Source of the DNA: Ectothiorhodospiraceae bacterium
GTDB taxonomy: Bacteria; Pseudomonadota; Gammaproteobacteria; XJ16; Halofilaceae
DNA: 40,954 nt
Direction of reading: 5' to 3'
Assembly: GCA_007134775.1 (NCBI GenBank)
Contig: SLKC01000160.1
Coordinates: forward strand, 1 to 40,954
Shown here: in pieces, positions 1-40,954 of the stretch
Layout of the letters: every line of letters starts with the position of its first letter
Position numbering within the stretch: the stretch's first letter is position 1
The notes under the pieces: model-generated
The model's database searches: none
What the model was told of the DNA's origin: nothing
What the model saw: only the letters and a program-made list of their open reading frames with translations
Made by a program: the position numbers and the translations under genes

Positions 1-88
1 GCCGCGAGCCGCCACAGCCACCTCCTGCCGACGTGCGCGATCCGACGGTGTAGGATAGGCGCTCCGCCAGACACCAGGGAGCATAGCG

Positions 89-1363
89 ATGAAGCTCGAG
101 ACCCTTGCCATACACGCGGGCTACAGCCCCGAGCCCACCACGAACGCCGTCGCGGTGCCGATCTATCAGACCACCTCGTACTCCTTCGACGACACCCAGC
201 ACGGCGCGGATCTGTTCGACCTGAAGGTCGAGGGCAACATCTACACCCGCATCATGAACCCGACCAATGCCGTGCTCGAGCAGCGCATCGCGGCGATGGA
301 AGGCGGCATCGGCGCACTCGCCGTCTCCTCGGGCATGGCGGCCATCACCTATGCCCTGCAGTGCATTACGCGCGTCGGCGACAATGTCGTCACCACGAGC
401 CAGCTCTACGGCGGCACCTACAACCTGTTCGCCCACACCATGCCGACGATGGGGATCGAGGTGCGCTTCGCCGCCCACGACGACTTCGACCGCATGGAGT
501 CGCTGATCGACGACAAGACCAAGGCCGTATTCTGCGAATCGGTCGGCAACCCCTCGGGCAACGTCATCGATGTCGAGCGCCTCGCCACCATGGCCCACGC
601 CCACGGTGTCCCGCTGATCGTCGACAACACCGTGCCCACACCCTATCTATGGCGGCCGATCGAAGACGGTGCCGACATCGTGGTCCACTCGCTGACGAAG
701 TATCTCGGGGGCCACGGCACCACGGTGGGTGGCGCCATTGTCGATTCGGGCAACTTCCCCTGGGCCGAGCACGGCGACCGCTTCCCGATGATGGTGGAGC
801 CCGACCCCTCCTATCACGGTGTGGTCTACACCGAGGCGCTCGGTGCGGCCGCCTACATCGGGCGCTGCCGCGTGGTGCCGCTGCGCAACACGGGCTCGGC
901 GCTGTCGCCATTCAACGCCTTCCAGATCCTGCAGGGGATTGAAACACTGGCACTGCGCATGGACCGCCATTGCGCCAACGCCCAGCAGATCGCCGAGTAC
1001 CTCGAGCGCCACTCCCAGGTGCGCTGGGTCAAGTTCGCCGGCCTGCCCGACAGCCCCGACCACCGCCTGGCGCAGAAGTACATGGATGGGCGTGCGGCGT
1101 CGATCCTGAGCTTCGGCATCGAGGGCGGTGCAGAAGCCGGCGCGAAGTTCATCGATGCGCTACAACTGGTCACGCGGCTGGTCAACATCGGCGACGCCAA
1201 GTCGCTCGCCTGCCACCCGGCGACGACCACCCATCGCCAGCTCAACGAGGCCGAGCTCGCGAGCGCCGGCGTGACGCAGGACATGGTGCGGCTGTCGATC
1301 GGCATCGAACATGTCGACGACATCCTCGCCGACATCGAACAGGCGCTCGCCGCCGCACGCTAG
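89..1363 (+). CDS. metY: O-acetylhomoserine sulfhydrylase (aminocarboxypropyltransferase)
   Basis: PLP-dependent Cys/Met-metabolism enzyme that makes homocysteine from O-acetylhomoserine and sulfide in the cytoplasm (methionine synthesis by direct sulfhydrylation). The 424 residues match the MetY length. The N-terminus (LETLAIHAGY) and the substrate/PLP segments (YTRIMNPT, SSGMAAI) are typical, and the Schiff-base lysine is K204 in the HSLTKYLGGHG motif. The ATG at 89 follows a CAGGGA ribosome-binding site with about 8 nt spacing. The closely related cystathionine gamma-synthase/lyase enzymes are shorter and lack the long insertion around residues 225-260, so MetY is preferred. It stands alone; a TAGGAT at 51-56 could be its -10 element but no good -35 is visible. 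Confidence 0.93.
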   Translation: MKLETLAIHAGYSPEPTTNAVAVPIYQTTSYSFDDTQHGADLFDLKVEGNIYTRIMNPTNAVLEQRIAAMEGGIGALAVSSGMAAITYALQCITRVGDNVVTTSQLYGGTYNLFAHTMPTMGIEVRFAAHDDFDRMESLIDDKTKAVFCESVGNPSGNVIDVERLATMAHAHGVPLIVDNTVPTPYLWRPIEDGADIVVHSLTKYLGGHGTTVGGAIVDSGNFPWAEHGDRFPMMVEPDPSYHGVVYTEALGAAAYIGRCRVVPLRNTGSALSPFNAFQILQGIETLALRMDRHCANAQQIAEYLERHSQVRWVKFAGLPDSPDHRLAQKYMDGRAASILSFGIEGGAEAGAKFIDALQLVTRLVNIGDAKSLACHPATTTHRQLNEAELASAGVTQDMVRLSIGIEHVDDILADIEQALAAAR

Positions 1364-1435
1364 GGCGTCGCAGCCGCCCTGGCCTCGTGGCATGGCGGCG
1401 CCACGGCCCGCACCGGCTGCGCCGTGCGCTGGCCG

Positions 1436-1470
1436 AGGCGCCCGCCGCCCCGCGGCGGGGGCGGCGCCCC
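1436..1470. repeat. GC-rich stem-loop downstream of metY
   Basis: GCCGCCCC at 1444-1451 pairs with GGGGCGGC at 1458-1465 around a 6-nt loop, with one more C-G pair outside. No T-tract follows, so it is at most a weak or Rho-assisted 3' end for metY. The sequence shows the pairing; the role is inferred. Confidence 0.4.
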
Positions 1471-1513
1471 ATGCGCGCAGCTACTCGCGAGCCGGCACGC
1501 CTGAGACCACCAG

Positions 1514-1527
1514 CGCCTCGCGAGGCG
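1514..1527. repeat. perfect 14-bp palindrome CGCCTCGCGAGGCG
   Basis: A gapless palindrome in the metY-to-DUF6494 spacer, about 100 bp before the start of the small gene at 1629. It could be an operator or simply a chance GC-rich palindrome. No matching copy was noticed elsewhere in the window. Confidence 0.35.
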
Positions 1528-1628
1528 TTGGAACGCGACCCTGTGCAGCGCCGAACAAGGGGCTTGCGCGGCTACGCTCCACGCATAATGATGGTCGTCC
1601 CCAGAAGGCCATGACACGGAGTGCGCCC

Positions 1629-1835
1629 ATGGACGAAGAGAAACTCAACAAGTCGGTACGCGCCTTCCTGAAGAAGGTCGGCGTGACCTCCCAACGCGAG
1701 ATCGAGAAAGCCGTGCGCGAGCGCGTCGAGAGCGGCCAGCTTGCCGACGCCGAGCGCATCGATGCCAGCGTCGTCCTGCGCGTGCCGGATCTCGATCTCG
1801 AGCTCGAGATCCGTGACGAGCTCGAACTGAAGTAA
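1629..1835 (+). CDS. small DUF6494-like protein
   Basis: A 68-residue highly charged cytoplasmic protein of unknown function. The start is the ATG at 1629, after ACACGGAG; the frame is open further upstream but that part is low-complexity Arg/Pro/Ala and not protein-like. Residues 1-40 look helical (FLKKVGVTSQREIEKAVRE), followed by a strand-rich acidic tail (VPDLDLELEIRDELELK). The pattern fits the small DUF6494 family, recognised from memory. It is followed in the same frame, after its TAA, by the eIF2B-like gene, so the two are probably co-transcribed. Confidence 0.75.
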   Translation: MDEEKLNKSVRAFLKKVGVTSQREIEKAVRERVESGQLADAERIDASVVLRVPDLDLELEIRDELELK

Positions 1836-1964
1836 CGGGGGGATGCCGACATAGATGATGACGCCACATTCCGTCGCGAGCACCGCCGGGCGCTGATCGA
1901 GGACCGCTCCAGCGGTGCGAGCCAGCTCGCCCGCCAGGCCCTCGATAGTCTGACGGAATTCGCG

Positions 1965-2726
1965 ATGACCTGTCGGGGCGATGTCTGTAGCGAGGTCCGC
2001 GCTCAGCTCGTCGCGTTCGCCGAGGAGCTGCAGCACTCGCGCCCGAACATGGCGCCGGTCTACAACCTGATCCAACGCTGGGTGGACGAGGTCGAGGCAC
2101 TGCCCGGCGACGATCTTCCGGCGCTGCGCCGTGAGGCCGCCGAAGCCGCCGAGGCGCTGTGTGACGCCTCGATGCGAGCGGTCGATCAAGCCGCGGCCAA
2201 CGCGCTACCGCTAATCGGCGATGACGCCGTCATCATCTCGCTCAGCTTCAGCTCCACCGTGATGGCCACCCTTCGCCAGGTGCGCAGCGAGCGGGTCGAG
2301 GTCATTCTCGGAGAATCGCGCCCCGGGATGGAGGGCCGTGAACAGGCACGCGCGATCGCCAACATGGGGTTCCGGGTCACTTTCATCACCGATGCCCAAC
2401 TCGGGCTGTTCTCCGGGCGCGCGACCATCGCGCTGGTGGGGGCCGACGCCGTGCTCGCCGATGGCTCGGTGGTGAACAAGGCGGGAACCTACCTGCTCGC
2501 GCTGGCGGCCCGTGATCGCGGCATTCCCTTCTGCTCTTGCTTTGAGAGCTTCAAGTACGCGCCCTTCCACGCGCGCAGCTTCGAACTGGAGGAGCTGCCG
2601 GTGGCCGACATCGAGCCCCCCAAGCACCCCCAGATCGAGGCGAAAAACGTGCTCTTCGACATTACCCCGGCGCGGCTGGTCGACCACTGGATCACCGAGG
2701 CGGGCATCCGGAGCGACCCGCACTGA
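1965..2726 (+). CDS. eIF2B/ribose-1,5-bisphosphate isomerase-fold protein (N-terminus unresolved)
   Basis: Member of the ISOCOT/eIF2B-alpha superfamily, whose bacterial and archaeal members include methylthioribose-1-phosphate and ribose-1,5-bisphosphate isomerases; exact substrate unknown. Visible family signatures are the helical N-terminal domain, ILGESRPGMEGREQA, the VGADAVLADGSVVNKAGT motif with the catalytic-type Asp, and the C-terminal NVLFDITP segment. The first ATG/GTG/TTG in frame is 1965 (253 residues), but clear family-like coding continues upstream in the same frame from about 1851 (LIEDRSSGASQLARQAL), with no canonical start before the TAA at 1833-1835. The real start is thus uncertain: an AUA at 1851 preceded by GGGGGG, or a sequencing indel near ATG 1855/1858. 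Confidence 0.8.
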   Translation: MTCRGDVCSEVRAQLVAFAEELQHSRPNMAPVYNLIQRWVDEVEALPGDDLPALRREAAEAAEALCDASMRAVDQAAANALPLIGDDAVIISLSFSSTVMATLRQVRSERVEVILGESRPGMEGREQARAIANMGFRVTFITDAQLGLFSGRATIALVGADAVLADGSVVNKAGTYLLALAARDRGIPFCSCFESFKYAPFHARSFELEELPVADIEPPKHPQIEAKNVLFDITPARLVDHWITEAGIRSDPH

Positions 2727-2813
2727 GCCAACGGGGATCCGCCGGTGTGCAGCAACGGACTGCTACACTGGTGCGCATCAATCCAGCCACTCGGACCTGA
2801 CACGGAGGACAAC

Positions 2814-3584
2814 ATGCTCGACGCGATACCGGTACCGGCGCTGGGTGATAACTACATCTGGCTGCTACAGGCGAGCGACAGCTCGGCCACGATCCTGGTC
2901 GATCCCGGCGATGCGCGACCGGCCCTCGATGCCATCGCGGACCATGGTCTGGAGCTGCGCGCGATCCTGATCACGCACCACCATGGCGATCACGTCGGTG
3001 GCCTCAATGAGGTTCTCGCGCAGTGGTCGGTCCCCGTCTATGGACCGGCGACCGAGCAGGTGGCCGGCGTCACCCACCCCGTCGGCGGCGGCGACCGCTT
3101 CATGATCGAAGCGCTGGGCACCGAGTTCGTCGTCATCGATACGCCCGGCCACACGGCGGGGCACATCGCCTTCCACGGCGGTGGCTGGCTGCTGTGCGGC
3201 GACACCCTGTTTGCCGGCGGCTGCGGCCGGGTCTTCGAAGGCACCTACGAGCAGATGCACGATTCGCTGCAGCGTCTGGCGGCGCTGCCCGATGCCACAC
3301 GCGGCTGCTGCGGCCATGAGTACACGCTGGCCAATCTCGCCTTCGCCCGCGCTGTCGAGCCGGACAACGAGGAGCTGGCCGACCGCGAGCGCCGTGCGCA
3401 GGAGCTACGCGACGCCGGCGAGCCGACCGTCCCGTTCACGCTCGCCGAGGAGCGCACAACGAACCCGTTCCTGCGCTGCCATGTACCGGCCGTGCATGCC
3501 GCCGCGGAAGCACGGGCCGGGCGCACGCTGTCCGATCCAGCCGAGGTCTTTGCGGTCATCCGCGCCTGGAAGGATCGCTTCTAA
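2814..3584 (+). CDS. gloB: hydroxyacylglutathione hydrolase (glyoxalase II)
   Basis: Hydrolyses S-lactoylglutathione to lactate and glutathione, the second step of methylglyoxal detoxification. The 256 residues match the GloB length. The metallo-beta-lactamase motif THHHGDH is at residues 54-60 (H55, H57, D59, H60 bind the two metals); later ligands sit in DTPGHTAGH, GDTLFAGGCGR and CCGHEYT. The C-terminal family domain with NPFLRC is present. The ATG at 2814 has a GGAGGA ribosome-binding site about 6 nt upstream, so the longer open frame from 2745 is rejected. A TACACT (about 2763-2768) may be the -10 of its own promoter, without a clear -35. Confidence 0.94.
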   Translation: MLDAIPVPALGDNYIWLLQASDSSATILVDPGDARPALDAIADHGLELRAILITHHHGDHVGGLNEVLAQWSVPVYGPATEQVAGVTHPVGGGDRFMIEALGTEFVVIDTPGHTAGHIAFHGGGWLLCGDTLFAGGCGRVFEGTYEQMHDSLQRLAALPDATRGCCGHEYTLANLAFARAVEPDNEELADRERRAQELRDAGEPTVPFTLAEERTTNPFLRCHVPAVHAAAEARAGRTLSDPAEVFAVIRAWKDRF

Positions 3585-3712
3585 GCGCGCGGCAGCTCGT
3601 TGTGCGGGCTGTGCTCGCGGCGCCGGTCCGTAGAACTCCGGACGGACACGGGCCGGCAGAGCTGTTGCAATCCTCTCCGGCATGACAAGGGTCGGTTGAC
3701 CGAGGAGGAGCA

Positions 3713-4528
3713 GTGGCCACAACACTGAACGCCGAACGCGCCGAACGGATACCCGCTGCAACGGGGGCACATCACCTCGAGCAGGCACTGGGCGCGATCA
3801 TCGATCGCCATTACGACGCGGCGAAGCATGCCATCGACTACGGCGCACTGGGCGTCTCCCGGGAGATGAAGACGCTGGTGGCAGCGGTCGATCGCCTCGC
3901 GGGTGTCGATCCGGCCGACCTCGACGACGACAAGGCCCGACTGGCGTTCTGGCTCAATGCCTGGAACGCGCTGATGCTCCACGGCCTGCACCACCTCGGC
4001 CAGAGGGAGAACATCCGCGCCATCGATGGGCTTTTCTCCGGGCCAGCGTACCGCATCGGCGACTACACCTACACGCTCGACGATATCGAGCATGGGGTGT
4101 TGCGGGTCAACGCACGTCCTCCCTACAGCCTGAGCCCCGTGTTCGGTCGCCGCGATCCGCGCCAGGGGCTGACCCTGCAGGCGGTGGACCCACTGATCCA
4201 CTTCGGCTTCTACACCGCATCACGCTCGTCCCCACCACTGCAGGCCTTCGGCCCCGACACGGTCCGTGAACGGCTGCGCGCGGCGGCGACGGCGCTGCTC
4301 GACCGCGTCGTCGAGATCCAGGGCGACCGTATCTGGCTCCCGCGTGTGTGTTATTGGTATGCAGATGACTTCGGTGGCGAGAGCATGGTGCTGCGCTTCG
4401 TGCTGCGCCACCTCCCCGACGATGCGCGTCGACAACAGCTCCAGCGACTGACCCGGCAACCCACGCTGGAATATACGGAGTACGACTGGACACTCAACGA
4501 TCGCTTCAACGTACTCGCCGCCGGCTGA
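3713..4528 (+). CDS. DUF547 domain protein
   Basis: A 271-residue DUF547 protein; the family's biochemical role is not established. Family hallmarks are FWLNAWNALMLHG near residue 80, IGDYTYTLDDIEHGVLR near 118, DPLIHFGFYTASRSSPPL near 160, and a C-terminal YTEYDWTLND. No signal peptide or membrane segment is visible, so it is probably soluble. The GTG start at 3713 follows a strong GAGGAGGAG Shine-Dalgarno. It ends convergently with the Popeye-like gene and its stop codon lies in a 9-bp hairpin. Whether it relates to the preceding gloB is unknown; the 128-nt gap allows a separate promoter. Confidence 0.85.
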   Translation: MATTLNAERAERIPAATGAHHLEQALGAIIDRHYDAAKHAIDYGALGVSREMKTLVAAVDRLAGVDPADLDDDKARLAFWLNAWNALMLHGLHHLGQRENIRAIDGLFSGPAYRIGDYTYTLDDIEHGVLRVNARPPYSLSPVFGRRDPRQGLTLQAVDPLIHFGFYTASRSSPPLQAFGPDTVRERLRAAATALLDRVVEIQGDRIWLPRVCYWYADDFGGESMVLRFVLRHLPDDARRQQLQRLTRQPTLEYTEYDWTLNDRFNVLAAG

Positions 4529-4539
4529 AGGCCGGCGGC
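4517..4539. terminator. 9-bp GC hairpin at convergent gene ends
   Basis: GCCGCCGGC at 4517-4525 pairs perfectly with GCCGGCGGC at 4531-4539 around a TGAAG loop containing the DUF547 stop codon. No T-run follows on either strand, so efficient intrinsic termination is not certain. Its position between converging genes suggests a shared 3'-end structure. Confidence 0.5.
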
Positions 4540-4565
4540 CGGCGCGCCCCCGCGACCGGCAAGGC

Positions 4566-5261
4566 TCAGGCAGGCTCTTCGGCGCCGCCCGAGTCCTCGC
4601 CCCCCATCGACGCGAGCTTGCGCGTTAGATCGGAGCCGATCACGGACATCAGGGCACTGCGCATCGAGGGGTTGCGACGTAGCAGTGCGCGCAGATCCTG
4701 CTGATTCCAGGCCAGGCAGCGCGTTGGTTGCACCGCCGTGACCGTCGCTGACGCTGGCTTGTCGACGAGGAAGCTCATCTCTCCGAGCAGCCCACCATCG
4801 CGGACGTGTCGCACGCCCTTGCCCTCGCCACGCGCGATGCGCACCTCGCCGTTGCTGATCAGATAGAGCCGGTCGACGGCGGCACCCCGCGCTATCAGCT
4901 CATCGCCTGCGGCGAAGTCGCACCACTCGCCGGCGCGTAGGAGTTTCATGAACTCCAGCGCGGTGAACTCGCGGAACAGCGTCTCGTGCAGCTCCCGCTC
5001 CTCCTCGGTGAAGCGGATCGCCCGGCGCTCGTTGAGCAGCACGACGATCCAGACCGCGTTCACCGCCAGCAGCAGGAGCTGCCAGGCGAAGGGTGTCCAG
5101 GCGACCGCCTCGAGCGCGACGGCAAAGTAAAGCGCCATCGTCGCGCAGGCGACCACGATCAGGGCGCGCAGCACGAGGATGTCGCGAACCACGTAGGCGA
5201 TCAGGGTTAGCAGATAGCCCGCGTGGGCCAGCAGTTCGAGCGAGCCTAGGCCGGACATCAT
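4566..5261 (-). CDS. Popeye-like membrane protein with cyclic-nucleotide-binding domain
   Basis: 231 residues. Roughly residues 12-80 hold three hydrophobic membrane segments (around AYLLTLIAYV, ALIVVACATMALYF and WQLLLLAVNAVWIVVLL), followed by an amphipathic FTEEERELHETLFREFT linker and a cNMP-binding beta-roll (about 105-205; GELIARG-like entry, GEMSFLVDKPASATVTA phosphate-binding cassette). This order is that of the Popeye-domain family, better known from animal cAMP-binding proteins; bacterial members are uncharacterised. The start at 5261 overlaps the tsaB stop as ATGA, so translation is probably coupled. It is the last gene of the minus-strand run from mrcB. The ligand is unknown; the cassette has GEMS and the final ATV where canonical cAMP sites have GExA and RxA, so cAMP binding should not be assumed. 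Confidence 0.82.
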   Translation of the reverse strand: MMSGLGSLELLAHAGYLLTLIAYVVRDILVLRALIVVACATMALYFAVALEAVAWTPFAWQLLLLAVNAVWIVVLLNERRAIRFTEEERELHETLFREFTALEFMKLLRAGEWCDFAAGDELIARGAAVDRLYLISNGEVRIARGEGKGVRHVRDGGLLGEMSFLVDKPASATVTAVQPTRCLAWNQQDLRALLRRNPSMRSALMSVIGSDLTRKLASMGGEDSGGAEEPA

Positions 5262-5977
5262 GGCGTTCTCCCGGCAGTGTTTGGGCGGTAGGCGGCGCGT
5301 GCCGCGCTGGGCGCGGCGACCTGATCGCGCAGGTAGGTCGGCAGTGCAGCGGCCGCCTCCACGGCCTCGCCGCGCTCCCAGGCCCGCTGCGCGGCGGGCA
5401 GCATGTCCGCCGCCGCCGGCAGGGCGTGGCCGTGATTGCACCCCAGCCGCGGGCCAACGCGGGCGGCCAGGGCCTCGCCGTAGACGGCCCAGCCGGTGCC
5501 GACACCGGCCCATTGCCCCGCCTCCGGCACGGGTACCGCATCGGGTGCGGCCACGCACTCGGCCTCGGCGGCCACGGCCACGCCCTCTTCGATGCGGTAC
5601 ATGCCCCAGTAGACCTCGCCCATGCGGGCGTCGATCGCGGGTAGCCAGGCGGTCTCGCCGTGGCGCGACCAGGCCCCCTGGGCGAGCGCGGCCAGTGTGG
5701 AGACGCGGATCACGGGCCGGTCGAGTCCCAGGGCAATGCCCTGGACGACGCCGGTCGCCATGCGCACACCGGTAAAGGCCCCGGGCCCGCGCCCGAGTAC
5801 GAGCACATCGATCGCCCGGCGGTCGATCCCGGCTTCGGCGAGGACTGCGTCGAGCATGGCGAAGATGCGCTCACCATGCTCGCGCGGTGCCTCGATCCAG
5901 CGCGCGTACACGGTGCCGGCGCACGCGAGGGCGACCGAGCAGGCCTCGGTCGCGGTATCGATGGCGAGCTGGTTCAT
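5258..5977 (-). CDS. tsaB: tRNA t6A biosynthesis protein TsaB
   Basis: Universal tRNA t6A37 modification partner: with TsaD and TsaE it moves threonylcarbamoyl from TC-AMP to tRNAs reading ANN codons. 239 residues, near the usual length. The N-terminus LAIDTATEACSVAL, then GRGPGAFTGVRMATG at about 63-78 (the TsaB signature) and the DARMGEVYW region are diagnostic of the ASKHA fold; TsaB lacks the metal-binding histidines of TsaD, as expected here. It overlaps the helicase stop upstream by ATGA and the Popeye-like start downstream by ATGA, implying a translationally coupled operon. Helicase next to tsaB is a common gammaproteobacterial arrangement. Confidence 0.93.
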   Translation of the reverse strand: MNQLAIDTATEACSVALACAGTVYARWIEAPREHGERIFAMLDAVLAEAGIDRRAIDVLVLGRGPGAFTGVRMATGVVQGIALGLDRPVIRVSTLAALAQGAWSRHGETAWLPAIDARMGEVYWGMYRIEEGVAVAAEAECVAAPDAVPVPEAGQWAGVGTGWAVYGEALAARVGPRLGCNHGHALPAAADMLPAAQRAWERGEAVEAAAALPTYLRDQVAAPSAARAAYRPNTAGRTP

Positions 5978-7911
5978 CGTGCCTCCAGGGCGTCGGCCTC
6001 TTCGGCGAAGAAGGATTCGACATCGGCGAGCGCGTCGGTGCGCGGCATCGGCGGCAGGCTATCGAGGAAGATCCGACCGTAACCGCGCGTGCGCAGGCGC
6101 GGGTCGCAGAGCATGAGCACGCCGCGGTCGGCGACGCCGCGGATCAGCCGCCCTGCCCCCTGCTTGAGCGTGATCGCCGCCTGCGGGATCTGGTAGTCGC
6201 GAAAGGCGTTGCCGCCGTTCTCTTCCAGCGCCTCCAGCCGGGCCCGGACGACGGGATCGGTGGGGCTGGCAAAGGGCAGCTTGTCGATGATTACGCAGGA
6301 GAGCGCCGAGCCGGCCACATCCACCCCCTCCCAGAAGCTGGCGGTGCCGAGGAGCACGGCATTGCCGGCCTGGCGGAAGCGCTCGATGAGTTCGTGCTTG
6401 GGGGCCTCGCCCTGCACCAGCACGGGATAGGGCAGTGTATCGCGCAGCGCATCCGCGGCGGTGTGCAGCGCGCGGTAGCTGGTGAACAACAGGAAGGCGC
6501 GCCCGCCCGAGGCCGCCAGCACTGGGCGGGCGCGCTCGATCACGGCCTCCGTGTGGGCCCCGCCGCGCGGGTCAGGCAGTCCTTGCGGCAGGTAGAGCAG
6601 TGCGTTGCGCGCGTAGTCGAAGGGGCTGTCCACGCGGATCTCGCCGGCGTCAGCCAGGCCGAGACGTGCACGGAAGTGATCGAAGCGCCCGCCGACCGAC
6701 AACGTCGCGGAGGTAAACACCCAGGCCGCCGGCCAGCGCTGCATCAGCCGCGAGAAGGTACTCGCGACCTCTAACGGTGTCTGCGCCAGGGCGAAGCCGC
6801 TGCGGTAGGTCTCGAACCACTGCACGTGCGCGACGGCGTCGGGATCGGGTTCGCGATAGGCGCCCAGCGCGCGCACGAGCTCGCTGGCGCGGCGCTGGCA
6901 GGATTCGAGGCCGCGGCCGCGCTCGGCCTGCGGTGCGAGTTCGCCCTCGAGGGCCTCGAGGGCGTCGTGAAGGCCGGCGACCGCGTGGTCGACGTCCGGA
7001 TCATCGGCGACCGCGGACCAGGCCTCGCGGCGGGCCTCCTGGCCGAGCGCCAGGCGCAGCTCGCGCGCGGCCACCTCGATCGCCTCCGCGGCCGCGCGCA
7101 GCCAGGCGGCGTCGGGTGCCTCACGCAGTTGCTCCGCGGTGACATCGCGCGCCAGCTCCTGGATCTGGCGCGAGGAGATGCGCTGGCCAAAGAAGGCCGA
7201 GGCCGTCTCGGGCAACTGGTGCGCCTCGTCGATGATGAAGGCGTCCGCGCTCGGCAGCACCTCGCCGAAGCCGCTCTCCTTGAGCGCGAGATCGGCGAAT
7301 AGCAGGTGGTGGTTGACCACCACGACTTCGGCCTCCTGCGCCTGCTTGCGTGCGCGCACGACGAAGCAATCGCGGAACAGGGGACACTCCTGCCCGAGAC
7401 AGTTGTCGGCGGTCGAGGTAACCCAGGGCCACAGCGGGGAGTCCTCGGGCACGGCGGTGATCTCGGCGACATCGCCGGTGGTGCTGGTCTGCGCGGCCGC
7501 GCGTACGCGCTCGAGCTGGGCCGCGATGTCGCGCCGGCGGGTGATGCCGGCCCCGTCCGCCAACCCCATGCGGTGCAGGCAGAGGTAGTTGCCACGGCCT
7601 TTGAGCAGCGCGACCCGCACGCGTGCACCGAGCGCTCGACGTACCCGCGGCAGGTCGCTGTGGTAGAGCTGATCCTGGAGATGACGCGTACCCGTGGAAA
7701 TGATGGTGCGTCCGCCACGCGCGAGGGCGGGCACGAGATAGGCGAAGGTCTTGCCGACACCCGTGCCCGCCTCGCCGATCAGGGTGGTCTGGTCGCGCAA
7801 CGCGGCGTCTACGGCCTCGGCCAGCGCCTGCTGCTCCGCGCGCGGCGCGAAGCCCTCGATGGTCGCGGCGATGGGGCCGTCCTGGTCCAGTAGTCGGCCC
7901 GCGTCGGTCAT
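5974..7911 (-). CDS. yoaA: DinG/YoaA family Fe-S ATP-dependent DNA helicase
   Basis: 645-residue superfamily 2 helicase of the XPD/DinG type, acting 5' to 3' on damaged or structured DNA. Walker A is GEAGTGVGKT near residue 40; the four cluster cysteines are one in NYLCLHR and three in DNCLGQECPLFRDC; the DEAH box lies in IIDEAHQLPE; motifs V/VI are SFWEGVDVAG and QGAGRLIRG. Length and the absence of an exonuclease domain favour YoaA over longer DinG forms. The ATG at 7911 (MTDAGRLL) lies 4 nt after the lipoprotein stop; the frame is open 63 nt further but that part is Arg-rich and overlaps the previous gene. Its stop overlaps tsaB by ATGA. Confidence 0.92.
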   Translation of the reverse strand: MTDAGRLLDQDGPIAATIEGFAPRAEQQALAEAVDAALRDQTTLIGEAGTGVGKTFAYLVPALARGGRTIISTGTRHLQDQLYHSDLPRVRRALGARVRVALLKGRGNYLCLHRMGLADGAGITRRRDIAAQLERVRAAAQTSTTGDVAEITAVPEDSPLWPWVTSTADNCLGQECPLFRDCFVVRARKQAQEAEVVVVNHHLLFADLALKESGFGEVLPSADAFIIDEAHQLPETASAFFGQRISSRQIQELARDVTAEQLREAPDAAWLRAAAEAIEVAARELRLALGQEARREAWSAVADDPDVDHAVAGLHDALEALEGELAPQAERGRGLESCQRRASELVRALGAYREPDPDAVAHVQWFETYRSGFALAQTPLEVASTFSRLMQRWPAAWVFTSATLSVGGRFDHFRARLGLADAGEIRVDSPFDYARNALLYLPQGLPDPRGGAHTEAVIERARPVLAASGGRAFLLFTSYRALHTAADALRDTLPYPVLVQGEAPKHELIERFRQAGNAVLLGTASFWEGVDVAGSALSCVIIDKLPFASPTDPVVRARLEALEENGGNAFRDYQIPQAAITLKQGAGRLIRGVADRGVLMLCDPRLRTRGYGRIFLDSLPPMPRTDALADVESFFAEEADALEAR

Positions 7912-7915
7912 GCGT

Positions 7916-8419
7916 TCAGGAGCCTTCCCGCAGACGGTCCGCCTCCAGGCGCGCCTCGCGCGCGCCCTCGTCATCGCCGCGGTAGTCGCGCGCGGCCTCG
8001 ATGATCAGCCAGTTGCGGTAGCGCAGCAGCCGATGCTCCTCGGCCAGCGCGTTCGACCGTGCGGCGAAATTCTCCGCGACACCGTGCTCGCCCTGTTCGA
8101 GCTGCAGCTCCGCCAGTCGACTCCACAGTACCGGGTCCTCCGGAGCCACCTGCAGCGCCCGCTCCAGTGCGGAGATGGCAGAGCGAAACTCCTCGTTGCG
8201 CCGCGCCTCCTCTGACTGCTCCCAGAGCATCGCCACGGCCTCGTTGTCGACCGTGTGGCGGATGGCGCCGTCGGCGTCGAACGGTTCCTCCACAGCGGGC
8301 TCTTCCGGCGCGGGCTCGGGCTCGGGATCGATCATCGCGGCACACCCCGCCAGTGCCGGCAGCAACACGGCGAGCAGCAACGTGCGCAGTTTCAATCGCG
8401 CCTTGGCGGGGATCATCAT
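7916..8419 (-). CDS. TPR-containing lipoprotein
   Basis: 167 residues with a lipoprotein signal: basic start, hydrophobic stretch, and lipobox LAGC with the lipidated Cys near residue 26. An acidic Pro/Glu linker (about 31-46) leads to a helical region with at least one TPR-like pair (EEARRNEEFRSAISALERAL, then PEDPVLWSRLAELQLEQGE). Lacking an Asp at +2, it is likely carried to the outer membrane. It sits between PBP1b and the helicase: its start overlaps the mrcB stop by one base (TGATG). The link to mrcB suggests an envelope role, perhaps with PBP1b as LpoB does, but it shows no recognisable LpoB domain; that is inference only. Confidence 0.85.
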   Translation of the reverse strand: MMIPAKARLKLRTLLLAVLLPALAGCAAMIDPEPEPAPEEPAVEEPFDADGAIRHTVDNEAVAMLWEQSEEARRNEEFRSAISALERALQVAPEDPVLWSRLAELQLEQGEHGVAENFAARSNALAEEHRLLRYRNWLIIEAARDYRGDDEGAREARLEADRLREGS

Positions 8420-10731
8420 CAGGGCCTCGTCGGCATTCGCTGTTCGCGCGTCCGGCAGTTGCCATCGTAGGGCGGTTCCGAGCCAGCAAGGAAAGGCAGC
8501 CGACGTGCATCGCTGCAGTGCTCCGGCAAGCGCCGTCCGCGCTGCGGGTCAACCCGAAACCATTCGATCGCCGCCGCCCCCGCACGCGACAGTGGAGCGG
8601 CCGGCAGAGGCTGCATCATATCGGCCCAGACATGGAGCGCGCCAGCGCTGCCCGACAGTCCGGCCGGTAGCGCATCGTCACGGCCGATCCACGCCGTCGC
8701 GACATGACGCCCATCGTAGCCGGCGAACCAGGAATCGCGCAGATCGTTGGTCGTGCCGGTCTTGCCGGCGATGCCACGATCGGCGAAGGGCCCGGCAAGC
8801 GCCTGCGCCGTGCCACTGCGCACTGTCTCGCGCAACGCCTCGTTGACCAGGAACACGGCTCCCGACGGCGCCGCCGGGCGAACGCGCAAGGTATGCCGGG
8901 TCAGCGGCTGCCCCCTCGTGTCGTGGACCTCGGCAATGCTCGACAGCGGTGCATCGAAGCCGCCTGCGGCGAGGGTCTGGTACATCGCCGTCATCTCCAG
9001 CGGCGTACGCCCAAAGGCGCCCAAAAGATCGGCGGGATGGAGCCCATGGCTGGGACGACCACCGAGGTCGTCGAGCGCCGCCTCGACGGTCTCCAGGCCC
9101 AGTGTCATGCCCAGGCGCGCAGAAGCGGCATTGCGCGACTGCGCGAGGGCGTCGATCAAGGGCAGCTCGCCGAGGAAGTGGCCGTCGAAATTGCGCGGTT
9201 GCCAGCTCTCGCCACCCCCGAGGTCGAGTGTGAACGGGCGGTCATCGAGCTGTGTCGCGAGGGTGTAGCGCTCCGGCTGCGCAAGCGCGGCGAGATAGAC
9301 GGCCGGTTTGGCCAGCGAACCGACCTGGCGACGCGCGTCGAGCGCCCGGTTGAAGCCGGCGGAACGCACGGAGCGCCCGCCGACGACGGCCGTCACGGCA
9401 CCGGTGTGCGCATCGGCGATCACGGCGGCCGCCTGCAGATCGCCGTCGGGGTCGAGTTCGGCGAGGCGTCCTTCGATGGCCTCCTCCGCGGCGGCCTGGG
9501 CGCGTGGATCGAGGTGGGTATAGACGCGAAGCCCGTCGCCGCGCAGATCGCTCTCGTCGTAGTGCAACCCGAGCTGGCGGCGGACCAGATCGGCGTAGGC
9601 GGGATAGCCGCGCAGCCGCACGCGCTCGCGCGGAACGACATCCAGGGGGCGTTCGCTCGCCGCCCGCGCGGCGGCCGCGTCGATGGCGCCGGTCTCGGCC
9701 AGGGATTGCAGCACGACGTCGCGGCGCTGGCGTGCACGCTCGGGATAGGCGCGCGCATCATAATAGCTGGGGCCGCGGATGAGTCCCACGAGCAGTGCGA
9801 TCTCGTGCAGTTCGAGTTCGTCCAGGGGGCGATTAAACCAATAACGCGCCCCCAGGCCAAAGCCGTTGATCGAGCGTGGTCCGTCCTGGCCCAGATAGAC
9901 CTCGTTGAGATAGGCCTCCAGGATTTCCGCCTTGTCGAAACGCCACTCCAGCGACAGCGCCATCAGCGCCTCGTCGAACTTGCGGCGCAGTGTCTGTTCC
10001 CCCGTGAGAAAGAAGTTCTTCGCCAGTTGCTGGGTGAGCGTACTGCCGCCCTGAACGGTGGCGCCGGCGCGGATGTTGGCAATCGCAGCGCGCAGGATCG
10101 CGGTGGGCCGGATGCCGTGGTGGTCGTGGAACGTCCGGTCTTCGATCGCCAGCAGGGCATCGATGAGGCGCCCGGGCGCATCCTCGAGGGCGATCAGTTC
10201 GCGATCCTCGGCGCGCCCCGGGAAGATGCTGGCGATGCGCTCGGGCTCGATACGCGCCAGGGTCGCCGCGCCGTCGCCATCGCGCACCTCGGCGACGCGC
10301 TCCCCGGCGAAGCGCACCTCGATGCGGCGTGCGGGGTCACCCCCGTCCGCGGCCTCGAAAGCCCGCGTGCGGATGCGGAAGGTGTCACCACTGCGCGCGA
10401 ACTGCCCGACCGCCGTCGGCACTTCGACGGGCCGATAGCCCACGGCGGCGAGGTGATCGGCGAGCACGCCCGGGGACAGATCGCGCCCGCGGTAGAGATC
10501 CAGCGGCTGGCTGTAGACGCGCGCCGGCAGCCGCCACTGGGTCTGGTCGAAATCGGAACGGACCCGATGGTCCAGGATGAGGAAGGCAGCGCCGACATAG
10601 GCGCAGAGCGCACCCGCTGCCAGCAATCCGAGCGCACGACGCCATCGGCGCCCGCCACTACCGCGGCGGGCGCCCGTTCGACGCTTGCGGGGAGATGCTC
10701 GTCGGGCCACAGCGACCGGATCGTGCCACAA
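8419..10731 (-). CDS. mrcB: bifunctional peptidoglycan synthase PBP1b
   Basis: 770-residue class A penicillin-binding protein: polymerises lipid II and cross-links the glycan. Short basic cytoplasmic tail, one membrane segment (about 33-53), UB2H-like domain (about 60-150), GT51 transglycosylase with catalytic E197 in AIEDRTFHDHHGI and GGSTLTQQLAKNFF, then transpeptidase with S472 in GSLAK, SRN at 532-534 and KTGT at 657-660. All catalytic motifs are intact. The start is uncertain: TTG at 10731 gives the longest form, GTG at 10710 is an alternative, and neither has a good ribosome-binding site. It heads the minus-strand operon ending in the Popeye-like gene. The hsp20 gene lies 90 nt upstream on the same strand, so heat-induced read-through is possible. 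Confidence 0.93.
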   Translation of the reverse strand: MWHDPVAVARRASPRKRRTGARRGSGGRRWRRALGLLAAGALCAYVGAAFLILDHRVRSDFDQTQWRLPARVYSQPLDLYRGRDLSPGVLADHLAAVGYRPVEVPTAVGQFARSGDTFRIRTRAFEAADGGDPARRIEVRFAGERVAEVRDGDGAATLARIEPERIASIFPGRAEDRELIALEDAPGRLIDALLAIEDRTFHDHHGIRPTAILRAAIANIRAGATVQGGSTLTQQLAKNFFLTGEQTLRRKFDEALMALSLEWRFDKAEILEAYLNEVYLGQDGPRSINGFGLGARYWFNRPLDELELHEIALLVGLIRGPSYYDARAYPERARQRRDVVLQSLAETGAIDAAAARAASERPLDVVPRERVRLRGYPAYADLVRRQLGLHYDESDLRGDGLRVYTHLDPRAQAAAEEAIEGRLAELDPDGDLQAAAVIADAHTGAVTAVVGGRSVRSAGFNRALDARRQVGSLAKPAVYLAALAQPERYTLATQLDDRPFTLDLGGGESWQPRNFDGHFLGELPLIDALAQSRNAASARLGMTLGLETVEAALDDLGGRPSHGLHPADLLGAFGRTPLEMTAMYQTLAAGGFDAPLSSIAEVHDTRGQPLTRHTLRVRPAAPSGAVFLVNEALRETVRSGTAQALAGPFADRGIAGKTGTTNDLRDSWFAGYDGRHVATAWIGRDDALPAGLSGSAGALHVWADMMQPLPAAPLSRAGAAAIEWFRVDPQRGRRLPEHCSDARRLPFLAGSEPPYDGNCRTREQRMPTRP

Positions 10732-10755
10732 ATCACTGATCGCGACGAGCGCAGC

Positions 10756-10802
10756 CCACCCGAACGCTCCACCGGTCGACAGGGCAGCGGATCGTCGGGT
10801 GG
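10756..10802. repeat. 8-bp inverted repeat between hsp20 and mrcB
   Basis: CCACCCGA at 10756-10763 pairs with TCGGGTGG at 10795-10802, with a 31-nt loop. No T-tract follows on the minus strand. It could form a weak 3' structure for hsp20. Confidence 0.3.
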
Positions 10803-10821
10803 TCGCGACGGATGCTGCAGA

Positions 10822-11376
10822 TCAACCGATCTCGATGCGCCGGGTGTTGCGCCGCGCCTCCTCGGTCTTCGGCAGACGGATCTTGAGGACACCGTCGGCG
10901 AAACGGGCACTGATGTCATCGGCCTGGACATTATCCGGCACGCGGAACTGACGCCGGAAATAGCCGTGGCTGCGCTCACTGAGATAGTAGCCCCGGCGCT
11001 CGTCCTCGCGCTCGTCCGTACGCTCGCCCGCGATGCTCAGGATCCCGTCACTATAGTCCACGGTGACGTCCTCGCGCTTGAGACCGGGCAGATCGATCTC
11101 GATCTCATAGTCCTCAGTGGTCTCACTGAAATCGGTCTGTCCGAAGTTGGACTGCCAGAGACCGCTGGACTCGAGCAGTGCAAACGGATCGCGCACCGCC
11201 CAAGGGTCGCCACCGACGAGTTCGCCGGTGCGCGCCTCGTGGTCGCCGCCGCGCTTCATGAACCGATCGAATAGGTGATTGATCTCACGCCGCAATGACG
11301 CAACCGGCCCGGCGCCGCGGACAGGGACCTCTCCGCGCCGCTCGGGCGCCCGTTCTACGGATTGGTCATCTTTCAT
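10822..11376 (-). CDS. Hsp20/alpha-crystallin small heat-shock protein
   Basis: 184-residue ATP-independent chaperone that holds unfolding proteins. Variable N-terminal arm (about 1-75), alpha-crystallin domain (about 76-170: EDYEIEIDLPGLKREDVTV, LSIAGER, FRRQFRVPDNV, ADGVLKIRLPK), and a C-terminal I-x-I anchor (IEI). The chosen ATG at 11376 has a GGAGG about 9 nt upstream; the open frame extends 126 nt further, but that part contains the promoter and is not coding-like. A near-consensus sigma-32 promoter lies about 50 nt upstream, which is direct sequence support for heat-shock control. The gene is divergent from ectABC. Confidence 0.93.
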   Translation of the reverse strand: MKDDQSVERAPERRGEVPVRGAGPVASLRREINHLFDRFMKRGGDHEARTGELVGGDPWAVRDPFALLESSGLWQSNFGQTDFSETTEDYEIEIDLPGLKREDVTVDYSDGILSIAGERTDEREDERRGYYLSERSHGYFRRQFRVPDNVQADDISARFADGVLKIRLPKTEEARRNTRRIEIG

Positions 11377-11417
11377 TGGATACGCCTCCCTGGGTGCTGC
11401 AGTCAACGACTCCCTTT

Positions 11418-11452
11418 CCCTCTGATATGGGAAAATGCAAGCGTTTTCAAGG
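11418..11452 (-). promoter_or_regulatory. sigma-32 (RpoH) promoter of hsp20
   Basis: On the minus strand TTGAAA (11450 to 11445) and CCCATAT (11431 to 11425) are separated by 13 nt, matching the sigma-32 consensus of CTTGAAA, 13-15 nt, then CCCATnT; only the leading C of the extended -35 is displaced (CCTTGAAA). Predicted transcription start near 11418, giving a leader of about 40 nt before the hsp20 ATG. Confidence 0.85.
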
Positions 11453-11516
11453 CACGAAGCGCCCGACGCATTCCATGCTTTTATCTCCGGACTCAAGCAC
11501 ACAATATCCTCTTAAC

Positions 11517-11551
11517 TTGACTTTCTGAAGATGATCGCTATAATTCTTACC
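11517..11551 (+). promoter_or_regulatory. sigma-70 promoter of ectABC
   Basis: TTGACT (11517-11522) and a perfect TATAAT (11539-11544) with a 16-nt spacer. Start predicted near 11551, leaving a long leader of about 168 nt before ectA. In other halophiles ectA promoters are osmotically induced; how this one responds is not visible. It lies 65 bp from the -35 of the divergent heat-shock promoter. Confidence 0.8.
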
Positions 11552-11718
11552 CAATCTCATGACGATCCAATGCCGTCATCGACAGCACAATCGAACCAGA
11601 CAGCATCGCCTGCACGCCCGGCCGGTCACGGCTTGTTTCCAGTCTGCCCGTCCCGCTTCGCACGCCCGGCGTGCCCACCCCGAATCGCCGATCATTCCAA
11701 TGGAGGTATTCTGCGGCC

Positions 11719-12327
11719 ATGAAGGTCGAATCCGCTGTACTGCAACACACAGACGCCCCCCGGCTCACCGTCGCGACGGGGAGTGATTCGCAAACCAGCG
11801 AGGGAAGCTCCGCCCGCCGCGGGCGCAAGCCACGCCGCGAGATCGGCTATCGCTTCCGCCACCCGGATGTCGACGATGGCCAGGCCATCTGGGAGCTGGT
11901 CAAGGAGACGGGCGTCCTCGACATCAACTCGGCCTATAGCTACATCATGCTGGGCGAGTACTTCTCCGAGACCTGCCTGATCGCCGAGCACAAGGGCCGC
12001 ATGGTCGGCTTCGTCTCCGGCTTCATCCCGCAGCAGCAGCCCGACACGCTGTTCATCTGGCAGGTCGCGGTCGCCGGCAGCGAACGCGGCCGGGGTCTCG
12101 CCAAGACGCTGGTGATGAAGGTCCTGGAACAGCCCGCCTGCGCCGATCTCCACTATCTCGAATGCACCGTGACCCCCTCGAACAAGCCCTCGAAGCGGCT
12201 GTTCGGCAGCATCGCCCGCGAGCTCGGCACCGAACTCCGCATCAAGGAGGGTTTCGAGGGCGAACTCTTCCCCGAGGACGACCACGAAGGCGAGCGCCTC
12301 TTCCGTATCGGCCCCTTCAACACCTGA
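11719..12327 (+). CDS. ectA: L-2,4-diaminobutyrate N-acetyltransferase
   Basis: GNAT enzyme that acetylates 2,4-diaminobutyrate to N-gamma-acetyl-DAB, the second step of ectoine synthesis. 202 residues. A disordered N-terminal extension (about 1-40) precedes the GNAT core: YRFRHPDVDDGQAIWELV, SYIMLGEYFSETCLIAE, then the acetyl-CoA loop VAGSERGRGLAKTLV near residue 120 and TVTPSNKPSKRLF. The ATG at 11719 has TGGAGGT with a rather long 12-nt spacing. First gene of ectABC, driven by the strong promoter at 11517-11551. No ectR, ask_ect or ectD is adjacent, so there is no sign here of 5-hydroxyectoine synthesis. Confidence 0.94.
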   Translation: MKVESAVLQHTDAPRLTVATGSDSQTSEGSSARRGRKPRREIGYRFRHPDVDDGQAIWELVKETGVLDINSAYSYIMLGEYFSETCLIAEHKGRMVGFVSGFIPQQQPDTLFIWQVAVAGSERGRGLAKTLVMKVLEQPACADLHYLECTVTPSNKPSKRLFGSIARELGTELRIKEGFEGELFPEDDHEGERLFRIGPFNT

Positions 12328-12354
12328 CCGGCCATTTCGCGGTGACCGGCCGCC

Positions 12355-12376
12355 GGCGGGATGTGCGCATCCCGCC
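12355..12376. repeat. hairpin between ectA and ectB
   Basis: GGCGGGATG (12355-12363) pairs perfectly with CATCCCGCC (12368-12376) around TGCG: 9 bp, 28 nt after the ectA stop and 81 nt before ectB. A 5-bp hairpin (CGGGC/GCCCG, 12377-12393) follows directly. No T-run. It may protect the ectA 3' end or set relative expression of ectA and ectB. Confidence 0.55.
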
Positions 12377-12457
12377 CGGGCGGTTTGTGCCCGCCGATCC
12401 ACAACCATCCGTGCAGTAACGATTCAGCCAGACCCAAAACCATGGGGATCCATAACC

Positions 12458-13759
12458 ATGCATGAAGCAAGCGACAACACCAGCCTCGAGACCATCGAAA
12501 ACCACGAATCCAGCGTGCGCAGCTACAGCCGCGCTTTTCCCGCGGTCTTCACCCGCGCACGCGGTCACGTCATCGAGGACGAACACGGCCACGAGTACAT
12601 CGACTTCTTCGCCGGCGCCGGGGCGCTCAACTACGGCCACAACGACCCGCAGATGAAGGCCTGCCTGCTCGAGTACATCGAGGGCGACGGCATCACCCAT
12701 AGCCTGGACATGGCCACGCAGGCGCGCTCGCGCTTCCTGCAGCGCTTTCGCGAGGTCATCCTCGAACCGCGCGGGCTCGACTACCGCGTGATGTTCCCCG
12801 GGCCGACGGGGACAAACGCCGTCGAGGCGGCGCTGAAGATCGCGCGCAAGGTCACGGGGCGGCCCACCGTGATGTCGTTCACCAACGCCTTCCACGGCAT
12901 GACCCTCGGATCGCTGGCGGTCTCGGGCAATGCGGCGAAGCGCGCCGGCGCGGGCACGAGCCTCGACGATTCGGTGTTCATCCCATTCAATCACGTCTTC
13001 GGCGAAGACGGTGACTCGCTCGACTTTCTGGAGACAATGATCACCAGCGCCGGCAGCGGCGTCGACCATCCGGCTGCCGTGATCGTCGAGACCGTCCAGG
13101 GCGAGGGCGGGATCAATACCGCCGACATCGAGTGGCTGCAGCGCCTGGAGAAGATCTGCCGGGACCAGGACATCCTGCTCATCGTCGATGATGTGCAGGC
13201 GGGCTGCGGTCGTACCGGGCCCTTCTTCAGCTTCGAGGCCGCCGGCATTGCGCCCGACATCGTCTGCCTGTCGAAGTCGATCAGCGGCTACGGCCTGCCG
13301 CTGGCGCTGACCCTCATTCGGCCCGAGCATGACTGTCTCAGCCCAGGCGAGCATAATGGCACCTTCCGCGGCCACAACCCCGCTCTGCTCACTGCGACCG
13401 CCGCGCTCGACTACTGGGAGACGGACGAGCTGCAGCGCGATACCGAGCGCAAGGGCGTGATCGTTGGCCAGGCCCTCGCCGACCTCGCCGCCAGCCACCC
13501 GGTGCTCGGCGCCGAAGTGCGCGGCCGTGGCCTGATGCAGGGGCTCGCTGTGGAGCCGGACGGTCTCTCCGAGGCCATCTGTGCGCGGGCCTTCGAGCAG
13601 GGCCTGATCGTCGAGACCTCAGGACCCCGCGACGAGGTCGTGAAGCTCCTGCCCCCACTGACGATCGACGAGGCGGGCCTGCGCCGCGGCCTGGATCGCT
13701 TGCACAAAGCGGTCGCAGCGGCCGTCGCCGAATACCGACCGACCGAGAATGCAGCGTGA
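12458..13759 (+). CDS. ectB: L-2,4-diaminobutyrate transaminase
   Basis: Class III PLP aminotransferase: converts aspartate-semialdehyde to 2,4-diaminobutyrate with glutamate as amino donor, the first committed ectoine step. The 433 residues match EctB. Features in order: N-terminal ESSVRSYSRAFP, DFFAGAGALNYGHN, GPTGTNAVEAALKIAR, ETVQGEGGIN, DDVQAGCGRTG and the PLP lysine K273 in LSKSISGYG. The ATG at 12458 has no strong Shine-Dalgarno (GGGGATCC upstream). It is 130 nt after ectA, an unusually wide gap for this cluster, containing hairpins. Confidence 0.95.
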   Translation: MHEASDNTSLETIENHESSVRSYSRAFPAVFTRARGHVIEDEHGHEYIDFFAGAGALNYGHNDPQMKACLLEYIEGDGITHSLDMATQARSRFLQRFREVILEPRGLDYRVMFPGPTGTNAVEAALKIARKVTGRPTVMSFTNAFHGMTLGSLAVSGNAAKRAGAGTSLDDSVFIPFNHVFGEDGDSLDFLETMITSAGSGVDHPAAVIVETVQGEGGINTADIEWLQRLEKICRDQDILLIVDDVQAGCGRTGPFFSFEAAGIAPDIVCLSKSISGYGLPLALTLIRPEHDCLSPGEHNGTFRGHNPALLTATAALDYWETDELQRDTERKGVIVGQALADLAASHPVLGAEVRGRGLMQGLAVEPDGLSEAICARAFEQGLIVETSGPRDEVVKLLPPLTIDEAGLRRGLDRLHKAVAAAVAEYRPTENAA

Positions 13760-13790
13760 GCTGCCGTCGCAACCGAGGAGAGCAACAACA

Positions 13791-14177
13791 ATGATCGTCA
13801 AGCATCTCAACGACATCATCGGCACGGACGCCGATGTCCGCGGCCCGACCTTTGCCAGCCGCCGACTCCTGCTGGCACGCGATGGACTCGGCTACTCGCT
13901 GCACGACACCCTGCTTCATGCCGGTGAAGAGACCTACATCTGGTACGCCAACCACCTGGAATCGGTCTACTGCATCGAGGGCACCGGCGAGATCGAGGAC
14001 CTGGACAACGGTGTAACCCACCCGATCAGCCCCGGCACGCTCTATGTGCTCGACGGCCACGAGAAGCACTATTTGCGCGCCTTTTCCGACCTGCGCTGCG
14101 TGTGCGTGTTCACGCCTGCGTTGACCGGTGAGGAAGTCCACGATGAGCAGGGGACGTATCCACCACCGACGGGCTGA
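13791..14177 (+). CDS. ectC: L-ectoine synthase
   Basis: Cupin enzyme that cyclises N-gamma-acetyl-2,4-diaminobutyrate to ectoine using an active-site metal. The 128 residues are the usual length. MIVKHLNDIIGTDADV is the typical start, and the cupin barrel runs through AGEETYIWYANHLESVYCIEGTGE to LYVLDGHEKHYLRA, which carries the metal-binding Glu, Tyr and His of the family. The ATG at 13791 has GAGGAG about 10 nt upstream; the frame is open 42 nt more, overlapping ectB, but that part is not EctC-like. It ends the ectABC operon, 31 nt after ectB. Confidence 0.95.
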   Translation: MIVKHLNDIIGTDADVRGPTFASRRLLLARDGLGYSLHDTLLHAGEETYIWYANHLESVYCIEGTGEIEDLDNGVTHPISPGTLYVLDGHEKHYLRAFSDLRCVCVFTPALTGEEVHDEQGTYPPPTG

Positions 14178-14253
14178 ATGCAGCCTCCTGGCGGTCTGTA
14201 ATGCAGACGCTGCCCTGTTAAGGTGAGCGCTTGGCCCGTTCGCGGAGGCCGCC

Positions 14254-14979
14254 ATGCGGATCCTCGTCCTGCAGCACCACGACGCCGAGCATCCCGGCAT
14301 CTTCCGTGACTTCCTCGCGGAGGACGGGATCGACTGGGAGGTCGCCCTGCTCCACCAGGGCGACCCGCTACCCGACCCGGTCGACTACGATGCCGTTTGG
14401 GCGATGGGCGGTCCGATGGATGTCTGGGAACAGACGCGCTTCCCCTGGCTGGCGCCGGAGAAGCGCTTTATCCATGCGGCGGTCTACGAGCACCGACTGC
14501 CGTTCCTCGGCTGCTGCCTCGGCCACCAACTGCTGGCCGAGGCGGCGGGCGGGGAGTGCCGACCGCTCGCCGCGCCGGAGATCGGGATGCTCGAGGTCGA
14601 GCTGACCGAGGACGGCACGCGCGATCCGCTACTCGCGGGACTGGCCTCACCGCTGCGGGTATTGCAGTGGCACGGCACCGAAGTCACCCGTATACCACCC
14701 AACGCGACCGTACTCGCCCACTCCGCCGCCTCGCCCGTGCAGGCGTTCCGCATCGCCGGCCATGCGGCCTGGGGGCTGCAGTTCCACGCCGAGGTAACCG
14801 CGGACATGATCGACGAATGGGGCGAGATTGCCGAGTATGCGGCCGCCCTGCGCCGCGCCCACGGCAGCGAGGCGCTGCCGGCGCTGCGCGCTGACCTCGT
14901 GCGCGAACTCCCGGTGCTCCAGCGCGAGGCCCGCTCGATCTATGACCGTTTCATGGAGGCCGTAGCCGACACCAGCTGA
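14254..14979 (+). CDS. class I glutamine amidotransferase-like protein
   Basis: Stand-alone GATase1 domain protein, 241 residues, of the GuaA-amidotransferase-like family; releases ammonia from a glutamine-like substrate, acceptor unknown. The triad is complete: C88 in GCCLGHQ (nucleophile elbow G-x-C-x-G), H178 and E180 in LQFHAEV. The oxyanion-type MGGPMDVWE is at about 51-59. Some stand-alone members degrade gamma-glutamyl compounds, so a role in gamma-glutamyl-polyamine or peptide turnover is possible but not shown. ATG at 14254 with a GGAGG upstream. It lies 76 nt after ectC with no obvious terminator between, so read-through from ectABC cannot be excluded. Confidence 0.87.
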   Translation: MRILVLQHHDAEHPGIFRDFLAEDGIDWEVALLHQGDPLPDPVDYDAVWAMGGPMDVWEQTRFPWLAPEKRFIHAAVYEHRLPFLGCCLGHQLLAEAAGGECRPLAAPEIGMLEVELTEDGTRDPLLAGLASPLRVLQWHGTEVTRIPPNATVLAHSAASPVQAFRIAGHAAWGLQFHAEVTADMIDEWGEIAEYAAALRRAHGSEALPALRADLVRELPVLQREARSIYDRFMEAVADTS

Positions 14980-15106
14980 GGCCACGACCGCCACCGCAGA
15001 GGGCCTGATCGTCCCTGCCGTTGGGCATCCCGACGCCCGTGCGGCCGCCATGGGCCAGCGCGCAACCACCTACCCAGGCGGACTGCCCCGATCGCCCCAG
15101 GCGCAT

Positions 15107-15955
15107 TCAGCCAAGGCTGATGAGCACGATCGCGAGCAACGCGAGGACGAGCCCCGCGATCTGTGGGCCGGTGAAGCGCTCGGCGATCAGTGCGCGCGCG
15201 AGCAGCACGGTCACCGCGGGCGACATGGCACTGATCACCGCAGCAATACTGACCAAACCGAGCCAGGCGGAATAGATAAAGGCGAGGGTCCCGAGCACAC
15301 CGACGACACTGACCGCCGCGACGGCAGGCAGATCGACCCACGCCACCCGGGGAAACTGGCGCAGGCCGACCAATGCCAGGCCGATCACCGCGAGGGACCC
15401 GATCTGGAGTGTGAGAACGGGCCAGGCACCGCTGCTGAATTCGGCGCGGCTGAGGGTAAGGAACATCGCAGCAAACATCACGCCCGCGCCCAGCCCCTCC
15501 CACAAGCCGGCGGCGGTGCGACGGGTGCCCTTCTGCGCCTCGGGCGAACCACTGCTGACCAGCCAGATCGAGACGATGCCGACAAGCAGGCCGGTGAGCA
15601 CGATCGGTCCCGGTTGCTCCCCCAGCGCAAGACCGACCACGACCGGGATGCCGGCCGCTCCAACCGAGCTCACCGGCGAGACCACGCCGAAGCGCCCGAC
15701 CCGGAAGCCGCGCAGCAGCAGCAGGATGCCGAACGTGGCCGCCACGCCGGCCACTGCACCCCAGATCAGGTCCACCGCGGTCACCCGCTCAACGGGTAGC
15801 AACGGCAACAAACCCAGGGTCACGACCAAGCCCACGGGCGTACCGATGGCGAGCAGATCGAGGATGCGCAGGCGTCGGCTGAGGACGCCGGAGAGATAGT
15901 CCGAGATCCCGAAGGCCAGCGCGGAGGCGAGCGCCAGCGCAACCGTCAGACTCAT
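15107..15955 (-). CDS. EamA-family (DMT) membrane transporter
   Basis: 282-residue integral membrane protein with about ten hydrophobic segments forming two five-helix EamA repeats, one per half. The first half has SALAFGISDYLSGVLSRR; the second starts near LWEGLGAGVMFAAMFLTLSR and carries the typical AVISAMSPAVTVLLARALIAERFTG-type ending in shortened form. Substrates of this superfamily are small metabolites such as amino acids and cannot be assigned here. The ATG at 15955 follows GGAG. It converges with the amidotransferase gene and lies upstream of guaA only by position (guaA is 59 nt further up the same strand), so it may be transcribed after guaBA. Confidence 0.88.
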   Translation of the reverse strand: MSLTVALALASALAFGISDYLSGVLSRRLRILDLLAIGTPVGLVVTLGLLPLLPVERVTAVDLIWGAVAGVAATFGILLLLRGFRVGRFGVVSPVSSVGAAGIPVVVGLALGEQPGPIVLTGLLVGIVSIWLVSSGSPEAQKGTRRTAAGLWEGLGAGVMFAAMFLTLSRAEFSSGAWPVLTLQIGSLAVIGLALVGLRQFPRVAWVDLPAVAAVSVVGVLGTLAFIYSAWLGLVSIAAVISAMSPAVTVLLARALIAERFTGPQIAGLVLALLAIVLISLG

Positions 15956-16014
15956 ATTCGCTCCAGCAGGGATGAGAACCGGCCCGGTCCTCGGGCGAGA
16001 GGGGCGTTAGCGCG

Positions 16015-17586
16015 CTACTCCCACTCGATCGTCGCCGGCGGCTTGCCCGAGACGTCGTAGACCACCCGCGAGATGCCCTCGACCTCGTTGATGATGCGCC
16101 GCGATACGTGGTCGAGAAACTCCCAGGGCAGGCGCGCCCAGTGCGCCGTCATGAAGTCGACGGTCGCGACCGCACGCAGGGCGATGACGTACTCGTAGGC
16201 ACGGCCGTCGCCGACCACGCCGACCGACTTCACCGGCAGGAACACGGCGAAGGCCTGCGACACCTGCTCGTAATGCCCCTGCTGGACCAGCTCCTCAATG
16301 AAGATGGCATCGGCGCGGCGCAGCAGGTCGGCGTAGGTCTTGCGCACTTCTCCGAGGATGCGCACACCGAGGCCCGGGCCGGGAAACGGGTGGCGGTAGA
16401 CCATGTCGGCGGGCAAGCCGAGTTCAAGGCCGATGCGGCGGACCTCGTCCTTGAACAGTTCGCGCAGCGGCTCGACCAGCTCCAGCTTCATGTCCGCGGG
16501 CAGGCCACCGACATTGTGGTGCGACTTGATGACGTGCGCGCCCCCCTGGCTACCGCCGGCGGACTCGATGACATCGGGATAGATCGTGCCCTGTGCCAGA
16601 TAACGCGCCTCGTGGAACTTCGCTGCTTCCTCGTCGAAGATGGCGATGAACTCGTTGCCGATGATGCGCCGCTTCTCTTCGGGGTCATCGACCCCGGCGA
16701 GGCGCGAGAGGAAGCGGTCCTCGGCGTCGATGCGGAAGACGCGGATGCCGAAGTGGCGGGCGAACGTGGCCATGACGCGGTCGGCCTCGCCGAGGCGCAA
16801 CAGACCGTTGTCAACGAACACGCAGGCGAGTTGATCGCCGATAGCGCGGTGGAGCAGCGCGGCGACCACGGCCGAGTCCACACCGCCGGAAAGCCCCAGA
16901 ATGACCTCGCCCGTGCCCACCTGGGTGCGGACACGCTCAACCAGGTTGTCGACGATGTTGCCCGGCGTCCACAGCGCATCACAGCCGGCGATCTCACGGA
17001 GGAAGCGCTCGAGGATGCGCCCGCCCTGGCGGGTATGGGTGACCTCGGGGTGGAACTGCAGACCATAATAGCCGCGCGCATCGTCCGCCATGCCGGCGAG
17101 CGGGGCGTTGTCGCTCTCGGCGATCACGCGAAAGCCCTCGGGCAGACGCGCGACGCGATCACCGTGGCTCATCCAGACGTCAAGCGAGGCCGTGCCATCG
17201 GGCTCGGCGTGGTCCTCGATCGCCTCGAGCAGGCGCGAATGGCCGTGCATGCGCACCCGGGCGTAGCCGAACTCGCGCTCGTGGCCCGCCTCCACGCCAC
17301 CGCCCAGCGCGGCCGCCATCGCCTGCATGCCGTAGCAGATGCCGAGCACGGGCACACCGAGTTCGAAGACCGCTGGCGGTACGCTGGGTGCGGTCGCGAC
17401 CGTCGTCGATTCAGGCCCGCCGGAGAGGATCACCGCATGCGGGGCAAACGCGCGGATGTCGGCGTCGGGCCAGTTCCACGGATGGACCTCGCTGTAGACG
17501 CCGATCTCGCGGACCCGGCGGGCGATAAGCTGGGTGTACTGGGAACCGAAATCGAGGATCAGTACCCGCTGGTCGTGGATATCCAT
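16015..17586 (-). CDS. guaA: GMP synthase (glutamine-hydrolysing)
   Basis: Amidates XMP to GMP with ATP and glutamine. 523 residues from the ATG at 17586 (a TTG one codon earlier is also possible). N-terminal GATase domain: [14 protein letters not shown], nucleophile C84 in GICYGMQ, H179 and E181 in FHPEV. The ATP-pyrophosphatase loop is SGGVDS at 233-238. The C-terminal XMP-binding/dimerisation domain ends in the conserved KPPATIEWE. It is 60 nt downstream of guaB on the same strand, the classical guaBA operon. Confidence 0.97.
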
Positions 17587-17646
17587 CAACGGTGTCCCGG
17601 ATAGCTCGGTGCTGGCGCAACGCCCTGCAGGGGCGCCGCGGGCGCG

Positions 17647-19176
<1,530 letters not shown>

Positions 19177-19232
19177 TCTCGGTTTGGGGGCATCATCGGC
19201 CTTGGCCACCTTTCCTGCGTGGAGCCCTTCCC

Positions 19233-20615
19233 ATGAGCACGCCGCAAGTCCCGGCAGACGACATCCACGTCTTCTCCGTGAGCGAGCTCAACCGCACGGT
19301 GCGCGACCTGCTTGAGATGGGCCTGGGTGCGATCTGGATCGAGGGGGAGCTGTCGAACATCGCCCGGCCCGCCTCCGGCCACTTCTACTTCTCGCTGAAG
19401 GATCGCGATGCGCAGGTGCGCTGTGCGATGTTCCGCAACCGCAACCGGCTGCTCGATTTCACGCCCGAGGCCGGCGAACAGGTCCGGGCGCGGGCGCGGG
19501 TGAGCGTCTACGAGGCGCGCGGCGACTACCAGCTCATCGTCGAACATCTCGAGCCCGCGGGGACCGGTGATCTCGCCCGCGCGTTCGAAGCGCTCAAGCG
19601 CCGCCTCGCCGCCGAGGGGCTGTTCGACGCCGCGCACAAGCGCGCCCTGCCCGACTTCCCCCGCTGCATTGGCGTAATCACCTCCGCCAGCGGCGCCGCC
19701 CTGCGTGACGTGCTCCACGTCCACCGCCGGCGCTTCCCCGCCATCCCGGTGGTCGTTTACCCGACGGCGGTACAGGGCGCGGCCGCCGTGCCGGGCATTG
19801 TCGACATGCTCGCCCGCGCCGGACGGCGCAGCGAGTGCGATGTCCTGCTCCTCGTCCGCGGCGGCGGCTCGCTGGAGGATCTCCAGGCCTTCAACGAAGA
19901 GGCGGTCGCGCGGGCAATCGTGGCCTGCCCGATCCCCGTCGTCAGCGGCATCGGCCACGAGATCGATGTGACCATTGCCGATCTCGCCGCCGACCAGCGG
20001 GCCCCAACCCCTTCCGCGGCTGCGGAGTTGGTAACGCCGGACGGCGAGGCCCTCGCGCGGCAAACATCGCGCCTGCGCGAGCGCCTGCTCAGAAGCATCG
20101 AGCGCCGCCTCACCACGGCTCGCGAGCGCTTGCGCGGCGTCACGCGCCGCCTCGATCGTCAGCACCCGAGCCGGCGGCTGGAGCAGCGGGGCCAGCGCTG
20201 CGACGAGCTGACCGAGCGCCTGGGTCGGGCGGGCCATCTCGCCATCGAGCGCCGCCGCAACCGACTCACGCGCGCCGAGGAGCGCCTGCACGCCCTGTCC
20301 CCGCAGCGCCGCCTCGCCCGGCTCGGCGACCGCCACGCACGGGCATGTGAACGCCTGACCGCCGCCATGGCGCAGCGCCTGCGCACCGCTGAGAGCCGGC
20401 TGCAGGCAGCGGTGCGCGCCCTGCACGCCGTCAGCCCGCTGGCGACCCTGGGCCGCGGTTATGCGCTGGTGCGCCGCCCGGACGGGCGACCCGTGACGAC
20501 GGCGACGGCCGTCAAAATCGACGAGCCGCTCGACGTCCTGCTGGCACGCGGGCGTCTCGACGTGCGCGTCGAGGCCCGCCATGATGACAGCGACGAGGAG
20601 GGAGAGACCTCTTGA
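19233..20615 (+). CDS. xseA: exodeoxyribonuclease VII large subunit
   Basis: Large subunit of the bidirectional single-strand exonuclease used in mismatch and recombination repair (partner XseB is not in the window). 460 residues: N-terminal OB-fold (about 8-105: VSELNRTVRDLLE, IWIEGELSNIARPASGHFYFSLKD), catalytic core (about 130-320: GVITSASGAALRDV, LLVRGGGSLEDLQAFN, SGIGHEIDVTIADLAADQRAPTPSAA), a long Arg-rich coiled-coil (about 290-400), and a C-terminal segment with LGRGYALVRRPDG. The ATG at 19233 has GGAG upstream. The stop overlaps the next gene's TTG start. Confidence 0.95.
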   Translation: MSTPQVPADDIHVFSVSELNRTVRDLLEMGLGAIWIEGELSNIARPASGHFYFSLKDRDAQVRCAMFRNRNRLLDFTPEAGEQVRARARVSVYEARGDYQLIVEHLEPAGTGDLARAFEALKRRLAAEGLFDAAHKRALPDFPRCIGVITSASGAALRDVLHVHRRRFPAIPVVVYPTAVQGAAAVPGIVDMLARAGRRSECDVLLLVRGGGSLEDLQAFNEEAVARAIVACPIPVVSGIGHEIDVTIADLAADQRAPTPSAAAELVTPDGEALARQTSRLRERLLRSIERRLTTARERLRGVTRRLDRQHPSRRLEQRGQRCDELTERLGRAGHLAIERRRNRLTRAEERLHALSPQRRLARLGDRHARACERLTAAMAQRLRTAESRLQAAVRALHAVSPLATLGRGYALVRRPDGRPVTTATAVKIDEPLDVLLARGRLDVRVEARHDDSDEEGETS

Positions 20616-21397
20616 CTCCAACCATTCGCCATTGCGATCTCGCCGCTCCCGGCCTCGACTGGCAGCGCATCCCGCACCTGGGGATGATCCTGCTCTCGTC
20701 GGACCGCGCCACGGAAATGGAGTTGCAGCACATGCTTCCCGCCGATGTGGCCGCGGTGCACTACAGTCGGGTCGCAATGGGTGCGAGCTGCGACGTGGCC
20801 TCACTGCGCGCGCTGGAGACGGGCCTGAGCCGGGCGGCGTCCGAACTACTGCCGGACACGCCGCTCGACGCAATCGGCTTCTCGTGCACCTCCGGCGCGA
20901 TCGCGATCGGGACGGCGCGCGTCGCCGAGTGCATCAATGAGAGCCACCCCGGTGTGCCCGTGACCGCGCCGCTGACCGCCGCGACCGCCGCCCTCGCCGA
21001 AGTCGGAGTCAGCCGCGTCGCGGTGCTCACCCCCTACGTCGACGAGGTCAACACGCTGATCCACGCGGCGCTGACCGACGCGGGCCTGACCATCCCGGAC
21101 TTCGCCAGCTTCCACCTGAACACCGATGCCGAGATGTCGGCCGTGTCACCCGCGAGCCTGCGCGCGGCCGCACTGACGTTGAATACCCCGGCGACGGAGG
21201 CACTGTTCATCTCCTGCACCGCCATACATACCAGTGGGGTCATCGCCACACTCGAGGCCGCCACGGGCAAGCCCGTGATCACCAGTCACCAGGCGATGCT
21301 GTGGCACGCCCTCGCGCTCGCCGGCATCGATACACCGCTGCCGGGGCTGGGGCGATTGCTCACCCGCCCACAACGCTCGGCAGGGGTCAGCCGATGA
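20612..21397 (+). CDS. EutA-like Asp/Glu racemase-superfamily protein
   Basis: 261 residues, maleate isomerase / arylmalonate decarboxylase-like branch of the Asp/Glu racemase superfamily, which includes EutA of the ectoine-utilisation cluster. Two catalytic-type cysteines are at equivalent places: C92 in GFSCTSGAIAIG and C202 in FISCTAIHTSG. The start is a TTG at 20612 behind GGAGGGAGAG, overlapping the xseA stop (TTGA), so the two are translationally coupled. The assignment to EutA rather than maleate isomerase is supported by the neighbouring EhuB-like gene on the other strand, but no eutBCDE genes are here. Substrate unproven. Confidence 0.78.
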   Translation: MTPTIRHCDLAAPGLDWQRIPHLGMILLSSDRATEMELQHMLPADVAAVHYSRVAMGASCDVASLRALETGLSRAASELLPDTPLDAIGFSCTSGAIAIGTARVAECINESHPGVPVTAPLTAATAALAEVGVSRVAVLTPYVDEVNTLIHAALTDAGLTIPDFASFHLNTDAEMSAVSPASLRAAALTLNTPATEALFISCTAIHTSGVIATLEAATGKPVITSHQAMLWHALALAGIDTPLPGLGRLLTRPQRSAGVSR

Positions 21398-21409
21398 GCC
21401 GACGCGTGC

Positions 21410-22294
21410 TCACTCCGGAAAGGCCGTTGGAATATCGCGGTCGCAGAGTTCTTCGACGCTCAGCGGCCCCGGCATATTGACCTCGGAGATCCCGAACTCG
21501 GAGACGAGTTCGAGGTGTTCCTCGCTGCCGATGAAATCGTCCAGCACCCCGTCCACGGCATCGCGCAGGGCCTCGTCGTCCGGATGGAAGGCGAACGCGC
21601 CGTAGACCATGCCATAAACGGGCGTGATAAAGGGCTCGGCACTCTGCACCTGGTCGCCCCCGCGCCGCGCCAGCCCCTGGATCGCGATGCGCGTGCCCGC
21701 CGCCGCGTCGATGCGCCCGGCGACCAGGGCCGAGAGCATCTCGTCGTCATTGGGGAATTCTTCGATGCGCGTCGCCGGGATCTCCTCGATGCGCGCGTAT
21801 TCGCGCTGAACGCTCGCGTCGATGACCCCGAGGGTGGCCCCCTCGGTCTCCCGCAGTGCGTCGTAGCTGTTAAGCCGCAGCGGGTTGCCGGCACGCACGA
21901 GAAAGGCCTGGCCGGTCCGGTAGGTCGGTTGGGAGAAGATCACTTCATCGCAGTGCCGCGGCGTGATCCGCAGGCCACTAGCGACCATGTCCCAGCGGCC
22001 CTCCCTCAGCCCCAGCACGAGCGAGGGCCGCTCGGTCATCCGCGCATTGACGCGCTCGACGCCGAGCTCCTCGAACACGGCCTGCGCCACACGAATCCCC
22101 TCGCCCGTGCTCCGGCCATCACGGCTCAGGAATCCAAAGGGGTATTCATGCACATAGGCGGCAGCGACCTCGCCGCGATCGCGCAACTCGTCGAGGCGCG
22201 GCTCGGCGGCTGCCGGGCCCGACAGTACGAGAACCAAGCCCAGCAGCGCGACAACACGCACCGGAGCGCCCCTCAAGGCATCCGAATATTCCAT
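21410..22294 (-). CDS. EhuB-like periplasmic substrate-binding protein
   Basis: 294-residue family-3 solute-binding protein. The signal peptide runs from the ATG at 22294 (basic/hydrophobic, cleavage after about PAAAE), behind GGGGGAG. The mature part has the ligand-pocket segments EYPFGFLSRDGRSTGEGI, GLREGRWDMVASGLRITPRHCDEV, SQPTYRTGQAFLVRAGNP and NDDEMLSALVAGRIDA. The ITPxRC...FSxPTY...FLV.xGNP run closely resembles the ectoine/hydroxyectoine binding protein EhuB. There are no permease or ATPase genes beside it, so it is an orphan that must borrow a transporter or act as a sensor. It converges with the EutA-like gene, 12 nt apart. The specificity is inferred from motif similarity. Confidence 0.8.
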   Translation of the reverse strand: MEYSDALRGAPVRVVALLGLVLVLSGPAAAEPRLDELRDRGEVAAAYVHEYPFGFLSRDGRSTGEGIRVAQAVFEELGVERVNARMTERPSLVLGLREGRWDMVASGLRITPRHCDEVIFSQPTYRTGQAFLVRAGNPLRLNSYDALRETEGATLGVIDASVQREYARIEEIPATRIEEFPNDDEMLSALVAGRIDAAAGTRIAIQGLARRGGDQVQSAEPFITPVYGMVYGAFAFHPDDEALRDAVDGVLDDFIGSEEHLELVSEFGISEVNMPGPLSVEELCDRDIPTAFPE

Positions 22295-22429
22295 GGCGAC
22301 TCCCCCGCACGGCTCCACGACCCAGGCCCCGGCCCGCCGTGCCTCTGTCCAGGGACCCGCCGTGTCTGGCGTCTGCCCTGCTAACATACTGGGCGTGGAC
22401 CGCCGGCACAAGCCGCAGCCCTTACCGAG

Positions 22430-23380
22430 ATGACGCCGACGAGCACGACCTACATCGGGCGTTTCGCGCCCTCGCCTACGGGTGCGCTGCACGCCGGCTC
22501 GCTGATCGCCGCGCTTGCCAGCTATGTCGACGCGCGTGCGCAGGGCGGGCAGTGGCGACTGCGTATCGACGATCTCGACGCCCCGCGCGTCGTTCCCGGC
22601 GCGCGCGGCGAGATCCTGCGCACGCTGGAGGCACACGGCCTGTACTGGGATGGCCCCGTGGTCGAACAGTCTGCGCGCAAGCAGCGGTACGCCGAAGCAC
22701 TCGCCAAGCTCGACAAAGCCGGCGATCTCTACGCCTGTACCTGCAGCCGCCGCGAAATCGCGCGCGTGGCGGCAACCGGACCGCTGGGGCGCGTCTATCC
22801 CGGCACATGCCGCAAACGATCCGCAGCGCCTGGCGGCGACGCGGCGCTGCGCCTGGCGCTGCCCTCACAAGCCCTGCAACTGAGCGATGACACCTGCGGG
22901 CCCATCGCGCTGCGCGCCGATATCGATGTCGGCGATGTCGTCGTACGCCGACGCGACGGCCTCCCCGCCTACCATGTCGCCACGACGGTCGATGACGCCG
23001 ATCTGGGCATCACCCACGTCGTGCGCGGCGCCGATCTGCTCCCCGCCGCCGTGGTCCAGACCGTGGTGCAACGGCGCCTGGGATTGCCCGCGAGCGCCTG
23101 GCGCCACCTGCCGCTGGCACGTACGCCGGACGGCGACAAGCTCAGCAAGCAGACCGGCGCCCAGCCCCTGGACGCCACGCGGCCGATCCCGGCTCTGCTG
23201 GCGGCCTGGTCGCGTCTCGGTCAGATGCCACCGCCGGAGACACCAACGAGCGCCGCAGACTTCCTTGAGTGGGCCATCGCTCACTGGCGCACCGAGTGTA
23301 TACCCGCGGAATCCGCACCGGCCGCGGTGCCCCAATCGGCACTGCACACCCCTGCGCTGCCCGCGAGTACGAGACCGTGA
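22430..23380 (+). CDS. gluQ: glutamyl-Q tRNA(Asp) synthetase
   Basis: Truncated GluRS paralog that attaches glutamate to the queuosine base at position 34 of tRNA(Asp). 316 residues, lacking the anticodon-binding domain of GltX. The HIGH-like motif is in APSPTGALHAGS (about 14-24), zinc ligands C103, C105, Y123 and C127, and the KMSKS-like motif is GDKLSKQTG. The ATG at 22430 has only a weak Shine-Dalgarno (CCGAG). The usual dksA neighbour is absent; instead it diverges from the EhuB-like gene. Confidence 0.95.
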   Translation: MTPTSTTYIGRFAPSPTGALHAGSLIAALASYVDARAQGGQWRLRIDDLDAPRVVPGARGEILRTLEAHGLYWDGPVVEQSARKQRYAEALAKLDKAGDLYACTCSRREIARVAATGPLGRVYPGTCRKRSAAPGGDAALRLALPSQALQLSDDTCGPIALRADIDVGDVVVRRRDGLPAYHVATTVDDADLGITHVVRGADLLPAAVVQTVVQRRLGLPASAWRHLPLARTPDGDKLSKQTGAQPLDATRPIPALLAAWSRLGQMPPPETPTSAADFLEWAIAHWRTECIPAESAPAAVPQSALHTPALPASTRP

Positions 23381-23461
23381 TATCTTCCGGCTGCCAACAC
23401 GCTGGTCGCGTGAGCAGCGGTTTCTAATTCGCCCGGTTTCCAATACGGCGGTCACCTGCGC

Positions 23462-25363
23462 ATGCCCCCAACCCAACCCCCTCCCTCGTCCCAAAGTACA
23501 GGCCAGGCACAGGACATCGAGCGCATCGCGAGCGCATCGATGTGGTGCAACCTCGATCGCGCTGTCATCGCCAGTATGGTCGAGACGGGCGAGATCATCG
23601 AACTCGTGCCGCAGGATTACCTCTTTCGCGCCGGTGATCCCTACCGCCGCCGCGTCTATGTCCACCTCAAAGGCGAGCTGGAACAGACCTCCGGCGGCGG
23701 TGATGTGCGCCACGCCGAGCCCGGTGATCTGATCGGGCTCGCCAGCTATCTCGATGGGGATAACTACCGCTCCACGGCACAGGCGCTATCGTCGTGCCGG
23801 GTGCTCGCCATGCCATCGGCGACGGTACAGCAACTAGAACGCGAGTCCGCCGCCTTCTTCGAAGCGGTGAACCGAGCGCTGGCGGCGCGGATGCGCAAGA
23901 CGCGGGTAATGCGCCAGGCGGTACGCGGCACCCTCTCCCGCCCCGTCCACGAAATCATGCGCATCGGGCTGAGCACCTGCACCCGGGATACGACGCTGCG
24001 CGAGGCCTGCCGGATGCTGGCGGAGCGGCAGGTCTCGGGTATTGGCGTGGTCGACGACAACAACGCGCTGCTCGGTCTGGTCACGCCGATGGCGATCGCA
24101 CGTGCCGTGGCGCTCGAGAATATCGGCCCGGATGAGCCAGTCGGCGATTCGATGGAGCCGGCGCCGAAGGCGACGCTGGAAACCCCGCTGTGGGAGATCG
24201 AGCAGCTACAACAGCGCCGGGGCGCGCGCGAGATCGTCATCGTCAACGACGCCGACACGCCCGTGGGCACGGTCTCCGAGACCGAGTTGAGCCGGGCGCT
24301 GGCAACCCCGCCGCAGACGCTGGACAGCGAGATCCGCATGGCAGCGGACCTCGCGACGCTCGCGCGCCTGCGCCAGCATGTGCCCGCGGCGGCCCGTCGC
24401 GTGCACGAGAGCCACCGCAGTGTCGGCATGGCGATCCGCTCGCTCACCGAGCTCCATCTTGCCCTGCAGCATCGCTGCACCGAACTCATCGTGGAGCGCA
24501 TGGAGGCGGAAGGGCACGGCCCTCCGCCTGCGCGCTTCGCTCTGATCATCATGGGCTCCGGGGGGCGCGGCGAGATGATGCTGCGCCCCGATCAGGACAA
24601 CGGCCTGATCCTCGAAGACGACATCGACGAAGCCGGGCAGGAGTGGTTCCGCATCATGGCGGAGTACCTGAATCCCGCCCTCGACGAGATTGGTTACCGG
24701 CTCTGCCCCGGCGACGTGATGGCGCGCAATCCCGAATACCGCCGCACGCTCTCCGGCTGGCAGGAACGCATCCGTGCGCTGATCGCGGACCCAAGCCGGG
24801 CCGATGCCCGCTGGTCATCGATCGTGTTCGACTTCGCCACGCTCTACGGCGACGACCGGCTGACCGCGGATCTGCGCCGCAAGCTCAATGAAGAGCTCGC
24901 TGAGGGCCGCGGGCGCATGCTGTTTCGCATGATGGCGAGCGATGATGCCGAGAGCCGCCATCCGCTCGGCCTGTTCAACCGCCTGATCACCACGCGCCAC
25001 GAGGGCCGCAACGTCATCGACATCAAGCGCACGGGGTTGCGTATCCTCGTCGATGGTCTGCGCATATTCGCCCTGCGTGAGGGCATTAGCCGCAGCAAGA
25101 CCCTGGAGCGCATCGCCTCGCTGCGCCGCCTCGGCGTCTTCGATCGCGAGTTCAGTGAGACCCTGCGGATTGCCTTCGAGGAGCTGCAGGACCTGCTGTT
25201 CAGCCATCAGCTCGCCCAGGTCGACCGCGGCGAAACGCCCGACACCCTCCTCGATGTCGATCGGCTGTCGAGCCGCGATCTCGAGCGCCTGCGGGTCGCC
25301 CTGCGCGCGGCGCGGCGGATGCGTGAGCGCCTCCAGGCGACCTTCGGCTTCATCCTGCGCTGA
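23462..25363 (+). CDS. cNMP-CBS-DUF294 nucleotidyltransferase, copy 1
   Basis: 633 residues in four parts: cyclic-nucleotide-binding-like beta roll (about 28-140), two CBS motifs (about 155-282), nucleotidyltransferase domain (DUF294, about 325-470) and C-terminal helical substrate-binding domain (about 480-630). The transferase core is intact: GSGGRGE at 365-371 and PDQDNGLI with D377 and D379, as in GlnD/KNTase-like enzymes. What is transferred, and to what, is unknown. The ATG at 23462 has a weak ribosome-binding site. It is 4 nt ahead of a DEDDh exonuclease gene; a close paralogous pair lies at 31151-33775. In gammaproteobacteria such pairs are known near acs/actP, consistent with acs here. 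CBS and cNMP modules imply nucleotide-controlled activity. Confidence 0.88.
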   Translation: MPPTQPPPSSQSTGQAQDIERIASASMWCNLDRAVIASMVETGEIIELVPQDYLFRAGDPYRRRVYVHLKGELEQTSGGGDVRHAEPGDLIGLASYLDGDNYRSTAQALSSCRVLAMPSATVQQLERESAAFFEAVNRALAARMRKTRVMRQAVRGTLSRPVHEIMRIGLSTCTRDTTLREACRMLAERQVSGIGVVDDNNALLGLVTPMAIARAVALENIGPDEPVGDSMEPAPKATLETPLWEIEQLQQRRGAREIVIVNDADTPVGTVSETELSRALATPPQTLDSEIRMAADLATLARLRQHVPAAARRVHESHRSVGMAIRSLTELHLALQHRCTELIVERMEAEGHGPPPARFALIIMGSGGRGEMMLRPDQDNGLILEDDIDEAGQEWFRIMAEYLNPALDEIGYRLCPGDVMARNPEYRRTLSGWQERIRALIADPSRADARWSSIVFDFATLYGDDRLTADLRRKLNEELAEGRGRMLFRMMASDDAESRHPLGLFNRLITTRHEGRNVIDIKRTGLRILVDGLRIFALREGISRSKTLERIASLRRLGVFDREFSETLRIAFEELQDLLFSHQLAQVDRGETPDTLLDVDRLSSRDLERLRVALRAARRMRERLQATFGFILR

Positions 25364-25367
25364 TCGC

Positions 25368-26150
25368 ATGCACTTCCATCAGCTACGCAAGGAACTGGCC
25401 GAGATCACCGAGATCCTGCGCACGCGCTGTGCTCTGGGGCTAAAGCGCCGCGGCCTGTTGTCCGCTTATCCCGCGATACCGCGCCATTCGCGGGTCGACT
25501 ACGAGCGCCTGCTGCGAACCCCGATCCGTCAGGCCCGCTTCGTCGTCCTGGACACGGAGACCACCGGTTTCGAGCCCTACGGCGGCGACGAGCTCGTGCA
25601 GGTCGCCTTCGTCGAGTACCTGGGCTTGGTGCCGACCGGGCGCGAACTCTCCAGCCTGCTGCATCCGCGCATCCCCATTCCCCAACGCAGCACCGAGATC
25701 CATGGCATCACGGACAGCATGGTGGCGGATGCGCCGCGGGCCGGCGAGCTGATCGACACGATCATCGAATTCACCGATGACGCGGTCCTGGTCGGCCACC
25801 ACATCGCCTTCGATCTGCGCTTTCTCAACCGCATCACCCGCCGCCACCGCCTCGGGGAACTGCCCAACCCCCGCATCGACACCGCGATGCTCCATCTCGC
25901 AACCGGGGGCGGGCGCGAGCACATCGGACTCGATCACGTCGCCGCCACCCACGCCATCGCGATCGAGGGGCGCCACGACGCCCGCGGCGATGCCCGCACC
26001 TGCGGGCACATCTTCGCCCACCTCGCCGGTCGCCTGGACGATGGTCGGCTCACCGTGGGCGAACTCATCGAGCGCGTCCATCCCATCGTCGGCCTCTCGC
26101 CCCACCACCCGGCGGAAGCCCAAATGCAGGGCAATCACCGAACGGGTTGA
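25368..26150 (+). CDS. DEDDh 3'-5' exonuclease, copy 1
   Basis: 260-residue DnaQ-like exonuclease. Catalytic residues are complete: D62 and E64 in LDTETTG, D149 in HHIAFDLRF, H203 and D208 in RHDARGDART. A helical N-terminal extension (about 1-50) precedes the nuclease fold and is shared in length by copy 2, so it may bind the partner nucleotidyltransferase. It lacks PHP or polymerase parts and is not the replicative epsilon subunit in this context. The ATG at 25368 lies 4 nt after the DUF294 stop. The substrate could be RNA, DNA or nucleotides added by the partner; unknown. Confidence 0.88.
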   Translation: MHFHQLRKELAEITEILRTRCALGLKRRGLLSAYPAIPRHSRVDYERLLRTPIRQARFVVLDTETTGFEPYGGDELVQVAFVEYLGLVPTGRELSSLLHPRIPIPQRSTEIHGITDSMVADAPRAGELIDTIIEFTDDAVLVGHHIAFDLRFLNRITRRHRLGELPNPRIDTAMLHLATGGGREHIGLDHVAATHAIAIEGRHDARGDARTCGHIFAHLAGRLDDGRLTVGELIERVHPIVGLSPHHPAEAQMQGNHRTG

Positions 26151-26169
26151 CCCGATCTGGTGCAACTGC

Positions 26170-26203
26170 GTTACGTTCGGTAACAAAGCGTGGTAGCTTT
26201 GTT
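26170..26203. promoter_or_regulatory. GTTAC-N5-GTAAC dyad and adjoining hairpin before the kinase operon
   Basis: GTTAC (26170-26174), GTTCG, GTAAC (26180-26184): the same core and spacing as the dyad after the response regulator gene. An overlapping 8-bp inverted repeat, AACAAAGC (26182-26189) and GCTTTGTT (26196-26203) around GTGGTA, ends 2 nt before ATG 26206. A TGG...TTGCA pattern at 26191-26206 also has sigma-54-like -24/-12 spacing. Probably an autoregulatory site for the NtrC-type regulator. Confidence 0.5.
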
Positions 26204-26205
26204 GC

Positions 26206-26418
26206 ATGGAGACGCCGGGCACCGAACCGAAATCGGGGGGAGGACTGGATCGGGTCATACTGCTGCTCCTGTTCGCCCTGTTCCTGTTCGCCTCGCCCTT
26301 TATGAGCTGGTGGGCCAATGCCGAACTCGCCTGGTATTGGCCGTTCCTGCTATGGGGCCTGCTAATCGCGCTCGTGGCGATCGAGCGCTCGGTGCGGCCG
26401 GGCAGCGATGACGCTTGA
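26206..26418 (+). CDS. small two-helix membrane protein upstream of kinase (CbrX-like position)
   Basis: 70 residues: a polar N-terminus (about 1-15), then two membrane helices (about 17-35 and 43-59: ILLLLFALFLFASPF and WYWPFLLWGLLIALVAI) and a short polar tail. It overlaps the sensor kinase start by 11 nt, implying coupled translation. In Pseudomonas a small overlapping ORF also precedes cbrA, so this may be its positional equivalent; sequence homology was not tested. The ATG at 26206 has no Shine-Dalgarno and sits right after a hairpin; a stop codon (TAG at 26194) rules out an upstream start in this frame. Confidence 0.75.
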   Translation: METPGTEPKSGGGLDRVILLLLFALFLFASPFMSWWANAELAWYWPFLLWGLLIALVAIERSVRPGSDDA

Positions 26419-29358
26419 ACTCTGGCAGCTCTTCGGTGTCGCGGTCGCCTATCTGGCGATCCTCTTTCTCCTGGCCTGGCTCGCCGAACGTGGCTACCTA
26501 CCCGAGGCGATCGCCCGCCACCCGCTGACCTGTACGCTGTCACTCGGCGTCTATGCGACCTCGTGGACCTTCTACGGCAGCGTCGGTTTCGCCCACGACT
26601 CCGGTTTCAATTTCCTGACCATCTACATCGGCGTCACCATCGCGTTCCTGCTCGCGCCGATCCTCCTCGACCCGATCCTGCGCCTGGTCCGCGAGTACCA
26701 GCTCACCTCGGTCGCAGACCTGTTCGCGTTCCGCTATCCGGGGCGTCTGACCGGCTTGGTCGTTACACTGTTCATGCTGATCGGAATCCTGCCCTACCTC
26801 TCACTGCAGATCCACGCGCTGACCCAGTCGGTCGAGGTGCTCACGCGCGAGCCCGCCCACGATCTGCTCGCGCTCGTGTTCTGCGCCATGCTGATCGTCT
26901 TCGCGATCCTCTTCGGGGCCCGCCACATCAGTCCGCGGGAGAAACACAGCGGGCTTGTGGTGGCGATCGCCTTCGAATCGGCGGTCAAGCTGATCGCGCT
27001 GCTTGCGGTCGGGGCATTCGCCATATTCGGCGTGTTCGGTGGTTTCGGCGCCATGGACGAATGGGCGCAGCGCAACCCGGAGGCGCTGGGCAACCTGTTC
27101 GAGCCCATTAGCCAAGGCCCGTGGCTGGCACTGACGCTGCTGGCCTTCGCGGCCGGCTTCCTGCTGCCGCGCCAGTTCCACATGGCCTTCACGGAGAACC
27201 TCGACCCGCAGGGGCTGCGTACGGCGGGCTGGCTCTTCCCCGCCTTCCTGCTCGCACTGAATCTACCGATCGTACCCATACTGTGGGCCGGGCTCGCCAT
27301 GGACATACCGGGTGACCCGGACTTCTTTGTGCTGAGCATCACCCTCGATCATGCGCCGGCGTGGCTTCCCGTGCTGACCTTCATTGGGGGCATCTCCGCC
27401 GCGAGCGCGATGATGATCGTCTCTACGATCGCGCTCGCGGCGATGTGCCTCAACCACCTGATCCTCCCGGCGCGCTTCCTCAGCCCGCGCCCGGAGCCAC
27501 ACCTGTACCGCTGGATCCTCTGGGGCAAACGCGCCCTGATCGCGCTGATCATCCTCGCCGGCTACGGCTTCTACCGGGTCATCGTCCACCACGAGGGCCT
27601 GGTGCAGCTCGGCCTGGTCTCCTTCGTCGCCGTCGCCCAGCTCCTGCCCGGTGTCGCCGGCGTGCTGTTCTGGTCACGGGCGACTCGCGCCGGCTTCATC
27701 GCGGGCCTGCTCGCCGGCGCGCTGGTCTGGTTCGTCATGCTCGTGCTGCCACTGATCGCCGACTCGGCTGCCCTCAGTGGTGACCTCCCGCTGAGCGCCC
27801 TTCTCGACCCCGTATCCGGCGACATCTGGACCGCCGCCACATTCTGGACGCTGGCGCTCAACACCGGCTTCTTCGTGGTCGGCTCCCTCCTCACGCAACC
27901 GACAGAGGGCGAACAGCGCGCTGCCGCGGCTTGCACCGAGCAGCGGGTGACACCGCTGGCCGGCCGCGTCGAGGCCACTTCGCCCGGCGACTTCGAGCGC
28001 AACCTCTCGCGCCTGCTCGGTGCGACGGCCGCGCGCACGGAGGTGCGCAAGGCGCTGGACGAGCTGGGCATGTCGCGCCACGAGCTGCGTCCGGCCGAGC
28101 TGCGCCTGTTGCGCGAGCGCATCGAACGCAACCTCTCCGGACTGGTCGGGCCGGTGTTGGCCCAGGTCATCGTCGATGACCGGCTGCGCCTGGCCCATCG
28201 CTCCCATGTCGCCCTGGCCGACGGCATCCGCTTCATGGAAGAGCGCCTGGCGGATTCGCGCGACGCGCTGCGCGGTGCCATGGCGCAATTGCAGTCGCTG
28301 CAGCGCTACCACCGGGATGTGCTCCAGGAGCTGCCGATCGGCGTCTGCTCGGTCGCCCCCGACGGCGAGATCGTGCTGTGGAATCGCGCCATGGAAGAGC
28401 TCTCCGGGGTGTCGCGGCAGGAAGCAGCGGGTAAACCGCTGCAATCCCTGCCCGCCCCCTGGAACGAGGTGCTGGCGCGTTTCGCACGGGCGAGCGAGCG
28501 CCGGCGCCAGAAGGAGCCCATCCCGTCGCAGGAGCACGCCGAGCGCCGGGTCAATCTGCACAAGGCGTGGATCGCGAATCCGCGCCAGGGTGATGCCCAG
28601 GATAGCGGCAGCCTGGTGCTGCTGGTCGAGGACCGCACCGATGTCGAGACCCTGGAGGCGGAGCTGCGCCACAGCGAGCGCCTCGCCTCGATCGGTCGCT
28701 TCGCCGCGGGTCTCGCCCACGAGGTCGGCAACCCCTTGACGGGCATCGACAGCCTGGCCCAGAACCTGCCCTACGACGATACCCCCAAGGCGCGCGAGGC
28801 GGCATCGAAGGCGATCCGCGAGCAGACCGCACGCATCTCGGCGATTGTTGAATCGCTGCTCGCCTTCGCGCACAGCGGCCGCAAGCAGAGCAGCACCCGC
28901 GAGGCGGTCAACCTCCACGAACTCGTCGAGGAGGTCATCCGGCTGATCCGACTCGGCCAGAAGGAGAAGAATGTTCGCTTCTACAACGAGACCTCGACCA
29001 CGACCGAGGTACAGGGCGATGCGCAGCAGCTCGGCCAGGTCTTCGTCAACCTGCTATCGAATGCGCTCGACGCCTCCGGCCCGGAGCAGGCAGTAGGGGT
29101 CCGCGAGCGCTCCACAGGCGACGAGGTCATCATCGACATCATCGACGAAGGCAGTGGACTCGATCCCGATCACATCGAGCAGGCCTTCGACCCCTTCTTC
29201 ACGACCAAGCCCGTGGGCTGGGGCACAGGCCTCGGGCTCTCGCTGAGCCACGCCATCGTCAGTGATCACGGGGGCACGATCACGCTCGCCCCGAACCAGC
29301 CGCACGGCACGATCGCGACCGTGCGACTCCCTTACTCCCCCTCTCGCGGAGGTGACGC

Positions 29359-29362
<4 letters not shown>
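26408..29362 (+). CDS. CbrA-like symporter-fused sensor histidine kinase
   Basis: 984 residues, the size and layout of CbrA: an SLC5 sodium/solute-symporter-type domain with about 13 membrane helices (1-500), a STAC linker (about 525-605: [16 protein letters not shown]), PAS (about 635-745: [18 protein letters not shown]), HisKA with phospho-accepting H771 in [11 protein letters not shown], and HATPase (about 860-975: [24 protein letters not shown]). It senses, and possibly transports, a small solute coupled to kinase activity; the solute is unknown (histidine for CbrA, acetate-linked for CrbS). Starts inside the small membrane gene and overlaps the regulator by ATGA. The NtrC-type partner makes it CbrA-like rather than CrbS-like. 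Confidence 0.9.
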
Positions 29363-30699
<1,337 letters not shown>

Positions 30700-30738
30700 G
30701 TCGAGCGCTGCCGTTACCGGAAGCAACACCAGCCACCA

Positions 30739-30763
30739 CAGGCGTTACCAATAGTAACGCCTG
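30739..30763. promoter_or_regulatory. perfect 10-bp dyad, probable activator-binding site
   Basis: CAGGCGTTAC (30739-30748), CAATA, GTAACGCCTG (30754-30763). Its centre is about 109 bp upstream of the predicted sigma-54 start, the normal distance for an NtrC-type upstream activating sequence. No T-tract follows, so a terminator for the regulator gene is less likely, though the transcript could still fold here. Confidence 0.65.
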
Positions 30764-30833
30764 CGCCCGGCGCCCGATCCCCCCGAGCGGGTCCATCTCC
30801 CTGCTCAAGCGCGGTTTCCCGCCCCTACGCCAA

Positions 30834-30849
30834 TGGCACGTTTATCGCA
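30834..30849 (+). promoter_or_regulatory. sigma-54 promoter (-24/-12)
   Basis: TGGCACG (30834-30840), four nt, TCGCA (30845-30849): 11 of 12 defined positions of the TGGCACG-N4-TTGCW consensus, with the essential GG and GC 12 nt apart. Start predicted about 30860. It lies downstream of the GAFTGA-bearing regulator gene and its putative binding site. Confidence 0.72.
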
Positions 30850-30859
30850 TGCAGTTTAG

Positions 30860-31077
30860 ATGGACGGCGATCACGCGTCGGCGGGCTGCGTATCCGGGCA
30901 TCGTGGCAGCGCGCTCATGGCACCGCGGATACCAGCGCGCGGTTGCCGCGTGTTACGCCAGTCAGGCTCGACGCCGCCGGATCCGCCGATGCGGACGACC
31001 GGTACGTCACGGACGGGATCCCCGCCCGTCCCGTTGCGGGTGGGACCGCCTGTCGGCGGTCCCACCCGGCTCTTTTC
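30860..31077 (+). ncRNA. candidate sigma-54-dependent small RNA or leader
   Basis: About 218 nt from the predicted start to the T-run of a strong terminator, in a 451-nt stretch (30700-31150) with no credible gene. Three foldable elements: an 11-bp stem with one bulge (30885-30896 with 30926-30936), a 7-bp hairpin (GGACGGG 31011-31017 with CCCGTCC 31025-31031), and the terminator stem. Position right after a CbrB-like gene recalls crcZ of Pseudomonas, but the CA-rich Hfq/Crc-binding repeats of CrcZ are absent, so function and homology are open. It could instead be an attenuated leader of the DUF294 gene at 31151. Confidence 0.55.
31037..31077 (+). terminator. intrinsic terminator before DUF294 copy 2
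   Basis: A 14-bp perfect stem: C plus GGGTGGGACCGCC (31037-31050), TGTC tetraloop, GGCGGTCCCACCC plus G (31055-31068), followed by GCTCTTTT. It lies 70 nt upstream of the GTG at 31151, so it ends the short transcript or acts as an attenuator. Confidence 0.82.
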
Positions 31078-31150
31078 CCGGGCCTGGCGTGGCTGCCGCC
31101 GTCTCTGGTGCGATGCCGCCTACACACAACGATGACCGTGGAGCAAGGGT

Positions 31151-33022
31151 GTGACTCCCGATCGGCAGAACGATCTCGACCGGATTGCAGCGGCCTCCTT
31201 CTGGCAAGCCGTTGAACGCGAAACCATCGATGTCCTGTTCGCCCACGGCGAGGTGATCGAACTCGCTCCCGGCGAGACCGCTTTCGAGGCGGGCGCCCCC
31301 TACCGCGACTTGGTCCACGTGCACATCGAGGGGGAGTTGGAACAGCTCTCGGGCCGGGGCGACCAGCGCATCGCCGAACCGGGTGATGTCCTCGGTTTGG
31401 CCAACTATCTCGACGGGGCCGATTACCGCTCCACCGCCCGCGCGCGCTCCGCCTGCCGCCTGCTCGCCGTGCCGGCCGCCACGGTCAAGCGCCTGGAGCA
31501 CGAGTCTCCCGCGTTCCTCGAAGCAATCAACCGCGCCCTGGCCGCACGCATGCGCAAGGCGCGTCAGGTACGCGAGAGCGTTCGCGGCACGCTGGCTCGC
31601 CCCGTGCGCCAGTTCATGCGCACGGGTCTGATGACCTGCGACGCCAGCACATCGATTGCCGACGCCGCAGCCACCCTTGAGCGCCGCGAGATCGGCAGCC
31701 TGGGCGTGACCGATGACAGCGGCCGGCTGGTCGGTCTGCTGACGCCGCTCAATCTGCTCGGGGCCCTGACGACGGGTGCCGCCCAACTCGATGACTCGGT
31801 GTTCGAGAGCGCATGCCAAGAGCCCTGGACGGTGACGCCGGAGACGCCGCTGTGGCAGGTCGAGGACATCCAGCAGCGCCACCGGGTCAAGTACGTCATC
31901 GTCGTCGATGACGAAGGCACGCCGATCGGGATGATGTCGCAAACCGATCTGGTGCGGGCACTGGCGACGCCCCCGCAGACACTCGATGCCGACATCGAAG
32001 CGGCCCCCGATGTCGAGAACCTCGCCGAGTTGCGCGGCCAGCTGGCCACGGCGGCCCGTCGGGTGCGCGATACCCACCGCAGCGCCGGGACCGCCATCCG
32101 CGCCCTGACCACGACCCACCTGGCGCTGCAGCATCGGCTGATCGAAATCATCCTGGAGCGCATGGAGGCAAACGGCCGCGGACCGCCTCCGGCCCGTTTC
32201 GCCCTGATCATCATGGGGTCGGGCGGTCGCGGTGAGATGCTGCTGGCCCCCGATCAGGACAACGGGTTGATCCTCGAAGACGGCATCGACGCGGGCGCCG
32301 AGTCCTGGTTCGCCGAGTTCGCCGATCAGCTCAACACCGACCTCGACCGCATCGGCTACCCGCTCTGCCCTGGGGGCATCATGGCCTGCCGCGGCGACTT
32401 CCGGCGCACGCTGAGCCAGTGGTGTAACCACGTCTCCCGGCTCGTGAGCAACCCGGCCACCGACGCCGCACGCTGGTCGACGATCGTCTTCGACTTCACC
32501 ACGCAGTATGGCGACGACCGCCTGACGGTTGCCTTGCGCGATCACGTCAATCGGGAGATGCAGCGCGGGCGCGGCCTGCTCAAGCAGATGGCCCACGATG
32601 ACGCCGAGGGCCGGCCGCCGCTGGGCCTGTTCAACCGTCTGCTCACGACCACCCACGAGGGGGTGGAGACCATCGACATCAAGCGCAACGGCCTGCGCAT
32701 CATCGCCGACGCCGCACGCATCTACGCACTCGCCCGCGGCCTCAACCAGGTCAGCACCCACGAGCGCCTGCTCGCCCTCGGCCGCCTCGGCATCTTTGAT
32801 CGCGACTTCGTCGACAGCCTGCGCCTCGCTTTCGAGGAGCTACAGGACCTGCTGCTCGAGCACCAGCTCCAGCAGGCCGCGCGAGGCCAGACGCCCGACA
32901 CGCACCTGCCCGTCAACAACCTGCTGAGCCACGACCGCGAACGCCTGCGTGTCGCCCTGCGCGCCGCGCGACGCGTGCAGGATCGCTTGCAGCAGCAGTT
33001 CGGGGTCTGGGGGGGGATCTGA
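31151..33022 (+). CDS. cNMP-CBS-DUF294 nucleotidyltransferase, copy 2
   Basis: 623 residues with the same four-part architecture as the copy at 23462: cNMP-like roll (about 20-130), paired CBS (about 145-272), nucleotidyltransferase core with GSGGRGE at 356-362 and PDQDNGLI with D368 and D370, and C-terminal helical domain. Both copies keep the catalytic aspartates, so neither looks decayed; the CBS and cNMP pockets differ more, suggesting different ligands. The GTG at 31151 has GGAG 7 nt upstream. The terminator at 31037-31077 separates it from the sigma-54 promoter; no clear sigma-70 promoter is visible in the remaining 70 nt. The exonuclease gene follows 3 nt after the stop. Confidence 0.88.
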   Translation: MTPDRQNDLDRIAAASFWQAVERETIDVLFAHGEVIELAPGETAFEAGAPYRDLVHVHIEGELEQLSGRGDQRIAEPGDVLGLANYLDGADYRSTARARSACRLLAVPAATVKRLEHESPAFLEAINRALAARMRKARQVRESVRGTLARPVRQFMRTGLMTCDASTSIADAAATLERREIGSLGVTDDSGRLVGLLTPLNLLGALTTGAAQLDDSVFESACQEPWTVTPETPLWQVEDIQQRHRVKYVIVVDDEGTPIGMMSQTDLVRALATPPQTLDADIEAAPDVENLAELRGQLATAARRVRDTHRSAGTAIRALTTTHLALQHRLIEIILERMEANGRGPPPARFALIIMGSGGRGEMLLAPDQDNGLILEDGIDAGAESWFAEFADQLNTDLDRIGYPLCPGGIMACRGDFRRTLSQWCNHVSRLVSNPATDAARWSTIVFDFTTQYGDDRLTVALRDHVNREMQRGRGLLKQMAHDDAEGRPPLGLFNRLLTTTHEGVETIDIKRNGLRIIADAARIYALARGLNQVSTHERLLALGRLGIFDRDFVDSLRLAFEELQDLLLEHQLQQAARGQTPDTHLPVNNLLSHDRERLRVALRAARRVQDRLQQQFGVWGGI

Positions 33023-33025
33023 GAC

Positions 33026-33775
33026 ATGGCCGCTGATCGCCCACTCGCCGAACTCGCCGACCGCGTCCGCGCTGGCTACAATCGCCTGCTCTACCGGGGC
33101 ACCCTGGCCGAGCGGCGGGAGCTGCTCGACCGTTGCACCAGCTTCGACCGCGCGGGACTGCTCGCCACCCCGGTCAAGGACGCCCGTTTCGTCATGATGG
33201 ACACGGAGACGACGGGACTCAGCGCCTATGCGGGTGACGAGATCGTACAGGTCGCCCTGCTCGAGTACCGCGGACTCGACCCTACGGGCGAGGAGTACGT
33301 CTCGCTGGTGCAGCCGCCACGCTCCATACCGCCGGAGAGCACGGCCTTCCACGGCATCGACGACGAGATGGTGGCGGAGGCGCCCGCCATCGACGACATC
33401 ATCGACGAGATCGTCGATTTCATCGGGCCAGCCGTGATCGTCGGCCACCATGCCGCCTTCGATCTGCGCTTCCTCAATCGCGTGATGCACCGCTGCCTCT
33501 TCTGCCGGCTGCCACAGCCGACGATCGACACAATGCTCCTATACTTGGCGTTCGGCGGTCGTTTCGGCCACTATGGGCTCGATGAGGTGGCGGCCGCCTG
33601 CGGTGTCAGCGCGGATCACCGGCACAACGCGCAGGCCGATGCGGCGACTTGTGGCGCGATCTTCGCCCACATCGTGCCGCATCTGACGGGGCCCGATGCC
33701 ACGGTGGCCGAGCTGCTTGCCGCGGCCCGCGCGAGCGACAACCGCGACGACGACTCGGCGCAGCCGTCCGTGTGA
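33026..33775 (+). CDS. DEDDh 3'-5' exonuclease, copy 2
   Basis: 249 residues, paralog of the exonuclease at 25368. Catalytic set: D59 and E61 in MDTETTG, D146 in HHAAFDLRF, H200 and D205 in RHNAQADAAT. Also has a helical N-terminal extension of about 50 residues before the nuclease fold, and a variable acidic C-terminus. The ATG at 33026 is 3 nt after the DUF294 stop, so the pair is co-translated. acs follows after 96 nt on the same strand and may share the transcript. Substrate unknown. Confidence 0.88.
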   Translation: MAADRPLAELADRVRAGYNRLLYRGTLAERRELLDRCTSFDRAGLLATPVKDARFVMMDTETTGLSAYAGDEIVQVALLEYRGLDPTGEEYVSLVQPPRSIPPESTAFHGIDDEMVAEAPAIDDIIDEIVDFIGPAVIVGHHAAFDLRFLNRVMHRCLFCRLPQPTIDTMLLYLAFGGRFGHYGLDEVAAACGVSADHRHNAQADAATCGAIFAHIVPHLTGPDATVAELLAAARASDNRDDDSAQPSV

Positions 33776-33871
33776 GCACAACCCGTACAGGCCTGCTGCA
33801 CATGCACGCCGGCACCGCCAGTGGGCAGCCGTAAACGACAACAAGCGAGCAAACGAGAGGGGAGAACTGCG

Positions 33872-35833
<1,962 letters not shown>

Positions 35834-35848
35834 TACGCCTCCCCCCCT

Positions 35849-35872
35849 CCGGCGGGCCACAAGGCCCGTCGG
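35849..35872. terminator. hairpin after acs
   Basis: CCGGCGGGCC (35849-35858), ACAA, GGCCCGTCGG (35863-35872): 10-bp stem with one G-T pair, 16 nt after the acs stop. No T-run follows, so it may only protect or weakly terminate the message. Confidence 0.5.
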
Positions 35873-35873
35873 A

Positions 35874-35922
35874 CGGGCGGCTGTCATGGGCTCGGCGTCT
35901 GACTCGGCGCGACAGCCGCCCG
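35874..35922. repeat. 12-bp perfect inverted repeat at convergent junction
   Basis: CGGGCGGCTGTC (35874-35885) and GACAGCCGCCCG (35911-35922) with a 25-nt loop, directly after the acs hairpin and before the end of the minus-strand gene. It may be a bidirectional 3'-end structure or a protein-binding site. Confidence 0.5.
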
Positions 35923-35932
35923 GTGACGGCCA

Positions 35933-36112
35933 TCAAGCAACGTCGAAGATCACTTCCTCTTCGGGGCCATTGCCGCCGAGAAGGCCCTCGGTGGCGTCCT
36001 GATATCCCGCGCAGTGGCCAGGCTCGGTGTGCACCGCGGCGTTGAAGCCCGGGCGCCAGCCACTCGGCAGGCGGTGTTCGGTGAAGACCTCGACAATCGC
36101 GGTGGCGCCCAC
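35933..36112 (-). CDS. possible small hypothetical protein
   Basis: A 59-residue frame from a GTG at 36112, 22 nt after the lipoprotein stop. The codon pattern and composition look protein-coding (AIVEVFTEHRLPSGW, then a Gly/Glu-rich tail), unlike the Arg/Ser-rich frame further upstream. No family is recognised and no proper ribosome-binding site is visible. The frame stays open upstream into the lipoprotein gene, so this could be the C-terminus of a frameshifted longer product or a spurious call. Confidence 0.4.
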   Translation of the reverse strand: MGATAIVEVFTEHRLPSGWRPGFNAAVHTEPGHCAGYQDATEGLLGGNGPEEEVIFDVA

Positions 36113-36134
36113 TCCGTGCTTGGCTCTGCGCGGC

Positions 36135-36674
36135 TCAGGGGCGCTCCAGTGTGGCGATGCCGGCGAGCGTGTCCCGGATCTCGTCGAACTGCAGGTGCGG
36201 CGCGCGGCTCGCCGTCTCGTAGCGGCAGACCATCCGGTGCACGGCCGGCTGGTCCGCGGAACGCAGCCGCATGTGCGTCTCGTGGCGGATGTAGGAAGGC
36301 AGCCCGCCCTCGCGCGAGAAACGGCTGGCGACGCGGACCGGCTCGTCGCCGTCGTGGAGGGCGACCGCGCGACGCGTGCGCACGCCGCTGACCTCGAATT
36401 CACCGGGCGCAATCACACCGACCGCATCGCGCGGCCCCTTCGTATGGAACCGACAGCTCGGCTGGAAGCGGTCCACGCTCCGCGGATCGACCGACTCCCC
36501 GGCCTGGACGTGGGCATGCCCGCTGTAGGTCGACACCGGGATGTCGCGCTCGATGGTGAGCCGGCTGCCTTCGGGGACGCGCTCGACGTCCCAGCTCCGT
36601 TGCTCCACCGCGGCGCAGCCGCCGGCCAGGATGGCGGCCACCAGCACGCCTGTCACCTGCCTCCCTCGCATCAT
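36135..36674 (-). CDS. hypothetical lipoprotein
   Basis: 179 residues, starting MMRGRQ with a hydrophobic stretch and lipobox LAGGC (lipidated Cys near residue 20). The mature part is beta-rich and basic; no known domain is recognised. Residues 35-110 contain repeated short strands, ending in a charged helix (FDEIRDTLAGIATLERP). Probably outer-membrane anchored, facing the periplasm. It is 59 nt after the cyclotransferase-like gene on the same strand, possibly one operon with msrB. Confidence 0.75.
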   Translation of the reverse strand: MMRGRQVTGVLVAAILAGGCAAVEQRSWDVERVPEGSRLTIERDIPVSTYSGHAHVQAGESVDPRSVDRFQPSCRFHTKGPRDAVGVIAPGEFEVSGVRTRRAVALHDGDEPVRVASRFSREGGLPSYIRHETHMRLRSADQPAVHRMVCRYETASRAPHLQFDEIRDTLAGIATLERP

Positions 36675-36733
36675 CGTCCACCTCCAGCGCTGTTGATCAC
36701 CTGGCGCCCGCGGCGCGGGCGCACCGTCGAGCG

Positions 36734-37234
36734 CTACCAGGGCCGCGGCCGGTTCGCCCGCTCACGGTTGCGGTCGGGGTCGGGCACGGCCGTCGTGTCG
36801 GCCATGTCTGCGATATAGCTCGCCGGCAGCGCATGGTGGCGCGCGCCCTGCACGACCAGGTCGCGATACCAGGTATAGGGCCAGCCGTGGCCGACGTAGT
36901 CGGCGAGGGCGCGATAGGTAAACGCATGTAACCAGCCATGCTCCGGCGTCTCTACGGCGATATCGATAATCTCGTAGCCGGGCCCCTCAGCCTCGTCGAG
37001 GAGGCCGCGTTCACCCGCCTTGATCCGATAGACAACGCCCCACACCTCCGCGTTCTCGTCAGGCGTGATACTGCACTTGGTGGAACCGTCACTGCCGAGC
37101 TTGTGGAACCCGATCCGGTGCCCGGGCAGGTGCGCCACGGTCACCGGCATCGCCGAGGGGACCCGGCGCTGCATCCGCGAGAGATAGAGGTTGGAGCCGT
37201 AGGCGAAATAGAGCAGGTTCTCGTCGTCACTCAT
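36734..37234 (-). CDS. gamma-glutamylcyclotransferase-like protein
   Basis: 166-residue GGCT/AIG2-fold protein. The substrate-binding YGSN loop is at 12-15, and a catalytic-type glutamate is E83 in LDEAEGPGY. Family members cyclise gamma-glutamyl amino acids or related amide-linked compounds to 5-oxoproline; the substrate here is not determined. The ATG at 37234 overlaps the msrB stop (ATGA), so it is translated with msrB, which suggests a thiol/oxidative-stress link, for example glutathione breakdown. Confidence 0.88.
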   Translation of the reverse strand: MSDDENLLYFAYGSNLYLSRMQRRVPSAMPVTVAHLPGHRIGFHKLGSDGSTKCSITPDENAEVWGVVYRIKAGERGLLDEAEGPGYEIIDIAVETPEHGWLHAFTYRALADYVGHGWPYTWYRDLVVQGARHHALPASYIADMADTTAVPDPDRNRERANRPRPW

Positions 37235-37626
37235 GTTTCAGGCTCGAACTGGAGGGCCAGGGAATTGATGCAGAAGCGCAGCCCCGTGGGCTCGGGGCCA
37301 TCAGGGAAGAGATGGCCCAGATGCCCCCGGCAGCGGCCACAATGGACCTCGATGCGCTCCATTCCCATGCTGTGGTCGCGATGCTGGCCGATCGCCTCCG
37401 GTTGCGCCGGCTGGAAGAAGCTGGGCCAACCCGTGCCTGAGTCAAATTTCGTGTCGGCCTCGAACAGGCGCTGTCCGCAACCGGCACAGCAGTAGGTACC
37501 GGGGCGCTTCTCCTTGAGCAGCGCGCCGGAGAACGGCGGCTCCGTCGCGGACTCGCGCAGTACCCGGTACTGATCGGCGCTGAGCCGCTCGCGCCAGTCG
37601 TCCTCGGTCAGCTCTTCCGGCTTCAT
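37231..37626 (-). CDS. msrB: peptide methionine-(R)-S-oxide reductase
   Basis: Repairs the R-epimer of methionine sulfoxide in proteins. 131 residues: zinc cysteines C47, C50, C96 and C99; FDSGTGWPSF and HLGHLFPDGP substrate loops; catalytic C119 in LRFCINS. A resolving Cys at the usual position in SGTGWP (T65 here) is absent, so it probably belongs to the group reduced directly or by another Cys. The ATG at 37626 has CGGAGG upstream. First gene of a short minus-strand operon with the cyclotransferase-like gene. Confidence 0.94.
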   Translation of the reverse strand: MKPEELTEDDWRERLSADQYRVLRESATEPPFSGALLKEKRPGTYCCAGCGQRLFEADTKFDSGTGWPSFFQPAQPEAIGQHRDHSMGMERIEVHCGRCRGHLGHLFPDGPEPTGLRFCINSLALQFEPET

Positions 37627-37771
37627 GGAGAATCCTCCGTGGTCACGCTACACTGCACGCCGTTTCGGCGAGTTGCGCGCCAGCGCCATCGGCCAGCCGC
37701 AACGCGCGCCATTATGCCACGCGCACCCACGGCTGCGCCGCGTTTCCGCCATACCGCCATCCGGAGGCCCG

Positions 37772-38671
37772 TTGACTCGACAGGCCCAAGCCTATGTATT
37801 CGCCGGCCTGGCCATCCTGCTGTGGTCGACCGTTGCATCAGCGTTCAAGCTCTCGCTGCGCTGGCTTGATCCGTTACAGTTGCTGCTGTTCGCCAATGCG
37901 GTCTCCGTGGTCGTGCTCTTCACCGTACTGCTTGTCCAGGGCCGGCTCGACCGGTTGCGCCAGTATGGGCGCGCGGACCTGGGCCGCCTGGCCGTGCTGG
38001 GCATGCTCAACCCCTTTCTCTACTACATCGTCCTGTTCCAGGCCTACGACCTGCTCCCCGCGCAGCAGGCGCAGCCGTTGAACTACACCTGGGCGATCAC
38101 GCTGGCGCTGCTCTCCATCCCGCTGCTCGGCCAGCGCATCGGTCGCAAGGGCTTTGCCGCGCTCATCATCAGCTACGCCGGCGTGGTCATCATCGCCACC
38201 GAGGGCCGCCCCTTCGCGCTCGAGTTCGTCAGCTTCACCGGTGTGCTGCTTGCCCTCGGCAGCACGGTGATCTGGGCGCTCTATTGGATCTTCAATACCC
38301 GCGACACCGGTGATCCGGTCGCCGGCCTATTCGTCGGCTTTTGCGCGAGCCTGCCGCTGATCCTGATCACCACGGCGATCTTCTCCGAACTCACCCTGCC
38401 GCCCTGGCAGGGCCTGGCCGGGGCGGCCTACGTCGGCATGTTCGAGATGGGCCTCGCCTTCGTGTTCTGGCTGCACGCGCTCAAGCGCTCGGAGACGACT
38501 GCCAAGGTGGGCAATCTCATCTTCCTATCGCCCTTTCTCTCGCTGGTCTTCATCCACTTCCTGGTCGGCGAGACGATCCATCCGGCGACCTTCGTCGGCC
38601 TCATCCTGATCGTCGTCGGCAATATCGTGCAGCAGTGGCCGCAGCGTCGGCGCCCGCCGGAGGTGGCGTGA
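37772..38671 (+). CDS. EamA-family (DMT) transporter
   Basis: 299-residue ten-helix drug/metabolite transporter. Two EamA repeats: the first from about YVFAGLAILLWSTVASAFKLSLRW, the second ending in the conserved ETTAKVGNLIFLSPFLSLVFIHFLVGETIHP and a final helix. The TTG start at 37772 is chosen because GGAGG lies 4 nt upstream and homology-like sequence begins here; the frame is open 147 nt earlier but Arg/Pro-rich. Substrate unknown. It shares GTGA with the next gene's start, so the two are coupled. Confidence 0.88.
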   Translation: MTRQAQAYVFAGLAILLWSTVASAFKLSLRWLDPLQLLLFANAVSVVVLFTVLLVQGRLDRLRQYGRADLGRLAVLGMLNPFLYYIVLFQAYDLLPAQQAQPLNYTWAITLALLSIPLLGQRIGRKGFAALIISYAGVVIIATEGRPFALEFVSFTGVLLALGSTVIWALYWIFNTRDTGDPVAGLFVGFCASLPLILITTAIFSELTLPPWQGLAGAAYVGMFEMGLAFVFWLHALKRSETTAKVGNLIFLSPFLSLVFIHFLVGETIHPATFVGLILIVVGNIVQQWPQRRRPPEVA

Positions 38672-39636
38672 CCCCCTTCCACCCGCCGCTGTGGCTGCGC
38701 GGCGCGCACGCGCAGACGTTGGCGCCCTACTTCGTGCGCCCGCGCACGCGCCCACCCTGGCGCCCCGAACGCCTGGAACTGGCGGACGGGGACTTCGCCG
38801 ACCTCGCCCATCTCGCCGCGGCCGGCGACGATGCCCGTGCCCGCGTCTGCCTTTTCCACGGCCTGGAGGGCAGCGTCGAATCGCACTACATCGGTGGCCT
38901 CGCCACCGCACTCGCCCGTGAGGGCTTCGCCGTGACGCTGATGCACCTGCGCGGCTGCAGCGGTGAGCCCAACCGCCTGCCTCGGGCCTACCACTCCGGG
39001 GACACGGGCGATATGCGCGCGCTTTTCGCCACGCTGCGCGAGCGCGAGCCGCAGCAGCCGCTGATGGCCGTGGGGTTCTCGCTGAGCGGCAATGCACTGC
39101 TCAAGTATCTCGGCGAGGCCGGTGCGGACGCCGGCATCGAGCGCGCCGTCGCCGTCTCCGTGCCCTTCGATCTGGCGATCGCCGCCGGGCGCATCGACCA
39201 GGGCTTCTCGCGCCTCTATCAGGCCCACTTCGTACGCCGCATGCAGGCCTCGACCCACGCCCGCATCGCCCGTACGGGCGGCCTGCCGATCGCTACCGCG
39301 CGCATGGCCGCGGCACGCACCTTCCGCGAGTTCGACGACGCCGTCACGGCTCCCCTGCACGGCTTTGCCGGCGTCGACGACTACTACACTCGCGCGAGCT
39401 GCCGGCCCTGGCTGGCACGGATCGAATGCCCCACACTGGTCGTACACGCCCGCGACGACCCGTTCGTCGGCCGTGACGCCGTGCCGGCGCCGTTCGAGGC
39501 CGGCCCCGGCGTCGAGCTGGCGATCTCCGAGCGCGGCGGTCACGTCGGCTTCATCGCCGCCGACGACGGAGTACGGCCTTACCGCTGGCTAAACCGACGC
39601 ATCCCCGCGTGGCTGGCGGCCGTTCCACCCCCTTAA
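38668..39636 (+). CDS. YheT-like alpha/beta hydrolase
   Basis: 322-residue cytoplasmic serine hydrolase of the YheT/AB-hydrolase family (carboxylesterase-like; physiological substrate unknown). N-terminus HPPLWLRGAHAQTLAP is typical of the family; oxyanion FHGLEGS; nucleophile Ser in GFSLSGN (about residue 135); acid Asp in ARDDPFV; catalytic His in GGHVGF near the end. The GTG at 38668 overlaps the transporter stop (GTGA) and has GGAGG 4-5 nt upstream. Confidence 0.9.
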   Translation: MTPFHPPLWLRGAHAQTLAPYFVRPRTRPPWRPERLELADGDFADLAHLAAAGDDARARVCLFHGLEGSVESHYIGGLATALAREGFAVTLMHLRGCSGEPNRLPRAYHSGDTGDMRALFATLREREPQQPLMAVGFSLSGNALLKYLGEAGADAGIERAVAVSVPFDLAIAAGRIDQGFSRLYQAHFVRRMQASTHARIARTGGLPIATARMAAARTFREFDDAVTAPLHGFAGVDDYYTRASCRPWLARIECPTLVVHARDDPFVGRDAVPAPFEAGPGVELAISERGGHVGFIAADDGVRPYRWLNRRIPAWLAAVPPP

Positions 39637-39707
39637 CCCAAGGCTGCTTTACACTCGGGGCGCGCCGTGCATCCAGCGACCACGGAGATGGCAGAGGAGG
39701 CCCGCCG

Positions 39708-40954
39708 ATGACCGAAGCCAACGATTTCACGCGCATGATCCGGGCGCTACAGGCGCCCACTGCCTATCCACATCCGGTCGAACGGGTCGAGCATCGCGAG
39801 ACGCATATCTCGCATGTACTCCTCGCTGGCGAGTACGCCTACAAGATCAAGAAACCGCTCGATCTGGGCTTTCTCGATTTCTCCTCCCCCGCCGCGCGGG
39901 CCCACTACTGCCATGAAGAGATCCGGCTCAACGGCCGACTCGCCCCGCACATCTACCGCGCTGTGGTCGCCATCACGGGCACCCCGGAGCAGCCGCGCAT
40001 CGGCGGCGACGGGCCCGTGCTTGAACATGCGGTCTGTATGCGCCGCTTCGACGATCGCCACCGGCTCGACCACGAGATCGCGGCGGGCGGCGTCGGCCGC
40101 GCCCTGATCGACGCCATCGGTGAACGCATCGGTCGATTCCACGAAGAGCTCGCGGCCAGCGACCCGCCACCGGGGTGCGGCACGCCCGAGTCGATCCTCG
40201 GACCCGCCGAGGAGAACTTCGAGCAGATCGAGGCGACGGGGATCGACGCCGCGACGACGGGCGATCTGGCGTCGCTACGGGCCTGGACGCAGGCGCAGTG
40301 GCAGCAACTGCGCCCCATGTTCGCGCGGCGGCGCCGTTCGGGTCGGGTACGTGAGGGCCATGGCGATCTGCACCTGGGCAACATGGTCCTCGACGCCGAC
40401 GCGGTCGCGATCTTCGACGGCATCGAGTTCAACGCCGAGCTGCGCTGGATCGACGTAGCCAACGACATCGCCTTCCTGGTAATGGACCTCGACCGCGTCG
40501 GTGCTCCCCACCTCGCCGGCCGCGCCCTCGACGCATGGCTGGCGGTCACGGGGGACTACGAGGCCCTCACCGTACTGCGTTTCTACCTCGTCTACCGGGC
40601 GGTGGTGCGCGCGAAGATCCACGCCCTGCGCGCCGGCCAGGATCCTGCCGCGGCCACCGACGCCCTCGCGGCCTACCGGGAGTATGTGGCGCTCGCGCTG
40701 CGCTATGCGCAAGCTGGCGCCCCCGCCATCGTGTTGACCCGCGGCGTCGCGGGCACCGGCAAGAGTTCGGCCGCCGCCTGTCTGGTCGAGCGCGTCGGAG
40801 CGGTGCGCCTGCGCTCCGACGTCGAACGCCGCCGCCTCTACCCCGATGCACCGCCTTCGGTACGCTATAGTGAGATTGCCAGCACGGCCGTGCACGCCCG
40901 CCTGGAGCGCCTCGCGCGCACCACCGCGGCGGCGGGCTGGCCCGCCGTGGTCGA
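39708..40954 (+). CDS. kinase-like/P-loop ATPase fusion (3' end outside window)
   Basis: At least 415 residues, cut off by the window. Residues 1-330 form an aminoglycoside-phosphotransferase/kinase-like fold: HISHVLLAGEYAYKIKKPLD near 34-53, then HGDLHLGNMVL and the metal-binding IFDGIEFN; the second part starts a P-loop ATPase of the AAA_33 type with GVAGTGKSSAA (about 348-358). Fusions of this kind are frequent in proteobacteria and uncharacterised. The ATG at 39708 follows GAGGAGG. A TACACT at 39650-39655 may be a -10 element. Substrate unknown; resistance to aminoglycosides should not be assumed. Confidence 0.88.
   Translation, partial: MTEANDFTRMIRALQAPTAYPHPVERVEHRETHISHVLLAGEYAYKIKKPLDLGFLDFSSPAARAHYCHEEIRLNGRLAPHIYRAVVAITGTPEQPRIGGDGPVLEHAVCMRRFDDRHRLDHEIAAGGVGRALIDAIGERIGRFHEELAASDPPPGCGTPESILGPAEENFEQIEATGIDAATTGDLASLRAWTQAQWQQLRPMFARRRRSGRVREGHGDLHLGNMVLDADAVAIFDGIEFNAELRWIDVANDIAFLVMDLDRVGAPHLAGRALDAWLAVTGDYEALTVLRFYLVYRAVVRAKIHALRAGQDPAAATDALAAYREYVALALRYAQAGAPAIVLTRGVAGTGKSSAAACLVERVGAVRLRSDVERRRLYPDAPPSVRYSEIASTAVHARLERLARTTAAAGWPAVV

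Follow-up and report, generated by a model that had tools for sequence, protein, structure and literature searches.

A gap within the 41-kb window analysed here, which is one entire contig of a 3.06-Mb draft genome, raises the question of what is transcribed from a predicted sigma-54 promoter located between a regulatory gene pair and a metabolic operon. The gap (30700-31150) follows a cbrAB pair (26408-30699), so that the promoter occupies the same position as that of crcZ, and precedes an operon comprising a DUF294 gene, an exonuclease gene and acs. There are several possible variants: the promoter could serve the downstream operon, it could produce a stand-alone small RNA, whether of the CrcZ family or acting by some other mechanism, or it could be the remnant of a promoter whose gene has been lost.

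Genes flanking the gap

The genes on both sides of the gap lie on the forward (+) strand. The upstream pair consists of a cbrA-like sensor kinase gene (26408..29362; PAS, HisKA and HATPase_c domains), with 64% identity to the gene of a congener (G002) and 42-47% to cbrA of Pseudomonas and Halomonas, and an NtrC-type response regulator gene (29359..30699; receiver and Sigma54_activat domains). The original prediction had assigned the latter to a CbrB-like activator, and it is indeed a CbrB orthologue, having 53-55% identity to CbrB of Pseudomonas and Halomonas and cbrA upstream. The downstream operon starts with a cNMP-binding/CBS/DUF294 nucleotidyltransferase gene (31151..33022), whose GTG codon at 31151 is the next start after the terminator described below, and continues with a DnaQ-like 3'-5' exonuclease gene (33026..33775) and the acetyl-CoA synthetase gene acs (33821..35833). 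Both RpoN and Hfq are encoded in the genome.

A second pair of DUF294 and DnaQ-like exonuclease genes is situated directly upstream of cbrA (23462-26150), with 57% identity to the one that follows cbrB. Only distantly related genes (26-29%) are present in the congeners, so the pair seems to have been duplicated in the lineage of the window.

The operator and the sigma-54 promoter

The perfect 10-bp dyad that had been noted in the gap is present at 30739..30763, with no strand assigned (CAGGCGTTAC-CAATA-GTAACGCCTG). It contains the box GTTAC-N5-GTAAC (30744-30758), and this core corresponds to CbrB half-sites, as CbrB of P. putida contacts TGTTAC/GTAACA subsites (PMC6296734). An additional half-site, GTTAC (30713..30717, + strand), precedes the box by 31 bp (by 32 bp in G002), so that the gap has three half-sites in total, at 30713, 30744 and 30754; the congener G002 likewise has three, 32 and 10 bp apart. 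The box arose in none of 5000 dinucleotide shuffles of the gap, and any perfect 10-bp dyad in 1.2% of them.

The 15-bp motif occurs in five copies in the genome of the window, in three copies in G002, and is absent (0 copies) from the congener G001, a genome without a CbrB orthologue. Lacking both the regulator and any box, G001 may be seen as a natural knock-out of the regulon. Three of the five boxes have a sigma-54 site (10-11 of 12 positions) 52-75 bp downstream. In both the window's genome and G002 boxes are found at both ends of cbrAB; the one upstream of cbrA (26170..26184, no strand assigned; C8:29123-29137 in G002) has no well-placed sigma-54 site in either genome, and suggests putative autoregulation by CbrB. 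Elsewhere in the window's genome (L124, G000:C57, 715-1230) a CbrB-type box and an 11/12 sigma-54 site are followed by a gene-poor leader of approximately 270 nt and a small lipoprotein-like gene of about 49 aa, making this locus a candidate for another CbrB target or RNA.

The sigma-54 -24/-12 element (TGGCACGTTTATCGCA, 30834..30849, + strand) matches 11 of 12 consensus positions, as had been claimed, and is the best one in the window on either strand; dinucleotide shuffling of the gap yields a comparable site in 0.4% of cases. By -24/-12 numbering transcription would start near 30860, which places the dyad centre 109 bp upstream of +1 and agrees with the predicted activator distance of about 109 bp. 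Thus, the sigma-54 element, the half-sites at enhancer distance, and cbrB and rpoN in the genome together make up a predicted CbrB/sigma-54 promoter. In G002 an 11/12 sigma-54 site is situated 136 bp after cbrB, compared to 134 bp in the window. Conservation in relatives was at issue for both this element and the terminator: the former is kept in G002, while the latter is found in this genome only.

Another sigma-54-like site, after the terminator (31085, 7 of 12 positions), was rejected as being at chance level (32% of shuffles). A sigma-70 scan revealed no other promoter of the operon; this is weak evidence, as throughout the right half of the window the same scan detects no promoter at all.

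Distribution of the operator and its downstream genes

Among 369 sampled genomes of the class, 37 have a CbrB orthologue. A box with a sigma-54 site was observed in 12 of these 37, versus 6 of the 332 genomes without the orthologue (Fisher p = 2e-9, an optimistic value, since the genomes are related to each other). The distances between the box and the promoter fall into the ranges of 51-54, 63-64 and 75-76 bp and are hence helically phased, although this statistic is optimistic for the same reason.

In all ten other genomes of the class that are readable at the cbrB locus, protein genes lie downstream of the operator and promoter. The cbrB-adjacent promoter precedes a DUF294 gene in five (L148, L149, L151, L153, L156), an SSF symporter gene in three (L157, and L141 and L142 with a tandem F-F version of the box), acs in one (L143), and a urea/branched-chain-type ABC transporter operon in G002, with no terminator in between. 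The gene following the promoter therefore varies even inside the genus. In three further genomes (G091, G127, G081) the box and promoter immediately precede a DUF294 gene of the same kind (+1 and the start codon being 28-49 nt apart), while cbrB is elsewhere; thus, the promoter tracks the DUF294 gene and not merely the position after cbrB. Most relatives have cbrAB in a same-strand cluster of the form (DUF294)-SSF-(DUF294-exonuclease)-acs, the symporter being of the VC_2705 family. The window's own genome also has an SSF sodium:solute symporter gene, on another contig (L119, G000:C3, 1-812), with its own CbrB-type box and a 10/12 sigma-54 site.

The terminator and the predicted short transcript

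The intrinsic terminator with a 14-bp stem was recovered at 31037..31068 (+ strand; 4-nt loop, tail GCTCTTTTCC, -32.7 kcal/mol) and, of the terminator-like sites in the scanned window, it is by far the strongest; its tail has only four U consecutively. The tail reaches 31077. The predicted 291-nt leader from +1 to the DUF294 start codon carries an intrinsic terminator, as a leader with an attenuator would. Until the 3' arm has been transcribed, the 5' arm could instead form pairs with 31022-31030, but 44% of shuffles pair upstream likewise, and by this comparison no competing antiterminator fold above chance was found in the leader. No relative has a terminator between the promoter and the operon.

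The predicted short leader transcript (30860..31077, + strand, approximately 218 nt from +1 to the terminator tail) is unique in sequence to this genome. The part before the terminator, about 180 nt, had been described as structured DNA; as a whole it is no more structured than shuffles (z -0.85), and the value for the full 218 nt (z -3.2) is due to the terminator. A local hairpin at 30885-30936, a region chosen after the fact, is moderately stable (z -2.4, 2 of 200 shuffles). No counterpart of the transcript body beyond short scattered matches was observed among the 368 other genomes of the class, including the congeners G001 and G002; hence neither sequence nor structure is kept in these relatives, as it would be for a conserved Hfq-dependent small RNA. 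Matches of 25 bases to transcript positions 106-130 recur across several genomes of the class and were attributed to chance in GC-rich sequence. The gap shows no similarity to G002, nor to the flanks of the symporter gene and acs. There is no coding signature in the transcript: its small ORFs (for example, 91 aa from 30860) have GC3 of 0.74, compared to 0.84-0.87 in real genes. Rfam searches yielded nothing credible in the window at gathering cut-offs, nor in the gap at E up to 1.

Interpretation of the locus

The reading that we favour, with a probability of about 0.6, is that the DUF294-exonuclease-acs operon is transcribed from this CbrB/sigma-54 promoter, behind a 291-nt leader bearing a lineage-specific terminator, and that the locus is not a crcZ-like gene. 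The original prediction of a discrete transcript as an analogue of crcZ does not agree with the observation that the same operator and promoter serve protein genes elsewhere, whereas the transcript body and the terminator occur in this genome only. As the conserved switch drives acetate-use and uptake genes in relatives, the candidate small RNA most likely represents the initial part of the operon message, truncated by the terminator.

Under the operon reading, CbrB would bind the GTTAC-N5-GTAAC box and the one upstream half-site and, via DNA looping, activate the sigma-54 polymerase at 30834-30849, with transcription starting near 30860. A fraction of transcription would halt at the intrinsic terminator (31037-31077), yielding the leader RNA of approximately 218 nt, and the remainder would read through into DUF294, exonuclease and acs, either by partial read-through or by regulated attenuation. 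CbrA/CbrB would then determine the use of carbon, probably acetate, and a terminator acquired by the leader in this lineage would modulate or dampen it. Two observations are at odds with the operon reading: a strong terminator, not seen there in relatives, lies between promoter and operon, and the leader far exceeds the approximately 20-50 nt found before DUF294 in relatives. If the terminator were fully efficient, the operon could not be served from this promoter, and the small-RNA reading would gain.

That reading, in which the 218-nt RNA is a stand-alone product under CbrB and sigma-54, occupies the position of crcZ but acts by another mechanism such as base pairing, and the operon has its own promoter, seems rather unlikely to us. 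The gene-free transcript bracketed by a promoter and a strong terminator, the position identical to that of crcZ, the Hfq encoded in the genome and the hairpin at 30885-30936 are all consistent with it. It is difficult to reconcile, however, with the absence of the body, apart from short scattered matches, from the 368 other genomes of the class, congener included, with overall structure that does not exceed that of shuffles, with the missing Rfam match, AA dinucleotide and CA motif and the short U run, and with the protein genes that follow the other readable promoters of the same operator type. In a particular form of it, unlikely in our estimate, a true regulatory RNA under CbrB control would have emerged recently through the gain of a terminator in the leader of a CbrB-driven operon; if true, this would offer a route by which crcZ could have originated at the same chromosomal position from the promoter of an acetate or uptake operon.

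Alternatively, the gene that the promoter once drove, for example the symporter gene now on contig C3 or an ABC operon of the G002 type, could have been lost, leaving just the promoter, scraps of the leader and a terminator, and hence a short functionless transcript. The different genes that follow the promoter within the genus, the symporter gene found elsewhere in the genome with its own box, and the lack of conservation of the transcript body would fit this. However, the promoter is intact (11/12) and the box perfect, the gap retains no recognisable trace of the G002 or symporter genes, and a DUF294 gene, a usual target, directly follows; we thus regard such a loss as quite improbable.

Finally, a CrcZ-family RNA titrating Hfq/Crc, for which the position after cbrB and the sigma-54/CbrB control speak, is refuted on sequence and has a negligible chance of being correct: there are zero AANAANAA CA motifs in 30860-31077, in line with the earlier remark that no CA-rich Hfq/Crc motif is seen, and zero AA dinucleotides, without which such a motif cannot form, so that a CrcZ-like mechanism is excluded; the covariance model RF01675 matches neither the window nor its genome, and the CbrB of the window falls outside the only clade that has CA-rich RNAs.

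Comparison with known systems

CrcZ (RF01675) and the window share the position after cbrB and a predicted CbrB/sigma-54 promoter. The window transcript differs in having no CA motifs or AA dinucleotides and no covariance-model match, in being half as long, and in not being conserved. The covariance model found its positive control (L035, 349.6 bits); a scan of seven whole genomes gave no match, the control genomes of that scan being likewise without one. CA-rich transcripts after cbrB were observed at nine loci (Pseudomonas, Serpens, Halomonas, Litchfieldella, Gilvimarinus, Cellvibrionaceae and two further genomes), called by AANAANAA counts (5-24 per locus), the Rfam model confirming the Pseudomonas one only. 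The tested CA-rich loci outside Pseudomonas are missed by the Rfam CrcZ model, and both CbrB orthologues and CA-rich CrcZ-type loci are found outside Pseudomonadaceae (L034, L036, L038, L042, L047).

The half-site spacing at the nine loci is unlike the 10-bp palindrome. In the CbrB tree, several inner forks of which have no resolution, a branch with full support separates these loci from the window, G002, L141 and L142. Only one CbrB clade (Pseudomonas, Halomonas, Cellvibrionaceae) hence has the predicted CA-rich CrcZ-type RNAs.

CrbR and the NtrC-type CbrB are regulators of different types. The CrbS/CrbR (MxtR/ErdR) system controls acs in Pseudomonas and Vibrio (PMC5436829, PMC5715377) and, like the window, couples a CbrA-homologous kinase to the control of acs and of acetate use; in the window, the regulator adjoining acs is CbrB, putatively acting via sigma-54.

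CbrB/sigma-54 promoters of protein operons are already known in P. putida, where the CbrB-dependent sigma-54 promoters include those of crcZ, crcY and the PP2810-13 operon, and where CbrB directly targets protein-coding operons and transporters, among others (PMC6296734). Like the promoter in the window, they have a sigma-54 -24/-12 element with several upstream GTTAC/GTAAC half-sites. However, the half-sites in the window form a tight GTTAC-N5-GTAAC palindrome with a centre spacing of 10 bp, whereas those of P. putida are non-palindromic subsites 20-25 bp apart (PMC6296734); moreover, the DUF294-exonuclease-acs operon is unlike the P. putida targets, and the CbrB of the window is outside the CrcZ-associated group. 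The tight palindromic operator, the linkage to DUF294, symporter and acs genes, and CbrAB outside Pseudomonadaceae were not found in the open-access literature searched.

Contrary to a review in which CbrAB is unique to Pseudomonadaceae (PMC8871633), CbrB orthologues and the conserved, predicted GTTAC-N5-GTAAC/sigma-54 operator are present in many gammaproteobacterial families. This suggests that in most lineages the promoter after cbrB drives genes for carbon uptake and acetate and that CrcZ is one occupant of the site, a testable picture of how the carbon-repression RNA of Pseudomonas reached its chromosomal place.
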